Below are positions 1 to 64,000 of a stretch of 64,000 bases of DNA, in pieces (positions within the stretch are counted from its first letter, which is position 1; each line of letters opens with the position of its first letter). The position numbers and the translations under genes were made by a program. The notes beneath the pieces are model-generated. The model saw only the letters and a program-made list of their open reading frames with translations, had not been told where the DNA came from and searched no databases. Location: NCBI GenBank assembly GCA_934668875.1, contig CAKUON010000004.1:124001-188000 (forward strand), written 5' to 3'. Origin of the DNA: an uncultured Collinsella sp. GTDB lineage: Bacteria > Actinomycetota > Coriobacteriia > Coriobacteriales > Coriobacteriaceae.

Positions 1-1
1 G

Positions 2-955
2 AGCCGTACGAGCTTTGACTGGGGCATTCAGGTCCCGTTTGACGAGGGTCACGTGACCTACGTGTGGTTCGATGCGCTGCTCAACTATATGACTGCCGTC
101 GGCTACGGTGTCGACACCGACGAGGCCCGTGCCGAGCTGGCCTATCGCTGGCCCGCGCAGTTCCATATTGTGGGTAAGGACATCATTCGCTTCCACTGCG
201 TCATTTGGCCCGCCATGCTCATGGCCATCGGCGAGGCCCTGCCCGAGCACGTCTTTGCCCACGGCTTCCTGACCGTGCGCAATGCCGAGACCGGCAAGGC
301 CGAGAAGATGTCCAAGAGCCGCGGCAATGCCATCGCTCCGCAGGATGTTATCGACATGCTGGGCGTCGAGGGCTATCGCTACTACTTCATGACCGACGTC
401 GTCCCCGGCACCGACGGCGCCATCAGCTTCGAGCGCATGGAGCAGGTCTACAACGCCGACCTGGCCAACAGCTGGGGCAATCTTATCTCGCGCTCGCTCA
501 ACATGAGCGGCAAGTACTTTGACGGTTGCGCGCCCGCCAAGCCTGCATCGTTCGATGCGTTCGACAACCCGCTGGCAAAGATTGCCGACGGTTTGGTCGA
601 GCGCTACATGGCCAAGATGGACGTGCTCGATTACGGTGGAGCCAAGGATGAGGTCATGGAACTCATCCATGCTGCTAACCACTACATCGAGGACTCCGAG
701 CCCTGGGCGCTTGCCAAGGACGAGGCTAAGGCCGACGAGCTGGCATTTGTGATCTACAACCTGCTCGAGGCCATCCGCATCGCCGCTCACCTGCTGATGC
801 CGCTCATGCCCCAGACCTCTGCCGAGGCCCTGCGCCGCCTGTCCTGTGAGGGCGAGGCCGCGAGCGACGACCTCAAGGGCATTTGCGCTTGGGGTCTGCT
901 TGCTGGTGGTCAGCCCGTCGAGAAGGGCGAGCCGCTGTTCCCGCGTCTGGGCTAA
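2..955 (+). CDS. metG: Methionyl-tRNA synthetase, C-terminal part (5' end outside window)
   Basis: Class I aminoacyl-tRNA synthetase that charges tRNA-Met in the cytoplasm. The open frame runs in from the window edge, so the HIGH signature and most of the Rossmann fold are missing. The visible 317 residues include YVWFDALLNY, the IVGKDIIRFH segment and the KMSKS loop (about residue 102 of the visible part), followed by the alpha-helical anticodon-binding domain ending HLLMPLMPQTSAEALRRL. It stops without a C-terminal EMAP-like dimerisation domain, so this is the short form. A strong hairpin terminator follows and rsmA starts about 110 bases downstream. Identity is secure. Confidence 0.96.
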   Translation, partial: SRTSFDWGIQVPFDEGHVTYVWFDALLNYMTAVGYGVDTDEARAELAYRWPAQFHIVGKDIIRFHCVIWPAMLMAIGEALPEHVFAHGFLTVRNAETGKAEKMSKSRGNAIAPQDVIDMLGVEGYRYYFMTDVVPGTDGAISFERMEQVYNADLANSWGNLISRSLNMSGKYFDGCAPAKPASFDAFDNPLAKIADGLVERYMAKMDVLDYGGAKDEVMELIHAANHYIEDSEPWALAKDEAKADELAFVIYNLLEAIRIAAHLLMPLMPQTSAEALRRLSCEGEAASDDLKGICAWGLLAGGQPVEKGEPLFPRLG

Positions 956-997
956 GACGTCGCGCGAGTGCCATATCGGCAATTTGCAGTTTAGCTG

Positions 998-1032
998 TAA
1001 GGGCATGGCCGCAACGGTCCATGCCCTTTTAC
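998..1032 (+). terminator. Intrinsic terminator after metG
   Basis: A perfect stem (AAGGGCATGG pairing with CCATGCCCTT) is followed by a T-rich tract. It lies between metG and the ribosome binding site of rsmA, so rsmA has its own promoter or depends on read-through. Confidence 0.8.
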
Positions 1033-1066
1033 TTTACGATGCAGCCACCATGTTAAGGAGGCAACC

Positions 1067-1927
1067 ATGACAACTTCGCCTTTGGCAAACCCCACGGCAA
1101 CTAGGGAGCTGCTAGAGGAGTTTGGCCTTGCGACCAAGCATCGCCTGGGCCAAAACTTCCTGATCGACAACCATGTGATCGAACGTATCTGTGAGCTCGC
1201 TGAGCTTGCGGGCGATGAGCGCGTGCTCGAGGTCGGCCCGGGTTGCGGCACGCTGACGTTGGCCCTGCTGCAGGAGGCGGCGTGCGTTACGTCGATTGAG
1301 GCCGATCCTGAGCTTGAGCCGGTGCTCGATGCCCACGCCGCCGACTATGCCAACTTCCGCTTTATCATGGGCGATGCGCTCAAGGTGACGCCGGAGCAGA
1401 TTGAGCAGGCCGCCGGTGGTGAACCCACGGTGTTTGTCGCGAATCTGCCCTATAACGTGGCGGCGACGATCATCCTTCAGTTCTTCCAGACGATGCCCGC
1501 GCTTAAGCGCGCTGTCGTCATGGTGCAAAAGGAAGTTGCAGATCGTATTGCCGCAGTGCCGGGCAACAAGACCTATGGCGGCTACACGGCAAAGCTCGGC
1601 CTGTATGCGCAGGTGACGGGGCGCTTTGAGGTGCCGCCGCGCTGCTTTATGCCGGCGCCGCATGTGGATTCTGCCGTAGTACGCATCGATCGCGTTGACG
1701 GCGTGGTACCCGAGGGCCTCGACCGCGAGTTTGTGGCTCGTGTGATCGACGCCGCGTTTGCTCAGCGCCGCAAGACGATTCGCAACTCCATGAGCGCCAA
1801 CGGCTTTGCCAAGGACGTGCTCGACGCCGCCTTTGAGGCCTGCGGTATCGCATCCACTACGCGCGCCGAGACGCTCGACGTCGCCGCCTTTGTGTGCCTG
1901 GCTCGGGAGCTTTCCCATGACGCTTAA
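1067..1927 (+). CDS. rsmA: 16S rRNA (adenine1518-N6/adenine1519-N6)-dimethyltransferase
   Basis: SAM-dependent enzyme that dimethylates two adjacent adenines near the 3' end of 16S rRNA during small-subunit maturation. The 286-residue protein has the family's opening LGQNFL, the SAM-binding VLEVGPGCGTLT and the catalytic NLPYNV motif, with the AQRRKTIRNS segment in the C-terminal domain. The length is normal for KsgA/RsmA. The ATG is preceded by AAGGAGG at good spacing. The last 11 bases overlap the start of the TatD-type gene, so the two are translationally coupled; metG, rsmA and tatD grouping is a common housekeeping order. Confidence 0.96.
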   Translation: MTTSPLANPTATRELLEEFGLATKHRLGQNFLIDNHVIERICELAELAGDERVLEVGPGCGTLTLALLQEAACVTSIEADPELEPVLDAHAADYANFRFIMGDALKVTPEQIEQAAGGEPTVFVANLPYNVAATIILQFFQTMPALKRAVVMVQKEVADRIAAVPGNKTYGGYTAKLGLYAQVTGRFEVPPRCFMPAPHVDSAVVRIDRVDGVVPEGLDREFVARVIDAAFAQRRKTIRNSMSANGFAKDVLDAAFEACGIASTTRAETLDVAAFVCLARELSHDA

Positions 1928-2834
1928 TGCCGAACGCGTGACGTTTACCAAGAAAAAGAAGACGGTTGCTTGTCCCGTGCCCTTGGCACCGCTTGCCGAC
2001 ACACATGCGCATCTGCTTTCGTTCTGGGGCAAGGATGTGCCCGAGACACTCGTGCGTGCCAAGGCGGCGGGCATCGACCTGTTGGTGACGGTCTTCGATC
2101 CCATTGCCGATAAGCGCAGCGTGACGGACTATAGCGACTGGCTGACGCGCGAGATTCTGCCGATGCAGGATATCCCGCAGATCAAGTATCTTGCCGGCGT
2201 GCATCCGTATGGCGCGCCGGACTATACCGACGACGTTCACGCACAGGTCGTTGCCGCGCTCGATGACCCTTTGTGCGCCGGTATCGGCGAGATTGGTCTG
2301 GACTACCACATGGATTACGACGACGACATCGCGCCGGCGCCCCACAGCGTGCAGATTGACTGCATGACGCGCCAGCTCGAAGTTGCCGTGCGCCGCAATG
2401 TGCCGGTGGAGCTGCATCTGCGTCACGAGGACATGGACCAGGAGCGTACCTCGCACGTGGACGCCTACAACGTGCTTCGTGAGGTGGGCGTGCCCCAGAC
2501 CGGTTGTGTGCTGCACTGCTTTGGCGAGGACCGCGCCACGATGGAGCGCTTTGTGGAGCTGGGCTGCTATATCGCCTATGGTGGTGCGGCCACCTTTAAG
2601 CGCAACGACGACGTGCGCGAGGCATTTGCGGCGACCCCGCTCGACCGCATTTTGTTCGAGACGGATTGCCCGTATATGGCTCCGGAGCCCATCCGCGGTC
2701 TTGAATGCGAGCCCGCAATGATCTCCATTACGGCAAACGCGCTGGTTAACGACCGTGTCGATCGCACTGGTGAGGACGCCGAGACAATCGCGCAAGCCGC
2801 TTGGGAGAATGCCTGCAAACTTTTTCAAAAATAG
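1917..2834 (+). CDS. TatD-family metal-dependent hydrolase
   Basis: Predicted deoxyribonuclease-like amidohydrolase of the TatD family (TIM barrel, two divalent metals). Of its 305 residues, DTHAH supplies the first metal ligands, GEIGLDYH the bridging Glu, LHLRHE and LHCFGED further His ligands, and LFETDCPYMAPEP the final Asp. The chosen ATG lies inside the end of rsmA (11-base overlap); a longer frame exists upstream but would sit deep inside rsmA. The lysine-rich N-terminus before the barrel (about residues 10-14) is unusual for the family but short. The exact substrate is not deducible. Confidence 0.9.
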   Translation: MTLNAERVTFTKKKKTVACPVPLAPLADTHAHLLSFWGKDVPETLVRAKAAGIDLLVTVFDPIADKRSVTDYSDWLTREILPMQDIPQIKYLAGVHPYGAPDYTDDVHAQVVAALDDPLCAGIGEIGLDYHMDYDDDIAPAPHSVQIDCMTRQLEVAVRRNVPVELHLRHEDMDQERTSHVDAYNVLREVGVPQTGCVLHCFGEDRATMERFVELGCYIAYGGAATFKRNDDVREAFAATPLDRILFETDCPYMAPEPIRGLECEPAMISITANALVNDRVDRTGEDAETIAQAAWENACKLFQK

Positions 2835-2837
2835 TTC

Positions 2838-2866
2838 TTGCGTTCGTGGTGGCGCTCCGTTATTCT
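2838..2866 (+). promoter_or_regulatory. Promoter of tRNA-Leu
   Basis: TTGCGT at 2838 and TATTCT at 2861 are separated by exactly 17 bases, and the tRNA begins 11 bases after the -10 box. Confidence 0.6.
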
Positions 2867-2877
2867 AATTTCTGCAC

Positions 2878-2964
2878 GCGGGCGTGGCGGAATTGGCAGA
2901 CGCGTACGGTTCAGGTCCGTATGGGGGCAACCCCATGAAGGTTCAAGTCCTTTCGCCCGCACCA
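2878..2964 (+). tRNA. tRNA-Leu (anticodon CAG)
   Basis: An 87-base class II tRNA with acceptor stem GCGGGCG pairing with CGCCCGC, encoded CCA, a long variable arm (TGGGGGCAACCCCA), T-loop TTCAAGT, and anticodon stem ACGG/CCGT around loop TTCAGGT, giving anticodon CAG. Its 3' part is duplicated 189 bases downstream (see the repeat at 3007). Confidence 0.96.
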
Positions 2965-2973
2965 TTAAATGAG

Positions 2974-3001
2974 AGAGCTCCCAGCAATGGGAGCTTTTTT
3001 G
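2974..3001 (+). terminator. Terminator of tRNA-Leu
   Basis: AGCTCCCAGCAATGGGAGCT folds into a short hairpin and is followed by six T. The same hairpin recurs at 3162 after the duplicated tRNA end. Confidence 0.85.
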
Positions 3002-3006
3002 TTATG

Positions 3007-3195
3007 GGCTCATCGCAGGGACTTGAACCTGCGAAGGAGCGAGCGTTAAGAAAACGCGGAGCGTTTTTAGCGAGCTGGCGAGGACGCCGGCAGGCGGCCG
3101 AAGCCGGTGCGGATCCGCGGAGCGGATACGCGGACGTCCTTTCGCCCGCACCATTGATTGAAAGAGCTCCCAGCAATGGGGGCTTTTTTGTTATG
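3007..3195 (+). repeat. tRNA-end duplicating palindromic unit, copy A (tRNA-Leu)
   Basis: After the tRNA-Leu terminator comes an inverted copy of the tRNA's T-arm (GGACTTGAACC, 3019-3029). A GC-rich core with three hairpins follows: AAAACGC/GCGTTTT near 3051, CCGGC/GCCGG near 3087 and ATCCGC/GCGGAT near 3113. Then comes a second copy of the tRNA 3' end with its terminator (3136-3195, 56 of 60 bases identical to 2947-3006). Two more units of this kind sit at the tRNA-Arg genes. No protein is plausibly encoded; frames through it are chance. What makes and moves it is unknown. Confidence 0.8.
3162..3191 (+). terminator. Duplicated terminator at the end of copy A
   Basis: Near-copy of the tRNA-Leu terminator with one base changed in the stem, followed by T6. 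It now precedes the SPFH gene. Confidence 0.7.
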
Positions 3196-3252
3196 CACGA
3201 TCTCCTTGGACGGGTATCCTAATGGCAACGTGTGCCTATCAGAGGAGAGACC

Positions 3253-4191
3253 ATGCTGTTTTCCGGTATCATCGCTGCCCTTACGAGCCTTTTGATTCCC
3301 ATCATCATCCTGCTGCTGTTGCTTCCCAACGCCTGCTACGTCGTTGAGCAGCAGCACGCTGTGATCATCGAGCGCTTGGGTAAGTTCAATCGTATCGTCA
3401 ACGCGGGCTTCCACGTGAAGGTGCCCGTGATCGACCGCAAGGCCGCCACGGTGAGCCTGCGCACCATGAAAAACGGTTTTGGCATCGACGTTAAGACCCA
3501 GGACAACGTGACCATCGGCCTTGAGGTCTCCGCTCAGTACCACGTGAGCTACGACATGGGCGCCGGCCCGGCAGATTCGGGCATCTACAAGAGCTACTAC
3601 ATGCTGCAGGAGCCCGTCGACCAGATGCGTGACTTCATCACCGACGCCCTGCGCTCTTCGATTCCTGTCTACACACTCGATGAGGTCTTTGCCAAGAAGG
3701 ATGACATCGCCAAGGATGTCAACGCTACCGTTTCCGAGCAGATGGCCGCCTACGGCTTCACCCTCGTGTCGACGCTCATCACCAAAATCGCACTGCCGAC
3801 CGAGGTTGAGAACTCCATGAACGACATCAACGCCGCCCAGCGCAAGCGCGCTGCGGCACAGGAGCTCGCCGAGGCAGACCGCATCAAGCGCGTTACCGAG
3901 GCGACCGCCGAGGCCGAGGCAATGGAAAAGGCGGGCGAGGGCATCGCCAACCAGCGCAAGGCCATCGCACTGGGTATCAAAGATTCGCTCGAGATCATCC
4001 AGGAGACGGGTGTCGGCAATGACGAGGCCAACCAACTGTTCATGTTTACGCAGTGGTCCGAGATGATGACGGAGTTCGCTCGCACGGGTAAAACCTCGAC
4101 GGTCGTGCTGCCGAGCGACTTTTCGCAGTCGGCCTCGATGTTCGAGCAGATGCTGGCCGCCGGCAAAGTTCAAAACGATTCGAAGGAGTAG
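3253..4191 (+). CDS. SPFH/Band 7 domain membrane protein (stomatin-like)
   Basis: A 312-residue protein with one N-terminal membrane segment (about residues 4-24, rich in Ile and Leu) followed by the Band 7 fold starting VVEQQHAVIIERLGKF and a long Ala/Glu-rich coiled coil (about 190-240). Such proteins oligomerise at membranes as scaffolds for microdomains or proteases. No NfeD-type partner or protease gene is adjacent, so the role here is open. The ATG at 3253 has AGAGGAGAG just upstream; an in-frame GTG 21 bases earlier is less likely. It ends 6 bases before rlmH, suggesting co-transcription. Confidence 0.88.
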   Translation: MLFSGIIAALTSLLIPIIILLLLLPNACYVVEQQHAVIIERLGKFNRIVNAGFHVKVPVIDRKAATVSLRTMKNGFGIDVKTQDNVTIGLEVSAQYHVSYDMGAGPADSGIYKSYYMLQEPVDQMRDFITDALRSSIPVYTLDEVFAKKDDIAKDVNATVSEQMAAYGFTLVSTLITKIALPTEVENSMNDINAAQRKRAAAQELAEADRIKRVTEATAEAEAMEKAGEGIANQRKAIALGIKDSLEIIQETGVGNDEANQLFMFTQWSEMMTEFARTGKTSTVVLPSDFSQSASMFEQMLAAGKVQNDSKE

Positions 4192-4197
4192 ACGCGC

Positions 4198-4668
4198 GTG
4201 AAATACACCGTCGTTTGCGTCGGTAAGCTCAAGGAGCGCTTTTGGAAGGACGCGTGCGCTGAGTACACCAAGCGCCTAGGTGCCTATGCCAAGGTGGATA
4301 TCCGCGAGGTGGCCGATATCGACCCGGCTAAGGCGGGCGGCGTGGATGCCGCGCGCGACAAGGAGGGGGCGGCGATTCTTGCCGCCTTGCCATCTCGAGC
4401 GCATGTGATCCTGCTGGCTATCGAGGGCAAGGAGCGCTCGAGCGAGGAGTTTTCGGCGAGGCTCGACGATCTTATGCTGCGAGGCAGCAGCGACATTGCC
4501 TTTGTAATCGGCGGTTCGGACGGCGTGAGTGATGACGTGCGCGCACGAGCCGACGAGATGCTCAGCTTTGGACGCATTACCTTGCCGCATAACCTGGCGC
4601 GTGTGGTGCTGCTGGAGCAGATTTACCGTGCCTGCAAGATCAGTCGTGGCGAGCCGTATCACAAATAG
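4198..4668 (+). CDS. rlmH: 23S rRNA (pseudouridine1915-N3)-methyltransferase
   Basis: SPOUT-class enzyme that methylates pseudouridine 1915 in helix 69 of 23S rRNA on assembled ribosomes. The 156 residues match the usual length. They include the SAM-binding knot pieces LLAIEGKERSSEEFS and FVIGGSDGVSD, and the family's C-terminal LLEQIYRACKISRGEPYHK. Translation begins at GTG, with the binding site GAAGGAG overlapping the stop of the SPFH gene, so the two are probably coupled. Confidence 0.95.
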   Translation: MKYTVVCVGKLKERFWKDACAEYTKRLGAYAKVDIREVADIDPAKAGGVDAARDKEGAAILAALPSRAHVILLAIEGKERSSEEFSARLDDLMLRGSSDIAFVIGGSDGVSDDVRARADEMLSFGRITLPHNLARVVLLEQIYRACKISRGEPYHK

Positions 4669-4741
4669 GTCGGCAATACGAAACAATGGCGTGGGACAAT
4701 ACCTTTCGTTTTGAGGAATGTGTCTGAAAGGACTATGCGAT

Positions 4742-5512
4742 ATGAAGATTGGATTTGTCGGTTTTGGCAATATGGCGAGCGCTATGGCCGATGGCTGGAT
4801 CGCTGCCGGTGTAGCTGCGAGCGACATGTGCGCCTGCGCGGGTCGCTACGACGCACTGGTTGAGCGCTGCGAGGCGCGCGGCATGGTCGCCTGCCACGAT
4901 GCCGCCGAGGTTGTCGCCGCATCCGATATCGTGGTCGCTGCGGTCAAACCGTACATGATCGAGAAGGTATTCGCCCCGCTCAAGGATGCTCTTGCCAAAA
5001 AGGTCGTTCTGTCGGTTGCCTGGACCTGGGACAGTGCCAAGTGGGAGCAGGTCCTGCCGGGCGTCTCGCATATCTCGACGGTGCCCAACACGCCGGTTTC
5101 GGTGGGCGAGGGCGTCATCGCCTGCGAGAAGGCTTCGACGCTTAACGACGAGCAGCGTGCTGTGGTGCTCGACCTGCTCGGTAAGCTTGGCGCTGTCGTC
5201 GAGCTCGACACAAGCCTGCTGTTTGTGGGCGGCACGGTGGGTGGTTGCGCTCCGGCGTTTGTCGCCATGGCAATCGAGGCCCTGGGCGATGCAGCGGTCA
5301 AGCACGGTATCCCGCGTGCTGATGCCTATCGCATTGTGAGCCAGATGGTGCTGGGTACGGCAAAGCTGCAGCTCGCAACCGGTCAGCATCCCGCAGCGAT
5401 GAAGGATGCCGTGTGCTCGCCCGGCGGTGCCACCATCAAGGGCGTCGTCGCGCTCGAGGACGCCGGCATGCGCAGCGCCCTGGTCAAGGCAATCGACGCA
5501 ACCCTCCAGTAA
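4742..5512 (+). CDS. proC: Pyrroline-5-carboxylate reductase
   Basis: Last step of proline synthesis: NAD(P)H-dependent reduction of pyrroline-5-carboxylate to proline. The 256-residue protein begins with the dinucleotide-binding GFVGFGNMASAM, has AAVKPYMI and the VPNTPVSVGEGVIA segment, and ends with the family signature VCSPGGATIKGVVALEDAGMR near the C-terminus. The ATG at 4742 follows GAAAGGAC; an upstream in-frame start eight codons earlier lacks a good site. No other proline gene is adjacent. A nested palindrome follows the gene. Confidence 0.93.
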   Translation: MKIGFVGFGNMASAMADGWIAAGVAASDMCACAGRYDALVERCEARGMVACHDAAEVVAASDIVVAAVKPYMIEKVFAPLKDALAKKVVLSVAWTWDSAKWEQVLPGVSHISTVPNTPVSVGEGVIACEKASTLNDEQRAVVLDLLGKLGAVVELDTSLLFVGGTVGGCAPAFVAMAIEALGDAAVKHGIPRADAYRIVSQMVLGTAKLQLATGQHPAAMKDAVCSPGGATIKGVVALEDAGMRSALVKAIDATLQ

Positions 5513-5525
5513 AACCTGCTATTTA

Positions 5526-5658
5526 GGGACAGGTTTATGTTGGCAGGTTTTTCCTGCGGTTTTGTCCTTTTAGCGAAAAGTGCCCCGCAACTGGCTCAAT
5601 TCCAGTTGCGGGGCACTTGCGTTTGCCCAGATAAAACCGACCAAAGTAAACCTGTCCC
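5526..5658. repeat. Nested palindrome E1 (outer arms plus perfect inner hairpin)
   Basis: Outer arms at 5526-5556 and 5628-5658 are inverted copies, about 80 % matched. Inside them is a perfect 16-bp hairpin (5579-5594 with 5602-5617) whose base is AGTGCCCC/GGGGCACT and whose loop contains AATT. The inner hairpin can terminate the minus-strand gene next door because TTTTCGC follows on that strand. The right arm recurs at 50165, and the inner hairpin resembles that at 51769. Confidence 0.75.
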
Positions 5659-5669
5659 TTTTTGGCAGG

Positions 5670-5843
5670 TTAGTCCCAGAAGCTGTCTTCTTCGTCCTCG
5701 GACTTGGGGCCGCGGTCGACATACATCTTATGGGTGCGCTTCTCCATTACAAAGGCAATAATCGCAAACAGCAGGATGCCGCCGGCGAAAAGGATGGCAA
5801 AACCGGTGCGGGTGCCAAACAAAAAGGAAAAAACTGCGTCCAT
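5670..5843 (-). CDS. Small single-pass membrane protein, 57 residues
   Basis: Not a known family to me. The frame starts at an ATG preceded by GAAGG on the minus strand and encodes 57 residues. The N-terminus is MDAVFSFLFGTRTGF, a hydrophobic span covers about residues 15-33 (AILFAGGILLFAIIAFVM), then comes a basic MEKRTHKMYVDRG turn and an acidic tail ending SEDEEDSFWD. The clean hydrophobic span, positive-inside residues after it and codon use like the neighbours argue that it is real. It lies between proC and serS on the opposite strand, with palindrome E1 as its likely terminator. Confidence 0.72.
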   Translation of the reverse strand: MDAVFSFLFGTRTGFAILFAGGILLFAIIAFVMEKRTHKMYVDRGPKSEDEEDSFWD

Positions 5844-5954
5844 TGGGTGCCTTCTTGCGTAGTTGAGTTGGGTCGTAAACGCTCATAAGTATATACTTGC
5901 CCATACATGTACAAGGTTGCAACCTAAATGGAATGTATATCGCCGGAGGATCTA

Positions 5955-7238
5955 ATGCTTGATATCAAGTTTGTTCGCGAGAACCCCGATGCCATCGATG
6001 TCGCCATGGCTAACCGCCAGACGTCTTGGGATCGCGAGAAGTTCTTTGAGCTCGACGACGAGCGTCGTGCCGTCATCACTGAGGTTGAGGAACTTCAAGC
6101 CACGCGCAATGCCGAGTCCAAGAAGATCGGCGCCCTGATGAAGGAGGGCAAGAAGGACGAGGCCGAGGCCGCCAAAGAGGCCGTGCGCGCCGTCAACGAG
6201 AAGATTGACGGTCTGGCCGAGCGCCGCACCGCCCTCGAGCAGGAGCAGTACGACTTCATGGCTCACCTGCCCAACATTCCGTGCGATGCCACGCCGTACG
6301 GCAAGGACGAGGACGAGAACATCGAGCGCCGCCGCTGGGGCACCCCGCGCGAGTTCGACTTCGACTTTAAGCCGCACTGGGACCTGGGTACCGACCTCGA
6401 CATCCTCGACTTCGAGCGTGGCAACAAGCTCTCCGGCAGCCGCTTCACCGTTCTCGGTGGCGCCGGCGCCCGCCTGGAGCGCGCCCTTATCAACTTCTTC
6501 CTGGACACGCACACGAGCCGTGGCTTCAAGGAGTGGTGGCCGCCTATCGTTGTCAAGCGTCAGACCATGTTCGGTACGGGCCAGCTGCCCAAGTTCGAGG
6601 ACGACGCCTATCACGTCTCGGGCGACAACTTCCTGATCCCTACCGCCGAGGTCGTGCTCACCAACCTGCACGCCGGTGAGGTCCTCGACGCCGACACTCT
6701 GCCGCGTCGCTACACTGCCTTCACCCCCTGCTTCCGCGAGGAGGCCGGTTCCGCCGGTCGCGATACCCGTGGCATCATCCGTCAGCACGAGTTCGACAAG
6801 GTCGAGATGGTCAAGTTCGCTAAGCCGGAGGAGTCCGACGAGGAGCTCGAGAGCATGACCGCCGAGGCCGAGTACCTGCTGCAGCAGCTGGGCCTTCCGT
6901 ATCGCGTGATTAGCCTGTGCACCGGCGACTTGGGCTTCTCTGCCCGTCAGACCTACGACATCGAGGTCTGGCTGCCGAGCTACAACGCTTACAAGGAGAT
7001 CAGCTCCTGCTCCAACTGCGGTGACTTCCAGGCTCGCCGCGCCAACATCAAGTATCGCGACCCCGAGAACTTCAAGGGTTCGCGCTACCTGCACACCCTT
7101 AACGGTTCCGGCCTGCCGGCTGGTCGTACCATGGCTGCCATTCTGGAGAACTACCAGAATGCCGACGGCACCATCACGATTCCCGAGGTTTTGCGTCCCT
7201 ACATGGGCGGCCTCGAGAAGATCGAGCCGGTCGCGTAG
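5955..7238 (+). CDS. serS: Seryl-tRNA synthetase
   Basis: Class II synthetase that charges tRNA-Ser (and tRNA-Sec if present). The 427-residue protein starts [12 protein letters not shown], has the N-terminal two-helix coiled-coil arm (about 30-105), motif 2 [17 protein letters not shown] and motif 3 [18 protein letters not shown], and ends at normal length. The ATG at 5955 follows CGGAGGA. The gene stands alone, with a terminator after it. Confidence 0.97.
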
Positions 7239-7261
7239 GCTAGCTACATAAGCGATTTGAT

Positions 7262-7291
7262 GGGGCGCTCCTGTCTGGGGCGCCCTATTTT
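7262..7291 (+). terminator. Terminator after serS
   Basis: GGGCGC and GCGCCC pair around a short loop and are followed by ATTTTG. Confidence 0.65.
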
Positions 7292-7339
7292 GTGCGCAGA
7301 CCCATACCATGTCGTGCGGACAGCTCAATAGAAAATACA

Positions 7340-7353
7340 CGAACAAACGTTCT
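7340..7353. promoter_or_regulatory. SOS (LexA)-like box
   Basis: CGAAC-AAAC-GTTCT matches the Gram-positive/actinobacterial LexA consensus CGAAC-N4-GTTCG in all but the last base. It lies 60 bases before the start of the 125-residue gene, where a promoter would be. Single box; regulation by LexA is inferred. Confidence 0.5.
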
Positions 7354-7412
7354 GTATATAGCTATCTACCTGCTATGCTTTTGTTAGATAAGAGCGAGAG
7401 AAAGGGGATGCA

Positions 7413-7790
7413 ATGGAGTTGTTCGATGAGCGGGTGGTTATGTTCGAGAGCGATGAAGGCGGTGAGTACCTGCTGGTAACGTGCGAGCCATCGGGTATGG
7501 GCGGCTTGGTGGTTCGGCAGGTGAGTGAGGGGCCGCTGACGCGATGGTGCTATGAGGAGTCGCCGCATGTGGTCGAGACGTTTGTGCCACGCGAGGGACT
7601 TGCGGCACTTGAGCACTTCTATGGGGTTGGAACTTCTAACCAGGTTGCTCGCATGCTGAGCATCTCGTTTGCCGACTACGATTGTGCCCAACGGGTGCGG
7701 TCGCTTCTGGGGGAACTTGATGCAAGGTATGACGTAGTCGAGAATCCGATCGATCGCACGGGGAACGCTAATGCATGCGGAGCAGCATGA
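7413..7790 (+). CDS. Hypothetical protein, 125 residues
   Basis: I do not recognise the family. It has no signal peptide, membrane span or obvious catalytic motif. The N-terminal part (MELFDERVVMFESDEGGEYLLV) looks like beta strands, and the middle (EGLAALEHFYGVGTSNQVARMLSISFADYDCAQRVRSLL) is predominantly helical. The ATG has GAAAGGGG at good spacing. It is preceded by a LexA-like box at 7340, so it may be a DNA-damage-induced gene, but nothing in the protein itself shows this. It ends about 80 bases before the tRNA-Arg cluster and has no other neighbour in its transcript. Confidence 0.7.
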   Translation: MELFDERVVMFESDEGGEYLLVTCEPSGMGGLVVRQVSEGPLTRWCYEESPHVVETFVPREGLAALEHFYGVGTSNQVARMLSISFADYDCAQRVRSLLGELDARYDVVENPIDRTGNANACGAA

Positions 7791-7827
7791 TAAAAACTGC
7801 GTTCCACAAAAAAGTTTGAGATTGTGC

Positions 7828-7856
7828 TTGACTCCAATAAGCTAAAGTGGTTTTAT
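7828..7856 (+). promoter_or_regulatory. Promoter of tRNA-Arg copy 1
   Basis: TTGACT at 7828 and TTTTAT at 7851 with a 17-base spacer; the tRNA begins 12 bases later. The -10 box is weaker than those of copies 2 and 3. Confidence 0.5.
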
Positions 7857-7868
7857 ATGTCTTGCGCT

Positions 7869-7945
7869 GCGGCGTTACCTCAGCTGGATAGAGGGTCTGA
7901 CTACGAATCAGAACGTCATAGGTTCGAATCCTATACGCCGCACCA
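7869..7945 (+). tRNA. tRNA-Arg (anticodon ACG), copy 1
   Basis: A 77-base tRNA with acceptor GCGGCGT/ACGCCGC, encoded CCA, T-loop TTCGAAT and anticodon stem TCTGA/TCAGA around CTACGAA, giving anticodon ACG (read as ICG after deamination). It is identical in sequence to the copies at 8301 and 8566. Confidence 0.97.
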
Positions 7946-7955
7946 ATTGAAATTG

Positions 7956-7985
7956 AAAGCCTCCGGCAACGGGGGCTTTTCTTTT
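7956..7985 (+). terminator. Terminator of tRNA-Arg copy 1
   Basis: GCCTCC and GGGGGC flank GGCAAC and are followed by TTTTCTTTT. The same hairpin recurs at 8146, 8388, 8652 and 8843. Confidence 0.8.
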
Positions 7986-8000
7986 ATGGCAACACCGCAT

Positions 8001-8222
8001 GGATTCGAACCTCGGTCGAGGCGCGGGCGTCAAGAAAACGCGGAGCGTTTTTAGCCCGCGGGCGAGCGCGCCGGCAGGCGGGCGAAGCCGGTGCGGATCC
8101 GCGAAGCGGATGCGCGGAATCCTATACGCCGCACCAATTGAAATTGAAAGCCTCCGGCAACGGGGGCTTTTCTTTTATGGCGACACCGCATGGATTCGAA
8201 CCTCGGTCGAGGCGCGAGCGTC
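8001..8222 (+). repeat. tRNA-end duplicating palindromic unit, copy B, plus truncated second unit
   Basis: An inverted T-arm (GGATTCGAACC, 8001-8011) leads into the same three-hairpin core seen at 3031. A duplicate of the tRNA-Arg 3' end, terminator and following 46 bases comes next, starting at 8117 and 191 bases from the original. The duplicated stretch 8117-8222 matches 7926-8031 at 104 of 106 bases, so it already contains the start of another unit (second inverted T-arm at 8192), which breaks off at about 8222. Confidence 0.8.
8146..8176 (+). terminator. Duplicated terminator in copy B
   Basis: Same hairpin and T tract as at 7956, following the duplicated tRNA-Arg 3' end. Confidence 0.65.
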
Positions 8223-8259
8223 TTAATCATCACTTCGTAAAATTTTTCCAAATTGTCGC

Positions 8260-8288
8260 TTGACCCATCGAGGGGTCACGTGCATAAT
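8260..8288 (+). promoter_or_regulatory. Promoter of tRNA-Arg copy 2
   Basis: TTGACC at 8260 and CATAAT at 8283, 17-base spacer; the surrounding GTGCATAATAATC is shared with copy 3. Confidence 0.75.
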
Positions 8289-8300
8289 AATCCGTGCGTT

Positions 8301-8377
8301 GCGGCGTTACCTCAGCTGGATAGAGGGTCTGACTACGAATCAGAACGTCATAGGTTCGAATCCTATACGCCGCACCA
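8301..8377 (+). tRNA. tRNA-Arg (anticodon ACG), copy 2
   Basis: Identical 77-base tRNA to copies 1 and 3, with encoded CCA. This copy is followed by a plain terminator at 8388 and carries no palindromic unit, so it shows the likely unoccupied state. Confidence 0.97.
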
Positions 8378-8387
8378 ATTGAAATTG

Positions 8388-8415
8388 AAAGCCTCCGGCA
8401 ACGGAGGCTTTTTTA
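8388..8415 (+). terminator. Terminator of tRNA-Arg copy 2
   Basis: GCCTCC/GGAGGC hairpin followed by six T. Confidence 0.85.
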
Positions 8416-8524
8416 TATGGCGATGCAGTTGAGTGACAGGCTTTGAATGCCGACCGATCCAAGCCGCCCCAAATTGTCTCAAATGAGTAAAAATCCGATT
8501 TGATAACTTTTTTCGAAAAAATGC

Positions 8525-8553
8525 TTGACCATTATTCAGTCTTTGTGCATAAT
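8525..8553 (+). promoter_or_regulatory. Promoter of tRNA-Arg copy 3
   Basis: TTGACC at 8525 and CATAAT at 8548 with a 17-base spacer. A TTTTTTCGAAAAAA palindrome lies just upstream (8507-8520). Confidence 0.75.
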
Positions 8554-8565
8554 AATCAACAAGTC

Positions 8566-8642
8566 GCGGCGTTACCTCAGCTGGATAGAGGGTCTGACTA
8601 CGAATCAGAACGTCATAGGTTCGAATCCTATACGCCGCACCA
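8566..8642 (+). tRNA. tRNA-Arg (anticodon ACG), copy 3
   Basis: Identical 77-base tRNA to copies 1 and 2, CCA encoded. It is followed by a terminator and then by palindromic unit copy C. Confidence 0.97.
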
Positions 8643-8651
8643 ATTGAAATT

Positions 8652-8681
8652 GAAAGCCTCCGGCAACGGGGGCTTTTCTTT
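8652..8681 (+). terminator. Terminator of tRNA-Arg copy 3
   Basis: Same GCCTCC/GGGGGC hairpin and T-rich tract as copy 1. Confidence 0.8.
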
Positions 8682-8697
8682 TATGGCAACACCGCAT

Positions 8698-8872
8698 GGA
8701 TTCGAACCTCGGTCGAGGCGCGGGCGTAAAGAAAACGCGGAGCGTTTTTAGCCCGCGGGCGAGGACGCCGGCAGGCGGCCGAAGCCGGTGCGGATCCGCG
8801 CAAGCGGATGCGCGGAATCCTATACGCCGCACCATTTGAGATCAAAGCCTCCGGCAACGGGGGCTTTTTTGT
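8698..8872 (+). repeat. tRNA-end duplicating palindromic unit, copy C
   Basis: An inverted T-arm (8698-8708) is followed by the three-hairpin core, in which the last hairpin has loop GCAA instead of GAA or GGA while its stem ATCCGC/GCGGAT is kept. A duplicated tRNA-Arg 3' end from 8815 (192 bases after the original at 8623) ends in a T6 terminator at 8843-8872. Stem conservation with loop change points to selection on the folded form. Confidence 0.8.
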
Positions 8873-8958
8873 TATCGACTCGTGTAAGATTCCGAGTAAG
8901 CGTCTCGGTGCACCTGGGGCGCGCCCTTTCTCTAGACGACCGATCAGGGTGATATTTC

Positions 8959-11400
8959 GTGGCAGAGCGTCCGACTTATAAGCTCAAGTTTCTCGATCCC
9001 AAGAAGCGCTTTCCGGCGATGCCCGAACAGCCCGCGGGACGCTCGTATGGCGTTGTCTGGAAACTCTTTGGCGACGATCCGCGTGAATCATGCTACGCCG
9101 TTGAATTCGTCGGTAAGAGCCATGTGTCACTTTTAGGCTACGTGAGCGTTTCGGGCGAAGTGTACAAGGTGGACCGTCCCGTTAGCGAGGCGCCGTTGCC
9201 CGATGATCCCGATATGCAACTGGTTCTTGATGAGTCCGACTTCAGCATTGGCGAGATTGCGGTAAGGGGCACCGATGGGACGATGCGTCCCCGGGCGCGG
9301 GTCATCGGCTCTCCAAAAGGCCCCATGCGCGAGCAGTCCGATCGCGAGACATGGAATTCGGCCCGCAGCCTCCCTTACGGTGAGTTCATGGCATCTATGT
9401 TCTTGCGCTACGTGATATTCGCCGATTCCGAAAATGCTATCGCGAGCACGTCAAACACCGACAGGCTCGACGAGAGCACGCACAATGTCGTCGACAAGAT
9501 TAAGCTCGTCAAGCTGCCCGAGCCGGTCGAAGTGTTTCTGGGCTTTGATTCGACGCCACTTCCCGATGCCATCGAGACGCTGCTCTACCGCATTGACCAT
9601 AAGGACAATCCGAGCGGCATCGAGCGTTATGCCGCGGCCCTGATGGGTGAAGTCAATCTGCCTCGCCTGCGCACCATAGCGGCAAAGACTGAAATGAACT
9701 TGGCCCGCATCGATCGCTCGAAGCTTTTCTATCTAAATTTCGATCGCAGCCTGTTAGATCAAGATGAGATCGACACCTTGCTTGCCATTGAGTGTCGCCT
9801 GAACCGCCTCTCCGGCATCCTTGATCGCATCGGGGCCGGATTGGCCCCCGCAGCCTCGTCGCCGAGCCTTGAGGGCTGTGCACTCTTTGACTCGTGGCAT
9901 ATCGCTAAAACGACCAACGATGTCCCCCGGTTGCTCGAAACGCTGTCGAGCGACAACCCGTGGGCCAAGCCGGGGACGGTTGCGTGCCGGCCTGGTGGCG
10001 AGTGGGACGTGCGCACCCGCTTTGCGCGAATTGTCGAGGCGCTTAACGTGGTCACACGGCTTGACTATACCTATCGAGTGAACGTTGCCGAGGGGATTAT
10101 GCTCGTCCAGTTTGGGCGCTCTGTCGTTGATGCCATGCCGCAACGTGAATACGATGCTCAGGATGACGCCTGGCGCGAGCTGGACGAGGGTGTGCGCGAG
10201 ATCTGGGCGGCGGAGCACGACGCGCGCGTAGCGCTCACGCTTGCGGCGGCTTGCTTTGCCGCGGGTGCCTGCATCACGCGCTGCTACGTGCAGATTGAGG
10301 CTCCCGACGATGAGCAGGATGTGCACATCGTCGCAACGTATTCCTTTGCCCGTGCCGAGTATCTTGCCGATTGTGTTCCCGTCGCCAAGGATCTTGAGAG
10401 CATGGATATGGACGGTATGCCTTGCAAGCGCATGCTCGAGGCATATGAGGCGACCACGCCGGATATGATTGAGCCAGCGGAGGTTCACGCTCGCCCGCGT
10501 GACGACCATCGTCCGCTGCCGCCGGCGTTGCGCGATCTGCTGCTTGCCGATACAGCTGACGAGTTGGAAGTCATGGAAGAGGACGACGACCCGTATGTGG
10601 CGCGCGTCGTTGAATTGCGCGAGCAGTCTAAAACTGACCGTGCAGGTGCATTCGAGGGCTTTTCTCGTTTGGCCGAGGAGCTGGAGGCCAAGTGTGCCGT
10701 TGCCGAGCTCTTGGCAACGGGGCCGGTCCAAACGCAGTTCTGCGACAACCAGTTGGTACGCATGGTGCTGCCGGTGATGGAGGAGGATCGCTCCGTGCGC
10801 ATTCTGCGCGCGCCCGATGCACTGTACTTTGCCCAGCACGAGATTTGCAGCTTTTACGCCGAGCAGGAAGATTTTGAGCGCGCTCTGCCCGAGGTGCGTC
10901 GCCTTTACGATTTGGCGCGCTCGTCTATGCAATCGCATTTTGCGTTGATTAACGTGCTGGCGCGTTTGGAGCGGTTTGACGAGGTTATCGAGGTGGCCCG
11001 TCACGGTTTGCGCATCGCGAGCGATCGTCCCTCGATTGGCTACCTGTTTTACCGTTTGGCATTTGCGTACTGGAACTGCGATCAGCTCGACCTGGCGCTG
11101 GCGTGCTACCGTCTCGTGCCGCGCGGCGAGGAGTCGGGCAGCAGCGCGCTGGAGGAAATGCAGGGCCTCATGAACGAGATGGGCGTCAATGAGCCTCCGA
11201 CGTTCGATGATGCGGTCGAGACCATCCGTAAGGCGGGGCTCGAGTTGCCGCCGGTGCCCGCCGTGACCAATCAGCTGGCAGATGCTGCCGTGCAACTCGT
11301 CGATAACGGCTTCTTCTTCCTGGCGCGTGGCTGTATCTTCCAAATGTGGCGCACCATGGGCAACGACGAGCTCGGCTCCCTCAACCGCTCGCTGGGGTAG
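8959..11400 (+). CDS. Large hypothetical protein with C-terminal TPR-like repeats, 813 residues
   Basis: I do not recognise a named family. There is no signal peptide or membrane span, so it is probably cytoplasmic. The first 600 residues are a mixed alpha/beta region with no catalytic motif that I can identify. From about residue 640 there are helical pairs with TPR spacing (YAEQEDFERALPEVRRLYDLA, LARLERFDEVIEVARHGLRIA, YRLAFAYWNCDQLDLALACYRL). Translation starts at GTG, with a weak upstream site CAGGGTGAT. It stands alone between the tRNA-Arg cluster and the AAA ATPase gene. TPR proteins usually scaffold partners; the partner is unknown. Confidence 0.8.
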   Translation: MAERPTYKLKFLDPKKRFPAMPEQPAGRSYGVVWKLFGDDPRESCYAVEFVGKSHVSLLGYVSVSGEVYKVDRPVSEAPLPDDPDMQLVLDESDFSIGEIAVRGTDGTMRPRARVIGSPKGPMREQSDRETWNSARSLPYGEFMASMFLRYVIFADSENAIASTSNTDRLDESTHNVVDKIKLVKLPEPVEVFLGFDSTPLPDAIETLLYRIDHKDNPSGIERYAAALMGEVNLPRLRTIAAKTEMNLARIDRSKLFYLNFDRSLLDQDEIDTLLAIECRLNRLSGILDRIGAGLAPAASSPSLEGCALFDSWHIAKTTNDVPRLLETLSSDNPWAKPGTVACRPGGEWDVRTRFARIVEALNVVTRLDYTYRVNVAEGIMLVQFGRSVVDAMPQREYDAQDDAWRELDEGVREIWAAEHDARVALTLAAACFAAGACITRCYVQIEAPDDEQDVHIVATYSFARAEYLADCVPVAKDLESMDMDGMPCKRMLEAYEATTPDMIEPAEVHARPRDDHRPLPPALRDLLLADTADELEVMEEDDDPYVARVVELREQSKTDRAGAFEGFSRLAEELEAKCAVAELLATGPVQTQFCDNQLVRMVLPVMEEDRSVRILRAPDALYFAQHEICSFYAEQEDFERALPEVRRLYDLARSSMQSHFALINVLARLERFDEVIEVARHGLRIASDRPSIGYLFYRLAFAYWNCDQLDLALACYRLVPRGEESGSSALEEMQGLMNEMGVNEPPTFDDAVETIRKAGLELPPVPAVTNQLADAAVQLVDNGFFFLARGCIFQMWRTMGNDELGSLNRSLG

Positions 11401-11490
11401 GGGCGGCATAGAGGGGCTGCGCCGTGCTATTTGTATCGGCACGGGCGAGAGGACCCGACAGGGTCGGTAAGGCATAAAGCCGCCGAGCCT

Positions 11491-11546
11491 GCTAAAACTG
11501 TTAAACTCTGCTAAAGTTGCTAAACTTTGTTAAAGTTGTTAAAACT
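11491..11546. repeat. Iteron-like array upstream of the AAA+ ATPase gene
   Basis: Six consecutive 9-10 base units of the form G(C/T)TAAA(A/G/C)(C/T)T, beginning at 11491, 11500, 11510, 11519, 11529 and 11538. Within them AACTTT-GTT-AAAGTT (11523-11537) is a perfect dyad. The helical-turn spacing fits cooperative binding of one protein, most simply the product of the gene that starts 17 bases later. Confidence 0.65.
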
Positions 11547-11562
11547 AGCAGAGGAGGGCCGA

Positions 11563-12645
11563 ATGTCTAAAGCTATTAATCCTTTTAAGCCAACGGCGGG
11601 AATGAATCCGCCTGAGCTTATCGGACGCGACGCTGTTTTGGATGACTTTGCCGAGGCTCTGGAGAACGGTCCCGGCGCCCCCGATCGGCTCATGCGTATC
11701 TCTGGTGTTCGTGGCACGGGTAAAACGGTGCTCCTTAACGCATTGGGTGATCTTGCGCGCAAAAAAGGATTCGAAGTCGTTGACGTCGCCTCAAATACCG
11801 GTTTTTGCAATAGAATTCTCGAGGCTCTGCAGCGAAATGTTCGTCTTGAATCAATGTCGATTTCTCCGTCGATTCTAGGAGTCAGCCTTGGCTCCGTGGA
11901 GGTGTCGAAGTCGGCGTCCCATCTGGGCGAGGCGATGTACGAAGCCGCGAAGCGCGGCGGCTTGCTCATTACGCTCGATGAGATTCAGGACGCCTCAACT
12001 GAGGAAATGCGAGAGCTGGGCAATGAAATGCAGCTCTTGATTCGCCAGGGGGCGAATGTCGCCTTTGCATTCGCTGGTTTGCCAACGTCGGTGGATGGCG
12101 TGGTGGTGGATGATACGTTGACGTTCCTTCAGAGGGCGAAGCATATTGAACTTACGCGGCTTTCAGATTTTGAAGTCGGCGGATCGTTTGAGGATACGAT
12201 GAGGCGTGCGGGCAAGGAACTCGACGAAGGCGTTGCTGAGCTTTTAACAAAGGCTTCGGCGGGCTATCCCTTTATGGTCCAGCTGGTCGGATATTACGCT
12301 TGGCAGGTTGCTGCGCGCAGCGGGGCAGAGAGCGTGGACGAAGAGGCAGCTCGCAAGGGTATCCAGGCGGCTCTTGATAGTTTTAATGCTATGGTGATTG
12401 CCCCTGCGTTGCGCAGGGTGTCGGAGCGGCAGTTTCAGTATCTCGCGGCGATGGCGCAATGTGAGGGCGATGAGATTGCGAACGGCGATATCGCCAAAAA
12501 GATGGGCTTGCCGGCGAACAAAGTCGGGTCGTATCGCAAGCGCCTGATCGATGCGGGACTGATTGAACCTGCAGGCTACGGCTGTGTTTCGTTCGCAATT
12601 CCGTACATGCGCGATTATCTGTTGGAAACCGTTCGAAAGGGCTAA
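11563..12645 (+). CDS. AAA+ ATPase with C-terminal winged-helix domain
   Basis: A 360-residue protein of the Orc1/Cdc6-like or AAA_16 ATPase type. It has Walker A GVRGTGKT (48-55), Walker B LLITLDEIQ (134-142) with an adjacent acidic pair, a sensor-like AFAGLP near 166-171, and from about 290 a winged-helix ending (GDIAKKMGLPANKVGSYRKRLIDAGLIEP). The layout suggests ATP-dependent DNA binding; such proteins occur in Coriobacteria and archaea without an assigned role. The ATG at 11563 follows GAGGAGGG. The G+C is lower than that of its neighbours, and iteron-like repeats lie directly upstream, which hints at a mobile or plasmid-like past. Confidence 0.82.
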   Translation: MSKAINPFKPTAGMNPPELIGRDAVLDDFAEALENGPGAPDRLMRISGVRGTGKTVLLNALGDLARKKGFEVVDVASNTGFCNRILEALQRNVRLESMSISPSILGVSLGSVEVSKSASHLGEAMYEAAKRGGLLITLDEIQDASTEEMRELGNEMQLLIRQGANVAFAFAGLPTSVDGVVVDDTLTFLQRAKHIELTRLSDFEVGGSFEDTMRRAGKELDEGVAELLTKASAGYPFMVQLVGYYAWQVAARSGAESVDEEAARKGIQAALDSFNAMVIAPALRRVSERQFQYLAAMAQCEGDEIANGDIAKKMGLPANKVGSYRKRLIDAGLIEPAGYGCVSFAIPYMRDYLLETVRKG

Positions 12646-12694
12646 TAAAGACTGGGAGCATCGGTGCCGCCGCTGGGGCAGCCCTCGTATCTTT

Positions 12695-12831
12695 GTCTCG
12701 ATTTGTAACATCTGGAGGAGATTACGGCCTGTAGATGTTACAGATTGAGACGTTATGTTTCGAGGGCCTGGTTTGTCTCGATCTGTAACATTTACGGGCC
12801 GATTTGGTCGATAACTGTTACAGATTGAGAT
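12695..12831. repeat. Two inverted pairs of a 19-base motif
   Basis: Motif GTCTCRATYTGTAACATCT occurs at 12695-12713 (+), 12733-12751 (-), 12775-12794 (+, variant end) and 12812-12831 (-, variant). Each pair can fold as a hairpin of about 17 bp with a loop of about 20 bases. There are no T tracts, so these are not plain terminators. They lie between the AAA+ ATPase gene and tRNA-Ser. Confidence 0.7.
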
Positions 12832-12881
12832 GCTTGGCTGAGGCGTTTGCTGACAAAATGGAATCGCCTCGAAATTCCCTC

Positions 12882-12910
12882 TTGCCCATCCTCGACTGTT
12901 TGGTTACTAT
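12882..12910 (+). promoter_or_regulatory. Promoter of tRNA-Ser
   Basis: TTGCCC at 12882 and TACTAT at 12905 with a 17-base spacer; the tRNA starts 14 bases further on. Confidence 0.65.
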
Positions 12911-12924
12911 AGAACGGCTGTTAC

Positions 12925-13015
12925 GGAGAGCTGACCGAGAGGCCGAAGGTGCTCGCCTGCTAAGCGAGTATGCCCCAAAAGGGCATCTGGGGTTCGAATC
13001 CCCAGCTCTCCGCCA
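12925..13015 (+). tRNA. tRNA-Ser (anticodon GCT)
   Basis: A 91-base class II tRNA with acceptor GGAGAGC/GCTCTCC, encoded CCA, long variable arm TATGCCCCAAAAGGGCATC, T-loop TTCGAAT and anticodon stem CTCGC/GCGAG around CTGCTAA, giving anticodon GCT. Confidence 0.96.
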
Positions 13016-13029
13016 GTACGAATTTGAAG

Positions 13030-13056
13030 AAGGGTCCCATTTGGGGCCCTTTTTGC
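13030..13056 (+). terminator. Terminator of tRNA-Ser
   Basis: AGGGTCCC and GGGGCCCT pair around ATTT and are followed by five T. Confidence 0.8.
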
Positions 13057-13069
13057 TATCAAGAACGTA

Positions 13070-13087
13070 AGCTGGGGATTCGAACCC
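13070..13087 (-). repeat. Inverted copy of the tRNA-Ser T-arm
   Basis: AGCTGGGGATTCGAACCC is an exact 18-base reverse complement of 12990-13007 inside tRNA-Ser (T-arm plus part of the acceptor). It sits just after the tRNA terminator, in the same place as the inverted T-arms after tRNA-Leu and tRNA-Arg, but no GC-rich core follows it. Confidence 0.7.
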
Positions 13088-13088
13088 T

Positions 13089-13123
13089 CAAAAAAAGGAG
13101 GCATCCTTTCGGACGCCTCCTTT
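13089..13123 (-). terminator. Terminator of the D,D-carboxypeptidase gene
   Basis: On the minus strand AAAGGAGGC and GCCTCCTTT pair around a short loop and are followed by a run of seven T. Confidence 0.8.
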
Positions 13124-13147
13124 CAATGGGCTTATTATTCTTGCGCC

Positions 13148-14488
13148 CTACACCTCAGGAGCCTTGGCGACGGTCTCGCTTTCTGCCGTGAGCGGGCGGT
13201 TGTCGATGCGACGGCCCAAGCGATCGAGCTTCACGAGCAGCCATTCAATGGGATTCGGCCCTGCGCCTTCCTCGTCGGCAACCAGGTCCATGACGGCGAT
13301 CTTGGTGCCGTCCTGCTTGAGCGTGACGCTACCCACCTTGTCGCCCACATGCACCGTGCCCGAAAGATCGTCGTAGCTAACCTTTTCGGTCACCTCGCCG
13401 GCAAGGGAAAACACGGTCGCTTGCGCCGTGGGATCGGCGAGTGTGGCGTCGATCGTCTTATCCGTCCAGTCGGTTTGGCCAATGCGCGCCATAAGCGGGT
13501 TGCCGTTGGCGGTCTTTTCCTGTGTGTTGGCGATTGCGACCGTCACCTTGTGGCCGTAGTACCAGTTGGCAAGGGTGGCGGTATCGGTAAAGCGCTGGTC
13601 GGTGGTGGTGGAGTTCAAAATAACAGTGTAGATCTCGTCGCCGTCGCGGTTGTAGGCGCTCGTGAAGCAGTAGCCCGCGTCGTCGGTGGTGCCGGTCTTG
13701 CCGCCAATGTTGCCATCTTGGCCCAGCAAATAGTTATGCGTGTCCATGGAATGCGAATGGTCGGTGCCGTCGGCGCCCGTGACCTCGATCCAGGAATCCT
13801 CGCTCGCTACGACCTCGCGGATCGTATCGTTTTTCATGGCCTCCTGCATCATCAGCGCTACGTCGTGTGCGGTTGAGTGCATATCGCCAGCCCACTCATC
13901 AAAGTCCAGACCATGCGGGTTTTCAAAAAGCGTACCGGTGCAGCCGAGCTTCTTAGCGCGCTCGTTCATGGCCTTCACAAAGGTTGCCTCGGCGTCTCTG
14001 GTCTTAGGCTCGATCTTCTTGCCCACATATTCGGCGAGCACGACGGCGGCGTCGTTGCCCGAGGGAATCATCAGGCCGCGCAGTGCCTGCTCCACGGTAA
14101 GCTCGTCGCCTTCGAGCAAGCCGGCGGTCGAATTACCCACGGTGGCTGCGGTGTTGCTTACCGTGACCTTCTCGTCCATCTTGCAATTCTCGACGGTTAG
14201 GATTGCGGTCATGACCTTGGTGATCGAGGCGATTTTGACCTGCTCATCGGCGCCGCGCCCGTAGTAGACGGTGCCGTCTTTGCCCATGATGAGCGCATTG
14301 GTCGCATCGATATCGGGCAGATTTTCGGCCGTGATGCCGCGCGCATCGGCGGTTTTGCCGCAGACATTGTCGGTCGTGAGCACTTGGGCGCCGGCGACGG
14401 TGGGCACGCCAGCGGCAAGGGCGATAGCGCAGACAAAGCCGGCGGCAAGCTGGGCTGAGCGCTTTGCAAAAGAGGTGAGGGACTTCAC
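13148..14488 (-). CDS. dacA: D-alanyl-D-alanine carboxypeptidase, S11 family (PBP5-like)
   Basis: Trims the terminal D-Ala from peptidoglycan pentapeptides outside the membrane. It has a signal peptide (basic start, then AAGFVCAIALAAGVPTVAGA), SxxK as SITK with the catalytic Ser, SxN as SGN and KTG as KTGTT, then a C-terminal beta domain (PBP5_C-like) and a tail past residue 410. I chose the GTG at 14488 because it puts the signal peptide at the N-terminus and because a TATACT -10 box lies at 14533-14528. Starts up to 37 codons further upstream are possible. It is divergent from a VanRS-like two-component pair, which may control it. Confidence 0.9.
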   Translation of the reverse strand: MKSLTSFAKRSAQLAAGFVCAIALAAGVPTVAGAQVLTTDNVCGKTADARGITAENLPDIDATNALIMGKDGTVYYGRGADEQVKIASITKVMTAILTVENCKMDEKVTVSNTAATVGNSTAGLLEGDELTVEQALRGLMIPSGNDAAVVLAEYVGKKIEPKTRDAEATFVKAMNERAKKLGCTGTLFENPHGLDFDEWAGDMHSTAHDVALMMQEAMKNDTIREVVASEDSWIEVTGADGTDHSHSMDTHNYLLGQDGNIGGKTGTTDDAGYCFTSAYNRDGDEIYTVILNSTTTDQRFTDTATLANWYYGHKVTVAIANTQEKTANGNPLMARIGQTDWTDKTIDATLADPTAQATVFSLAGEVTEKVSYDDLSGTVHVGDKVGSVTLKQDGTKIAVMDLVADEEGAGPNPIEWLLVKLDRLGRRIDNRPLTAESETVAKAPEV

Positions 14489-14527
14489 AGATTTCGCTTT
14501 CGACGGGATGGTCTCTTCTGGAACTAG

Positions 14528-14533
14528 AGTATA
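14528..14533 (-). promoter_or_regulatory. Candidate -10 box of dacA
   Basis: TATACT on the minus strand, about 40 bases before the GTG start; no convincing -35 box was found at 16-18 bases. Confidence 0.4.
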
Positions 14534-14685
14534 TCGTTTGCCGGTGTCGGCGATCATCGCGTGCGTGCGTGGCCCACATCCGCGCCCGAACGGGCACAAG
14601 GGCGCTTAAGGCCGACTTAATCACCCACGCTTGTTGTGTGTGGCATGCGCCCCCTCGGGCATAATGGAGTGCGAAAGGAGCACGC

Positions 14686-15381
14686 ATGAACGAGCGCATT
14701 TTGGTAGTTGATGACGAAAAGGCCATCGCTGACTTGGTTGGTATCTACCTTACAAAAGAAGGCTTTGACGTACAGGTCGCCTATAGCGGGGCCGATGCTG
14801 CCAAGGCAATCTTGGAGCAGGAGTTCGATCTGGCGCTGCTGGATGTCATGCTGCCCGATATCGATGGGCTTGAGTTGCTGCGTACGATCCGTTCCAGCCA
14901 TACCTATCCCGTGATCATGCTGACGGCGCGCGATGCCCAGCAAGACAAGATCGAGGGCCTTTCGATTGGCGCGGACGATTACGTGGTTAAGCCGTTCCGC
15001 CCGCTGGAGCTCATCGCGCGCGTGCACGCTCAGCTTCGTCGCTACACCAGCTACGGTAGCCGTGCGCAGGCGGCCGAGTCGCCGACCATCCAGTTCGACG
15101 GCCTAGAGATCAACCGCGATGCCCGTTCCGTAACGGTGGACGGTGCGCCGGTTCGCCTCACGCCCATCGAGTATTCCATCTTGCTGTATCTGGTCGAGCA
15201 TCGCGGCAGTGTGGTGGCCGTGGAGGATCTGTTCCGCGCGGTGTGGAACGAGGATTTTATGCCCGGCTCCAACAATACGGTGATGGTGCACATTCGTCAC
15301 CTGCGCGAAAAGATCGGTGACGACGCTCAAAAGCCGCGCTTTATCAAAAACGTCTGGGGCGTCGGCTACATAATCGAATAA
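14686..15381 (+). CDS. Response regulator, OmpR/PhoB family (VanR-like)
   Basis: Phosphorylation-controlled transcription factor of 231 residues. The receiver domain has acidic DDE at 9-11, phospho-acceptor Asp53 in LLDVML, the conserved Thr in MLTARD and Lys in VVKPF; the C-terminal winged helix ends HIRHLREKIGDD..KNVWGVGYIIE. It is most like VanR-type regulators. The ATG follows AAAGGAG. Its sensor kinase starts 26 bases downstream, and dacA lies divergently upstream, so the pair may sense or adjust cell-wall state. This link rests on position only. Confidence 0.92.
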   Translation: MNERILVVDDEKAIADLVGIYLTKEGFDVQVAYSGADAAKAILEQEFDLALLDVMLPDIDGLELLRTIRSSHTYPVIMLTARDAQQDKIEGLSIGADDYVVKPFRPLELIARVHAQLRRYTSYGSRAQAAESPTIQFDGLEINRDARSVTVDGAPVRLTPIEYSILLYLVEHRGSVVAVEDLFRAVWNEDFMPGSNNTVMVHIRHLREKIGDDAQKPRFIKNVWGVGYIIE

Positions 15382-15406
15382 CGCCTTTGATGGTGGGGAA
15401 GTGGAT

Positions 15407-16645
15407 ATGACAAAAGACGATAGGCAGGCATTCGAGGTGCCCGATCGACTCTTTGAATACGTGAGGTCGGTCGTCGACAACCGCGCGCTTGCAACGGTGC
15501 TGCTCTTTTTGCTGAGCCTGCTGCTGATTGGCATCGATAACATCGCTGGAATCTTGGCGGTGCTGCTTGTCGGCTTTTTGCTGATCGATCGATTTGAAAT
15601 CGTACGCCGCTGCGTGGTGATTGGCGGTGCCGCGTGGGCCATGACGTTGGCGATTGGCGCCATGGCGCTCGGCGGCATCGAAGGGCCGGTGCTGTTCGAT
15701 GCCGGCTTTGTATTCAACATGCTTGGCTTTGTGCTGGCGCTTGCCGTGTGCGCGCTGTTCTTTTGCGGCCGCGCCCTGTACTACCAGGGCTATGAGCAGG
15801 GCGAGCAGCATGCCGATTGTGTGCTGGCCGCTCGTATTCAAGATCGCCTGATCGATCACCCCGACACCTGGGACAACATCGACGGCGACTTCCTGGAGGT
15901 CGAGGGCGCACTCAACCGTGTGCGCGATCGCGAGCGCAAGGTGCAACAGGCCTTGCGTGACGAGTCTCATCGCAAGGACGATCTGGTCACGTACTTGGCA
16001 CATGACCTACGCACCCCGCTTGCCAGTGTGGTGGGCTATCTTTCGCTGCTTCAAGAGGCTCCTGAGCTGCCGGTTGAGCAACGTGCGCACTTTACGGGCG
16101 TGGCGCTCGACAAGGCGCACCGGCTCGATGCGCTCATCGAAGAGTTCTTCGATATCACGCGCTTTGACTTCCACGATATCGTGCTCACGCGCGGCTATGT
16201 TGATCTGGGGTTGCTGCTGGCTCAGGTGGCTGACGAGTTCTATCCCATCCTCAACGAGCAGCATAAGGAAGCCCAAGTTGATATTCGCGAGGACCTGACG
16301 GTGCTCGTGGATGGCGATAAGATGGCCCGCGTGTTTAACAACATCATGAAAAACGCCGTCGCCTATAGCTATGAGGGCTCGACTATCACGATTGAGGCCA
16401 GGCGCCAAGACGATGGCGGCGTGCGCGTGCGCTTTATCAATCAGGGCGATCCTATCCCTGCGGCTAAGCTCAAGGTGATCTTTGAGAAGTTCTATCGCCT
16501 GGATGCGGCGCGTGCGACTAATCGCGGTGGTGCCGGTTTGGGCCTTGCTATTGCCAAGGAGATCATCGCGGCACACGGCGGTACCGTTGCATGTGAATCG
16601 ACGCCCGAACACACGATATTCACCATCGAGCTGCCCGCCGCATAG
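15407..16645 (+). CDS. Sensor histidine kinase (VanS-like)
   Basis: Membrane kinase partner of the regulator just upstream. Of its 412 residues, the first 125 contain about four closely spaced hydrophobic helices (for example ATVLLFLLSLLLIGI and GFVLALAVCALFFCG) with almost no extracellular domain, so it probably senses the membrane or a partner protein. The phospho-acceptor is His199 in LAHDLRTPLASV. The catalytic domain shows the N-box NNIMKNAVAYS, then IFEKFYRLD and GGAGLGLAIAKEI. The ATG at 15407 follows GGGGAAG. No vanHAX genes are near, so this is not a resistance operon. Confidence 0.9.
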   Translation: MTKDDRQAFEVPDRLFEYVRSVVDNRALATVLLFLLSLLLIGIDNIAGILAVLLVGFLLIDRFEIVRRCVVIGGAAWAMTLAIGAMALGGIEGPVLFDAGFVFNMLGFVLALAVCALFFCGRALYYQGYEQGEQHADCVLAARIQDRLIDHPDTWDNIDGDFLEVEGALNRVRDRERKVQQALRDESHRKDDLVTYLAHDLRTPLASVVGYLSLLQEAPELPVEQRAHFTGVALDKAHRLDALIEEFFDITRFDFHDIVLTRGYVDLGLLLAQVADEFYPILNEQHKEAQVDIREDLTVLVDGDKMARVFNNIMKNAVAYSYEGSTITIEARRQDDGGVRVRFINQGDPIPAAKLKVIFEKFYRLDAARATNRGGAGLGLAIAKEIIAAHGGTVACESTPEHTIFTIELPAA

Positions 16646-16707
16646 CTAGCGTGCCCTTACAAACACTTGACAATGTGCTCACGTGCGTATGAGCCGCGAT
16701 TCCTACT

Positions 16708-16734
16708 ATCGATACTGCTGAATTGATATCGATA
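16708..16734. promoter_or_regulatory. Paired TATCGATA palindromes upstream of pstB
   Basis: The 8-base palindrome TATCGATA occurs at 16708-16715 and 16727-16734, centres 19 bases apart, directly before the pstB ribosome binding site. Candidate operator; the binder is unknown. Confidence 0.35.
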
Positions 16735-16748
16735 TGGAGGTGTGCGGT

Positions 16749-17624
16749 ATGACGGCTGCTGCGGCTGTGGAGCCCACGGAGCTTGAAGAACTCATGGAAG
16801 CGCAGGCCGAGGCCGCGCATGAGCGCGAGGTTGGGGATGCGACTCGTCCCACGGCAGAGGATCTTGCCGCCTCGCCGACGCGCATCGACGTCGAGGGCCT
16901 CGACCTGTTCTATGGCGACCACCATGCGCTCAAGGACGTGAATATCAAGATCCGCGACAAGCAGATCACCTCGTTCATCGGGCCTTCGGGCTGTGGAAAG
17001 TCCACGTTGCTGCGCTGCTTTAACCGCATGAACGACGGCATCAAGGATTGCCGCATCGAGGGCAAGATTGCGCTCGATGGTCAAGATATCCTGGGCGATT
17101 GCGACATCTGCCGTTTGCGCCAGCGCGTGGGCATGGTGTTCCAACGCCCCAACCCATTTCCCATGAGCATCTACGACAACGTCGCCTACGGTCCTCGCGG
17201 TATGGGTGTGCGCGACCGCGCCGTGCTCGATGAGCTGGTCGAGGACTCCCTGCGTCGCGCTGCCCTGTGGGACGAGGTCAAGGACAAGCTCAAAGAGTCG
17301 GGCCTGGGTCTTTCGGGTGGACAGCAGCAGCGCCTGTGCATCGCCCGCGCACTTGCCGTGCAGCCCGACATTCTGCTGATGGACGAGCCGACCTCGGCAC
17401 TCGACCCTGTGTCGACGTTGGTGGTGGAGCAGCTGGCCTGCGAGCTCAAGGAGACCTGCACGCTGGTGGTCGTGACGCACAACATGCAGCAGGCCGCGCG
17501 TATTTCCGATTCGGTTGCGTTCTTTTTGCTGGGTGAGCTGGTGGAGCACGCGCCCACCGCGCAACTCTTCAAGAATCCGTCCGATCCGCGCACCGCGGAT
17601 TATTTGACGGGGCGTTTTGGCTGA
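16749..17624 (+). CDS. pstB: Phosphate ABC transporter, ATP-binding protein
   Basis: Cytoplasmic ATPase of the Pst high-affinity phosphate importer. It has 291 residues, with Walker [10 protein letters not shown], signature [10 protein letters not shown], Walker [14 protein letters not shown] and the H-loop [22 protein letters not shown] is typical of PstB. An N-terminal extension of about 45 residues, rich in Glu and Ala, precedes the usual start. The ATG at 16749 follows TGGAGGTG. pstS, pstC and pstA are not in the window; the gene is instead followed by a PhoB/PhoR-like pair, which supports the phosphate assignment. Confidence 0.92.
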
Positions 17625-17688
17625 CGCTGTCTTTTACAGGTGCCTTTAGGGTTAAGATGCGGTCATATCGGCCGCAAAGGGGTTCAAC

Positions 17689-18417
17689 ATGATCTATTAC
17701 GTCGAGGACGATGACAACATCAGGGATTTGACAGTCTACGCGCTGCGCAAGCAGGGAATCGAGGCCGAGGGCTTTTCGTGTGATGGCGAGTTTAAAGCTG
17801 CCGTGGCGCGACGGGTGCCCGATGCTGTGCTGCTCGATATCATGCTGCCCGACACCGATGGCTTGGCGATTATGCGTCGCCTGCGTGCCGATCGCCTGAC
17901 GGCGACGGTGCCCATCATGATGCTTACCGCCAAGGATACCGAGCTCGACAAGGTGATGGCGCTCGATGGCGGTGCCGACGATTACCTGACTAAGCCGTTT
18001 TCGCTTATGGAGCTTGCGAGCCGCTGCCGCGCACTGCTGCGTCGCGGCGGCATGGTCAAGCAGGCGAGCGATGTGCTCAGCGTGGGCGACATCGTGCTTT
18101 CGCCCAGCCATCGCGAGGTGACCGTTGCCGGCGAGCCGCTTAAGCTCACCCTGCGCGAGTTCGACCTGCTCGAGTACCTCATGCGCAAGCCCGGCGTGGT
18201 CTTTACCCGCGAGTCGTTGCTGCAGAGCGTGTGGGGCTGGGACTTCGACGGCGGTTCGCGCACCGTCGACGTGCACGTGCAGACGCTTCGCCAAAAACTG
18301 GGCGAGCATGCCAGCGCCATCGAGACCGTGCGCGGCGTGGGTTATCGCCTGGCCGAGCCTTCTGCCGGTGATGGTGCCGAAGGCGACGACACCGCGGCCA
18401 CCGCATCGGAGGAGTAA
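17689..18417 (+). CDS. Response regulator, OmpR/PhoB family (PhoB-like)
   Basis: A 242-residue regulator with receiver acidic residues EDDD near the N-terminus, phospho-acceptor Asp50 in LLDIMLP, Thr in MLTAKD, Lys in LTKPF, and a winged-helix effector (LTLREFDLLEYLMRKPGVVFTRESLLQSVWG). A disordered acidic tail of about 20 residues follows. Its position after pstB and before a PhoR-like kinase suggests phosphate control (inference). The kinase gene starts 3 bases after the stop, so they are translationally coupled. Confidence 0.92.
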   Translation: MIYYVEDDDNIRDLTVYALRKQGIEAEGFSCDGEFKAAVARRVPDAVLLDIMLPDTDGLAIMRRLRADRLTATVPIMMLTAKDTELDKVMALDGGADDYLTKPFSLMELASRCRALLRRGGMVKQASDVLSVGDIVLSPSHREVTVAGEPLKLTLREFDLLEYLMRKPGVVFTRESLLQSVWGWDFDGGSRTVDVHVQTLRQKLGEHASAIETVRGVGYRLAEPSAGDGAEGDDTAATASEE

Positions 18418-18420
18418 CCC

Positions 18421-19845
18421 GTGGTCTTCGCCCCCCAGGGAAAACATACGCTGTCGCACCGCGTTTTTGTGACGATCTTTGTCTGCGCCATGGCGGTTAT
18501 CGTTGCGTTTACGGTGCTGGGTGCGTTCTTTGTGCAAAACACCTTGGCGGATGCCACGAGTGCCAATCTGGCGCAGGAAACCGAGCTCATTGCTGCCGCC
18601 CTCGACGAGCAGCAGGAGCCCATTCCGTTCTTGCGAAGCCTCGATCGCGAGGATCTTCGTATCACGCTGATCAATAAGGACGGATCTGTTGCCTACGACA
18701 ACGAGGCGTCGCCTTCCACACTGCCCAACCATGGCGATCGCCCCGAGGTCATCGAGGCCTTTGAGAGTGGTTCGGGTTCCGCGGAGCGCGCAAGCTCTAC
18801 ACTCGACGAGATTATGCTGTATCGCGCCGTCACCCTTGATAACGGCCAGGTCGTCCGCTTGGCGCAGGCCCAGCCTGGTGTTGCGGCGATTTTGCTGTCG
18901 ATGCTGGCGCCGATGCTGCTTATCGCAGCAGCGGGTGCGGTACTCTCGTTTTTTATGGCGCGCCGTGAGTCCCGTGCCATCATCGCGCCGTTGCAAGAGG
19001 TGGATTTGGATCACCCACGCCGTAGCTATGAGCACGCCTATGCCGAGATGGTCCCCATGCTTGAGCGTATCGAATCGCAACGACAGGAGCTCAAGCGCCA
19101 GATGGCGGTGCTGGCGGATAACGACCGTATGCGCCGTGAGTTTACGGCCAACATTACCCACGAGCTCAAGACGCCGCTTACGGCGATTTCGGGCTATGCC
19201 GAGCTTATCGCGAATGGTATGGTCGAGGGCGAGGATGACCTGCGTATCTTTGGCGGTCGTATCTATCGCGAGGCGGGCCGTCTGGCGGCACTCGTCAACG
19301 ACATCCTCACGTTGTCTAACTTGGATGAGGCAGAGCGCGCGGCCGAAGGCGAGGCGGTGCCTATTGGCTCCACGGAGCCCATCGAGCTCTCGCGAGCCAT
19401 TTCGACGGTGGAACAACGCCTTGAGCAGGTAGCCCGTCAGGCAAATGTGACGATAGGCCATGAGTCACAGCCCGTGGTCATCGAAGGCGTATCGCGCCTG
19501 ATCGATGAGCTCATCTATAACCTGGCGAGCAACGCCATCCGCTATAACCGACCCGGTGGTACGGTGACACTTACGTGCGGGACCAACGATGAAGGCCAGC
19601 CGTTTCTTGCGGTTGCCGACACGGGTATTGGCATTGCGCCCGAGGAGCAGGGCAAGGTGTTCGAGCGTTTCTACCGCGTGGACAAGAGTAGGTCCAAGGC
19701 ACGCGGCGGAACTGGCCTGGGGCTTGCCATTGTCAAGCATGCCGCCCTGTACCATCATGCTGTCATTGATTTGTCGAGCGAATTGGGCGTGGGAACCACC
19801 ATTACGGTGACGTTTCCCATACAGCAGGACGAGCCGTTCGCATAG
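18421..19845 (+). CDS. Sensor histidine kinase (PhoR-like)
   Basis: A 474-residue kinase. It has a first membrane helix at about 16-38 and an extracellular PAS/CACHE-like loop to about 155 (LRITLINKDGSVAYDNEASPSTLPNHGDRPEV, a pattern typical of PhoR-type sensors). A second helix lies at about 160-180, with phospho-acceptor His247 in ITHELKTPLTAISGYAE, N-box NLASNAIRYN, G1 DTGIGI, F-box VFERFYRVDKSRS and G2 GTGLGLAIVKH. It starts at GTG, with GGAGGAG overlapping the regulator's end. A hairpin terminator follows. Confidence 0.93.
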   Translation: MVFAPQGKHTLSHRVFVTIFVCAMAVIVAFTVLGAFFVQNTLADATSANLAQETELIAAALDEQQEPIPFLRSLDREDLRITLINKDGSVAYDNEASPSTLPNHGDRPEVIEAFESGSGSAERASSTLDEIMLYRAVTLDNGQVVRLAQAQPGVAAILLSMLAPMLLIAAAGAVLSFFMARRESRAIIAPLQEVDLDHPRRSYEHAYAEMVPMLERIESQRQELKRQMAVLADNDRMRREFTANITHELKTPLTAISGYAELIANGMVEGEDDLRIFGGRIYREAGRLAALVNDILTLSNLDEAERAAEGEAVPIGSTEPIELSRAISTVEQRLEQVARQANVTIGHESQPVVIEGVSRLIDELIYNLASNAIRYNRPGGTVTLTCGTNDEGQPFLAVADTGIGIAPEEQGKVFERFYRVDKSRSKARGGTGLGLAIVKHAALYHHAVIDLSSELGVGTTITVTFPIQQDEPFA

Positions 19846-19870
19846 CGATACAACATAGATATTGATGTAG

Positions 19871-19906
19871 ACGCCGCATTTGACTTTCGGGTGCGGCGTT
19901 GTTGTG
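19871..19906 (+). terminator. Terminator after the PhoR-like kinase
   Basis: ACGCCGCA pairs with TGCGGCGT and is followed by TGTTGT, a weak U tract. Confidence 0.55.
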
Positions 19907-20040
19907 CAATTTTACGATTGCTTCCGACATTTTTACAGGAGAGCCTGTTTCTTATGTATAGAGTTTGGTCTCGGTAAAAAGATGCGATAACATACGGACA
20001 GTTTTGTCAATCCGAACTGGGGAAATGAAAGGCAAGCTGC

Positions 20041-20697
20041 ATGACCCTTCTCGAACTGTTCCAGCTGCTGAAGAAGCACCTCAAGCTGGTCATCACCCTT
20101 CCGGTGGTCTGCGCGATCGCCATGGGCATCGTGTCCTTCGTTGCGATGGACAACACCTATACCGCGACGACGAGCATGTACATTCTCGCCAAGACCGACG
20201 ATAGCGGTCAGATGAGCTACAACGATCTCTCGGCGAGCCAGATGCTTTCCAACGATATCGCCACGCTGCTGGATAGCGATAGCGTTAAGAGCGGCGCCGC
20301 CAAAGAACTGGGCCTCACCGATCTGGATGACTACAAGGTGTCTGTTTCCTCCGAGACCACCACGCGTGTCATTACGCTTTCGGTTACCGGCACCGATGCC
20401 AAGGAGACGGCTGAGGTCGCAAAGGCCATTGCCAGCTCGGTGAGTACGGTCGCTCAGAACGTCGGCGCTGCCCAGAGCATCAACGTTATCGACGAGGCTA
20501 AGACCCCCGAAGCCCCCAGCGGCCCCAAGCGCACGCTGTATATTGCCGTCGCGTTCCTCGCCGGTATCTTTATCGCAGTTGCCTATGTCGTTTTGGCAGA
20601 CATGCTCAATACCCGCATCCGCGGTGCCGAAGAGGCAGAAGAGCTCCTGGGTATTCCCGTTGTTGGCCGAATTCCGGCTATGAAAGGTGGTAAATAG
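20041..20697 (+). CDS. Polysaccharide co-polymerase (Wzz/CpsC/YveK type)
   Basis: Membrane adaptor that activates the tyrosine kinase encoded next and sets chain length of capsule or exopolysaccharide. Its 218 residues have membrane helices near 17-38 (LVITLPVVCAIAMGIVSFVAM) and near 175-195, with a Ser/Thr-rich extracellular domain between. The Pro-rich AKTPEAPSGPKR before the second helix is the family signature. Translation probably starts at ATG 20041 with a weak site GAAAGG. It is followed immediately by the kinase and then the phosphatase. Confidence 0.88.
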   Translation: MTLLELFQLLKKHLKLVITLPVVCAIAMGIVSFVAMDNTYTATTSMYILAKTDDSGQMSYNDLSASQMLSNDIATLLDSDSVKSGAAKELGLTDLDDYKVSVSSETTTRVITLSVTGTDAKETAEVAKAIASSVSTVAQNVGAAQSINVIDEAKTPEAPSGPKRTLYIAVAFLAGIFIAVAYVVLADMLNTRIRGAEEAEELLGIPVVGRIPAMKGGK

Positions 20698-20699
20698 GC

Positions 20700-21437
20700 A
20701 TGGCTAAGGCAAAGAACACCGATAAGCTCGTTGTACAGAATGCCGCCAAGACCCTTCTGGCCAACATCCGCTTTGCGAGCGTGGACGACCCCATTCGCAC
20801 CATCACCGTTACCTCCTCGATTCCCAACGAGGGCAAGTCTACGGTTTCCATTAACCTTGCTCAGGCAATCGCCACGAGCGGCAAGTCCGTGCTCCTGGTC
20901 GAGGCCGATATGCGCCGCAGGTCCCTTTCCGATATGCTCGGCGTTCGTTCGCGCGGCGGACTCTATGCGGTCCTTTCCGAGCAGATCTCCATTGACCAGG
21001 CAATTGTCGAGACGGGTCAGAAGAACTTCTACTTCCTCGATGCCGAGCCGCACATTCCCAATCCTGCCGACATCATCGTCTCCCATCGTTTTGCCAAGCT
21101 GGTAAAGGCGCTGTCTGCTAAGTTCCAGTACGTTATCTTCGACGCTCCTCCGGTCGGCACCTTCATCGATGCTGCCGAGATCGCCAGCCTGACCGACGGT
21201 ACGCTGTTCGTGGTGCGCGAGGACTTTACCAAGCGCGAGGAAGCACTCAACGCTATCGGCCAGCTTAAGAAGTCCGAGAGGGTCAAGCTTATCGGTACCG
21301 TTATGAACTACTGCGAGACCGAGACCAGCGAGTACTACTATTCTTACTACACCAAGGACGGTAAGAAGGTTAAGAAGGGCTCCGACGATCAGGGCACTTC
21401 CAAAAAGGGCATCTTTACCAACCGAGCAAACGTTTAG
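20700..21437 (+). CDS. Tyrosine-protein kinase, CpsD/CapB family
   Basis: BY-kinase that autophosphorylates a C-terminal tyrosine cluster and thereby controls polysaccharide assembly. Its 245 residues have Walker A SIPNEGKSTV (40-49), Walker A' LLVEADMRR, Walker B VIFDAPPVGT and a terminal cluster EYYYSYY (211-217). The N-terminal KLVVQNAAKTLLANIRFAS matches CpsD/YwqD. It starts 2 bases after the adaptor gene and ends 17 bases before the phosphatase gene. Confidence 0.94.
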   Translation: MAKAKNTDKLVVQNAAKTLLANIRFASVDDPIRTITVTSSIPNEGKSTVSINLAQAIATSGKSVLLVEADMRRRSLSDMLGVRSRGGLYAVLSEQISIDQAIVETGQKNFYFLDAEPHIPNPADIIVSHRFAKLVKALSAKFQYVIFDAPPVGTFIDAAEIASLTDGTLFVVREDFTKREEALNAIGQLKKSERVKLIGTVMNYCETETSEYYYSYYTKDGKKVKKGSDDQGTSKKGIFTNRANV

Positions 21438-21454
21438 TTGATTAAGGCTGACCT

Positions 21455-22105
21455 ATGCGTGACATTCATTGCCATATCTTGCCGGGTGTAGACGACGGCG
21501 CCGCCGATCTCGAAGAGAGCTTGGCGATGCTCGAGGCTGCCAAGCGGGCCGGTGTAACCAGAATCGTTTGCACTCCTCACTGCCGTGATCCCTATTTTGA
21601 TTACGACAAGATGTGGGATGCCTTTGAGCTGCTGCGCGATAACGCTGACGGTTTTCCGCTCCAGATGGGCTTCGAGGTCAACCATCGTAAGCTTGTCGAG
21701 CTTGGTATTGATGCCGCGGAGCACTTGCATTTCGATGGGACCAACGAGTTTCTGCTCGAGCTTTCGACGCATGCCGATGCGTATGCGTTTAGAGAGTACG
21801 AGAACACGATTTACGATTTGCAGTGCCGTGGCTACCAGGTGATCATCGCTCATCCTGAGCGCTATCGTGCGGTTCAAAAGGATGTAAGCGTGGCGGAGCG
21901 CCTGGTCGATATGGGTTGTAAGCTGCAGGCTTCGGCGGACTTTATTGCCGGCGGTCGCTTTGGTCGCGAGAAAAAGCCGGCACAGCGCCTGTTCGATCAG
22001 AACCTGTACAGCTTTATCGCGAGCGATGCCCATAACGTGGGTCATTACGACTGCCTGGCAAAGGCTCGCGCGAAGTTCAGCGTGCGCGGAGCTCATTTTC
22101 GCTAA
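21455..22105 (+). CDS. Tyrosine-protein phosphatase, CpsB/CapC (PHP) family
   Basis: Metal-dependent phosphatase that dephosphorylates the BY-kinase. The 216 residues carry PHP-fold metal ligands: DIHCHILPGVDDG (His5, His7), CTPHC, the middle Glu in GFEVNH, HPERY and SDAHN near the C-terminus. It completes the adaptor-kinase-phosphatase trio. No glycosyltransferase, flippase or polymerase gene follows: the next gene is a GNAT and then htpG, so the glycan genes under its control lie elsewhere. Confidence 0.92.
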   Translation: MRDIHCHILPGVDDGAADLEESLAMLEAAKRAGVTRIVCTPHCRDPYFDYDKMWDAFELLRDNADGFPLQMGFEVNHRKLVELGIDAAEHLHFDGTNEFLLELSTHADAYAFREYENTIYDLQCRGYQVIIAHPERYRAVQKDVSVAERLVDMGCKLQASADFIAGGRFGREKKPAQRLFDQNLYSFIASDAHNVGHYDCLAKARAKFSVRGAHFR

Positions 22106-22144
22106 AATCTGTCCCTAACGTTCGCATTGAATGAAGGGGCAGCC

Positions 22145-22645
22145 ATGGATATCCAACTTAAGACGGGATGCTTTGAAGACGCGGCGCTGGTGCGCCGCGT
22201 CGTTTTTATGGACGAGCAGGGCTACGAGAACGAGTTTGACGCTATCGACGAGGATCCGAACTGCATTCATGTGACGCTCTATGTAGACGGCGAGCTTGCC
22301 GGTTGCTCGCGCGTGTTTCCCGAAGAGCTTGAGCGCGCAGCTGACGCGGAGGCACCGGTGTCGCCGGCGTGCGAGATGGACGAAGGCGTTGCGGCAGGGG
22401 AGACCTACATTATGGGGCGCGTGGCCGTGCTGCCGAGCATGCGCCGTCGCGGTTTGGCGAGCAAGATTGTCGAGGCCAGTGATACTTGCGCGCGTGATGC
22501 CGGCGCCAAGCTCATTAAGCTGCACGCGCAGGAATACGTGCTGCCACTCTATGCCAAGGCGGGTTACACGCAGATTGCCCCGGTGGACTACGAAGACGAG
22601 GGCCAGCCCCATGCTTGGATGGCCAAGCGCGTAGATGGCAGATAG
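22145..22645 (+). CDS. GNAT-family N-acetyltransferase (ElaA-like)
   Basis: A 166-residue acetyl-CoA-dependent acetyltransferase. It has VRRVVFMDEQGYENEFDAIDEDPNCIHV at the N-terminus, the acetyl-CoA loop IMGRVAVLPSMRRRGLASKIVE, and a C-terminal ALYAKAGY-like strand LPLYAKAGYTQIAPVDYEDEG..HAWM typical of the ElaA/YjcF type, whose substrates are poorly known. The ATG at 22145 follows GAAGGGG; an in-frame ATG six codons earlier lacks spacing. It lies 39 bases after the phosphatase gene and could share its transcript. Confidence 0.85.
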   Translation: MDIQLKTGCFEDAALVRRVVFMDEQGYENEFDAIDEDPNCIHVTLYVDGELAGCSRVFPEELERAADAEAPVSPACEMDEGVAAGETYIMGRVAVLPSMRRRGLASKIVEASDTCARDAGAKLIKLHAQEYVLPLYAKAGYTQIAPVDYEDEGQPHAWMAKRVDGR

Positions 22646-22847
22646 GGACGTTCCTTTCCTGCCGGCAGTCGGGGACACTCCTTGGCAATTGGCGCATCAG
22701 AGCGTTTGGGCATACAGTTTTTCGATTCCGTATGTATATATGCGCGCTAATGGGTTATAAAATCTAAGTCTGAACATAGCAGGTCTGCGATGCGGCTCGG
22801 GCAACCGGGCCGTTTTTGCGGACGGGGGTAGCGCGAAAGGACTGCAC

Positions 22848-24872
22848 ATGCGTCAATTTAAGACCGAGAGCAAAAAACTGCTCGACCTCATGATCAACTC
22901 CATCTACACCAATAAGGAAATCTTCCTGCGCGAGCTTATCTCTAACGCGAGTGACGCCGTCGACAAGCTCAACTTTAAGAGCCTGCAGGACCCGAGTGTC
23001 AAGCTCGACCAGGGCGACCTGGCTATTCGCGTCTCTTTTGATAAAGATGCCCGCACCATTACCATCTCGGATAACGGCATTGGCATGACCGCCGAGGAGC
23101 TCGAGCGCAATCTGGGCACCATCGCCCATTCCGGCTCCGAGGAGTTTAAGACCGAGAACGCCGAGCAACAGGGCTCCGATGTCGACATCATCGGTCAGTT
23201 TGGCGTGGGCTTCTACTCTGCCTTTATGGTTGCCAGCCACGTGAAGGTCGTCAGCCGCGCCTATGGCGAGGACACGGCGCACGTGTGGGAGTCCGACGGC
23301 CTTGAGGGCTATACCATCGAGGATGGCGAGCGCGCCGAGCACGGCACCGACGTTATCCTGACGCTGCGTGAGAACGAGAAGCTCGACGCCGACGGTGAGG
23401 CCGAGACCTATGACCGCTTCCTGACCGAGTGGGGCCTTAAGAGCCTGATTCAGCAGTACAGCAACTATGTGCGCTACCCGATTCAGATGATGGTTTCCAA
23501 GAGCCGTCAGAAGCCCAAGCCCGAGGACGCACCGGATGATTACACGCCCGAGTACGAGGACTACCAGGAGCTCGAGACCATCAACTCCATGACGCCGATC
23601 TGGAAAAAGCGCAGCTCCGACGTTGAGCAGAAGGATTACGACGAGTTCTATAAGTCCACGTTCCACGACTTTGACGATCCCGCCCGCACCATTAGCTTCC
23701 ATGCCGAGGGCACGCTTGAGTACGATGCCCTGCTGTTTGTGCCGGGCCGCGCCCCGTTCGATCTGTATAGCAAGGATTACGAGAAGGGCCTGTCGCTCTA
23801 CAGCTCCAACGTGCTGATCATGGAGAAGTGCGACGACCTGTTGCCCGACTACTACAACTTTGTACGCGGCGTCGTGGACTCTGCCGACGTGACGCTCAAT
23901 ATTTCGCGTGAGACGCTGCAGCAGAACCGTCAGCTCAAGGCCATTGCCAAGCGCGTGGAGAAGAAGATCACCGCTGATCTTGAGGATATGCGCGACAACG
24001 ACCGCGAGGCCTATGAGAAGTTCTTTGAGAACTTTGGCCGCGGCCTTAAGTACGGCATCTACTCGAGCTATGGCATGAAGGCCGACGAGCTTGCCGACCT
24101 GCTGCTGTTCTGGTCTGCCAAGGAGCAGAAGATGATTACCCTGGCCGAGTACGCCAAGGGTATGCCCGAGGGTCAGAAGGCCATCTACTATGCCGCCGGC
24201 GATTCGCGTGAGCGCCTGGCCAAGATGCCCGTGGTGAAGGGCGTGCTCGACCGCGGCTACGACGTGCTGCTGCTGACGCAGGATGTGGACGAGTTCACGT
24301 TCCAGGCCATGCGCGAGTACGTGGCCGCCGATATGCCCAAGGTCTACGAGGACGATGCTGCTCGCGAGGCTGCCGAGAAGGCCGTTGCCGATGGTGCCGA
24401 GCCCGAGGTCGAGGATCGTCATCTGGAGCTCAAGAACGTTGCGACCGGCGATCTTGATCTGGCAACCGAGGATGAGAAGAAGGAGGCCGCGGACGCCACC
24501 AAGGAGAACGAGGACCTCTTTAGCGCCATGAAGGAGGCGCTCGACGACAAGGTCGAGAAGGTCGCTGTTTCCGCTCGCCTGACCGACGCCCCCGCATGCA
24601 TTACCACCGAGGGCCCGCTGTCGCTCGAGATGGAGAAGGTGCTCCAAAAGGGTCCCGAGGGCGCGCCCGATGGCATGCCCAAGAGCCAGCGTGTACTCGA
24701 GCTCAACGCCAAGCACCCAGTCTTCGCCAAGCTCGTCGCTGCCCAGCAGGCCGGCGACGCCGATAAGATCAAACAGTACTCCGGTCTGCTCTACGACCAG
24801 GCCCTGCTGGTCGAGGGCATTCTCCCCGAGGACCCCGTAGCCTTCGCCGCAGCTGTTTGCAACTTGATGTAG
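22848..24872 (+). CDS. htpG: Molecular chaperone HtpG (Hsp90 family)
   Basis: Cytoplasmic ATP-driven chaperone dimer. Its 674 residues have N-terminal ATPase motifs NKEIFLRELISNASDA, ISDNGIGMT and IGQFGVGFYSAFMVA with a GTDV segment, the middle-domain client region with the catalytic Arg in SRETLQQNR, and a C-terminal dimerisation domain. A long acidic Lys/Glu/Asp-rich insert (about 500-570) precedes the C-domain. The ATG at 22848 follows GAAAGGA. No HrcA CIRCE box is visible upstream; CATAC/GTATG forms a short dyad near 22708. Confidence 0.96.
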   Translation: MRQFKTESKKLLDLMINSIYTNKEIFLRELISNASDAVDKLNFKSLQDPSVKLDQGDLAIRVSFDKDARTITISDNGIGMTAEELERNLGTIAHSGSEEFKTENAEQQGSDVDIIGQFGVGFYSAFMVASHVKVVSRAYGEDTAHVWESDGLEGYTIEDGERAEHGTDVILTLRENEKLDADGEAETYDRFLTEWGLKSLIQQYSNYVRYPIQMMVSKSRQKPKPEDAPDDYTPEYEDYQELETINSMTPIWKKRSSDVEQKDYDEFYKSTFHDFDDPARTISFHAEGTLEYDALLFVPGRAPFDLYSKDYEKGLSLYSSNVLIMEKCDDLLPDYYNFVRGVVDSADVTLNISRETLQQNRQLKAIAKRVEKKITADLEDMRDNDREAYEKFFENFGRGLKYGIYSSYGMKADELADLLLFWSAKEQKMITLAEYAKGMPEGQKAIYYAAGDSRERLAKMPVVKGVLDRGYDVLLLTQDVDEFTFQAMREYVAADMPKVYEDDAAREAAEKAVADGAEPEVEDRHLELKNVATGDLDLATEDEKKEAADATKENEDLFSAMKEALDDKVEKVAVSARLTDAPACITTEGPLSLEMEKVLQKGPEGAPDGMPKSQRVLELNAKHPVFAKLVAAQQAGDADKIKQYSGLLYDQALLVEGILPEDPVAFAAAVCNLM

Positions 24873-24882
24873 TTATGTGGTT

Positions 24883-24904
24883 CCGCCGTTCTAACGAACG
24901 GCGG
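24883..24904 (+). terminator. Hairpin after htpG
   Basis: CCGCCGTT and AACGGCGG pair perfectly around CTAACG, 10 bases after the stop. There is no T tract, so termination strength is uncertain. Confidence 0.5.
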
Positions 24905-24919
24905 ACCAGTCGACGCTGC

Positions 24920-25017
24920 AAACGCCCCTAAGCGGCAATCTGACGTTCAATCGTCGGTCGCGTACCAAAGTACGCTTCCCTCCTCTTTCACGTCACCTTG
25001 CTCGCTTAGGGGCGTTT
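24920..25017. repeat. Nested palindrome E2 after htpG
   Basis: The 325-base gap between htpG and the Pip gene holds outer arms AAACGCCCCTAAGC (24920) and GCTTAGGGGCGTTT (25004). A second layer TGACGT/ACGTCA (24941/24990) and an inner hairpin GCGTAC-CAAA-GTACGC (24960-24975) lie inside. The right arm ends in GCGTTTTCGC. The architecture matches the other nested palindromes, the sequence does not. Confidence 0.7.
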
Positions 25018-25197
25018 TCGCTGGCTTATGCTCAACCTGCGACGTTGTTAGGGTAGCTAATTTGTGCGGGTTGTGGTTTTGTGAGCTGCGGGAATTTGAG
25101 ATACTGTACATCTGTACGTTAACTCATCTTCGTAGTATATTGCTACCCGCAAAACTCAGCACCATTGTGCCGCGAGACGTCAAAGGGCCTCCGTACA

Positions 25198-28014
25198 ATG
25201 GTTGTTAATAGCATGATTCGGCTAAACGACAGGATGGATGGTCCAAGCGTGAGTCTCGGCAGCAAACTATCCGATGCAAAGGTGTCCTTTGCGATCTTTA
25301 AACGCGACATCAAGCGATTGCTCGTGAACCCCGTCGCCCTGGTGGTTACCCTGGGCGTGTGCGTCATTCCCTCGCTATATGCCTGGTACAACATCGTTGC
25401 CAACTGGGATCCGTACGGAAATACCCAGGGCATTAAAATCGCCATCGCCAACAACGATCAGGGCACCCAGAATGACCTGGTGGGCGAGCTCAATGCAGGC
25501 GATAAAGTGGTCGACCAGCTCAAAGAGAACGACCAGCTGGGCTGGACCTTCGTCGACTCGGCCGCCGATGCCAAGGAGGGCGTCGAGAGCGGCGAGTATT
25601 ACGCTGCCATCGTGATCCCCAAGAATTTCTCCGACAATCTCGTATCGATGCTCGACGGCAATTACCATCAGCCCAAGCTCACGTACTACGTCAACGAGAA
25701 AAAGAGCGCCATTGCGCCTAAGGTCACCGATACCGGTGCCAATACTATTGAGGAGCAGATTAACGCGGAGTTTGTCTCCACGGTGGGCGAGACGGTGGCC
25801 GGTATTGCCAAGGATGCCGGAGTCGATTTAAAGGACAAAACGACCCAGACCCAGGATTCGCTGACTGGTTCGGTGTCCGAGGCATCCGATACCTTGGGCG
25901 AGGTGCGTGATTCGATTGGCGACATGAATGCCGCCATCGATAAGACGAGCGGCTCGATCGCATCGGCCGATGCCGCGTTGGCGGGCCTGCAGGGCCAGAC
26001 GCCCTCTCTAACGCAGGCAATCGCTCAGGGCAATGACCTGCTGGGCGAGGCTCGCACCACAGCGGGTAAGTCCATCACCTCGCTTTCCAAGGCGCTCTCG
26101 GAGGGCAGCGCCGCGTTGAGCAAGACGTCGGCTTCTGCGAACGCCGCGGTCGGAAAGATGACGGGCACTTTGACGTCCACAACTACTCGTATCGACAGCT
26201 CGCTCGAATCGCTTCAGGCGACGATCGACCATAACAATACTCTTATCGAACGTCTGCAGGAGCTGGCCGATAGCGCGCCGACGGGCTCGGAAGAGGTTAA
26301 TAAGCTGATCGCGTCTGCGGTTGCTATGCTTCGAGGGCAAAATGATAGTCTTCAGGCCGTCAAGAATAATCTCTCCGCACAGTCAAGCGCTATTGCGAAT
26401 GACGCTTCGGCTGTTTCGGGCGCCAGCGATGCTATCAACAATGCGATCCAAACCGGTACGACCAACATGAATCAGGCTCAGACGGATCTGGGACAGAACG
26501 CGCTGCCGAAGGCTTCGAGTGCGCTGGACTCCTTCGCCGCCGTTTCGGGCGATTTGACCGGCATTGTGTCGGGTATGACCCCCACGATAGCGAGCGCGCG
26601 CGGCACGCTGGCGCAGCTCGACGCCACGCTCAAGCAGGCAAAGACCACGCTGTCCCAAACCGACGCCTCCCTTGCCAAGGTCCAGGACAGGCTCGCAACC
26701 GCCGCCAACGACATCGCGGCGCTTCAAACGTCCAAGTCCATGGGCGAGCTGGCCGACCTGATGAATGTCGACGTCAATGACGTGGCAGATTTCATGGCGT
26801 CTCCGGTTGAGCTGACGTCCAAGGCAATCTATCCGGTCAAGAGCTTTGGCTCGGGCATCGCTCCGTTCTACACCAACCTGGCGCTTTGGGTGGGCGGCTA
26901 CGTGCTCATCGCCATCTACAAGCTCGAAGTCGATCGCGAGGGCATCGGCACCTTTACGGCGCGTCAGGGCTACTTTGGCCGTTGGCTGCTGCTGGTAATC
27001 CTGGGCGCATTCCAGGCCATTATCGTGACGGTGGGCGACCTGATTATCGGCGTGCAGTGCGTCAACCCATTGCTTTTTGTGCTGGGCGGCATCGCCATCT
27101 CGTTTACGTACGTCAACATCATCTACGCGCTGTCCACCACGTTTAAGCATATCGGCAAAGCGATCGGCGTCATCCTCGTCATCGTGCAGATCCCCGGCTC
27201 GTCGGGCATGTATCCCATCGAGATGATGCCCGGCTTTTTCCAGTGGCTGCACCCGCTGCTGCCCTTTACCTACGGCATCAATCTGCTGCGCGAGACCGTC
27301 GGCGGCATGTACTCGTTCAACTACCTGTTCAACCTGTGCATCTTGGGCGTGTTCCTTGCCATCGCACTCTTTATTGGCTTGCAGCTGCGTCCGCTGCTGC
27401 TCAACCTCAACCTGCTCTTTGACAAGCAGCTTTCCACGACGGGCCTTATGATCTGCGAGTCCAATGACCTGCCGCGCCAACGTTATTCGCTGCGTACGGC
27501 CATGCGCGTCATGCTCGATTCCGATTCGTATCGCCGCGAGCTGCTCGAACATGCAGTGGCTTTTGAGCATCGTTACCCGTACTACATCAAGGGCGGCTTT
27601 GCTGCCGTGGTGGGCGTGCAAGTGCTGATCTTTGTGCTCTCGACGGTTCTCGATGTCGACAATAACGTCAAGATCATCTTGCTGGTCATTTGGATTATCT
27701 CGGTCATTGCCATCTGCGGATGGCTCATCAACATCGAGTACATCCGTGCAAGCCTCAACACCCAGATGCGCATCTCGGCGCTTTCGGACGAGGATCTGCG
27801 CCGCGAGATGCGCGAGCACACAGCGGCGATCCCTGCCGCCCGTCGCATGTTTGGCCTGAATGCCAGCGAGCGAGGTTCTAACTCCAAGGATCAGGCTGCC
27901 GACCAGTCCATTCACCACGATATGCACCATGTGCCCGCGAACGGGGACGACACATTTGTGATGAATGAGGATGGCGCCCCGCTTGGCAAGCACTCAAAAG
28001 GAGGTGAGGCATAA
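25198..28014 (+). CDS. YhgE/Pip family membrane protein, long form
   Basis: About 938 residues. One N-terminal membrane helix (ALVVTLGVCVIPSLYAWYNI, near 42-61) precedes an extracellular domain with the family start NWDPYGNTQGIKIAIANNDQG. A Ser/Ala/Thr-rich coiled-coil region covers about 200-520, then comes a C-terminal ABC-2-type block of about six helices (YVLIAIYKLEVDREG to FLAIALFIGLQLRPLL). Unlike its neighbour it adds a C-terminal domain with two more helices (near 835-880) and a charged tail. The family includes the Lactococcus phage infection protein and exporter-like proteins of type VII secretion loci. I chose ATG 25198 (AAAGGG upstream); starts at 25213 and 25234 are possible. Confidence 0.85.
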   Translation: MVVNSMIRLNDRMDGPSVSLGSKLSDAKVSFAIFKRDIKRLLVNPVALVVTLGVCVIPSLYAWYNIVANWDPYGNTQGIKIAIANNDQGTQNDLVGELNAGDKVVDQLKENDQLGWTFVDSAADAKEGVESGEYYAAIVIPKNFSDNLVSMLDGNYHQPKLTYYVNEKKSAIAPKVTDTGANTIEEQINAEFVSTVGETVAGIAKDAGVDLKDKTTQTQDSLTGSVSEASDTLGEVRDSIGDMNAAIDKTSGSIASADAALAGLQGQTPSLTQAIAQGNDLLGEARTTAGKSITSLSKALSEGSAALSKTSASANAAVGKMTGTLTSTTTRIDSSLESLQATIDHNNTLIERLQELADSAPTGSEEVNKLIASAVAMLRGQNDSLQAVKNNLSAQSSAIANDASAVSGASDAINNAIQTGTTNMNQAQTDLGQNALPKASSALDSFAAVSGDLTGIVSGMTPTIASARGTLAQLDATLKQAKTTLSQTDASLAKVQDRLATAANDIAALQTSKSMGELADLMNVDVNDVADFMASPVELTSKAIYPVKSFGSGIAPFYTNLALWVGGYVLIAIYKLEVDREGIGTFTARQGYFGRWLLLVILGAFQAIIVTVGDLIIGVQCVNPLLFVLGGIAISFTYVNIIYALSTTFKHIGKAIGVILVIVQIPGSSGMYPIEMMPGFFQWLHPLLPFTYGINLLRETVGGMYSFNYLFNLCILGVFLAIALFIGLQLRPLLLNLNLLFDKQLSTTGLMICESNDLPRQRYSLRTAMRVMLDSDSYRRELLEHAVAFEHRYPYYIKGGFAAVVGVQVLIFVLSTVLDVDNNVKIILLVIWIISVIAICGWLINIEYIRASLNTQMRISALSDEDLRREMREHTAAIPAARRMFGLNASERGSNSKDQAADQSIHHDMHHVPANGDDTFVMNEDGAPLGKHSKGGEA

Positions 28015-30204
28015 ATGAAGAACATCCTGCATCTGTTTAAGCGCGATGTCCAAAACGTGTCTCACTCTGTGATCGGCTTGGTTGTCGTGATGGGCCTCAT
28101 TATCGTACCGTGCCTGTACGCGTGGTTTAACATCGCCGGCAGCTGGGATCCGTACGGCAACACCGGCAATCTTAAGATCGCCGTGGTCAACACCGATGAG
28201 GGTTACGAGAGTGATTTGATCCCCGTCGAGGTCAACGTGGGCGAAAACGTGACCGCCACCCTGCGCGGCAACGAGAGCTTCGATTGGGTTGTGCTCAACA
28301 ATCGAGACAAGGCTATCGAGGGCGTCAAATCGGGCGCATACTATGCGGCTGTCGTTATCCCTAAGACGTTTAGTGCCGATATGATGACGCTCTTCTCGAC
28401 CGACGTGAAACACGCCGATATCGAGTTCTATGAGAACCAGAAGGCCAACGCCATCGCCCAGATCGTGACCGAGAAGGGCTCGAGTGCTGTTCAGAACCAG
28501 GTCAACGAGACCTTTGCCGAGACCATCACGACGATCGGCCTTAAGACGGTGTCCAGCCTGCTCGATTACATGAGCACCGATCAGGTGAGCAACTTCATCG
28601 CCAACCTGTCCTCGACGCTTGGCGACTCGGTTCAGGACCTGCAGGACATCAAGGCCAGCGCTACTTCGCTTGCGGGCATTTTGAGCTCGACCTCCGATTC
28701 GCTGACGTCGGCGGGCGGCCTGCTCAAGCAGACCGGAACTACCGAGCAGTCGGTGAAACAGCTGATGGAGCATGCCGAGAGCGGTATCGGTGATTCGGAG
28801 CAAGCGCTCAAGGCTGCCAGCGATGCTATCGATGCCGCGATTGATGGAAGTGCTGGGTCGTTCGACAACGTGTCCACCGAGCTCGCAAAGGCCTTTGACG
28901 CCGCGAACCAGCATGTCGATCTGACGGTATCGCAACTCAACGATGGCGCCGCGTCGCTCAATGCGCGTGCCGATGAGATTGACGCTGCGGCTGATAAGCT
29001 CCGCAGCCTTGCCGGCCAGGTGGGTAACGACAAGCTCAAGGAAGGTCTCGAGACCGTTGCTACGTCTCTTGGCAGAACTGCGGAGGAGTACCGCAACAAT
29101 GCCAAGGAGCTGACGAGCATCGCGACGTCGCTCTCGGACAGCATGGCAAAGGTTAACGATGTCCGCGCCGAAACCGACCAGGCGATCGCCGACGCCAAGG
29201 CGGGTGTTTCGGGTGCCAAGATCGATTACGACTCCACGTTCTCGGTCAAGGCAAAGGAGCTCAAGAAGACCATCTCGGGCGTTTTGGATTCGCTGAACGG
29301 TATTTCGAGCAATCTGGATAGTGCTGTTGCCGGCCTGACCGACGCATCCGGTTCGCTGGCAAAGGGCCTCTCCAAGGCTGCAAAGCTGGTCAACAAGGCT
29401 TCTGATCAGCTGGGCGAGGCGTCGGACAAGATCAGTGCGTTTAAGGACGAGCTCGATGGCGCCCTGATGTCGGACGACCTTGCCACGATCAAGACGATGA
29501 TTGGCAACGACCCCGAGGGCCTTGCCGCGTCGCTCTCCGGTCCCGTCGCGCTCGATCGCAAGCCGGTCTATCCGATCCGCAACTACGGCTCGGCCATGGC
29601 GCCGTTCTACACGATTCTGTCGCTCTGGGTCGGCTCGATCGTGCTGGCGGCCATGATGAAGGTCTCGGTTGACGATGAGCTCATCAACGAGCTGATCCCC
29701 GTGCGCCTGCACGAGATCTACCTGGGTCGCTACCTGTTCTTTGGAGGTCTGGCCCTGCTGCAGGCAACGCTCGTGTGCGCGGGCGACATCCTGTTCTTTG
29801 GCATCCAATGCGACAACCCGCTGCAGTTTGTACTTGCCGGCTGGGTCGCGAGTCTCGTGTTCTCCAATATCGTCTACACGCTTACCGTGTCGTTTGGCGA
29901 TATCGGCAAGGCACTCGCCGTCGTGCTGCTGGTTATGCAGGTCGGCGGTTCGGGCGGCACGTTCCCCATCGAGATGACGGGCCCCGTGTTCCAGGCGATC
30001 TATCCGTTCCTGCCGTTCACCCACGGCATCAACGCCATGCACGCCGCCATGGCCGGTGCCTACCATATGGAGTATTGGATTGAGCTAGGCATTCTGGCGA
30101 GCTATCTGATTCCGTCGCTGGCACTGGGCGTCGTCTTCCGCCGCCCAGTCATCAAAGCCAACGACTGGATCATCGAAAAGCTGGAGTCAACAAAGCTTAT
30201 CTAG
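28015..30204 (+). CDS. YhgE/Pip family membrane protein, short form
   Basis: A 729-residue paralogue of the gene just upstream. It begins MKNILHLFKRDVQNVSHSVIGLVVVMGLIIVPCLYAWFNI, then SWDPYGNTGNLKIAVVNTDEG, a long Ser/Ala-rich coiled coil (about 195-490), and six C-terminal helices (LWVGSIVLAAMMKVSVDDE to LIPSLALGVVFRRP). It starts directly after the stop of the long form, with AAAGGAGGTGAGG inside the upstream gene, so the two are co-translated and probably assemble together. A strong terminator follows at 30289. Confidence 0.87.
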   Translation: MKNILHLFKRDVQNVSHSVIGLVVVMGLIIVPCLYAWFNIAGSWDPYGNTGNLKIAVVNTDEGYESDLIPVEVNVGENVTATLRGNESFDWVVLNNRDKAIEGVKSGAYYAAVVIPKTFSADMMTLFSTDVKHADIEFYENQKANAIAQIVTEKGSSAVQNQVNETFAETITTIGLKTVSSLLDYMSTDQVSNFIANLSSTLGDSVQDLQDIKASATSLAGILSSTSDSLTSAGGLLKQTGTTEQSVKQLMEHAESGIGDSEQALKAASDAIDAAIDGSAGSFDNVSTELAKAFDAANQHVDLTVSQLNDGAASLNARADEIDAAADKLRSLAGQVGNDKLKEGLETVATSLGRTAEEYRNNAKELTSIATSLSDSMAKVNDVRAETDQAIADAKAGVSGAKIDYDSTFSVKAKELKKTISGVLDSLNGISSNLDSAVAGLTDASGSLAKGLSKAAKLVNKASDQLGEASDKISAFKDELDGALMSDDLATIKTMIGNDPEGLAASLSGPVALDRKPVYPIRNYGSAMAPFYTILSLWVGSIVLAAMMKVSVDDELINELIPVRLHEIYLGRYLFFGGLALLQATLVCAGDILFFGIQCDNPLQFVLAGWVASLVFSNIVYTLTVSFGDIGKALAVVLLVMQVGGSGGTFPIEMTGPVFQAIYPFLPFTHGINAMHAAMAGAYHMEYWIELGILASYLIPSLALGVVFRRPVIKANDWIIEKLESTKLI

Positions 30205-30288
30205 TACAGCAACGTTGACGCTGATGCAGCGCTAATGCCCACTTTAGCGGGGTGAATTGCATGAGCTGCTTGGTTGTTGCTACAGTAG

Positions 30289-30325
30289 CGGGGCGTGCCG
30301 GGGGTCCGGCGCGTCCCGTTTTTAT
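30289..30325 (+). terminator. Terminator after the Pip pair
   Basis: CGGGGCGTGCCGG pairs with CCGGCGCGTCCCG (wobbles tolerated) and is followed by five T. It also precedes the EamA transporter gene, which must have its own promoter in the next 70 bases. Confidence 0.8.
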
Positions 30326-30394
30326 TTGACCATGAGGCGGCACGCAGCCATACGCGTGCGGACACCACGCCCAGATTGAGTGCGAGGATGTTCC

Positions 30395-31378
30395 ATGGCC
30401 CAATACGCTGCCAACGAAATCGAAAACATGCCCGATAGCCCTGTAGCCCGTGAGGATTTGGGCGCGGGTGGTATTCCCCGGGGTGCCGGCGCACGCTCGC
30501 CGTTGTTCTGGAAAGTTCTACTGCTTTCGGTGGCGATTATCTGGGGCTACTCCTTTACCACTATGAAGGACGCACTCGACACCATTCCGGTGTTCGAGCT
30601 GGTCTATGTTCGCTTTCTCCCGGCATCACTGGTTATGTTTGCAATTTTCCATAAGCGCATCATCGCTCATTTCAATGCCCGCAACCTGATCGTCGGGCTT
30701 GGCATGGGTGCGCTCATGTGGGGTGCCTACGGTTTGCAGACGATCGGCCTGGCACAGACCACGGCGGGCAAGAGCGCTTTTTTGACCGGCACGTATTGCA
30801 TCCTTGTGCCGTTTGCAAGCTATGTCCTGAGCGGTGAAAAGCTTACCCGGTATAACCTGGGTGCAGCGTTGTTGTGCCTGGCGGGTATTGGCCTGGTAGC
30901 GCTCGATAGCGTCGAGTTCAATGCCGGCGATGTTATTACCTTGGGCGGCGCGATCTTCTTCGCCATCCAGATGGCGGTGACTGCCAAGTACGGTCGCAAG
31001 ATGGACATCAACGTCATCACGTTTTGGATGTTTGTGGGCAATGGCGTTTTGAGTTTAATCACGTCGCTGCTATTCGAGACTCAGGCGCCCCTCTCTGCAT
31101 GGACGCCGGAGTTTATCGGTGTGGCTGTTTTCCTCTCGGTGGGCTGCACATGCGTGGCGCTGCTCGTCCAAAACGTCGGTTTGGCGCATGTCCCCGCCTC
31201 GACGGGCTCACTGCTTCTTTCGATGGAGTCGCCTTCGGGTGTGCTGTTCTCGGTGCTGCTGATGGGGGAGGCGCTCACCTCGCGCCTGCTTGCCGGCTTC
31301 GCGCTCATCTTCTTGTCGATTATCTTGAGCGAGACGCATTTCGATTTCTTGCGCCGAAAATCACACCCGCAATTGTAA
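30395..31378 (+). CDS. EamA/DMT-superfamily transporter
   Basis: A 327-residue permease with ten predicted membrane helices in two EamA repeats: the first from LLLSVAIIWGYSFTTMKDAL to VLSGEKLTRYNLGAALLCLAGIGLVALD, the second from ITLGGAIFFAIQMAVTAKYG to GEALTSRLLAGFALIFLSIILSE. Family members export amino acids or metabolites by proton exchange; the substrate is not deducible. The soluble N-terminus of about 35 residues is longer than usual. The ATG at 30395 follows GCGAGGATG. It is flanked by terminators, so it is a single-gene unit. Confidence 0.87.
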   Translation: MAQYAANEIENMPDSPVAREDLGAGGIPRGAGARSPLFWKVLLLSVAIIWGYSFTTMKDALDTIPVFELVYVRFLPASLVMFAIFHKRIIAHFNARNLIVGLGMGALMWGAYGLQTIGLAQTTAGKSAFLTGTYCILVPFASYVLSGEKLTRYNLGAALLCLAGIGLVALDSVEFNAGDVITLGGAIFFAIQMAVTAKYGRKMDINVITFWMFVGNGVLSLITSLLFETQAPLSAWTPEFIGVAVFLSVGCTCVALLVQNVGLAHVPASTGSLLLSMESPSGVLFSVLLMGEALTSRLLAGFALIFLSIILSETHFDFLRRKSHPQL

Positions 31379-31390
31379 ACAACTTGTTGC

Positions 31391-31417
31391 GCCGCCCTCC
31401 CGGGGCGGCATTTTTTA
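31391..31417 (+). terminator. Terminator after the EamA transporter
   Basis: GCCGCC and GGCGGC with a CTCCCGGG centre, followed by ATTTTTT. Confidence 0.85.
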
Positions 31418-31442
31418 TGTCATGCCCTTACAGTTGTACCTT

Positions 31443-31464
31443 GCACTTTACGCTGTCAAAGTGC
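31443..31464 (+). promoter_or_regulatory. Leader hairpin before the M20 hydrolase gene
   Basis: GCACTTT and AAAGTGC pair around ACGCTGTC, 20 bases ahead of the ribosome binding site. It could be an operator or a leader hairpin; there is no T tract. Confidence 0.35.
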
Positions 31465-31494
31465 GTGCTGCAAAAACGTTACTGGAGGGCATCT

Positions 31495-32796
31495 ATGGCA
31501 TCAGCTCTGTCCGATCTTCAACCGCAACCAGCGCCTCAGGCTACCGCAGCGGCGCAGACCGCTATCGGCGATGGTCTGGTCAAAGAAGCCCAGGCATTTG
31601 CCGGTGAGCTTGCCGCATGGCGCCACGATCTCCATCAGACGCCCGAGCTCGGTAACAATCTTCCGCAGACGTCTGCCTATATCCAGGCGCGTCTGGACGA
31701 GATGGACATCCCCCATACCACGCTTGTCGACGGCTCCTGTGTTGTTGGCCTGATCGGTGCCGGTGCGGCCGCGGCTGCTCAGGGCAATGGTACGTGCGCG
31801 GACGAGCAAACCGGTACGGTTATCATGCTTCGCGGCGACATGGATGCCCTGCCCGTTGTCGAGGAATCGGGCGAGCCTTTCGCTTCCACCAACGGCTGCA
31901 TGCACGCTTGTGGCCACGATATGCATGCGACGGCGCTGCTCGGCGCGGCCCGTTTGCTCAAGGCCCGCGAGGCCGAGCTTGTCGACGCCAATGCCACCGT
32001 CAAACTGCTGTTCCAGCCGGGTGAGGAGACCTTTGAGGGAGCCCGCGCTGCCATCGCCGATGGCCTGCTGCAGAACCCGCGCCCCCAGGCTGCCTTTGCC
32101 ATGCACGTCAACAGCCAATCGCCGCTCGGCCTGGTGCTCTATGGGAGCCCGGCGCTTTCGGGCGTGTACGGTTTCCGCATCACGCTGCAGGGCAAGGGTG
32201 GCCACGGTTCCAGCCCCGAGATTTGCATCGACCCCATCACGGCCGGCGTCCATGTGCACCTGGCGCTCCAGGAGCTTATCTCCCGCGAGGTGCCAGCGGC
32301 CAAGGAAGTCGCACTTACCGTTGGTAAGTTCGCCGGCGGCTTGGCGGCCAACGTCATCCCCGACACCTGTGTGCTCGAGGGAACGCTGCGCGGCTTCGAT
32401 GTCGAGCTCATGACTCATCTCAAGGAGCGTATCGCGGAGGTCGTCAACGGCGTTGCCGCAACATATCGTACGCCGGCAGCCATCGAGACGCTTTCGGACG
32501 TTCCGCCGCTCGTGCTCGACAGCGATATGACCCAGGCCTCGCTTGGTTACGTGGGCGCGGTGCTGCCCAAGGCTGCCTTCCTGCCGCTATTCCACGCCAT
32601 GGCGAGCGAGGACTTCGCGCTTATCTCGAGCGAGATTCCGAGTGCGTACTTTACCGTGGGCGCGGCCGTGACCGATACGGACGAGCATTTTGCCCAGCAT
32701 CATCCCAAGGCGCGCTTTAACGATGCCGAGCTTCCTCTCGGCGCCGCGGCTTATGCCGCCGTCGCTCTCGGATACATTGCGGACCACAAGGAGTAA
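31495..32796 (+). CDS. M20-family amidohydrolase (hippurate/IAA-amino acid hydrolase type)
   Basis: Two-metal enzyme that cleaves N-acyl amino acids or similar amides in the cytoplasm. Its 433 residues have MLRGDMDALPVVEESG (metal-bridging Asp), HACGHDMHATALLGAARLL, FQPGEE with the catalytic Glu, and a dimerisation domain around GFRITLQGKGGHGSSP; the last His ligand falls in the MASEDFALIS region. The first 35 residues are Gln/Ala-rich and not conserved. The ATG at 31495 follows TGGAGGG. The MFS gene starts 3 bases after the stop, so the permease probably imports the substrate or exports the product. Confidence 0.9.
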   Translation: MASALSDLQPQPAPQATAAAQTAIGDGLVKEAQAFAGELAAWRHDLHQTPELGNNLPQTSAYIQARLDEMDIPHTTLVDGSCVVGLIGAGAAAAAQGNGTCADEQTGTVIMLRGDMDALPVVEESGEPFASTNGCMHACGHDMHATALLGAARLLKAREAELVDANATVKLLFQPGEETFEGARAAIADGLLQNPRPQAAFAMHVNSQSPLGLVLYGSPALSGVYGFRITLQGKGGHGSSPEICIDPITAGVHVHLALQELISREVPAAKEVALTVGKFAGGLAANVIPDTCVLEGTLRGFDVELMTHLKERIAEVVNGVAATYRTPAAIETLSDVPPLVLDSDMTQASLGYVGAVLPKAAFLPLFHAMASEDFALISSEIPSAYFTVGAAVTDTDEHFAQHHPKARFNDAELPLGAAAYAAVALGYIADHKE

Positions 32797-32799
32797 TCC

Positions 32800-34104
32800 A
32801 TGTCCCAGCAACGTAAATTTTTCCCCGGCTGGCTCGTGGTGGCCTCCGGCTTTGTCATCATGGCCACGTGCTACACCATTTTCGTTAACTGCATGAGCCT
32901 GTTTCAGCCGCTCATCGTAAGCGACCTGGGCATCACGCTTGCGCAGTACAACATCTCCAACGCCATCTCCACCGTGGTGAGCGTTATCGGCTCGCTTGTC
33001 ATTGGCCATGTCGCCGATAAGGTGAGCGGCCGCGTTTTGGGCTCCCTCACTGTAATCGCCACCTCTGCCGTTCTTGTCGGCATGAGCTTTGTCGGTGAGC
33101 TGTGGCAGGTCTACGTGCTCTTTGCCGTCTCGGGCTGCTTTGCCGTCGCCTCGACCCGCCTGCTCATCAGCCTGGTGACCGCCAACTGGTTTACGGCCAA
33201 GCGAGGCCTTGCCATCTCCATCGCGCTTTCGGGCTCGGGCTTTGGCGGCGCTATTCTGTCTCCCATCGTGAGCTCGCTCATCGTGAGCGTCGGCTGGCGT
33301 TCCGCCTTCCTGGTGCTCGCGGCTATCTGCATGGTGGCGGCGCTGCCCATCACGGCCTATTCCTTCCGCACCAAGCCTTCCGAGATCGGTCTTAAGCCGC
33401 TCGGCGAGAACCCGGGCGACCCGTCTGCTTCTGCCACGGGTGATAAGAACGAGAAGGCAGCCCCCGAGGTTAACGTTGGCTGGTCTCGCATCAAGAAGAG
33501 CCCGGCGTTTTGGCTGCTCGTCGTTGCCTTCCTCTTTATGGGCTTGGTCAACGGCGCCATCCTGCCCAACCAGGTTACCAACATGACGAGTGTTACCGTC
33601 AACGGTGCCAAGATTGTCACGGGCGGCCACGATCCCATGTGGGCGGGTACCGTACTTTCGGCCTACATGGTCACCGTCGTTATCGCCAAGATTTCGCTCG
33701 GCGCGATCTATGACCGCTTTGGCCTGCGCTTTGGCAATATCCTTGGCTCCGTTGCGTGCATTATCGCCTGCGTGGCGCTGTGCTTCCCGACGACGGACCT
33801 CGGTCCTATTGTCGCCGCTGTGAGCTTTGGTGTTGGAACGTGCATGGGCACCATCACGCCTACCATCGCCGCGTCCAAGCAGTTTGGCATGGCCGACCTC
33901 GGCAAGGTCACGGGCACCATCACCTCGCTCGAGATGGTCGGCGGCACCGTGGGCGCCATTGTCTCGGGCGTGCTGTTCGATGCCACGGGCTCCTTTGCGA
34001 GCACCTGGATCGTGTGCCTGGTGTGTTCTGTGGTCATGCTCGTATTCCTGCTGGCCTCGGAGCCCATCGCCGCCAAGCTGCGCGCAAGCGTGGCGGGGGA
34101 GTAG
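32800..34104 (+). CDS. MFS transporter (OFA/monocarboxylate-like)
   Basis: A 434-residue permease with 12 predicted helices. It begins FFPGWLVVASGFVIMATCYTIFVN, has the loop 2-3 signature GHVADKVSGRVLGS, a long central loop near 200-225 (GLKPLGENPGDPSASATGDKNEK), and a second half from SPAFWLLVVAFLFMGLVNG. The FFPGW start resembles the oxalate/formate antiporter and related families. Translation is coupled to the M20 hydrolase (AAGGAG in the hydrolase's last codons). Confidence 0.87.
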   Translation: MSQQRKFFPGWLVVASGFVIMATCYTIFVNCMSLFQPLIVSDLGITLAQYNISNAISTVVSVIGSLVIGHVADKVSGRVLGSLTVIATSAVLVGMSFVGELWQVYVLFAVSGCFAVASTRLLISLVTANWFTAKRGLAISIALSGSGFGGAILSPIVSSLIVSVGWRSAFLVLAAICMVAALPITAYSFRTKPSEIGLKPLGENPGDPSASATGDKNEKAAPEVNVGWSRIKKSPAFWLLVVAFLFMGLVNGAILPNQVTNMTSVTVNGAKIVTGGHDPMWAGTVLSAYMVTVVIAKISLGAIYDRFGLRFGNILGSVACIIACVALCFPTTDLGPIVAAVSFGVGTCMGTITPTIAASKQFGMADLGKVTGTITSLEMVGGTVGAIVSGVLFDATGSFASTWIVCLVCSVVMLVFLLASEPIAAKLRASVAGE

Positions 34105-34147
34105 ACGTCCGTCGCTCTTTTCTGTTCGCCCCGTTCTGTCCTTGGCC

Positions 34148-34343
34148 GCCTTGGAAGCCGAATGGATGCTCGTACCATCATTCGGTTTCCAGGGCAGCCA
34201 CGGGCCTACGAAATGATCCCTTTCCCTCCGTTCCCAAGGGATCACGTGATCCGAAGGGGACGGAGGAAAAGGGATCACAAACAGCGGCGGCGTGTCTGGC
34301 CGAACGAGTCCCCATACCCTCGTTCGGTCAGACACGCCGCCGC
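34148..34343. repeat. Three consecutive inverted repeats (E3) in the MFS-hisS gap
   Basis: The 304-base gap holds three. (a) 17-bp arms at 34148-34164 and 34179-34195. (b) 22-base arms at 34214-34235 and 34256-34277 around the perfect palindrome GGATCACGTGATCC (34239-34252). (c) 25-base arms at 34284-34308 and 34319-34343 with one mismatch. The apical 28 bases of (a) and (c) align at 19 positions with TACC kept in the loop. None has a T tract. Confidence 0.75.
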
Positions 34344-34360
34344 GTTGCTGCTTTGTGCCG

Positions 34361-34366
34361 TATAAT
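34361..34366 (+). promoter_or_regulatory. -10 box of hisS
   Basis: Perfect TATAAT 43 bases before the hisS start; no clear -35, because palindrome (c) occupies that region. Confidence 0.55.
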
Positions 34367-34408
34367 GTCCACTACCTATGACGCGATACAAAAGAAAGGT
34401 GTTTGCCC

Positions 34409-35722
34409 ATGCAGGCACAGAAGGCGGAGGGAACCCGCGACCTTATCGGCGCCGAGATGCGCGCCTGGCAAAAGATGCAGCAGATCGCTGCCGGCGTGTT
34501 CGAGCCGTTTGGTTTTAAACCCATCGAGACGCCCGCGATCGAGCAGGTGGACGTCTTTGTCCACGGCATCGGCCAGTCGACCGACGTCGTGCGCAAGGAG
34601 ATGTTCCGCGTCTTTAGCGGCGCCAACCTGGAGCGCGTCTTTACCGAGGGCACCGACACAAAACTCAAGCCCAAGCAGCGCCTGGCGCTTCGTCCCGAGG
34701 GCACGGCCGGTGTGGTGCGCGCAGTCGTGGAGAACAACCTGGTGCCCCAGGGCTCCACGCCGTTTAAGGCGTACTACGCCGAGGCCATGTTCCGCGGCGA
34801 GCGTCCCCAGAAGGGCCGCCTGCGTCAGTTCCACCAGGTGGGTATCGAGTGGCTCGGCGCTCCCGATCCGGCGGCAGACGCCGAGTGCATCATCATGCTC
34901 ATGGAGTTCTACAAGCGCCTGGGCTTCGATCTTTCCAAGCTCCGTCTGCTCATTAACTCGATGGGCGACGCTCGGTGCCGTCCGGCTTACCGCGAGCAGG
35001 TCAAGCAGTTTATCCTCGATCACGCCGACGAGATGTGCGACGAGTGCCGCGAGCGCGCCGAGCTCAACCCGCTGCGCGCTTTTGACTGCAAGAACGACCA
35101 CTGCCGCGAGATCATGGCCGACGCCCCGCTGATGGGCGACAACCTGTGCGACGAGTGCCGCGAGCACTACGAGCAGGTCAAGCGCTATCTGGATGCCGCC
35201 GGCATCGAGTATGTCGAGGACCCCACCCTGGTGCGCGGCCTGGACTACTACACCCGTACCGTCTTTGAGGTCGAGGCCCCCGGCGCCGGTGTCGGCTCCA
35301 TCGGTGGCGGCGGTCGCTATGACGGCCTGGTCGAACTCGAGGGTGGCAAGCCCACGGCCGGCGTCGGCTTCGCCGTCGGTTTTGAGCGTGCGCTGCTGGC
35401 CCTGCAGGCCTTTGGTAACGACTTGGGTGCCGAGGAGGCCCCGTGCGTCTACGTCGCCAATGCCGGCAAGGAGCTGCGTCAGAACGTCTTTGCCATCACG
35501 CAGGAGCTTCGCTCTGCAGGGATTGTGACCGAGGCCGACTATCAGGGCCGTTCGCTCAAAGCCCAGTTTAAGCAGGCCGATAAGGTGGGCGCCAAGCTCA
35601 TCCTGGTCCTGGGCGGCGACGAGCTTACCGCCGGCAAGGTCAAGGTGCGCGACATGGAGAGCCATGACGAGGCTCTCGTCGATCTGGCCAACGTCGTCGA
35701 GGCGGTTCGCGAGCGCCTGTAG
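34409..35722 (+). CDS. hisS: Histidyl-tRNA synthetase
   Basis: Class II synthetase for tRNA-His. The 437 residues include the opening AEGTRDLIGAEMRAW, motif 2 LRPEGTAGVVRAVVENNL with YAEAMFRGERPQKGRLRQFHQVGIE, the His-binding RGLDYYTRTVFEV, motif 3 GVGFAVGFERALLAL, and a C-terminal anticodon domain. It has a Cys-rich stretch MCDECRERAE and LCDECREHYE (about 210-255) that looks like a four-Cys zinc site, as in some bacterial HisRS. The ATG at 34409 follows AGAAAGG. aspS lies 9 kb away rather than adjacent. Confidence 0.97.
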   Translation: MQAQKAEGTRDLIGAEMRAWQKMQQIAAGVFEPFGFKPIETPAIEQVDVFVHGIGQSTDVVRKEMFRVFSGANLERVFTEGTDTKLKPKQRLALRPEGTAGVVRAVVENNLVPQGSTPFKAYYAEAMFRGERPQKGRLRQFHQVGIEWLGAPDPAADAECIIMLMEFYKRLGFDLSKLRLLINSMGDARCRPAYREQVKQFILDHADEMCDECRERAELNPLRAFDCKNDHCREIMADAPLMGDNLCDECREHYEQVKRYLDAAGIEYVEDPTLVRGLDYYTRTVFEVEAPGAGVGSIGGGGRYDGLVELEGGKPTAGVGFAVGFERALLALQAFGNDLGAEEAPCVYVANAGKELRQNVFAITQELRSAGIVTEADYQGRSLKAQFKQADKVGAKLILVLGGDELTAGKVKVRDMESHDEALVDLANVVEAVRERL

Positions 35723-35779
35723 CGCATCTTTTTGAGCTGCGGGCCTGCTAACGTGCCCTGCTCATGGAGAGCGATTGTT

Positions 35780-35818
35780 ACGGGGGTGTTTCGCTTTTAT
35801 GCGGAATGCCCCCGTTTA
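35780..35818 (+). terminator. Terminator after hisS
   Basis: ACGGGGGTGTTTCGC and GCGGAATGCCCCCGT pair (G-T wobbles) and are followed by TTTA. Confidence 0.6.
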
Positions 35819-35929
35819 CGTATGCCGTCCACCGAGAAATACGACCATTTAGGGCAAAAACCCTTGCAATGCAGAAAATACTTTTGTGTGGTAAAGCGCA
35901 ATCAGCGCCGAAAGTTTTTGTCGAGTGCC

Positions 35930-35935
35930 TATAAT
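35930..35935 (+). promoter_or_regulatory. -10 box of ppc
   Basis: Perfect TATAAT about 45 bases before the start codon; the -35 is not convincing. Confidence 0.5.
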
Positions 35936-35979
35936 GAATATCGCATGTTACGTGCATAGAAGGAGGAATGGGAGGAAAC

Positions 35980-38793
35980 GTGGCTGAGAACCCAAGCAAC
36001 CAGTCTGTACCCGAAGCCGCGGCGCGTGTCGCTGCCGTGGTCAACCGCCTCGTTAACCGAATCGGCTCGAATGCCGAGTCCAGGGAGCGTCTCGCCGAGA
36101 TCGAGATTCCCGAGGAGCTGCGCGACAATCTGGCGCTGTTCCTGCGCCTGGAGCGTCGTGTGCTTAGCGAGTATGATCCTGAGATCGCGGACCTGTTCGA
36201 CAAGATCCTGTCGGCCGAGATTGTGGCCAATGCCGGCAACCCCGGTACCCGCGCTGCCGACGAGGCCGTCGACGAGCAGGGCGTGCCCACCGCCGACGAG
36301 TCCACCGCCGTGGCATTCCGTGAGGTCGTCGATCTGATCGACAGCTTGCCGCTCGATAAGCAGCAGGTCATCGTTCGCGCCTTTACGAGCTTCTTCCACC
36401 TGGCAAACCTGTCGGAGGAGAACTACCGTGTGGCGCAGCTGCGCGAGCGCGAGGCCGGTGCGTCGACCGATACCGAGGTCGATCCCGCCAACGAGCTCAC
36501 CGTCGCTTATCACCAGCTGGTGAATGAGCTGGGCGTCGAGGGCGCCAACGAACTGCTCGGCAAGCTTGAGTTCCATCCCGTCTTTACCGCGCATCCCACT
36601 GAGGCCCGTCGCAAGGCCGTCGAGGGCAAGATTCGCCGTATCTCCAACCTGCTGGAGGAGCGTCCGCGTCTGGGCGGCTCCGACCTGGTGGAGAACGAGC
36701 GCCATATGCTGCAGGAGATCGACGCCCTGGTGCGTACGAGCCCCATCGCGCTCAAGAAGCCCACGCCGGTCGAGGAAGCCGATACCATCATCGACATCTT
36801 CGATAACACGCTGTTCGACGTCATCCCCGTCATCTATCGTCGCTTTGACGACTGGGTGCTGGGCGACAAGGCCGGTACCGTGCCGCCGCTGTGCCCGGCG
36901 TTCTTCCATCCCGGCAGCTGGATCGGTTCCGACCGCGACGGTAACCCCAACGTCACCGCCAAGGTGAGCCGTGAGGTCGCCGCCAAGTATTTCACCCACA
37001 TGGTGCTCAAGCTCGAGGACAAGTGCCGCCGCATCGGCCGTAACCTCACGCTCGAGGCCACTTACAGCAAGCCGTCTGCCGAGCTCATCAACCTGTGGAA
37101 CCATCAGGTCGAGATGAGCACCCAGTACACGGCCCGCGCCGAGCTGATCTCCGAGCACGAGCCGCATCGCGCCGTCATGCTCGTCATGGCCGACCGTCTG
37201 AACGCCACCGTGCGCCGTATCACCGACACCATGTATCACAGCGCAGACGAGTTCCTGGATGACCTGCGCGTCGTCCAGCGCTCGCTGGCCGCCTGCGGTG
37301 CCGTCCGTGCCGCCTACGGCCCGGTCCAGACCATCATCTGGCAGGTCGAGTCCTTCGGCTTCCACATGGTCGAGATGGAGTTCCGTCAGCACTCCGTGGT
37401 GCACGCCCGCGCCCTCAAGGATATCCACGAGAACGGTATCCATGGCGACCTGCAGCCCATGACGCGCGAGGTCATCGATACCTTCCGTGCCATCGGTTCC
37501 ATCCAAAAGCGCTATGGCAAGAAGATGGCGCACCGCTACATCATCTCGTTCACCAAGAGCGCCCAGCATGTGGCCGACGTCTTTGAGCTTGCCCACCTGT
37601 CCTTCGCACATGAGGAGGATGTCCCCGAGCTCGACGTGATTCCGCTGTTCGAGCAGCTCGAGGACCTCGAGGGCTGTGTCGACGTGCTCGACCAGATGCT
37701 TACGCTGCCCGTGGTGCAAAAGCGCCTTGCCCAGACCAACCGCCGCATGGAGGTCATGCTGGGCTATTCCGACTCCTCCAAGGATGCCGGTCCTACCACG
37801 GCCATGCTCGCGCTGCACTCCGCGCAGGAGCGCATCGCCAAGTGGGCCGAGAAGAACGATATCGACCTGGTGCTCATGCACGGCCGCGGCGGTGCCGTGG
37901 GCCGTGGCGGCGGTCCGGCCAACAAGGCCGTGCTGGCGCAGCCCAAGGGTTCGGTCAACTGCTTCTTTAAGCTCACCGAGCAGGGCGAGGTCATCTTTGC
38001 CCGTTACGGCAACCGCACGCTGGCTCAGCGCCATGTTGAGTCCGTTGCCGCCGCAACGCTTTTGCAGTCGGCCCCGAGTGTCGAGAAGACCAACACCGAG
38101 ACCACGCAGAAGTTCTGGGATATGGCCGAGAAGCTCAACGCCGCAAGCCACGAGCGCTATCTGGACCTGCTGAACACCGAGGACTTTACACCGTGGTTCT
38201 CGACCGTGACGCCGCTGACCGAGGTCGGCCTGCTGCCGATCGGCTCGCGTCCCGCCAAGCGCGGTTTGGGTGCCAAGTCGCTCGACGACCTGCGTACCAT
38301 TCCGTGGATCTTCAGCTGGAGCCAGGCGCGCATCAATCTGGCCGCCTGGTACGGCCTGGGTACCGCCTGCGAGCAGTTTGGCGATCTGGACCAGCTTAAG
38401 GCTGCCTACCAGGAGTGGCCGTTCTTCCGCACCTTTATCGACAACATCGAGATGTCGATCGCCAAGACCGACCAGCGCATCGCCAAGATGTATCTGCACC
38501 TGGGCGATCGCCAGGATCTGTCCGAGAAGGTCTTCACCGAGATGCAGCTCACGCGTAAGTGGGTCCTTGCTATCGTCGGTGACGAGTGGCCGCTGCAGCG
38601 TCGTCGCGTGCTCGGCTGCGCCGTCCGCGTGCGTAACCCCTATGTCGACGCCCTATCCATCGCCCAGGTCCGCGCCCTTCGCGAGGTGCGTATGAACCAG
38701 GACGAGATGGCCGAGGAGAAGAAGGCCGAGTACATGAGCCTGATTCTTTCGACTGTGACCGGCGTCTCGGCAGGATTGCAGAACACGGGGTAA
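35980..38793 (+). CDS. ppc: Phosphoenolpyruvate carboxylase
   Basis: Forms oxaloacetate from PEP and bicarbonate to refill the TCA branch. The 937 residues contain the catalytic His in FTAHPTEARRK, SDRDGNPNVT, GYSDSSKDAG, the mobile loop GRGGAVGRGGGP, and the C-terminal QNTG. I chose GTG 35980 because GGAGG lies four bases upstream; the ATG at 35968 has AGGAGG only one base away, which is too close. It stands alone, followed by palindrome E4. Confidence 0.95.
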   Translation: MAENPSNQSVPEAAARVAAVVNRLVNRIGSNAESRERLAEIEIPEELRDNLALFLRLERRVLSEYDPEIADLFDKILSAEIVANAGNPGTRAADEAVDEQGVPTADESTAVAFREVVDLIDSLPLDKQQVIVRAFTSFFHLANLSEENYRVAQLREREAGASTDTEVDPANELTVAYHQLVNELGVEGANELLGKLEFHPVFTAHPTEARRKAVEGKIRRISNLLEERPRLGGSDLVENERHMLQEIDALVRTSPIALKKPTPVEEADTIIDIFDNTLFDVIPVIYRRFDDWVLGDKAGTVPPLCPAFFHPGSWIGSDRDGNPNVTAKVSREVAAKYFTHMVLKLEDKCRRIGRNLTLEATYSKPSAELINLWNHQVEMSTQYTARAELISEHEPHRAVMLVMADRLNATVRRITDTMYHSADEFLDDLRVVQRSLAACGAVRAAYGPVQTIIWQVESFGFHMVEMEFRQHSVVHARALKDIHENGIHGDLQPMTREVIDTFRAIGSIQKRYGKKMAHRYIISFTKSAQHVADVFELAHLSFAHEEDVPELDVIPLFEQLEDLEGCVDVLDQMLTLPVVQKRLAQTNRRMEVMLGYSDSSKDAGPTTAMLALHSAQERIAKWAEKNDIDLVLMHGRGGAVGRGGGPANKAVLAQPKGSVNCFFKLTEQGEVIFARYGNRTLAQRHVESVAAATLLQSAPSVEKTNTETTQKFWDMAEKLNAASHERYLDLLNTEDFTPWFSTVTPLTEVGLLPIGSRPAKRGLGAKSLDDLRTIPWIFSWSQARINLAAWYGLGTACEQFGDLDQLKAAYQEWPFFRTFIDNIEMSIAKTDQRIAKMYLHLGDRQDLSEKVFTEMQLTRKWVLAIVGDEWPLQRRRVLGCAVRVRNPYVDALSIAQVRALREVRMNQDEMAEEKKAEYMSLILSTVTGVSAGLQNTG

Positions 38794-38816
38794 TCGATAG
38801 CCCTGTGGCTCTCACC

Positions 38817-38943
38817 GGGACCCGATGGGTTTCCCTCTGAATGCGTCCTCGCACTTGAAGCCCCCTTATCCTGCTCCTTCGGAGCTGCGGATAAGGGGGC
38901 TTCGTGCTGCGGAATGCATTCAGAGGGAAACCCTTCGGGTCCC
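38817..38943. repeat. Nested palindrome E4 after ppc
   Basis: Outer arms of 28 bases (38817-38844 and 38916-38943) match at 27 positions. Inside them, 15-bp arms (38857-38871 and 38889-38903) carry a GCTCC-TTC-GGAGC tip. The spacers between outer and inner stems are nearly the same as in E5 (15 of 18 and 16 of 18 bases). No T tract. The 374-base gap up to larA otherwise holds only the terminator at 39015. Confidence 0.78.
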
Positions 38944-39014
38944 TTCGTCCTCGGTCTTCTGGAATTAAAGCTGAGGAGAGGAATGGCGCGCTTCTCGCCT
39001 TACGACTGTAGCGG

Positions 39015-39046
39015 CCGCGGTCCCGTTTGGGATCGCGGTTGTTTTG
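39015..39046 (+). terminator. Terminator in the ppc-larA gap
   Basis: CCGCGGTCCC and GGGATCGCGG pair around GTTT and are followed by TTGTTTTG. Confidence 0.55.
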
Positions 39047-39167
39047 TTGTGGGTCAAATATGAACGTTGTGTTAATGAGTCGGTGGACGGTGGTGTTTTT
39101 CGGTGAGCGGCGTATCCTTCCAACGGTTTATCTAGTGTGTCAGTTGAAAGGAAGAGGGCGCTCATCA

Positions 39168-40445
39168 TTGTTTGAATGTGAACTGCCGTTTGACCACAAG
39201 ACGTTGCATCTGGAGCTCGAGGATAAGAACTTCGCGGGTGTGATGGAAGGTCATCAAAACGAGTTTAAGACTACAAAATCTCAGGAAGAGCTGGTAGAGG
39301 AGTCACTTGCCAACCCTTATGGCTCGCCTTCGCTCGAGGAGCTTTGTGCTGGCAAGAAGGATATCGTCATCATTAGCTCCGACCATACGCGTCCCGTTCC
39401 CTCGCGTGTGACGATGCCTATTCTGCTGCATCACATCCACGCTGCCGCTCCCGAGGCACGTGTGCGCATCCTGGTCGCGACCGGCATGCATCGTCCCTCG
39501 ACGCACGAGGAGCTCGTTAACAAGTACGGCGAGGAGATCGTCGCTAACGAGGAGATCGTCATGCATGTCGCGACCGACGACAGCATGATGAAAAAGATCG
39601 GTACCCTGCCTTCTGGTGGCGAGTGCATCATCAACAAGATTGCTGCCAATTGCGATCTGCTGCTTGCCGAGGGCTTCATTGAGCCGCACTTCTTTGCCGG
39701 TTTCTCTGGCAGCCGCAAGTCCGTGCTGCCCGGCATCGCCAGCTACAAGACCATCATGTACAACCACAACGGTCAGTTTGTGAACGATTCCCATTCGCGT
39801 GCTGGCAACCTGTGCCACAACCACGTGAGCGAGGACATGTTTGCCGCCGCTGAGATGGCCCACCTCGCCTTTGTGCTTAACGTGGTGCTTAACGGCAAGC
39901 ACGAGGTCATCGGCTCCTTTGCCGGCGACATCCACAAGGCGCACGAGGCCGGCTGCGAGTTCGTGAAGAGCCTTGCCGGCGTTGAGCCCGTCGAGTGCGA
40001 GATTGCCATCACCACCAATGGTGGCTACCCCCTCGATCAGAACATCTATCAGGCTGTGAAGGGCATGTGCGCTGCCGAGGCCACGCTTCCCGAGGGCGGC
40101 GTGATCATCGATGTCGCCGGTTGCGCCGACGGTCACGGTGGCGAGGGCTTCTATCACAACATCGCCGACAACGATCCGGCGGAGTTTGAGCGCGCCTGCA
40201 TCGACCGTCCTAAGGACGAGACCCTGCCCGACCAGTGGACGAGCCAGATCTTTGCCCGCATTCTGGCGCATCACCCTGTGATCATGGTCACCGACCTGTG
40301 CGATCACCAGATGCTCAAGGATATGCACATGACGCCGGTCAACACTATCGAGGAGGCGCTCAAGCTCGCCTTTGAGATGAAGGGTGCCGATGCCAAGGTT
40401 GCCGTTATTCCCGATGGCCTGGGCGTTGTTGTCGCGCAGCACTAG
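39168..40445 (+). CDS. larA: Nickel-dependent lactate racemase
   Basis: Interconverts D- and L-lactate using the nickel-pincer nucleotide cofactor. The 425-residue protein matches the Lactobacillus plantarum enzyme in length and motifs: IISSDHTRPVPS, ATGMHRPSTHEELVNKYGEE with the catalytic His, HFFAGFSGSRKSVLPG with the cofactor-binding His and Lys, NHNGQF, and GGYPLDQNIYQAVKGM. I chose TTG 39168 because GAAAGGAAGAGGG lies 11 bases upstream and the length then fits the family; upstream in-frame starts add an unrelated stretch. The channel gene follows 49 bases later. Confidence 0.94.
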   Translation: MFECELPFDHKTLHLELEDKNFAGVMEGHQNEFKTTKSQEELVEESLANPYGSPSLEELCAGKKDIVIISSDHTRPVPSRVTMPILLHHIHAAAPEARVRILVATGMHRPSTHEELVNKYGEEIVANEEIVMHVATDDSMMKKIGTLPSGGECIINKIAANCDLLLAEGFIEPHFFAGFSGSRKSVLPGIASYKTIMYNHNGQFVNDSHSRAGNLCHNHVSEDMFAAAEMAHLAFVLNVVLNGKHEVIGSFAGDIHKAHEAGCEFVKSLAGVEPVECEIAITTNGGYPLDQNIYQAVKGMCAAEATLPEGGVIIDVAGCADGHGGEGFYHNIADNDPAEFERACIDRPKDETLPDQWTSQIFARILAHHPVIMVTDLCDHQMLKDMHMTPVNTIEEALKLAFEMKGADAKVAVIPDGLGVVVAQH

Positions 40446-40494
40446 TGCGCGGCCTAAACGAATCGTTTATAACCGACAAGAAAGATAAGGTTTT

Positions 40495-41226
40495 ATGCTT
40501 ACCAAACTCCTCTGTGAATTCGGCGCAACGGCCCTCATGATCATCTTTGGTGTGGGCGTGCACTGCGATACCGTGCTCAAGGGCACCAAGTATCAGGGCT
40601 CCGGCCATATGTTTGCCATCACCACTTGGTCTTTTGGCATCTCGGTCTGCCTGTTTGTCTTTGGCGGCGCCGTGTGCATGAACCCTGCTATGGTGCTTGC
40701 CCAGTGCATTGTAGGCCTGGTGCCGTGGAGCAGCTGCATTCCCTTCATGATTGCCGATATGCTCGGCGGCTTTGTGGGCGCCGTAATCGCTTGGTTTATG
40801 TATGCCGATGAGTTCAAGGCTTCCGATGGTGTCGTCGACCCCATTGCCCAGCGCAACATCTTCTCGACCAACCCCACCACCGAGGGCACGAACTATGCTC
40901 GTAACTTCTTCTGCGAGGCTATCTGCACTTTTGTGTTCATCAGCGCCATCCTTGCTGCCGCTAGCCGCGCCGGCGAGAACGTTTTGATGCTCGCCATCTG
41001 CGTTGGCCTGATCGTTTGGGCCGTTGGCATGGGCATGGGCGGCATCACCGGCTTCGCCATGAACCAGGCTCGTGACCTTGGTCCTCGCATGGCCTATCAG
41101 GTGCTGCCGATCAAGAACAAGGCTGACAACAACTGGAAGTACGGCCTGCTCGTTCCTGGCATCGCTCCGTTTGTCGGTGCCATCGTGGCTGCGCTGTTTG
41201 TGCATGGTTTCTTGGGCATGTTTTAG
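40495..41226 (+). CDS. MIP-family channel (LarD-like lactate aquaglyceroporin)
   Basis: Six-helix channel of 243 residues, probably a lactic acid facilitator as LarD is in Lactobacillus. The first half-helix has the canonical NPA (63-65 in GAVCMNPAMVLAQ); the second has NQA (190-192 in AMNQARDLGPR) instead of NPA, while the downstream RDLGPR pore arginine is kept. It is directly downstream of larA, with a weak site AAGATAAGG. Palindrome E5 follows, between it and the convergent TetR gene. Confidence 0.9.
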   Translation: MLTKLLCEFGATALMIIFGVGVHCDTVLKGTKYQGSGHMFAITTWSFGISVCLFVFGGAVCMNPAMVLAQCIVGLVPWSSCIPFMIADMLGGFVGAVIAWFMYADEFKASDGVVDPIAQRNIFSTNPTTEGTNYARNFFCEAICTFVFISAILAAASRAGENVLMLAICVGLIVWAVGMGMGGITGFAMNQARDLGPRMAYQVLPIKNKADNNWKYGLLVPGIAPFVGAIVAALFVHGFLGMF

Positions 41227-41253
41227 TCCGAGGCTACATATTTGTCCGCTGGC

Positions 41254-41366
41254 CGCATGGGGTAACTTCCCAGCGCGTCCTCGGACATGAAAGAACCCCC
41301 GCTGCGCACTTCGTGCGGCGGGGGTTCTTTCGTCCTGCGGAATGCGCTGGGAAGTTACCCCATGCG
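41254..41366. repeat. Nested palindrome E5 between the larD-like and tetR genes
   Basis: Perfect 23-base outer arms (41254-41276 and 41344-41366) surround an inner hairpin, GAAAGAACCCCCGC with GCGGGGGTTCTTTC (41289-41302, 41318-41331) and a CGCAC-TTC-GTGCG tip. Because the flanking genes converge, it may act as a two-way terminator, but no clear T tract follows on the plus strand. Its spacers are shared with E4. Confidence 0.78.
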
Positions 41367-41493
41367 GACAGCTGCGGAGTCTTTGTTGCGTTCGTACAAG
41401 CAACCCAACATATATATCTGAATTTGGATGGGAGGGGCTTGCTGCTGGTAGGGGCGTTGGGTAGCTGTTGACACTTTGGGAAGGGATAGTTAC

Positions 41494-42033
41494 TTAGTTG
41501 AAGAGAGGCTTAATGGCTGATAGGTAGTCTTTGGCTACTTCGGCCTTATCTGCTTGAAAGTTGTGCCAGGCCCACCATTGGACCATTCCTACGAAGCTTG
41601 AGGCTATGTGGTGTAGTAGGAAACTGCGGTCCATGGTGCCGGCGGGGCCTGCGGGGTCGACGGGGACGGTTTCGGCTGCGCGCGACATGATGGTCTTGCG
41701 TAAGCAGTCGGCGAAGACGCGTGAGCCGGCGCCGGCTACGAGGGCTCGTACGCCCTGGCGGCACTCCCAGAGGTTGTTGAGGATATGCTCGACCTGCACG
41801 CGTGGGTCGTCGAGCGGTGTGCCATCGTCGTCGAGGGCGTGGGTGCAGATGTCGCTCACGAGTTCGGACAGTAGGTCATCTTTGCTCTTGAAGAGGCCGT
41901 AGAACGTGGCCCGACCCACATGGGCGCGAGCGATAATGTCGCCGACGGTGATCTTGCCGTAGTCCTCTTCGCGCAGCAGCTCGGAGAACGCCGCAACGAT
42001 GGCAGCGCGGCTTTTTGCCTTGCGGGCATCCAT
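41494..42033 (-). CDS. TetR/AcrR-family transcriptional regulator
   Basis: A 179-residue regulator with N-terminal HTH (KSRAAIVAAFSELLREEDYGKITVGDIIARAHVGRATFYGLFKSKDDLLSELV) and an all-helical ligand domain. It begins 2 bases after the larC stop and so is the last gene of a larB-larC-tetR unit. It may control the lar genes, whereas L. plantarum uses a Crp-like LarR; this is positional inference. A TetR gene as the tail of a biosynthetic operon suggests feedback. Confidence 0.88.
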   Translation of the reverse strand: MDARKAKSRAAIVAAFSELLREEDYGKITVGDIIARAHVGRATFYGLFKSKDDLLSELVSDICTHALDDDGTPLDDPRVQVEHILNNLWECRQGVRALVAGAGSRVFADCLRKTIMSRAAETVPVDPAGPAGTMDRSFLLHHIASSFVGMVQWWAWHNFQADKAEVAKDYLSAIKPLFN

Positions 42034-42035
42034 GG

Positions 42036-42953
42036 CTATGCGTCCGCGTGAACGAGCAGGCAGCGGAGCGTGCCGGAGCAGCCCTCGTAGGGGCGCTTAC
42101 CGGCGCCGTAGCCGACGGCTTCGATACGGTAGCGTGAGGGCAGTTGGTCGGACGTGCGCAGCGCGGTGACGATGGCGGCGCCCGTGGGCGTCACGAGTTC
42201 GCCGGCGACCGGTGCGGGCGTGAGGGCGATATTGCCCGCCTGGCACAGGTTGACGACAGCGGGGACGGGAATGGGCATGAGGCCGTGGGCGCAGCGGATG
42301 GTCCCGTGGCCCTCGGAGAGCGACTCGACCACGATGTCCTCGATGCCCAGGTTGTCGAGGCAGATGGCGACGGAGCAGACGTCGACGATGGAGTCGACGG
42401 CGCCCACCTCGTGGAACATGACGGTCTCGGGCGTTTTGCCGTGGGCCTTGGCCTCGGCGGCGGCGAGCGCGGTAAAGATGGCGAGCGCGCGACGCTTGGC
42501 GCCATCGCTTAACTGCGAGCCATCGATGATGGCGGTGACGTCAGCCAAAGAACGGTGGTGATGGTGGTGGGCGTGATGGTGACCCTCGTGGCCATGGCCG
42601 TGGCCCTCATGGTCATGCTCGTGGCAGTGCACGTGTTCGTGCTCGCCATGATCATGATGGTGGTGCTCATGCTCGTGCGTGTGCTCGGCAGCTGCTTCGT
42701 TGCCGTAGAGCCAGACCATATCGTGGTCGTGGTTCTCGAGCTCCTCTGCAAGCTGGACGTCGAAATCGCAGGCGTCGATGCCGTGCTTGTTTACGCGCGT
42801 CACGGCGATCGAAAAGCCGTCGACCGGCAGCGTGGCGAGCTGTTCGCGCAGGTGCTCCTCGCTGGCGCCCAGGTCGAGCAGGGCCGCGACGGTCATATCG
42901 CCGCTGATGCCCGAGGTGCCGTCAATGATAAGCGTGTGCTGATGATTGGACAT
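42036..42953 (-). CDS. larC: Nickel insertion protein for the nickel-pincer cofactor, N-terminal form (LarC1)
   Basis: Acts in inserting nickel into the pyridinium bis-thiocarboxylate cofactor. The 305-residue protein begins IIDGTSGISGDMTVAALLDLG. It has a large His-rich insert at about 90-135 (tracts such as HEHEHHHHDHGEHEH) suited to nickel storage, VMFHEVGAVDSIVDV, and GLMPIPVPAVVNL, and ends RRPYEGCSGTLR-like then CLLVHADA. In L. plantarum the gene continues as larC2 by ribosomal frameshift; here the tetR start codon follows the stop at once, so only the LarC1 half is encoded. Confidence 0.9.
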   Translation of the reverse strand: MSNHQHTLIIDGTSGISGDMTVAALLDLGASEEHLREQLATLPVDGFSIAVTRVNKHGIDACDFDVQLAEELENHDHDMVWLYGNEAAAEHTHEHEHHHHDHGEHEHVHCHEHDHEGHGHGHEGHHHAHHHHHRSLADVTAIIDGSQLSDGAKRRALAIFTALAAAEAKAHGKTPETVMFHEVGAVDSIVDVCSVAICLDNLGIEDIVVESLSEGHGTIRCAHGLMPIPVPAVVNLCQAGNIALTPAPVAGELVTPTGAAIVTALRTSDQLPSRYRIEAVGYGAGKRPYEGCSGTLRCLLVHADA

Positions 42954-42963
42954 GGAATGCTCC

Positions 42964-43746
42964 TTAACGGGCGCAGGGCGTGCCAGCGCTCAGATGATTG
43001 ATAAGGCTTGCCTGGTAGGCGGCACCAAAGCCGTTGTCGATATTGACGACCGAAACGCCGCTGGCGCAGGAGTTGAGCATGGCGAGCAGCGCGGCTACGC
43101 CACCAAAGCTCGCGCCGTAACCCACGCTGGTGGGAACAGCTATGACCGGACAGCTTACCAGGCCGCCGACAACGCTCGCCAGTGCGCCCTCCATGCCGGC
43201 AATGGCGATGACCACCTGTGCCTGGGCAAGTTCCTCGGCATGCGCGAGCAGACGGTGCAGGCCGGCGACACCCACGTCGTAGAGGCGGTCGACCTCGTTG
43301 CCATAGAACTCGGCCGTCAATGCGGCTTCCTCGGCGACGGGCAGGTCGCTCGTACCGGCGCAGGCGACGACGATGCGTCCGTTGCCGATAGGGGAGGGCT
43401 TGCCGCCCACGAGGGCGAGCTGTGCGTCCGGGACATATCCCAGGTCGATGCCGTTGCCAAGAAGCTCAGCGGTGCGCGCGGCTTTTTCGGCATCCAGGCG
43501 CGTGACCAGGATGCGCTCCTGGCCGGCATCGCGCAGTGCTTCGATAATGGCGGCAATCTGATCGGCGGTTTTACCGGCCCCGTAGACAACCTCGCCGGCT
43601 CCCTGGCGCACCCCGCGCGAAAGATCGAGCTGCGCAAAGCCCAAATCGGCGGTCGGAGCCGTCTGGATGCGCGTGAGGGCGTCGGCAGGGGTGACTGCTC
43701 CGCCGGCAACATCGCTCAGCAATTGCTCAAGATCTCGCTTATCCAT
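42964..43746 (-). CDS. larB: Pyridinium-3,5-biscarboxylic acid mononucleotide synthase
   Basis: First enzyme of nickel-pincer cofactor synthesis; it carboxylates and hydrolyses nicotinic acid adenine dinucleotide. The 260 residues show the PurE-like C-terminal domain (VACAGTSDLPVAEEA, VVIAIAGMEGALASVVGGL, VPTSVGYGASFGGVAALLAMLNSCASGV) and the N-terminal LDLSRGVRQGAGEVVYGAGKT. The ATG at 43746 follows AAGGGA. larC starts 10 bases downstream. larE, the sulfur-donating third component, is not in the window. Confidence 0.93.
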   Translation of the reverse strand: MDKRDLEQLLSDVAGGAVTPADALTRIQTAPTADLGFAQLDLSRGVRQGAGEVVYGAGKTADQIAAIIEALRDAGQERILVTRLDAEKAARTAELLGNGIDLGYVPDAQLALVGGKPSPIGNGRIVVACAGTSDLPVAEEAALTAEFYGNEVDRLYDVGVAGLHRLLAHAEELAQAQVVIAIAGMEGALASVVGGLVSCPVIAVPTSVGYGASFGGVAALLAMLNSCASGVSVVNIDNGFGAAYQASLINHLSAGTPCAR

Positions 43747-43791
43747 ATATGTTCCCTTCGACGGCGCAAAGTCTAGCACTCAAAGGGTATG

Positions 43792-43823
43792 TTTCCGAAC
43801 ACTAAGACAAAATTGTTCGGAAA
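43792..43823. promoter_or_regulatory. Dyad operator candidate upstream of larB
   Basis: TTTCCGAACA (43792-43801) and TGTTCGGAAA (43814-43823) are perfect inverted repeats with a 12-base spacer, three helical turns overall. It lies 46 bases before larB, and CTATAG on the minus strand adjoins it. The binder is unknown; the TetR product of the same unit is the first candidate. Confidence 0.6.
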
Positions 43824-43860
43824 CTATAGGACAGACTGATTCAATTGTTAGACGGATCGA

Positions 43861-44496
43861 CTAGTCGCGCAGGATGATGTCCATGGCGAGCATCAGGTTG
43901 CGCTCGTCGATGGTAAACGGGGCGGCCTCGCGCGTCTTGGGCTTGGCACAAAACGCGATGCCCGTGCCTGCGGCCTGGATCATGGGGATGTCGTTGGCGC
44001 CGTCGCCGATCGCGACCGTATGGGCCATGTCGACGCCGCACTCAACTGCCCAGTCCAGCAGCTGGATCAGCTTGGACTCCTTGGTCACGATGTCTGCCGC
44101 CAGCTTACCCGTGAGCTTGCCGTCCACGACCTCCAAGCGGTTGGCCAGGCAAAAGTCGATGCCCGCGGCGGCCACGATCTTATCGGCGACCTCGTGAAAG
44201 CCGCCGCTTACCACGCCGACCTTCCAGCCCTTGCTGTGCGCCGAGCGCACAAGCTCTAGCGCGCCGGGGGTAAACGTCACGCGCGCAAAGGTGCGCTCGA
44301 ACACGCTCTCGTCCAAGCCGGCAAGCAGCCCCACGCGCTCCTCGAGCGCCTGCTTAAAGTCGAGCTCGCCGCGCATGGCGCGCTCAGTGATCTGCGCCAC
44401 TTGCTCACCCACGCCGGCCTCCTCGCCTAACAGGTCGATGACCTCCTGGTTGATGAGCGTGGAGTCGATATCCATAACGATGAGGCGTGCAGTCAT
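43861..44496 (-). CDS. serB: Phosphoserine phosphatase
   Basis: HAD-superfamily enzyme for the last step of serine synthesis. The 211 residues contain motif I VMDIDSTLINQEVIDLLGE (nucleophile Asp), motif II VVSGGFHEVADKI, and motif III GDGANDIPMIQAAGTGIAFCAKP. No N-terminal ACT domain is present, so this is the short form. The ATG at 44496 follows GAAAGG on the minus strand. It is divergent from aspS. Confidence 0.93.
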   Translation of the reverse strand: MTARLIVMDIDSTLINQEVIDLLGEEAGVGEQVAQITERAMRGELDFKQALEERVGLLAGLDESVFERTFARVTFTPGALELVRSAHSKGWKVGVVSGGFHEVADKIVAAAGIDFCLANRLEVVDGKLTGKLAADIVTKESKLIQLLDWAVECGVDMAHTVAIGDGANDIPMIQAAGTGIAFCAKPKTREAAPFTIDERNLMLAMDIILRD

Positions 44497-44752
44497 GGCG
44501 AGCCTTTCCGAGTGCAGTTGTATTGGGGCACATTGTCGCACGCGGCGCGCCTTGGCGACGGCCACGGCGCGTCAATTGTTTCGTCTCCGTCAAGTCTTTG
44601 GGCAGGAGCTACTTTTCCGCGGCACATCGACACAGGTGCGATAAGATAGAACGCCATGTCTGGCTGCGCGGTTTACGCAGGCTGGGCAAATCTGTACGAC
44701 GCCGCCCGGAACGACACGGGGCGGCACAGATCCATAAAGGAGGATCACTGGT

Positions 44753-46540
44753 ATGAGCCAGACCCGTCCCATCGACGAGCATTCCATGCACACCCGTACC
44801 TGCGGCGAGCTTCGCCGCGAGAACGTGGGCGAAGAGGTCACCCTCACCGGTTGGGTGAGCCGTCGCCGCGACCACGGCGGTCTTATCTTCTGCGACCTTC
44901 GCGACCGCGAGGGCATCACGCAGCTCACCTTCGACCCCGAGCACTCCGACGGCGACGCCTTTAAGATCGCCGAGACTATGCGTCCCGAGTGGCCCATCAA
45001 GATCCATGGCGTCGTGCGCGCCCGTGGCGAGGAGACCACCAACACCAAGCTCGCGACCGGCGAGATCGAGGTCCTGACCGATCATGCCGAGGTGCTCAAC
45101 ACGTCCGTCACCCCGCCGTTCCAGATCGAGGACGGCATCGAGACCAGCGAGGACACCCGCCTGCGCTATCGCTATCTGGACCTTCGCCGTCCCGAGATGA
45201 TGGCCAACCTCAAGCTGCGCTCCGACTTTACCTTTGCCATTCGCGAGGCGCTGCACAACCGTGAGTTCATGGAGGTCGAGACGCCCTCCCTGTTTAAGTC
45301 CACGCCCGAGGGCGCCCGCGACTTCATCGTTCCCAGCCGTATTCAGCCGGGTAACTTCTACGCCCTGCCGCAGTCCCCGCAGCTCCTGAAGCAGCTGCTC
45401 ATGGTCGGTGGCGTCGAGCGCTACTATCAGGTCGCCAAGTGCTTCCGCGACGAGGACCTGCGTGCCGACCGTCAGCCCGAGTTCACCCAGGTCGATATCG
45501 AGATGTCCTTCGTGGACCAGAACGACGTTATGAGCGCGCTCGAAGAGGTCCTGGCCGACGCCTTCGGCCGCATGGGTGTCGAGATGCCCACGCCGCTGCG
45601 TCGCATGGACTATTGGGAGGCCATGGACACCTATGGCTCCGACAAGCCCGATACTCGCTACGGCATGCACCTGGTCGACCTGACCGACATCTTTGTCAAC
45701 TCCAAGTTCAAGGTCTTTGCGACTGCTGCAAACGAGGAGGGCTCTGTCGTCAAGGCCATCAACGCCAAGGGCGCCGGTGCCTGGGCACGTGCCAAGATCG
45801 ATAAGCTCGCCGGCGTGGCCTCCACGTTTGGCGCCAAGGGCCTGGCCTGGATCGCCTTCCGCGAGGACGGCTCCATCAACAGCCCCATCGTCAAGTTCTT
45901 CTCGGACGAGGAGATGGCTGCTCTGCGCGAGCGCATGGACGTCGAGCCCGGCGACCTTGTGATGTTTGCCGCCGGCCCGCGCCTTCTCTCTGACGAGATT
46001 CTGGGCGGCATGCGTTCCCACATGGCTAACGCGCTCGAGATCAAGCGCGAGGGCCACGACTTCCTGTGGGTCGTCAACTTCCCGCTGTTCCACTGGGACG
46101 AGGATCGCAAGGCCTATGCTGCCGAGCATCAGCCCTTCACCCTGCCGACCGAGACCGACATCGCCAAGATCGAGGCCAACCCGCTGGCAGCCGGTTCGTG
46201 CACCTACGACTTTGTCATGGACGGCTTTGAGGCCGGCGGCGGCGGTATGCGCATCCACAACGCCGAGATGCAGATGTCCATGCTCAAGCTCCTGGGCTTT
46301 ACTGAGGAGCGCGCCGAGTCGCAGTTCGGCTTCCTCATGGAGGCTCTCAAGTTTGGTGCGCCCCCGATGGGCGGCTTCGCCCTGGGCCTGGACCGCGTGT
46401 GCATGCTGCTCACCGGCTCCGACTCCATCCGCGACGTCATGGCGTTCCCCAAGACGGCCAGCGGCTCCGACCTCATGTCGGGCGCCCCGAGTGCCGTTAG
46501 CGGCGCCCAGCTCAAGGACGTCAGCCTGCGCTTGATGTAG
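44753..46540 (+). CDS. aspS: Aspartyl-tRNA synthetase
   Basis: Class IIb synthetase; 595 residues. The N-terminal OB-fold anticodon domain has LTGWVSRRRDHGGLIFCDLRDREG. Motif 2 is FRDEDLRADRQPEFTQ, the bacterial GAD insert lies at about 285-415, and motif 3 GLDRVCMLLTG is followed by AFPKTASGSDLM. The ATG at 44753 follows AAAGGAGG. As in many actinobacteria, whether it also charges tRNA-Asn cannot be read from the sequence alone. The 250-base gap to serB holds a GCCGCCC/GGGGCGGC stem near 44702 but no clear T-box. Confidence 0.96.
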   Translation: MSQTRPIDEHSMHTRTCGELRRENVGEEVTLTGWVSRRRDHGGLIFCDLRDREGITQLTFDPEHSDGDAFKIAETMRPEWPIKIHGVVRARGEETTNTKLATGEIEVLTDHAEVLNTSVTPPFQIEDGIETSEDTRLRYRYLDLRRPEMMANLKLRSDFTFAIREALHNREFMEVETPSLFKSTPEGARDFIVPSRIQPGNFYALPQSPQLLKQLLMVGGVERYYQVAKCFRDEDLRADRQPEFTQVDIEMSFVDQNDVMSALEEVLADAFGRMGVEMPTPLRRMDYWEAMDTYGSDKPDTRYGMHLVDLTDIFVNSKFKVFATAANEEGSVVKAINAKGAGAWARAKIDKLAGVASTFGAKGLAWIAFREDGSINSPIVKFFSDEEMAALRERMDVEPGDLVMFAAGPRLLSDEILGGMRSHMANALEIKREGHDFLWVVNFPLFHWDEDRKAYAAEHQPFTLPTETDIAKIEANPLAAGSCTYDFVMDGFEAGGGGMRIHNAEMQMSMLKLLGFTEERAESQFGFLMEALKFGAPPMGGFALGLDRVCMLLTGSDSIRDVMAFPKTASGSDLMSGAPSAVSGAQLKDVSLRLM

Positions 46541-46565
46541 GAGAGTGGCTGCATATTGCCTGTAA

Positions 46566-46599
46566 CGAGGGAAGGACGCGCTCCTTCCCTCGTTTTTTG
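46566..46599 (+). terminator. Terminator after aspS
   Basis: CGAGGGAAGGA and TCCTTCCCTCG pair around CGCGC and are followed by T6. Confidence 0.9.
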
Positions 46600-46683
46600 T
46601 GGGACGGGGGTGCGCCGGTAACGTACAATAACTACCACGTGGCTGGGTTTGCCGGCCGAATGTGCGATGCCGCGGGAGGGGAC

Positions 46684-46932
46684 ATGGTCGAGTTTACAAA
46701 GACGATTAAAGATCCGTTGGGACTACATGCCCGCCCGGTTGCGCTGCTTTACGACATCATTGCCAAGCATCGTAGTGATGTGTCAGTCAGCATCGGCGAT
46801 CGCCACACGGATGGCCGCGACGTTATGGGCCTGATGGCTCTCTACGGCGAATGCGGCGAGGATATCGTCTTTCGCGTTTCGGGCGTAGACGAGGCCTCCT
46901 GCGTCACATCGATCAGAAACCTCTCGCTCTAA
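46684..46932 (+). CDS. HPr-family phosphocarrier protein
   Basis: Small PTS phosphocarrier, 82 residues, with the active-site His15 in GLHARP. At the regulatory position, where Firmicutes HPr has Ser46, this protein has Asp46 (GRDVMGLMAL), so it cannot be phosphorylated there by HPr kinase. The C-terminal helix is short. The ATG at 46684 follows GGGAGGGG. It may be a true PTS carrier or a regulatory paralogue; no EI or EII gene is nearby. A hairpin terminator follows. Confidence 0.88.
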   Translation: MVEFTKTIKDPLGLHARPVALLYDIIAKHRSDVSVSIGDRHTDGRDVMGLMALYGECGEDIVFRVSGVDEASCVTSIRNLSL

Positions 46933-46940
46933 GCATGACA

Positions 46941-46978
46941 AGGCACCGCAAAGCGATGGTCTTTGCGGTGCCTCTTTT
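46941..46978 (+). terminator. Terminator after the HPr gene
   Basis: AGGCACCGCAAAG and CTTTGCGGTGCCT form a perfect 13-bp stem followed by CTTTTG. Confidence 0.88.
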
Positions 46979-47027
46979 GTTTCGTATAGGAAACTTTTTC
47001 GAAATCTAAATGGGGACCCTTTCCAAA

Positions 47028-47079
47028 AAGTTAACCACGTGTTAGTTTACTAAAGCGAACATAGACGTGGCTAACTTTA
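47028..47079. promoter_or_regulatory. Nested dyad operator of the feo operon
   Basis: Outer arms AAAGTTAACCACGT (47028) and ACGTGGCTAACTTT (47066) match at 13 of 14 positions and enclose the palindrome TTAGTTTACTAA (47043-47054). Position before feoA and the TTAG/CTAA ends fit a DtxR/IdeR-type iron repressor site; the assignment is inferred. Confidence 0.6.
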
Positions 47080-47122
47080 ACCGCGTCTATGGTAAGGACG
47101 AACTGACGTAAGGAGCTCACTC

Positions 47123-47365
47123 ATGTCTTGCGGACCGCAGATGCCGGCTATGCCGCTTTCGATGGTAAAGGCGGGCGAAACCGTGCGCGTGTCTCGTGTA
47201 AAGGGCAATGAGGATATGAAGCACCATCTCAAGGACCTCGGCTTTGTCGAGGGCAGCGAAATCCACGTGGTGAGCTCGAGTGGCGCCAATATCATCGTCA
47301 CGGTGCTGGGCGCACGCTTTGGCATCGATTCCAAGGTTGCCATGCACATCATGACCGTCGGTTAG
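47123..47365 (+). CDS. feoA: FeoA-domain ferrous iron transport protein, first copy
   Basis: Small SH3-like cytoplasmic protein that helps FeoB import Fe(II). The 80 residues have GETVRVSRVKGNEDMKHHLKDLGFVEGSEIHVV followed by ANIIVTVLGARFGID. An N-terminal MSCGPQMPAMPLS extension carries one Cys. The ATG follows AAGGAG. It is the first gene of a feoA-feoA-feoB unit. Confidence 0.9.
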   Translation: MSCGPQMPAMPLSMVKAGETVRVSRVKGNEDMKHHLKDLGFVEGSEIHVVSSSGANIIVTVLGARFGIDSKVAMHIMTVG

Positions 47366-47405
47366 TCGACGGTATTTCTGTACGCACTGAAAGGGGGACA
47401 AGTAA

Positions 47406-47627
47406 ATGAAGACGTTGGGTGACGTTAAGGTGGGCGAGAGCTCTACCATCGTCAAGCTTCACGGTGAGGGTGCGCTTCGCCGCCACCTTATGGACCTGGG
47501 GCTCATCAAGGGCACTTCGTTCAAGGTCGTAAAGGTTGCACCGCTCGGTGATCCGGTCGAGATCAACGTGCGCGGCTACGAGCTTTCCATCCGCAAGGAG
47601 GAGGCCGCCGTCGTCGAGGTCCAGTAA
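47406..47627 (+). CDS. feoA: FeoA-domain ferrous iron transport protein, second copy
   Basis: A 73-residue FeoA domain (LGDVKVGESSTIVKLHGEGALRRHLMDLGLIKGTSFKVVKVAPLGDPVEI..RGYELSIRKEEAAVVEV). It resembles canonical FeoA more closely than the first copy does. The ATG follows GAAAGGGGG. Two FeoA proteins per FeoB are common in anaerobic Gram-positives. A gap of 123 bases with its own hairpins separates it from feoB. Confidence 0.92.
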   Translation: MKTLGDVKVGESSTIVKLHGEGALRRHLMDLGLIKGTSFKVVKVAPLGDPVEINVRGYELSIRKEEAAVVEVQ

Positions 47628-47655
47628 GGACTCGCGGCGCATATTTCTGCAGATA

Positions 47656-47675
47656 AAGTTAGGTTTTTCTAACTT
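47656..47675 (+). promoter_or_regulatory. Hairpin with iron-box-like half sites upstream of feoB
   Basis: AAGTTAG and CTAACTT pair around GTTTTT, framed by CTGCA/TGCAG. The TTAG..CTAA ends resemble those in the main feo operator, so it may be a second repressor site or an RNA hairpin tuning feoB. A second stem GCCTGCG/CGCAGGC lies at about 47706-47731. Confidence 0.45.
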
Positions 47676-47750
47676 AATGCAGCATCTTTGAAGCACATTA
47701 TCCAGCCTGCGTGGAGAAAGCAGCGCAGGCACACAAGGAAGAAGGATTGA

Positions 47751-50078
47751 ATGGCGGATTCTCAGATCCATGTCGCGCTGGCGGGTAACCCCAACTGCGG
47801 CAAGACCACGCTTTTCAACCTGATCACCGGCGCCAACGGCTACGTTGGCAACTGGCCCGGCGTCACGGTTGAGAAAAAGGAAGCCAAGCTCCTAAGCGAC
47901 AAGAGCGTCACGATTACGGACCTCCCCGGCATCTACTCGCTTTCCCCCTACAGCCCCGAGGAGCAGTGCTCGCGCGATTACCTCATGAGCGGCGAGCCCG
48001 ATGTCGTCGTCCAGGTTGTCGACGCCACCAACCTCGAGCGCAACCTGTACCTGGCGCTTCAGGTCATTGAGACCGGTCTGCCCGTGGTCGTTGCCCTCAA
48101 CATGGCCGACTTGGTCGAGAAGAACGGCGACAAGATCGACACGGACAAGCTTTCCAAGAAACTCGGCTGCCCGGTCATGATGATCTCGGCCCTTAAGAAC
48201 AAGGGCATCAAGGAGCTGTTCGAGCAGGTCAAGAAGTCCGCTGCTTCCAAGGGCCAGGTGCCGGAGCATAAGTTCGATTCCTCCATCGAGGACGTTCTGG
48301 ACCACATCGAGAACAATCTGCCGGCGAGCGTTCCCGCCAACAAGCGTCGCTACTACGCCGTCAAGCTGTTCGAGCGCGACGCGGACGCCTGCAAGCTCAT
48401 CAACCTCACCAAGGAGAAGGCCGCTCGCGTCGAGCAGCTGGTCGCCCAGTGCGAGCAGGATTGCGACGACGACGCCGAGTCCATCATTACCGGCGAGCGC
48501 TACGGCGTGATTGCCCACATCATCGATGAGTGCCTCACCAAGGCTCCGGCCAAGATGAGCACCTCCGAGAAGATCGACCGTGTGGTTACCAACCGTATCC
48601 TGGGCCTGCCGATCTTTGTGGTCATCATGTTCTGCGTGTACTACATCGCCGTTTCCACCCTGGGTGGCACGGTGACCGACTTCACCAACGATCAGCTCTT
48701 TGGCACCGACGGTTGGTACGTGCTTGGTCAGGGTCGCGACGCCTATGACGCAGCTGTTGAGGCTGCGGGCGACAATGCCGACTCGGTCGACCCGGCACAG
48801 TACGGCCCCTATGTCCCGGGTATTACCACCATGGTGCACGATGCCCTTGTGGCGGGCGGTACCGAGGACGGTGGCCTGGTTGATTCGCTGGTCTGCGACG
48901 GTATCGTCGGCGGCCTGGGCGCCATCTTCGGCTTTGTGCCGCAGATGTTCCTGCTGTTCGTGATGCTGTCTTTCTTGGAGGACTGCGGCTACATGGCCCG
49001 CGTCGCCTTCATCATGGACCGCGTGTTCCGCCGCTTTGGCCTGTCCGGTAAGTCGTTCATCCCCATGCTCGTGTCCTCGGGCTGCGGCGTCCCCGGCGTC
49101 ATGGCCACCAAGACCATCGAGAACGAGAAGGACCGTCGCATGACGGTCATGACCACCACGTTTATTCCCTGTGGCGCCAAGCTGCCGATCATCGCCCTGC
49201 TCATGGGTTCCATCATCGGCGATTCTTCCACCACCGCCGCGTGGATCAGCCCGCTCTTCTACTTCCTGGGCGTCTTTGCCGTCATCGCTTCGGGCCTCAT
49301 GCTCAAGAAGACCAAGCTCTTCGCCGGCCGCCCGACGCCGTTCGTTATGGAGCTTCCCGCCTACCACTTCCCGGCGATCCGCTCTTGGGCGCTGCACGTG
49401 TGGGAGCGCTGCTGGGCCTTTATCAAGAAGGCCGGCACGGTCATCTTCGCCTCTACCGTCGTGGTTTGGTTCCTCTCCAACTTTGGTAGCTACAACGGTT
49501 CCTTTGGCTTCCTGCCTGCTATGGACGGCATCCCCGAGGAGTTCATGGACTACTCCGTGCTTGCCATGCTCGGCAACCTGGTCGCTTGGATCTTCGCCCC
49601 GCTCGGCTTTAGCACCTGGCAGGCAACTGCGCTGACTGTCTCTGGCCTTGTCGCTAAGGAGAACGTCGTCGCCACCGCCGGCTCGCTGCTGTCCGTTGCC
49701 GACGCCGCCGAGACCGACCCGAGCCTGTGGACCGCGTTCGCCGGCATGTTCCCGACCATGGGTGCTTGCGTTGCCTTTGGCGCCTTTAACCTGCTGTGCG
49801 CTCCGTGCTTTGCCGCTATGGGCACTATCCGCAACCAGATGGACTCCGGCAAGTGGACCGCGATTGCCATCGGTTATGAGTGCGCCTTTGCTTGGGTCAT
49901 CGGCCTGTTCATCAACCAGTTCTACAACCTGCTTGTCCTTGGCCAGTTTGGTATCTGGACGGTTGTGGCCATTGTGCTGCTTGTTGCGATGCTCTTCCAG
50001 ATCTTCCGTCCCATGCCCAAGCACGCTTGGACCGACGAGGATGAGACCAACACTGCTTCCGCCGCAGTTTCCGCTTAA
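47751..50078 (+). CDS. feoB: Ferrous iron transport protein B
   Basis: Membrane Fe(II) importer with an N-terminal GTPase. The 775 residues contain G1 GNPNCGKT (12-19), the switch I region with GNWPGVTVEKKE, G3 DLPGIYSLSPYSPEE, G4 NMAD, a helical GDI domain, and a C-terminal membrane part with two gate repeats (FLEDCGYMARVAFIMDR, SSGCGVPGVMATKTI, PCGAKLPI). The ATG follows GAAGAAGGA. The Cys-rich partner is encoded 175 bases downstream, after a terminator. Confidence 0.96.
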   Translation: MADSQIHVALAGNPNCGKTTLFNLITGANGYVGNWPGVTVEKKEAKLLSDKSVTITDLPGIYSLSPYSPEEQCSRDYLMSGEPDVVVQVVDATNLERNLYLALQVIETGLPVVVALNMADLVEKNGDKIDTDKLSKKLGCPVMMISALKNKGIKELFEQVKKSAASKGQVPEHKFDSSIEDVLDHIENNLPASVPANKRRYYAVKLFERDADACKLINLTKEKAARVEQLVAQCEQDCDDDAESIITGERYGVIAHIIDECLTKAPAKMSTSEKIDRVVTNRILGLPIFVVIMFCVYYIAVSTLGGTVTDFTNDQLFGTDGWYVLGQGRDAYDAAVEAAGDNADSVDPAQYGPYVPGITTMVHDALVAGGTEDGGLVDSLVCDGIVGGLGAIFGFVPQMFLLFVMLSFLEDCGYMARVAFIMDRVFRRFGLSGKSFIPMLVSSGCGVPGVMATKTIENEKDRRMTVMTTTFIPCGAKLPIIALLMGSIIGDSSTTAAWISPLFYFLGVFAVIASGLMLKKTKLFAGRPTPFVMELPAYHFPAIRSWALHVWERCWAFIKKAGTVIFASTVVVWFLSNFGSYNGSFGFLPAMDGIPEEFMDYSVLAMLGNLVAWIFAPLGFSTWQATALTVSGLVAKENVVATAGSLLSVADAAETDPSLWTAFAGMFPTMGACVAFGAFNLLCAPCFAAMGTIRNQMDSGKWTAIAIGYECAFAWVIGLFINQFYNLLVLGQFGIWTVVAIVLLVAMLFQIFRPMPKHAWTDEDETNTASAAVSA

Positions 50079-50106
50079 GTCCGAATAAGGATTAACCCCT
50101 TTCCAC

Positions 50107-50140
50107 GAGCCCGGGTGTCCCAGCGACACTCGGGCTTTTT
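50107..50140 (+). terminator. Terminator after feoB
   Basis: GAGCCCGGGTGTC and GACACTCGGGCT pair around CCAGC and are followed by T5. Confidence 0.88.
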
Positions 50141-50164
50141 GGTGGGGAAGATGTGACGTTTCCG

Positions 50165-50207
50165 CAGATAAAACCGACCAAAATATACCTGTCCCTTTTT
50201 GGCAGGT
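50165..50207 (+). repeat. 43-base repeat, second copy (right arm of E1)
   Basis: 41 of 43 bases are identical to 5628-5670. Here the arm stands alone, without the left arm or inner hairpin of E1. It ends in CCCTTTTTGGCAGGT and lies 50 bases ahead of the small Cys-rich gene. Confidence 0.75.
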
Positions 50208-50253
50208 GGAGAATGGGGTAAAGTAAGTGGTGGTTAACTAGAGGAGGCTCGCT

Positions 50254-50454
50254 ATGGCACCTATCGATATTGTTGTACTGGCTGTTATCGGCATTGCGTT
50301 TGTCGCCGTGTGCGTGCGCATTTACCGCAAGGGCACCTGCGCCGACTGCGCTCAGGGTGGCGTTTGCACGGGGCATTGCTCCAACAAAAAGACGTGCGCC
50401 GCACTTAAGGGCGTGGACAAAATTGCCGAAGACTTGGGCCGCGGCATCAAATAA
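50254..50454 (+). CDS. FeoB-associated Cys-rich membrane protein
   Basis: A 66-residue protein with one membrane helix (IDIVVLAVIGIAFVAVCVRIY, about 4-24) followed by a Cys-rich tail (CADCAQGGVCTGHCSNKKTC) with five cysteines that could bind iron. This is the arrangement of the small FeoB-associated protein found after feoB in many anaerobes. The ATG follows GAGGAGG. The terminator between it and feoB means partial read-through or a private promoter. Confidence 0.88.
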   Translation: MAPIDIVVLAVIGIAFVAVCVRIYRKGTCADCAQGGVCTGHCSNKKTCAALKGVDKIAEDLGRGIK

Positions 50455-50599
50455 AGGTCCAGGCACCCAAGCGCCTCGCGAGCATCCGTTCGCGGGGCGC
50501 TTTGCACATTTGGCGGCGAGCGCGGCGAGTTGAAGAGTGATTTTGGGGTATCGTTACCTGTACTGTTAATTGGCAACTTATCTATAACGGAGTAACCCC

Positions 50600-51679
50600 A
50601 TGAGCGCTCGCGTAACCATGAAGGACATAGCCGCCGAGCTTGGCGTTTCCATCAATACCGTGCACAAGGCCCTGACGGGAAAAGCTGGCGTGAGCGAATC
50701 CGTGCGCTCCAAGGTGAATGCCAAGGCCGAGGCCATGGGCTACCATCGCAATACGAGTGCCTCGAGCCTGCGCCGCAAGGATATCAACCTGGTGTTTTGC
50801 CTGCCCCGCGCATCGCGCGAGGGAGCGTACTTTTTCCGTTACCTTTGGGAAGGCTGCAACCGCTTTGAGCAGGAGGTCATCGACCGGGGCATTACGGTTG
50901 AGCGCGTTGAATTTGGCGTGGGCGGCTACGCCGATGCGCTCGAGCAGATTGATGAGCGCCTGCAGGTAGGGGAGAAAATCGACGGTCTGCTTGCCTATGT
51001 TCCGGGCGATGACCGCGCGACCGAGCTTTTGAGGCAGATTGCCGAGGCGGGCGTGGCGATCGAGCTCGTCGACGGCGATCGCCCGCACCTCGATCGCCTG
51101 GGTGCCAGTTTGGCGGACTATTCCACGGCAGGCAGTCTTATGGCAGAGCAGGCGGCTAACCTGGTCCACGCTTCTGGGGCTGACGCCCGCGTGCTCCTGT
51201 TGGCGGGCGACCCTTATACCGACTCGCACTATCTGACCGCCCGCGCCTTTCATAATTACCTGCGCGAACACGATATTCCATGGCAAGTTGAGGACCTTGC
51301 CGGCGCCCATGCGCAAGTCAAACAGCTCGAGCGGGAGCTTGAGCAGCGCTTGAGTGCGCCTGATGCTCCCGAGCTCATCTGTAGCGTTTTTGCCGTTGGT
51401 TCCGAAGTGGTTGCTGACGCGCTTGTTTCGAGCGGCAAGGCCGGCAAGGTCATGGTGATCGGCAACGATCTGTTCCCCGAGAGCGCCCTGGCCTTACGCC
51501 GCGGCATTTTTACCAATATCGTCTATAAGGACCCGGTGAGCTTGGCCTACCGTGGTGCCAAGACCTTGGGCGAGTATCTGCTGTGGGGTAAAACTCCGGC
51601 GGAGCCCGTGCAGAAGGGTGCTGTGGAGATGGTGTTTGCCAGCAACGTCGACCGCTACTGCGAGCTTGCGGGAATTTAG
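50600..51679 (+). CDS. LacI-family transcriptional regulator
   Basis: A 359-residue repressor with an N-terminal HTH (TMKDIAAELGVSINTVHKALTGKAGVSESVRSKVNAKAEAMGY) and a periplasmic-binding-protein-like sensor domain. It stands just upstream of the uronate genes in the same direction. Palindromes of LacI type, with a central CG, sit at the uxaC, symporter and GH105 promoters, so it is the natural candidate for their repressor with a uronate or pectin fragment as inducer (inferred). The sensor domain is divergent and does not name the ligand. Confidence 0.9.
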   Translation: MSARVTMKDIAAELGVSINTVHKALTGKAGVSESVRSKVNAKAEAMGYHRNTSASSLRRKDINLVFCLPRASREGAYFFRYLWEGCNRFEQEVIDRGITVERVEFGVGGYADALEQIDERLQVGEKIDGLLAYVPGDDRATELLRQIAEAGVAIELVDGDRPHLDRLGASLADYSTAGSLMAEQAANLVHASGADARVLLLAGDPYTDSHYLTARAFHNYLREHDIPWQVEDLAGAHAQVKQLERELEQRLSAPDAPELICSVFAVGSEVVADALVSSGKAGKVMVIGNDLFPESALALRRGIFTNIVYKDPVSLAYRGAKTLGEYLLWGKTPAEPVQKGAVEMVFASNVDRYCELAGI

Positions 51680-51707
51680 CCGTTTAGTCAGGTACCCCCT
51701 CTTGCGA

Positions 51708-51900
51708 CGTGCATTTTTTGGAGTATTCAGCAATGGCGTGTCCCGAAAGAGGCTAGGACGACTGTTTTAAGTGCCCCCGATGGCGTAATTCGCCATCGGG
51801 GGCACTTATTTATGCCGATTGGGCGCAATATGGGCATCAGATAGGGCTTCGAAGACGGTGCGCGGTGCGCTCCGATGCTGAATACTCCCAAAAATGCACG
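51708..51900. repeat. Nested palindrome E6 after lacI
   Basis: Outer arms of 25 bases (51708-51732 and 51876-51900) match at 24 positions. A perfect 17-bp inner hairpin (51769-51785 and 51791-51807) has base AAGTGCCCC/GGGGCACTT and loop TAATT. The base and the AATTC loop are shared with E1, while the middle of the stem differs. The rest of the 459-base gap to uxaC carries the operators listed next. Confidence 0.78.
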
Positions 51901-51991
51901 GCGGAACATGACCCACCTGGCCAAAGCGCTCAAGTTCGGTATTCGGGGACGCCTGCCAATTCGCAATACATACAAGTCACGGCTCCAGTAA

Positions 51992-52018
51992 CCGTTGAAC
52001 GGGCAAAATCGACCGTTC
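51992..52018 (+). promoter_or_regulatory. Conserved 27-base upstream motif, uxaC copy
   Basis: 23 of 27 bases match 56919-56945, including AAAATCGACCGTTC. It lies 14 bases before the first LacI-type operator; in the symporter promoter the gap is 13. Probably an activator site or part of the promoter. Confidence 0.5.
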
Positions 52019-52032
52019 ACCCCATGGTGGTT

Positions 52033-52048
52033 AGGTGAACGTTCACCT
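52033..52048. promoter_or_regulatory. LacI-type operator 1 of uxaC
   Basis: AGGTGAACGTTCACCT is a perfect 16-base palindrome with the central CG typical of LacI-family sites. Its right half overlaps a possible -35 box (TTCACC). Confidence 0.75.
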
Positions 52049-52070
52049 GTACGTAACAAATGCACTAAGA

Positions 52071-52086
52071 TGGTGAACGTTCACCT
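52071..52086. promoter_or_regulatory. LacI-type operator 2 of uxaC
   Basis: TGGTGAACGTTCACCT, 38 bases centre-to-centre from operator 1. A TAAGAT -10 candidate (52066-52071) lies between the two. Confidence 0.75.
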
Positions 52087-52138
52087 AGAGGATAACGGGC
52101 GCACGGTGCACCCGCTCCGCCAACAGAGGGGTTGTTTG

Positions 52139-53566
52139 ATGAAAAACTTCATGGACGATCAGGATTTCCTGCTAAGCACCAAGACCGGCGAGGAGCTGTT
52201 CCACAACTTTGCCGAGGGCATGCCCATCGTCGACTACCACTGCCACATCTCTCCCAAGGAGATCTGGGATGACAAGCGTTTTGAGAACATCACCGAGGTT
52301 TGGCTGGGCGGCGACCACTACAAGTGGCGCCTGATGCGCGCCAACGGCGTTGACGAGCGCTTCATCACCGGCGATGCCCCTGCTCGCGAGAAGTTCCAGA
52401 AGTGGGCCGAGACCCTGGGTCGTTGCGTGGGCAACCCCGTCTTTGAGTGGAGCCACCTGGAGCTCAAGCGTTTCTTTGGCTACGAGGGCGTCCTCAACGG
52501 CAATACCGCCCAGGAGGTCTGGGACCTCGCCAACGCTAAGCTCGCCGAGGCCAGCTTTACCTGCCGCAACCTGATCAAGCAGTCCAACGTCCGCATGATC
52601 TGCACTACCGACGACCCCGCCGACAGCTTTGAGTGGCACAAGAAGATTGCCGCCGACGACGGTTTTGACGTTCAGGTCGTCCCGGCCATGCGTCCCGATG
52701 CCGCCCTGCGCATCGAGCGCGGCCAGGAGTTCGCCGACTACTGCAGGCACCTCTCCGAGGTCGCCGGCGTCGATGTTAACGACTTCGAGGGCATGAAGGC
52801 CGCCATCTCCAAGCGCTACGATGTTGCCCACGAGCTGGGCTGCCGCGCCTCCGACCACGCACTCGACTACGTCATGTATGTCCCGGCTACCGCCGAGGAG
52901 ATCGAGGCCATCTTCGCCAAGGGCCTGGCTGCCGAGCCGCTCACCGAGGAAGAGGTCCTTAAGTACAAGACCGCCTTTATGCAGTTTGTCGCCGGCGAGT
53001 ATGTCCGCCTGGGTTGGGCCATGCAGCTGCACTTTGGCTGCAAGCGCGACAACAACCGTGCCATGTTCGCCAAGCTCGGTCCCGATACCGGTTACGACTG
53101 CATCTCCAACTACACGCCGTCTGACCAGCTCGCCGATTTCCTCAACTCCATCCAGGAGACCTGCGGCCTGCCCAAGACCATCCTGTACAGCCTGAACCCC
53201 ATCGATAACACCATGATCGATACCGTCATGGGCTGCTTCCAGGAGGCCCCGACTGCCGGCAAGATCCAGAACGGTTCCGCTTGGTGGTTCAACGACAACG
53301 AGGTCGGCATGCGCGAGCAGCTCACGGCCCTTGCCAACGAGGGCGTTCTGGGCAACTTCGTCGGCATGCTCACCGACTCCCGTTCCTTCCTGTCCTATCC
53401 GCGTCACGAGTACTTCCGCCGCGTGCTGTGCAGTGTGATCGGCGAGTGGGTCGAGCAGGGCAAGTATCCGGCCGACATGGAGCTGCTGGGCACCATCGTG
53501 CGCGACATCAGCTACAACAACTCCGTCCGCTACTTCGGTTTTGACCTGGACACCGTCGAGGCCTAA
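52139..53566 (+). CDS. uxaC: Glucuronate isomerase
   Basis: Isomerises D-glucuronate to D-fructuronate and D-galacturonate to D-tagaturonate. The 475-residue amidohydrolase-fold enzyme begins MKNFMDDQDFLLSTKTGEELF and has PIVDYHCHISPKEI, CTTDDPADSFEWH, MQLHFGCKRDNN and GMLTDSRSFLSYPRHEYFRRVLC, all typical of UxaC. The ATG at 52139 follows AGAGGGG. A long in-frame extension upstream would run through the operators and is not real. It heads the uronate genes uxaC-uxaB-uxaA. Confidence 0.95.
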   Translation: MKNFMDDQDFLLSTKTGEELFHNFAEGMPIVDYHCHISPKEIWDDKRFENITEVWLGGDHYKWRLMRANGVDERFITGDAPAREKFQKWAETLGRCVGNPVFEWSHLELKRFFGYEGVLNGNTAQEVWDLANAKLAEASFTCRNLIKQSNVRMICTTDDPADSFEWHKKIAADDGFDVQVVPAMRPDAALRIERGQEFADYCRHLSEVAGVDVNDFEGMKAAISKRYDVAHELGCRASDHALDYVMYVPATAEEIEAIFAKGLAAEPLTEEEVLKYKTAFMQFVAGEYVRLGWAMQLHFGCKRDNNRAMFAKLGPDTGYDCISNYTPSDQLADFLNSIQETCGLPKTILYSLNPIDNTMIDTVMGCFQEAPTAGKIQNGSAWWFNDNEVGMREQLTALANEGVLGNFVGMLTDSRSFLSYPRHEYFRRVLCSVIGEWVEQGKYPADMELLGTIVRDISYNNSVRYFGFDLDTVEA

Positions 53567-53662
53567 ATCCGCACCGAGCCACACCGAACTCGGGAGCGCC
53601 GTCGCCACACGCGGCGCCTCCGGCAAGCTTTCACGCTAACAAACGCCTAAGGAGATACATAG

Positions 53663-55177
53663 ATGGAGAACATCAGCTACGAGACGCTCGAGAAGATCGG
53701 TTATAAGGGTTACGTGCTGCCCAAGGACGCCCCCGAGAAGGTCCTGCAGTTTGGCGAGGGCAACTTCCTGCGCGCTTTCGTGGACCGCTTCTTTGACATG
53801 GGCAACGAGGCCACCGGCTGGAACGGCAAGGTCGTCATGGTGCAGCCCATCAGCGGTGCCTTTGGCTTTGCCGACGGCATCAATGCCCAGGACGACCTGT
53901 ACACCGTGCTGGTGCGCGGCAAGGAGAACGGCAACACGGTCGATGAGTCCCGCGTGATCAGCGCTTGCAGCCGCTGCCTCAACCCGTACCGCGAGGACGA
54001 CTACCGCGCCATGATGGAGGTCGCCGTCTCCGACGACCTGGAGATCATCGTCTCCAACACCACCGAGGCCGGCATCGCCTACGATCCGTCCTGCAAGGCC
54101 GATGACATGCCGCCCGCGAGCTTCCCGGCCAAGCTGGCCCAGGTGCTCCACAACCGCTGGGCTGCCGGTAAGCCGGGCGTCATCGTGCTCGCCTGCGAGC
54201 TCATCGACCACAACGGCGAGGAGCTGCTGCGCATCATGAACCAGTACGTGAGCGATTGGGGCTGGGAGGACGAGTTCTCGCAGTGGATGGCCAATGACTG
54301 CACCATCTGCACCACGCTCGTCGACACCATCGTTCCCGGCCGCATCCGCGATCCCAAGGAGGCCGCTGCGGTTGCCGAGCGTCTGGGCTACGAGGATCCC
54401 TTCCTGGCCGTGCGCGAGCCCTTCCAGATGTGGGGCATCCAGGGCGATGAGTCGCTCAAGGAGCGTCTGCCCTTCGTGAAGGCCGGCCTGCCGGGCGTCT
54501 TTGTGACCCCCGACGTCACCCCGTACAAGAAGCGCAAGGTCCGCATCCTTAACGGTGCCCATACCGCCTTTGTTCCGGGTTCTTGGGTTGCCGGTTTTGA
54601 CATCGTGCGCGACTGCATGCACGACGAGACCATCCGCGGCTTTATGAACACCATGCTCTACGACGAGGTCATCCCGACGCTTGCCGCCGACCTGGATGTC
54701 GAGGACTGCAAGGCCTTTGCCGCCGCCGTCGAGAACCGCTTCGATAACCCGTTTATCGACCACGCGCTGCTCTCCATCTGCCTCAACTCCACTGCCAAGT
54801 GGCGTGCCCGCGACCTGCCCACGCTCAAGGACTATGTTGCCGAGACCGGTAACCTGCCCAAGTGCCTGTCCACGAGCCTGGCCACGCTCATCGCGTTCTA
54901 CACGCAGGAGCTCGTTGCCCGCGAGGGCGACGGCCTGCACCTGCGTCGCGCCGACGGCACCGAGTACACCGCTCAGGACGACGCCTTCGTGCTCGATTTC
55001 TACGCCGCCCACGCCGGCGCCGACGATGCCGAGTTGGTGCACGACGTGCTCACCAACGAGCAGATGTGGGGCGAGGACCTGACTCAGATCGCCGGTCTTG
55101 AGGAGTTTGTCGTCAACGCGCTCGCGGTCGTGCGTGCCGAGGGCGTCAAGCAGGCATTCGCCAACGCCCAGGCCTAA
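53663..55177 (+). CDS. uxaB: Tagaturonate reductase (altronate oxidoreductase)
   Basis: NADH-dependent reduction of D-tagaturonate to D-altronate. The 504-residue member of the polyol/mannitol dehydrogenase family has VLQFGEGNFLRAFVDRFFD, SNTTEAGI, NDCTICTTLVDTIVPGRI and the catalytic Lys-containing KKRKVRILNGAHTAFVPGSWVAG. This last segment favours UxaB over fructuronate reductase UxuB, which fits the altronate dehydratase gene that follows. The ATG follows AAGGAG. Confidence 0.92.
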   Translation: MENISYETLEKIGYKGYVLPKDAPEKVLQFGEGNFLRAFVDRFFDMGNEATGWNGKVVMVQPISGAFGFADGINAQDDLYTVLVRGKENGNTVDESRVISACSRCLNPYREDDYRAMMEVAVSDDLEIIVSNTTEAGIAYDPSCKADDMPPASFPAKLAQVLHNRWAAGKPGVIVLACELIDHNGEELLRIMNQYVSDWGWEDEFSQWMANDCTICTTLVDTIVPGRIRDPKEAAAVAERLGYEDPFLAVREPFQMWGIQGDESLKERLPFVKAGLPGVFVTPDVTPYKKRKVRILNGAHTAFVPGSWVAGFDIVRDCMHDETIRGFMNTMLYDEVIPTLAADLDVEDCKAFAAAVENRFDNPFIDHALLSICLNSTAKWRARDLPTLKDYVAETGNLPKCLSTSLATLIAFYTQELVAREGDGLHLRRADGTEYTAQDDAFVLDFYAAHAGADDAELVHDVLTNEQMWGEDLTQIAGLEEFVVNALAVVRAEGVKQAFANAQA

Positions 55178-55187
55178 ATCCTTTTGT

Positions 55188-55226
55188 GCGCCCGCCGGCC
55201 AACCGGTGGGCGCCGCTCGTTTTTTG
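55188..55226 (+). terminator. Intra-operon terminator/attenuator between uxaB and uxaA
   Basis: GCGCCCGCCGG and CCGGTGGGCGC pair around CCAA and are followed by CGCTCGTTTTTT, 30 bases before the uxaA start. It probably lowers uxaA expression relative to uxaB, or uxaA is read through. Confidence 0.75.
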
Positions 55227-55255
55227 CTCAACCTGTAGGGTTAGGACTCTTTGTA

Positions 55256-56740
55256 ATGAACACTATCCAGATCAATCCGGCCGATAACGTGATTGTTGCG
55301 CTGTCGCCGCTCGCCAAGGGTACCGCCGTCGCGGTCCCCGGCGTGGGCGAGGTCGTGGCCGTGGAGGATATCCCGCAGGGCCACAAGATGGCCGTGCGCG
55401 CGATTGCCGCGGGGGAGGACGTCATCAAGTACGGCCTGCCCATCGGACACGTGACGGGCGACATCCAACCCGGTCAGTGGCTTCACACACACAATGTGAA
55501 GACCAACCTTTCGGGTGAGGTCGAGTACACCTACAACCCCACGCATCCGGTCGTGGATCCCATTGAGCCCGAGACCTTTATGGGCTTCCGCCGCGCCGAC
55601 GGCCGCGTCGCCACGCGCAACGAGCTGTGGATCATCCCCACGGTCGGTTGCGTCAACGAGGTCGCACGCGCCATGTGTGAGCAGGCTCAGGATCTGGTCG
55701 AGGGCTCGCTCGAGGGCGTCTATTACTTCCCGCACCCCTTCGGCTGCTCGCAGACCGGCGCCGACCACGCCCAGACGCGTCGTCTGCTGGTGGCGCTCTC
55801 GCGTCACCCCAATGCCGCCGGCGTGCTGTTCCTGTCGCTCGGTTGTGAAAACTGCACGCATCAGCAGGTGCTCGACGAGCTCGGTGACTTCGATCACGAG
55901 CGCGTCCGCTTCCTCACCTGCCAGGACGTTGCCGACGAGCAGGTCGAGGGCCACAAGATCCTGGCCGAGCTGGCCGACCTCGCCAAGCAGGCCAAGCGCG
56001 AGCCCATTCCAGCTTCCGAGTTGGTTATCGGTCTTAAGTGCGGCGGCTCCGACGGTCTTTCGGGCATTACCGCCAACCCCACGATCGGTCGCGTGAGCGA
56101 TATGGTCGTCGCGCGTGGCGGCACGTCGGTACTGACCGAGGTGCCTGAGATGTTTGGCGCCGAGAGCATCCTGCTCGACCGCTGCGAGAACGAGCAGGTC
56201 TTTAACGCCGCCTCCGATATGCTCAACGGCTTTAAGGACTACTTCATCAGCCACGGTGAGGTGGTCTACGAGAATCCGAGCCCCGGTAACAAGGACGGCG
56301 GCATTACCACGCTCGAGGACAAGAGCTGCGGTTGCGTGCAAAAGGGCGGCTCCGCGCCCATCGTCGACGTGCTGCCGTACGCCGGCCAGGCCACCAAGCA
56401 TGGCCTGAACATGCTGTGCGGCCCGGGCAACGATATGGTGTCGACCACGGCGCTCACCGCCGCCGGTTGCCATGTGATCCTGTTCTCGACCGGTCGCGGT
56501 ACGCCGTTTGGCGCGCCGGCGCCCACCCTCAAGGTATTCACCAATCAGCGCCTGTGCGACCACAAGGCCAACTGGATAGACTTTAACGCCGGTGTGGTGG
56601 CTACGGGCGAGCGTACGCTCGATGAGGCTGCCGAGGACTTGTTCCAGCTGGTGCTTGAGACGGCGAGCGGCAAACTTACGAGTGCCGAGCGTCGCGGCTG
56701 CCACGAGATCAGCATCTGGAAGGACGGCGTCTGCCTGTAG
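55256..56740 (+). CDS. uxaA: Altronate dehydratase
   Basis: Dehydrates D-altronate to 2-keto-3-deoxy-D-gluconate. The 494 residues hold both parts of the full-length enzyme: the N-terminal SAF-like domain (1-90) and the C-terminal dehydratase domain (from GFRRADGRVATRNELWIIPTVGC), with FPHPFGCSQTGADH, LGCENCTHQQ, LKCGGSDGLSGITANP and CGCVQKGG. The ATG at 55256 has only a weak site (TAGGA), in line with low translation behind the terminator. KDG kinase and aldolase genes are not in the window. Confidence 0.94.
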   Translation: MNTIQINPADNVIVALSPLAKGTAVAVPGVGEVVAVEDIPQGHKMAVRAIAAGEDVIKYGLPIGHVTGDIQPGQWLHTHNVKTNLSGEVEYTYNPTHPVVDPIEPETFMGFRRADGRVATRNELWIIPTVGCVNEVARAMCEQAQDLVEGSLEGVYYFPHPFGCSQTGADHAQTRRLLVALSRHPNAAGVLFLSLGCENCTHQQVLDELGDFDHERVRFLTCQDVADEQVEGHKILAELADLAKQAKREPIPASELVIGLKCGGSDGLSGITANPTIGRVSDMVVARGGTSVLTEVPEMFGAESILLDRCENEQVFNAASDMLNGFKDYFISHGEVVYENPSPGNKDGGITTLEDKSCGCVQKGGSAPIVDVLPYAGQATKHGLNMLCGPGNDMVSTTALTAAGCHVILFSTGRGTPFGAPAPTLKVFTNQRLCDHKANWIDFNAGVVATGERTLDEAAEDLFQLVLETASGKLTSAERRGCHEISIWKDGVCL

Positions 56741-56773
56741 GGGCAAGCGCATCCGAGCATAGTTCCTATATAA

Positions 56774-56811
56774 CGGTCCCGTCGGGAGTAGTCCCGGCGG
56801 GACCGTTTTGC
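56774..56811 (+). terminator. Terminator after uxaA
   Basis: ACGGTCCCGTCGGGA and TCCCGGCGGGACCGT pair (one wobble) around GTAG and are followed by TTTTG. The 351-base gap to the symporter gene holds this and the operators below. Confidence 0.85.
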
Positions 56812-56838
56812 TTACGGTGTGCATGAAAAAGGAAATCA

Positions 56839-56854
56839 TAATAAACGTTCACCT
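56839..56854. promoter_or_regulatory. Upstream LacI-type half operator
   Basis: TAATAAAC-GTTCACCT keeps one perfect half and a degraded left half. It may be an auxiliary site 120 bases from the main pair. Confidence 0.4.
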
Positions 56855-56918
56855 TTTTCTATTTGTCCCATATGACATCTTTACCAGCAAAAAATAGGGC
56901 CATGGGCCTCAAATGTGT

Positions 56919-56945
56919 CCGTTCAGCGGTAAAAATCGACCGTTC
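56919..56945 (+). promoter_or_regulatory. Conserved 27-base upstream motif, symporter copy
   Basis: Matches 51992-52018 at 23 of 27 positions and stands 13 bases before the operator at 56959. Confidence 0.5.
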
Positions 56946-56958
56946 GGGGATAATATGC

Positions 56959-56974
56959 AAGTGAACGTTCACCT
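56959..56974. promoter_or_regulatory. LacI-type operator 1 of the symporter gene
   Basis: AAGTGAACGTTCACCT, one mismatch from a perfect palindrome; TTCACC in its right half is placed 17 bases from CATAAT (56991). Confidence 0.7.
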
Positions 56975-56998
56975 CACGTAAGGAATCGCGCATAATCT

Positions 56999-57014
56999 AA
57001 CTAAACGTTCACCC
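56999..57014. promoter_or_regulatory. LacI-type operator 2 of the symporter gene
   Basis: AACTAAAC-GTTCACCC, a degraded left half with a good right half, centred 40 bases from operator 1. Confidence 0.55.
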
Positions 57015-57091
57015 TGAACGAGATGCAGACAGACGTCGGTGTGGACTTCAATGTCTTGTTCCAAGACAATCGAGAAAAGAGAGGGAGCTCG

Positions 57092-58651
57092 ATGACTAAC
57101 AAGATCGGCAAAAAGCGCAAGATCACATTCTGGACGCGCCTGGGCTTTGGTATGGGCGGTATGCTCAACTCCGGTGCCCTGAGCTTTACGCACAGCTACA
57201 TGGTGCTGTTCCTGTCCACGGAGTGCGGCCTTTCCGCAGGCGAGGCTGCTCTGATCAGCTCGTTCGCCATTTACCTCAACGCCATCCTTTGCCCGCTGAT
57301 GGGCTTCGTGGCCGATAACTTCTACGCCACCAAGATCGGCCGCATCTTCGGTCGTCGCCGTTTCTGGATTCTGCTGGCTATCCCGATGATGATCGCCGAG
57401 CCGCTCATCTTCGTCGCCACGCCGTTCGGCTTCCCGTACTACTTCGCGCTGTACCTGATCTACAACGTCGCGTACACGTTCTGCACCGCCAACCTGTCGC
57501 CGCTGACCATCGAGATGACCGACGACTTCAAGGAGCGTACGTACCTCACCGGCTACAAGCACCTCTTTGGTAACGCTGCCGGCTTCCTGATGGCTGCGCT
57601 CGTCGGCTTCGGCTTTGGTACCTTCGGCGAGACCAACCCGTTCAGCTACTTCATCATCGCCTCGATCAACGCTTCGGTCATGGCAATCTCGCTGCTCTGC
57701 GTCTACCTGTCCACCTGGGAGCACACCCCCGAGGAGGTCGCTCAGGAGAAGATCGAGAGCGTCGGCGAGGGCATCAAGAAGTTCTTCATCGACGTCGTTT
57801 CCACCTTCCGCAACAAGTCCTTCCGTAAGGTTCTGTACGCACAGGTCTCCACGAAGCTCGCTGCTGCCTGCTGGTCCGCCTGCCTGTCCTTCTTCATCGT
57901 CTACTGCCTGCAGATTCCTAAGTCCTACGAGTCCGTGATGGAGATGCCCGGCAAGGTCGTCGCTATCGTCTGCACCGCTATCTGGGTTGCCCTCATGGCC
58001 AAGAAGGGCTTCCATAAGTCTTGGTACCTGGCCAACGTCGGTTGCGCCGCGTGCATCATCGCGTACAACTACTTCGCCTTTGGTCAGATCAACGGCACCT
58101 CCACGGTCGCCATCGCCATGATCGCCTACCCCATCATCTTCGCCATCTGGAAGTTCTTCTACGTTGGTTTCCAGTATCTGCCCGACGTCCTGCTCAACTA
58201 CATCCCCGATGTCGATGAGCTCATCACCCTGCGTCGCCGCGAGGGCATCTACAGCTCCGCTCAGCAGCTCTGCCAGCAGATCGCCCAGGCTGTCGCCGTC
58301 AACGCATGGGCTATCGTCCTCGCTGCCTCCGGCTTCATTCAGACCGCCGGCAACAGCGACGCCGTGACCCAGCCCGCAACCGTGCCTCTGTACATCTGCG
58401 GCTACATGCTCATCGGCTGCGCCGGTTTCTTCCTGCTCGCAGCTGTCCTTGCCCGCGGCATCAAGATCGACAAGGAGCAGTGCGACATCCTCTGCGACGA
58501 GATCAAGCGCGTCAAGGAGGGCGGCAAGATGGCCGATGTCCAGCCCGAGGTCAAGGCGCTCTGCGAGGAGCTCTCCGGCTTCAAGTATGAGGACTGCTTC
58601 GCTCACAACAACGTTGGCTTCCAGGACGGCAGCGTGACGCCCGCCGAGTAG
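57092..58651 (+). CDS. GPH-family sugar/uronide symporter
   Basis: A 519-residue secondary transporter of the glycoside-pentoside-hexuronide:cation symporter family (MelB/GusB fold). It begins ITFWTRLGFGMGGMLNSGALSFTHSYM and has about 12 helices, the loop GRIFGRRRFWILLAIPM and a cytoplasmic C-terminal tail of about 60 residues. Its place between uxaA and intracellular pectin enzymes suggests import of oligogalacturonides. The ATG at 57092 follows GAGGGAG; a longer frame upstream would cross the operator region. Confidence 0.87.
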   Translation: MTNKIGKKRKITFWTRLGFGMGGMLNSGALSFTHSYMVLFLSTECGLSAGEAALISSFAIYLNAILCPLMGFVADNFYATKIGRIFGRRRFWILLAIPMMIAEPLIFVATPFGFPYYFALYLIYNVAYTFCTANLSPLTIEMTDDFKERTYLTGYKHLFGNAAGFLMAALVGFGFGTFGETNPFSYFIIASINASVMAISLLCVYLSTWEHTPEEVAQEKIESVGEGIKKFFIDVVSTFRNKSFRKVLYAQVSTKLAAACWSACLSFFIVYCLQIPKSYESVMEMPGKVVAIVCTAIWVALMAKKGFHKSWYLANVGCAACIIAYNYFAFGQINGTSTVAIAMIAYPIIFAIWKFFYVGFQYLPDVLLNYIPDVDELITLRRREGIYSSAQQLCQQIAQAVAVNAWAIVLAASGFIQTAGNSDAVTQPATVPLYICGYMLIGCAGFFLLAAVLARGIKIDKEQCDILCDEIKRVKEGGKMADVQPEVKALCEELSGFKYEDCFAHNNVGFQDGSVTPAE

Positions 58652-58674
58652 GGCTAGCCTATCGTCCAAACCAC

Positions 58675-58719
58675 AGGGCCGTGCCACCGGATATCCGCCG
58701 GCAGGTACGGCCCTTTTTT
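58675..58719 (+). terminator. Terminator between the symporter and GH28 genes
   Basis: AGGGCCGTGCC and GGTACGGCCCT pair with a CCGG/CCGG inner element and are followed by T6. Confidence 0.8.
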
Positions 58720-58768
58720 GCAACAGCGTACAATTAACTTTTAGAGAATCTTTTTGAGGGAGAAATCC

Positions 58769-60364
58769 ATGGAGACGAACGTTATCTGGCGCAACGCCCA
58801 CGCGGCCGTGATCGAGCTCGACGACGGCGGCTACTTTACCTGCGCCGATACGTGGGAGATCTTTGTCAACGACGAGCCCGCCGGCACCACGAACACGGTC
58901 GAGACCTATGTCGACGGCCTGGTTCCCGGCAAGCGCAACCTGGTTCGCTTCGTCTGCGGCGAGCGCGAGCTGAGCGTGGGCGTCACCACGCCGGCAGAGC
59001 CTTTTACCATTAACGTTTGCGACTGCGGCGCAAAGGGCGATGCTAAGCACGACGACACCACCAACATCCAGGTCGCCATCATGGCCTGTCCCAAGGGTGG
59101 TCGCGTGCTGATTCCCGCCGGCAACTACCGCATCAAGTCGCTCTTCCTCAAGAGCCATATCAACATCGAGCTTGCCGAGGGTGCCGTGCTGTTGGCCCGC
59201 CACGACCGCGCGGCGCTTGCCTACATCCCCGGTACGGTCAAGGGCGACGAGGGCGCCGGTTACGCCGGTACCGACATGACCCCGCTGGGCCGTTGGGAAG
59301 GCGAGAGCTTTGCAACCTATTGCTCCACCTTTACCGGCCTGAGCGTGCACGACGTGTGCATCTATGGCCGCGGTGCAATTGACGGCCAGACCGATTTTGC
59401 CGAGGACAACTGGTGGAACAAGGACTTTAAGAATATCTTCCGTCCCGAGGAGGGCCGCGAGGTCGCCCGTCCGCGTATGATCTTCCTGTCCGAGTGCGAG
59501 AACGTGAGCCTGGCCGGCTTCACCGTCCGCAACAGCCCGGCGTGGAACATCCATCCCATCCTGTGCGAGCACGTCGATGCACTCTGCCTGTCCATCGAGG
59601 GTCCCAAGAACTCCCACAACACCGACGGCTTCGATCCCGAGAGCTGCGGCTTTGTTCGCATCTTGGGCTGCCAGTTCTCGGTGGGCGACGACTGCATCGC
59701 CATCAAGAGCGGCAAGCTGGGCATTGAGCCCGAGCTTCGCCCCGCAACGCACGACGTGCTGATCTCGCACTGCTACATGCACGATGGCCACGGCGCCGTG
59801 GTCCTGGGTTCCGAGGCCGCCGGCGGCATCAAGGACCTTACCGTGAGCAAGTGCCTGTTCGAGCGCACCGACCGCGGCCTGCGCGTCAAGACTCGTCGCG
59901 GCCGCGGCAAGGACGCCGTCAACGAGGGCATCACCTTCGAGCACATTCGCATGGACGAGGTCCTCACGCCCTTCGTGGTCAACTCGTTCTACTTCTGCGA
60001 CAAGGACGGCAAGACCGACTACGTCCAGAACCGCGAGGCGCTGCCCGTTGACGACCGCACGCCCGGCTTTGGCGCCACCACGTTCCGCGATATCGAGGCG
60101 ACCAACTGCCATGCTGCCGTGGCCTACATCACGGGCCTGCCCGAGAGCAAGGTGACGCGCCTGACGTTCCAGGACGTCCATGTGACCTTCGCGCCGGATG
60201 CCGAGCCCTTTGTCCCGGCTATGGCCTGCGGCGTTGAGCCCATGGTGCGCCAGGGCATCATCGCGCAAAACGTCAAGGTGCTCGACTTGCAGAATGTGAG
60301 CATCGAAGGCCAGGACGGCGAGGAGTTGCAGCTCCAAAACGTCGACAAGGTTGTGCGCGCGTAA
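58769..60364 (+). CDS. GH28 polygalacturonase-like glycoside hydrolase, intracellular
   Basis: Cleaves alpha-1,4-galacturonan (or rhamnogalacturonan) by inversion. In 531 residues, an N-terminal domain of about 85 precedes the beta-helix, which starts FTINVCDCGAKGDAKHDDTTNIQVAI. Catalytic and conserved residues are NTDGFD (284 on), GDDCIAIKSG with Asp307/Asp308, GHG (340-342) and RGLRVKT. No signal peptide is present, so it acts on imported oligomers, probably as an exo-enzyme. The ATG at 58769 follows AGGGAG. Confidence 0.92.
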   Translation: METNVIWRNAHAAVIELDDGGYFTCADTWEIFVNDEPAGTTNTVETYVDGLVPGKRNLVRFVCGERELSVGVTTPAEPFTINVCDCGAKGDAKHDDTTNIQVAIMACPKGGRVLIPAGNYRIKSLFLKSHINIELAEGAVLLARHDRAALAYIPGTVKGDEGAGYAGTDMTPLGRWEGESFATYCSTFTGLSVHDVCIYGRGAIDGQTDFAEDNWWNKDFKNIFRPEEGREVARPRMIFLSECENVSLAGFTVRNSPAWNIHPILCEHVDALCLSIEGPKNSHNTDGFDPESCGFVRILGCQFSVGDDCIAIKSGKLGIEPELRPATHDVLISHCYMHDGHGAVVLGSEAAGGIKDLTVSKCLFERTDRGLRVKTRRGRGKDAVNEGITFEHIRMDEVLTPFVVNSFYFCDKDGKTDYVQNREALPVDDRTPGFGATTFRDIEATNCHAAVAYITGLPESKVTRLTFQDVHVTFAPDAEPFVPAMACGVEPMVRQGIIAQNVKVLDLQNVSIEGQDGEELQLQNVDKVVRA

Positions 60365-60401
60365 GCGTCTGCTCTTAAACAATCGAATCCGGCATGTTAC
60401 G

Positions 60402-60446
60402 ACGTGCGATGGACGGGGCCTTCCCGACCCATCGCACGTGCTCTTT
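60402..60446 (+). terminator. Hairpin between the GH28 and CE8 genes
   Basis: ACGTGCGATGG and CCATCGCACGT are perfect 11-bp arms around ACGGGGCCTTCCCGAC, followed by GCTCTTTAT. Confidence 0.6.
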
Positions 60447-60498
60447 ATATGCCGGAACTGCAGCGTAGGCGATCCGCGACGAAAGGGCGTAGCGACTG

Positions 60499-62661
60499 AT
60501 GATGATTGAAGAACAAGTTTTTGAAGTATCGACCGAGCGTGAGGGGGCATACCGCAGCATCTCCGATGCCTTGGCGGCAGCCGATCAGCTCTATCCGAAT
60601 GCTGAACAACCGGTGAGGATTCATGTCGATCCGGGTGAGTATCGCGAGCGGGTCGAGATTCATCGACCGCATGTGACGTTGGTGGGCGAGACGGCTGACA
60701 GTGTGCGTATCGTGGGCAGCCTGGGTGCCAAGATGCCCTCGGAGGACGGATCGGGTGTCGACGGCACGCTTGGCACGTTTAGGACCTATACCGTTTTGGT
60801 CGATGCCGACGACGTGCGGCTCGAGAACCTCACGATCGTCAACGATGCCGGCGACGGGCGCGAGGTAGGCCAGGCGATTGCCCTGTATGCCGATGGTGAC
60901 CGCCTGGTTGTCGATGCCTGCCGCATTTTGGGGCGCCAGGACACGCTGTTTGCGGGCCCGCTGCCGCCGCGCGAGGTAAAGCCGGGCGGGTTTATCGGCC
61001 CCAAGCAGTTTGCGCCACGCCGCGTGGGCCGGCAGTACTATCGTCGCTGCCTTATCGCCGGCGACGTCGACTTTATCTTTGGTGGGGCGCGTGCCTACTT
61101 TGAGGGCTGCGAGATTCGGTCGCTCAACCGCAATATGGACGTGAACGGCTATGTGACGGCGGCATCGACGCCCGAAGGGGAGCCGTACGGTTTTGTGTTC
61201 CACGGCTGCTCGTTTACGGCTCCGCAGGACGTGGCGCCGGATACGGTCTATCTGGGTCGTTCTTGGCGCGAGTGGGCACAGACCGTGTTGATCGATTGCT
61301 GGCTGGGACAGCACATCAAGTGCGAAGGCTGGTGGGATTGGAATAAGCCGGCGGTGCACGAGAGGGCATGCTACGCCGGCGCAATCCTGCATGGCCCGGC
61401 GGGCGATACTGCCGGCTGGGTACCATGGGCCCGCGAGCTCGATGCTGCAGCCGCTGCCCGGTATGCTCGCGAGCAAGTGCTTGCCGGTGCGGACGGCTGG
61501 GACCCCGAGGGCGGCTCGGGCGACACCGTGGAGACCGCTGGCCTTTCCGATAACGGTCGCACGGTGCATATCGACACCTATTACGAAGATGAGCCGGCGC
61601 TTCGCGACCGTCTTAAGCGAGAGGGCCGTTCCGCCGCGTTTAAGGGCGCGACGCCCGGTGACTTTGAGGCATGGCAGATTGCGACGAGGGCTCGGTTGTT
61701 TGACCTGTTGGGCTTATCGCTTATGGATCGCGCACCGATTGAGGTACGCGAGCTCGATCGGGTGTGGATTGCCGGCGGTATCGTGCGCACCCATGCGATG
61801 CTGCAGGTGGAGCGTGACGTTTGGATGCCGTTCTACCTACTGGAGCCGCAGGCGCCCAAGCTCGATGCGCACGGCCGCAAGCGCTGCTATATCTGCCCGC
61901 ATGGCCACCAGGGCGCCGGAGCCGCAAGTGTTGCGGGTGTGATGGGCGTGCCGGCGGTCGACGACGCCGTGCGTAAGTTCAACTACGACTACGGCCTGCG
62001 TCTGGCACGCATGGGCTATGTGACCGTCTGCCCCGACGCCCGCGGCTGGGGATACCGTCGCGACTGGAAGGGTCAGGGCGACGACGAGAACAGCTTCCTG
62101 CGCGGTACGTGTCTAAACCAGGCGCGCATGGCCGAGCCGCTGGGCCTTACGGTCGCGGGCCTCAACGCCTGGGACAACATGCGCCTGATCGATTACCTGG
62201 AGGCGCGCGGCGACATTGCCATGGACGACCTGGGCTGCTTTGGCTTTTCGGGCGGCGGATACATGACGCTGTACCTGGCGGCGCTCGACCCGCGCGTGCG
62301 CAAGGCGTTTGTCTCGGGCTATCTGTACGGCGTCGACGATTCGCTGCTGCACCTCAACGGCAACTGCAGTTGCAACTATGTGCCGGGGCTGTGGCGCCTG
62401 CTCGATATGGGTGACATCGCCTCGCTTATCGCTCCGCGCCCGCTGTTGGTGCAGAGCTGCGAAGGCGATCATCTTAACGGTGCCCGTGGGCTTGCGAACG
62501 TGGACGAGCAGCTCGATATCGTTCGCGATGCCTATAAGCTCGTGGGGCATGCCGACGGCCTGTCGCACGAGGTTTGCCCGGGCGGGCACCATTTGGGCGT
62601 TGCGCATCTTGCCGAGGACATCGAGTGGCTCGGCGAGCATGCTGCCGGGGTTTGTTCGTAG
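60499..62661 (+). CDS. Two-domain pectin esterase: CE8 pectinesterase fused to an alpha/beta-hydrolase acetylesterase
   Basis: The 720-residue protein joins two enzymes. Residues about 1-330 are a CE8 beta-helix pectin methylesterase (GQAIALYADGDR, GRQDTLFAG, the catalytic-Asp region AGDVDFIFGGARAYFEGC, YLGRSWREWAQTVLID). After a linker, residues about 390-715 are an alpha/beta-hydrolase with nucleophile elbow GFSGGGYM, VTVCPDARGWGYRRDW, and a C-terminal GGHHLG with the likely catalytic His, as in acetyl esterases. Neither part has a signal peptide. It would strip methyl and acetyl groups from imported pectic oligomers. Start is ATG 60499 or the next codon but one. Confidence 0.88.
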   Translation: MMIEEQVFEVSTEREGAYRSISDALAAADQLYPNAEQPVRIHVDPGEYRERVEIHRPHVTLVGETADSVRIVGSLGAKMPSEDGSGVDGTLGTFRTYTVLVDADDVRLENLTIVNDAGDGREVGQAIALYADGDRLVVDACRILGRQDTLFAGPLPPREVKPGGFIGPKQFAPRRVGRQYYRRCLIAGDVDFIFGGARAYFEGCEIRSLNRNMDVNGYVTAASTPEGEPYGFVFHGCSFTAPQDVAPDTVYLGRSWREWAQTVLIDCWLGQHIKCEGWWDWNKPAVHERACYAGAILHGPAGDTAGWVPWARELDAAAAARYAREQVLAGADGWDPEGGSGDTVETAGLSDNGRTVHIDTYYEDEPALRDRLKREGRSAAFKGATPGDFEAWQIATRARLFDLLGLSLMDRAPIEVRELDRVWIAGGIVRTHAMLQVERDVWMPFYLLEPQAPKLDAHGRKRCYICPHGHQGAGAASVAGVMGVPAVDDAVRKFNYDYGLRLARMGYVTVCPDARGWGYRRDWKGQGDDENSFLRGTCLNQARMAEPLGLTVAGLNAWDNMRLIDYLEARGDIAMDDLGCFGFSGGGYMTLYLAALDPRVRKAFVSGYLYGVDDSLLHLNGNCSCNYVPGLWRLLDMGDIASLIAPRPLLVQSCEGDHLNGARGLANVDEQLDIVRDAYKLVGHADGLSHEVCPGGHHLGVAHLAEDIEWLGEHAAGVCS

Positions 62662-62738
62662 GCCATGGGCAATGCACGAGCAAACGGTAATGACTGATAA
62701 GACCAAAGACCGCCGCTTGGGCGGGGAGGAGTATAAAC

Positions 62739-63410
62739 ATGAAACCGACGAAGACCTTGAGCGAATCGACCATCTGCTGCTTTGGCGATTCGACCACATG
62801 GGGTGACAACGGATGCGGCGCAGGCGGCAACGACATCTCCTGGACCACGCACCTGGGCGCGCTGCTGGGCGGTGCGACCGTCGAAAACTTTGGCATCAAG
62901 GGCTCGCGTATTGCCATCAAGGCCGACCGCGCCGATTCGTTTGTCGAGCGCCTGGACGGTATCGACGACGCGGCCGATATCTATGTCGTCTTTGGCGGCG
63001 TCAACGACTTTAGCCGCAACGTGCCGCTCGGCGAGTTGGGCAGCACCGATGTGCATGAGTTCTATGGCGCGGTCGATTATCTGATCCGAACCATCACGGC
63101 GCGCTCGCCCCAGGCAAAGCTCGTGTTTATGACGCCGTGCAAGACGAGCGGTAAGCACGAGAAGGATATTCCGGCGAGCAACGAGCTCAACCATCTGGGG
63201 CTGACGCAGAGCGCGTACGTGCAGGCGATGCTCGAGGTTTGCAACCGCTACTCGGTGCCGGTAATCGACCTGTACGCACAGAGCGGCATCAGCCCGTTCT
63301 TGCCGGAGCACCGCGAGCTCTATATGCCCGACGGCCTGCACTACAGCCCGGCTGGCTATGAGCGCTTGGCGCATCGCATTGCTGCGGGCTTAGCTGCCGT
63401 TTGCCGCTAA
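62739..63410 (+). CDS. SGNH/GDSL hydrolase (probable carbohydrate acetylesterase)
   Basis: A 223-residue esterase. Block I CCFGDSTTWGDNG carries the nucleophile Ser, block III FGGVNDFSRN the Asn, and block V DGLHYSPAGYERLAHRI the Asp-x-x-His pair. It has no signal peptide. Being next to CE8, GH28 and GH105 genes, it probably removes acetyl groups from rhamnogalacturonan oligomers. The ATG follows GGGGAGGAG. Confidence 0.88.
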   Translation: MKPTKTLSESTICCFGDSTTWGDNGCGAGGNDISWTTHLGALLGGATVENFGIKGSRIAIKADRADSFVERLDGIDDAADIYVVFGGVNDFSRNVPLGELGSTDVHEFYGAVDYLIRTITARSPQAKLVFMTPCKTSGKHEKDIPASNELNHLGLTQSAYVQAMLEVCNRYSVPVIDLYAQSGISPFLPEHRELYMPDGLHYSPAGYERLAHRIAAGLAAVCR

Positions 63411-63425
63411 AAGTCTGCCGTTCGC

Positions 63426-63461
63426 GGGGAATGTAGGGTTAACGTTCACCCTACATTCCCC
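63426..63461. promoter_or_regulatory. 36-base palindrome containing LacI-type operator 1 of the GH105 gene
   Basis: The 18 bases on each side of position 63443/63444 are complementary except one pair. The centre, AGGGTTAACGTTCACCCT, is the LacI-type operator; the flanks GGGGAATGT/ACATTCCCC extend it. It could also fold as a hairpin that ends transcription of the SGNH gene. Confidence 0.7.
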
Positions 63462-63476
63462 GTTCGCGTTACACTA

Positions 63477-63492
63477 AGGTTAACGTTCACCC
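63477..63492. promoter_or_regulatory. LacI-type operator 2 of the GH105 gene
   Basis: AGGTTAACGTTCACCC, centred 41 bases from operator 1 and 26 bases before the start codon. Confidence 0.65.
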
Positions 63493-63517
63493 ATCATTAA
63501 CGTCAGAGGGGACAGCA

Positions 63518-64000
63518 ATGGGTTGCAATCAGATTCTGGACCGTTACATCGAGCAGTTGATCGAGACTTCCACGCCGCAGGCGCCGGCCTGGAACATCGA
63601 AAAGCTCCGTGCCGGCAAGGAGAACACCTGGAACTACATCGATGGCTGCATGATCAAGGCGCTCATCGAGCTGTACGAGATCACGGGTGAGCAGCGCTAC
63701 CTGACCTTCGCCGACGACTACATCGACTTCTTTGTCCAGGAAGACGGCACCATCAAGCATTACAACCCCGAGGAGTACAACCTCGACAACGTCAACGCGG
63801 GCAAGACCCTCTATAAGCTGTATGACCTGGTTGGCAAGCCCAAATACCGTGCCGCCATGGACACCATTTACCGTCAGCTCGAGACCCAGCCGCGCACCAA
63901 AGAGGGCGTCTTTTGGCACAAGGCCGTCTACCCCAACCAGATTTGGCTCGACGGCATGTACATGGCGCAGCCGTTCTACATGCAGTACGAGCTGAGCTTC
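63518..64000 (+). CDS. GH105 unsaturated rhamnogalacturonyl hydrolase (3' end outside window)
   Basis: Cuts the unsaturated uronic acid from the non-reducing end of rhamnogalacturonan oligomers made by lyases. The visible 161 residues run from MGCNQILDRYIEQLIETSTP through TWNYIDGCMIKALIELYEITG to the family signature FWHKAVYPNQIWLDGMYMAQPFYMQYE, which holds the catalytic Asp. The frame is open to the window end. No signal peptide. The ATG follows CAGAGGGG. Two operators precede it. Confidence 0.92.
   Translation, partial: MGCNQILDRYIEQLIETSTPQAPAWNIEKLRAGKENTWNYIDGCMIKALIELYEITGEQRYLTFADDYIDFFVQEDGTIKHYNPEEYNLDNVNAGKTLYKLYDLVGKPKYRAAMDTIYRQLETQPRTKEGVFWHKAVYPNQIWLDGMYMAQPFYMQYELSF

Follow-up and report, generated by a model that had tools for sequence, protein, structure and literature searches.

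The units described here are real and widespread, and by their layout they are a variant of an obscure known kind of repeat, the tRNA-linked repeats (TLRs). The starting point was the region behind a tRNA-Leu(CAG) gene in the window, that is, the whole stretch of 64,000 nucleotides of Collinsella DNA that was analysed. A unit begins with the 3' end of its tRNA (positions 59-76, N59-A76), followed by a spacer that often holds a terminator, an inverted copy of 12 bases of the T-arm (tRNA positions 51-62; anti-T), three helices (P2, P3 and P4) and, once more, N59-A76. Judging from sequence comparisons, we lean towards the view that the unit is a minimal mobile element which an enzyme from elsewhere would insert at the T-loop between A58 and N59, and which would be guided or recognised through its T-arm copy; such an enzyme would likely act in trans. 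The features of the tRNA-Leu unit are as follows.

2878..2964, + strand: tRNA-Leu(CAG), called by ARAGORN; T-arm positions 51-62 at 2939-2950
2947..3135, + strand: full unit, 189 bp, with N59-A76, terminator, inverted T-arm and three-hairpin core
2947..2964, + strand: first copy of tRNA positions 59-76 (18 bases), within the functional tRNA; from sequence and position analysis
2976..3000, + strand: terminator-like hairpin and T run inside the unit; from sequence
3019..3030, + strand: anti-T, the inverted copy of tRNA-Leu T-arm positions 51-62; from sequence and own-match statistics
3038..3076, + strand: helix P2, from covariation; lower part 3038-3044/3070-3076, with tandem G-A pairs
3051-3057/3061-3067, + strand: upper hairpin of P2, with a GGA loop
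3078..3104, + strand: helix P3, from covariation; 3078-3079/3103-3104 and 3082-3088/3093-3099, loop GGCA
3109..3131, + strand: helix P4, from covariation; adjoins the right junction, GGA loop
3136..3195, + strand: second copy; tRNA positions 59-76 at 3136-3153, then the terminator of the downstream sequence

The 60-bp repeat reported in the initial annotation (2947-3006 against 3136-3195) holds at 93% identity with a spacing of 189, and the inverted T-arm that it placed at 3019-3029 is confirmed and stands above chance in motif counts. The motif GGAYTYGAACC has 10 matches against 0.14 expected, five of them being the T-arms of the tRNAs themselves and five inverted copies. With up to three mismatches allowed, AAAACGCGRAGCGTTTT has 6 matches (three places on both strands) against 0.34 expected from dinucleotide shuffles, a count reached in none of 100 shuffles. 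Two of the three hairpins proposed earlier, AAAACGC/GCGTTTT and ATCCGC/GCGGAT, both covary, whereas the third, CCGGC/GCCGG, turned out to be an alternative pairing; covariation favours GGACGCC/GGCGGCC instead (3082-3088 with 3093-3099), with one mismatched pair in the tRNA-Leu copy. That list also lacked the lower helix with the tandem G-A pair (3038-3044 with 3070-3076). R1, a covariance model built from 49 sequences, matches the tRNA-Leu unit at 3010-3142 with 146.7 bits, and the junction was set as in the allele comparison below. Among Rfam families, only tRNA matches this region of the window above the cut-off, and 2965-3200 found no match in phage records. Plasmid records gave 39 matches; among the 20 of these that were listed, a Collinsella aerofaciens record alone covers 77% of the query, the others covering 26-30%, roughly the tRNA part.

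In total, the window holds three full units (behind tRNA-Leu and two tRNA-Arg genes) and two truncated ones. The initial annotation had not included the following units and remnant.

7928..8118, + strand: full unit behind tRNA-Arg(ACG) 7869-7945; anti-T 8001-8012; R1 match 7992-8126, 143.1 bits
8119..8221, + strand: truncated unit with N59-A76, terminator, anti-T (8192-8203) and the left part of P2; R1 match 8183-8248, 22.7 bits
8301..8377, + strand: tRNA-Arg(ACG) without a unit, the middle of three tRNA-Arg(ACG) genes and a natural empty neighbour
8625..8816, + strand: full unit behind tRNA-Arg(ACG) 8566-8642; anti-T 8698-8709; R1 match 8689-8824, 138.0 bits; second N59-A76 copy at 8817-8834
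13076..13087, + strand: lone anti-T of tRNA-Ser(GCT) 12925-13015, matching at 12/12 bases

Full units are present at the same tRNA-Ser(GCT) in three other genomes (G001, G002 and G009; L225-L227), of which G001 is the genome nearest to the window, with 32% of sampled words in common. Weak R1 matches elsewhere in the window, the best of which scores 17.8 bits (36393-36511), we take as chance.

To describe the position of the units we classified 206 of them, drawn from three sets of R1 matches: 142 of 186 (matches of at least 43 bits, with one contig-edge fragment dropped and 43 weaker matches left unclassified), 32 of 46 (13 repeat places already counted and one weak match dropped) and 32 of 36 (the four weakest dropped). 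As many as 164 of the 206 lie at most 130 nt behind a tRNA or tmRNA called by ARAGORN, on the same strand. Another 27 are members of arrays; for 25 of them the array begins at a tRNA or tmRNA, and for two it is cut by a contig edge. A further 10 lie at contig edges, and five were at first left without an assigned gene. When these five were read by eye, a tRNA or tmRNA 3' end was found directly upstream in all of them: a tRNA-Gly cut at its 5' side (L053), two tmRNAs missed by ARAGORN (L087, L189), a tmRNA cut by an inserted element (L057) and a tRNA-like end (L186). In other words, every one of the 194 decidable units follows the 3' end of a tRNA or tmRNA gene, either immediately or via an array, the other 12 being on contig edges. 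The contrary pattern, cores often lying away from tRNA genes and without duplication of the tRNA end, did not occur. Tabulating the host genes, as the initial annotation had suggested, gave 20 tRNA kinds (name plus anticodon), seven of which were seen once, plus tmRNA; since genomes were picked for having matches, these counts speak to position and not to frequency.

Two side observations concern the surroundings of such loci. At L057 (4575-6158; contig C6 of G001), a large-serine-recombinase-like ORF adjoins the last bases of the tmRNA, and units follow; an element seems to have inserted into the 3' end of tmRNA, splitting that end off from the remainder of the gene. A different repeat, marked by an inner palindrome (CGTACATAAAGTACG or similar, ACGTATTGAGATACG), lies downstream of several unit loci (L199 and L210, both in G336, and L141); it looks like a separate repeat family.

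The inverted T-arm is specific to the tRNA that carries the unit. In 157 of 164 units, each placed independently, the anti-T matches the 11-mer of its own tRNA (positions 52-62) best of the set. Across 117 distinct units, each of positions 51-62 is complementary to the own tRNA in 94-100% of cases, and none of positions 40-50 and 63-76 exceeds 58%. These own values lean upward, since the best own match defined the place and since the stretch is itself part of the R1 model. Against other tRNAs, complementarity drops to 29% at position 59 and to 48% at position 51. The right-hand N59-A76 copy is identical at 18/18 bases in 89 of the 117 units, the Leu and Arg copies of the window being exact, and agrees at 8-17 of 18 bases in the other 28, which include tmRNA units with a shorter copy. 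The same position analysis bears out the break inside the T-loop that had been read from the tRNA-Leu repeat. In 81 of 117 units, identity with the tRNA already begins 2-5 bases ahead of N59, so the start of the unit is not fixed; for this reason, we set aside casposase-like target duplication, as well as reverse transcription stopping after A58.

Some units depart from the common layout. Behind tRNA-Ser(CGA) in G336, a unit (L190) ends like the 3' end of tRNA-Ser(GCT) and not like that of Ser(CGA); it is possibly a recombination product of two unit loci. Behind tRNA-Gly(CCC), short extra units retain P4 with its linker ahead of a further N59-A76 copy (L003 1712-1756, L046, L088, L123), which may indicate the minimum needed.

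The comparison of strains for occupied and empty sites, also put forward in the initial annotation, was informative at tRNA-Gly(GCC), where alleles differ by exactly one unit, whether gained or lost. In four genomes (G002, G005, G011 and G021) the Gly-Cys-Gly tRNA operon is empty and runs as ...GGTTCGA|GCCCC... into one terminator. In G004 and G026, exactly one unit is added to this empty allele, between A58 and N59; the unit brings a different terminator, after which the empty-allele sequence resumes. In G003, one unit precedes the other type of flank, and this flank occurs without a full unit in G008, G009, G010, G018, G019 and G024, where it retains the inverted T-arm and the left end of the unit. 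Both flank types thus exist occupied and empty. G035 has a unit as well, and in the 72% complete assembly of G033 a unit and the remnant type lie on separate contigs. The proposal of a unit that is very small and non-coding and restores the tRNA end accordingly draws support from these one-unit alleles, the break in the T-loop and the position of all 194 units. The empty alleles may, on the other hand, be precise losses between the 18-base repeats. This is part of the main rival, next after the mobile element: a host structured RNA (a small RNA or a 3' processing element) retained because it serves a function in tRNA transcripts, its copies being multiplied by tandem duplication and homogenised by gene conversion. 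We regard such an origin as rather unlikely.

Inheritance by locus speaks in its favour. In a close group of the window's genus, cores at the same tRNA in different genomes are 91.4% identical (1226 pairs). Cores at different tRNAs of one genome share 78.5% (204 pairs), and those with neither tRNA nor genome in common 79.0% (4544 pairs). Here the units follow the locus and not the genome, which looks like mostly vertical inheritance. The reverse is seen in family f25, where identity is 86.9% at different tRNAs of one genome (10 pairs), 58.4% at the same tRNA of different genomes (2 pairs) and 59.4% for cores that share neither (43 pairs). Family f5 gives a mixed picture (75.6% for the same tRNA, 62.0% for the same genome, 54.5% for neither). 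Moreover, the units at tRNA-Ser(GCT) belong to different subfamilies in two genomes of one genus, G337 and G370. A host RNA alone does not predict different subfamilies at one tRNA within one genus, nor an anti-T that matches its own tRNA, nor a single T-loop junction behind 20 tRNA kinds and tmRNA. Nonetheless, it is in this area that the mobile element meets its weakest step. In G380, nearly identical cores stand behind Leu(TAA), Gly(TCC) and Thr(CGT), which have T-arm positions 51-62 in common, and each unit is flanked on both sides by the 3' end of its own tRNA. The circle formed by a classical integrase would carry the tRNA end of the donor, and this leaves own 3' ends at new tRNAs unexplained. 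Either insertion duplicates the target end, or gene conversion shifts cores between pre-existing units.

The fold of the core is supported by covariation. In 49 aligned units 86% of cells pair, and 18 of 38 pairs change on both sides, compared with 11.6 in shuffles, none of 500 of which was as high. The covariation score is 0.226 against 0.096 for shuffled and at most 0.085 for slid controls, although the latter favour the drawn structure, as it was drawn from the same sequences. Further pair types are at the level of the shuffles (40 vs 39.5). One pair below P2 occurs in all four Watson-Crick forms, and the tandem G-A pair is present in 38 of 49 units and alternates with GG/CC in nine. A GNA or GNRA loop caps P2 in 47 of 49 units and P4 in 41, while the P3 loop is mostly GNCA; for the inverted T-arm hairpin as drawn, 58% of cells pair. 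With the inverted T-arm and the tandem pair excluded, G-T mispairs outnumber A-C mispairs by 19 to 5. This bias and the GNA/GNRA loops point to the tRNA-sense strand as the one that would fold, either as RNA or as single-stranded DNA. Covariation on this strand, with the same 19 to 5 ratio, speaks for a host RNA; the terminator-like hairpin between tRNA and unit in many of the copies read argues against it.

The core is not limited to the loci of the window: a search across Coriobacteriia genomes found it to be widespread. With BLAST, it matched 34 of 43 genomes of the genus; with R1, units were found in 49 of the family's 65 genomes (5 of 6 genera), in 88 of 396 genomes of the class (30 of 153 genera) and in 12 of 396 genomes of the phylum, all of these counts being lower bounds owing to stricter filters in searches of more than 40 genomes. 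Among the 12 is a genome from outside the class (G571) with a real unit behind tRNA-Ser(GGA). In an uncultured Clostridia genome (L441), tRNA-Gly(TCC) is followed by two units in tandem, recognised by eye and layout; R1 gives the first of them only 21.9 bits. Viral contigs were scanned with short core motifs (at least 120 stretches in one scan and 52 in another), and of the 132 loci passed to R1 (80 of the 120 and all 52) the best scored 21.7 bits, so that no phage copy was found among them. A pattern based on the architecture picked out 32 viral contigs; in four (L459, L477, L484 and L487) an own-matching anti-T goes with an N59-A76 copy of at least 17/18, and this pair is absent from the remaining ones. 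On L487, an array of at least three units like the RtT RNA (see below) lies at 9966-10660 behind a tRNA-Ser 3' end (named by reading, as ARAGORN gave no call), and the contig has integrase-like ORFs at 1-996 and 11020-12453.

The closest known kind, to which the initial annotation made no connection, is the TLRs of E. coli. According to PMC8144298, which cites Egan and Landy 1978 and Rudd 1999, these repeats were first reported in 1978, number 22 at ten loci in K-12, repeat 18-19 bases of the 3' end of the upstream RNA gene and thus far 'have no known function', a role being then proposed for three copies in rRNA operons. The latter are transcribed, processed and bind Hfq and CsrA (PMC8144298), which lends some weight to a host RNA. 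In eight E. coli regions we found an exact N59-A76 copy at 8 of 33 tRNA genes. The inverted T-arm matches at 11/12 bases in lysQ and lysV, at 9/12 in two tyr copies and at 7/12 or fewer in four shortened lys copies; the tyrT repeat, read as sequence, has exact N59-A76 copies, the 9/12 inverted T-arm and a closing stem. The shortened TLRs of K-12 lysT, lysW, lysY and lysZ (L490) are 80 nt long and have exact N59-A76 copies without the inverted T-arm. Like E. coli TLRs, Coriobacteriia-type units lie directly downstream of the tRNA on the same strand (194/194 decidable), repeat its 18-base 3' end (exactly in 89/117) and form tandem copies (27/206 in arrays). Unlike them, they occur with more tRNA kinds plus tmRNA, usually keep a full anti-T of their own and have cores for which no sequence match to the E. 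coli cores was found.

The RtT RNA (RF00391), which is the tyrT repeat, has the same layout as the units, and the tandem G-A motif noted for it in PMC7657543 is also found in P2. The RF00391 model has four matches in E. coli. It also matches two units of the L487 array (54.0 and 53.8 bits against a cut-off of 45), an array that has both N59-A76 copies and an anti-T matching its own tRNA. In window positions 2800-3300, and likewise at 13 related loci, it has no match up to E 1. It is by layout that we would class the units as TLRs. On a possible common descent with the E. coli copies, the shared layout and anti-T stand beside the lack of an RF00391 match in the window stretch and at the 13 loci, with the L487 array bridging the two partly. 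A literature search that covered few subscription papers returned nothing on Coriobacteriia units or on an inverted T-arm, and within the same scope PMC8144298 was the one paper found to treat TLRs as a class.

An intact tRNA with a displaced 3' fragment and a break in the T region also recalls the tRNA/tmRNA-targeted genomic islands collected by Islander (PMC4383910), which keeps candidates of 2-200 kb with an integrase gene. The units differ in their length of about 190 bp and in having their own inverted T-arm, and no integrase gene lies inside the 189-bp unit of the window. They might still be scars of large tRNA-targeting islands, with left and right ends fused after loss of the cargo. 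Islands are classically recognised by a 3' piece of a tRNA lying behind the intact gene (PMC4383910), and separable left and right modules do occur, as at tRNA-Gly(CCC) in L003. However, none of the loci fetched contains an island with such ends, none of the 132 viral-contig loci exceeds 22 bits, and the core is conserved as one structure across tRNAs, which makes this origin very unlikely.

Searches for an enzyme linked to the units found none, whether among IS110 and Y1 transposases (65 genomes) or among PF00589 recombinases (14 genomes). IS110 (DEDD transposase) is present in 35 of 65 genomes and absent from G045, G047, G021 and G035, each of which has 17-20 R1 matches. Y1 transposase is present in 53 of 65 and absent from G045, G047, G015, G017 and G025 despite their units; G045 and G047, with 20 R1 matches each, lack both. 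Two PF00589 genes were found in G015, which has units, and also in G023, G027, G052 and G057, which by R1 have none; two such genes per genome are presumably XerC and XerD, and a tyrosine recombinase may still be involved. It is from the unit-rich genomes devoid of IS110 or Y1 and from this PF00589 pattern that we conclude that no enzyme is linked. IS110 and Y1 were consequently rejected as resident requirements. The G291 array has a 2.5-kb gap, which was examined for an autonomous version of the unit; it held none, being the space between two tRNA-Ser genes that both have units. The initial annotation had also considered a REP-like unit spread by a RayT-type enzyme and a co-occurring RayT-like gene; neither is borne out in the genomes without Y1. 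More generally, a structured non-coding unit with a target-matching stretch resembles a guide, and the units could serve as ends for a transposition system of the IS110 (bridge RNA) or REP/RayT (Y1) type that acts in trans. The same absences (IS110 in four unit-bearing genomes, Y1 in five) mostly refute a resident requirement, and, even though an enzyme may have been lost in the past, we see hardly any chance for this origin. That no dedicated enzyme was found is at the same time in line with a host RNA.

Coming back to the mobile element that we favour, its position, one-unit alleles, own anti-T, covarying structure and change of subfamily (f25; G337 vs G370) speak for it, whereas the vertical pattern in the window's genus and the failure to find a linked enzyme or an autonomous relative speak against it, as does the fact that neither a circle nor a transcript nor a transposition event came to light. 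Its movement might proceed as follows. The unit would be cut out or copied as DNA; the tRNA-sense strand would fold, the inverted T-arm pairing with the right-hand half of the T-arm; and a recombinase would recognise the folded end and join it to the T-loop of a tRNA gene having the same 12 bases. The unit would bring or regenerate positions 59-76, often together with a terminator, so that the tRNA stays intact. Folded single-strand ends beside a fixed crossover point are also a property of integron attC sites and IS200/IS605 ends; for the units, having no linked enzyme, this is a resemblance only.

As a more daring and, in our opinion, doubtful extension, TLRs might be a bacteria-wide class of the smallest target-programmed mobile elements. 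They would combine a 12-base guide to the host T-arm (positions 51-62), a single-strand fold, precise insertion after A58 and the use of a recombinase that belongs to the cell or to tRNA-targeting elements passing through it, and a change of the guide would open a new tRNA to them. Be that as it may, the layout is now seen behind 20 tRNA kinds and tmRNA in Coriobacteriia, as well as in another class, in a Clostridia genome and in arrays on four viral contigs. With the own inverted T-arm, the covarying fold and the empty alleles, what was an E. coli curiosity becomes a testable class. Mobile units would rank with the smallest target-matched elements known, whereas immobile ones would represent a widespread RNA attached to tRNA genes.
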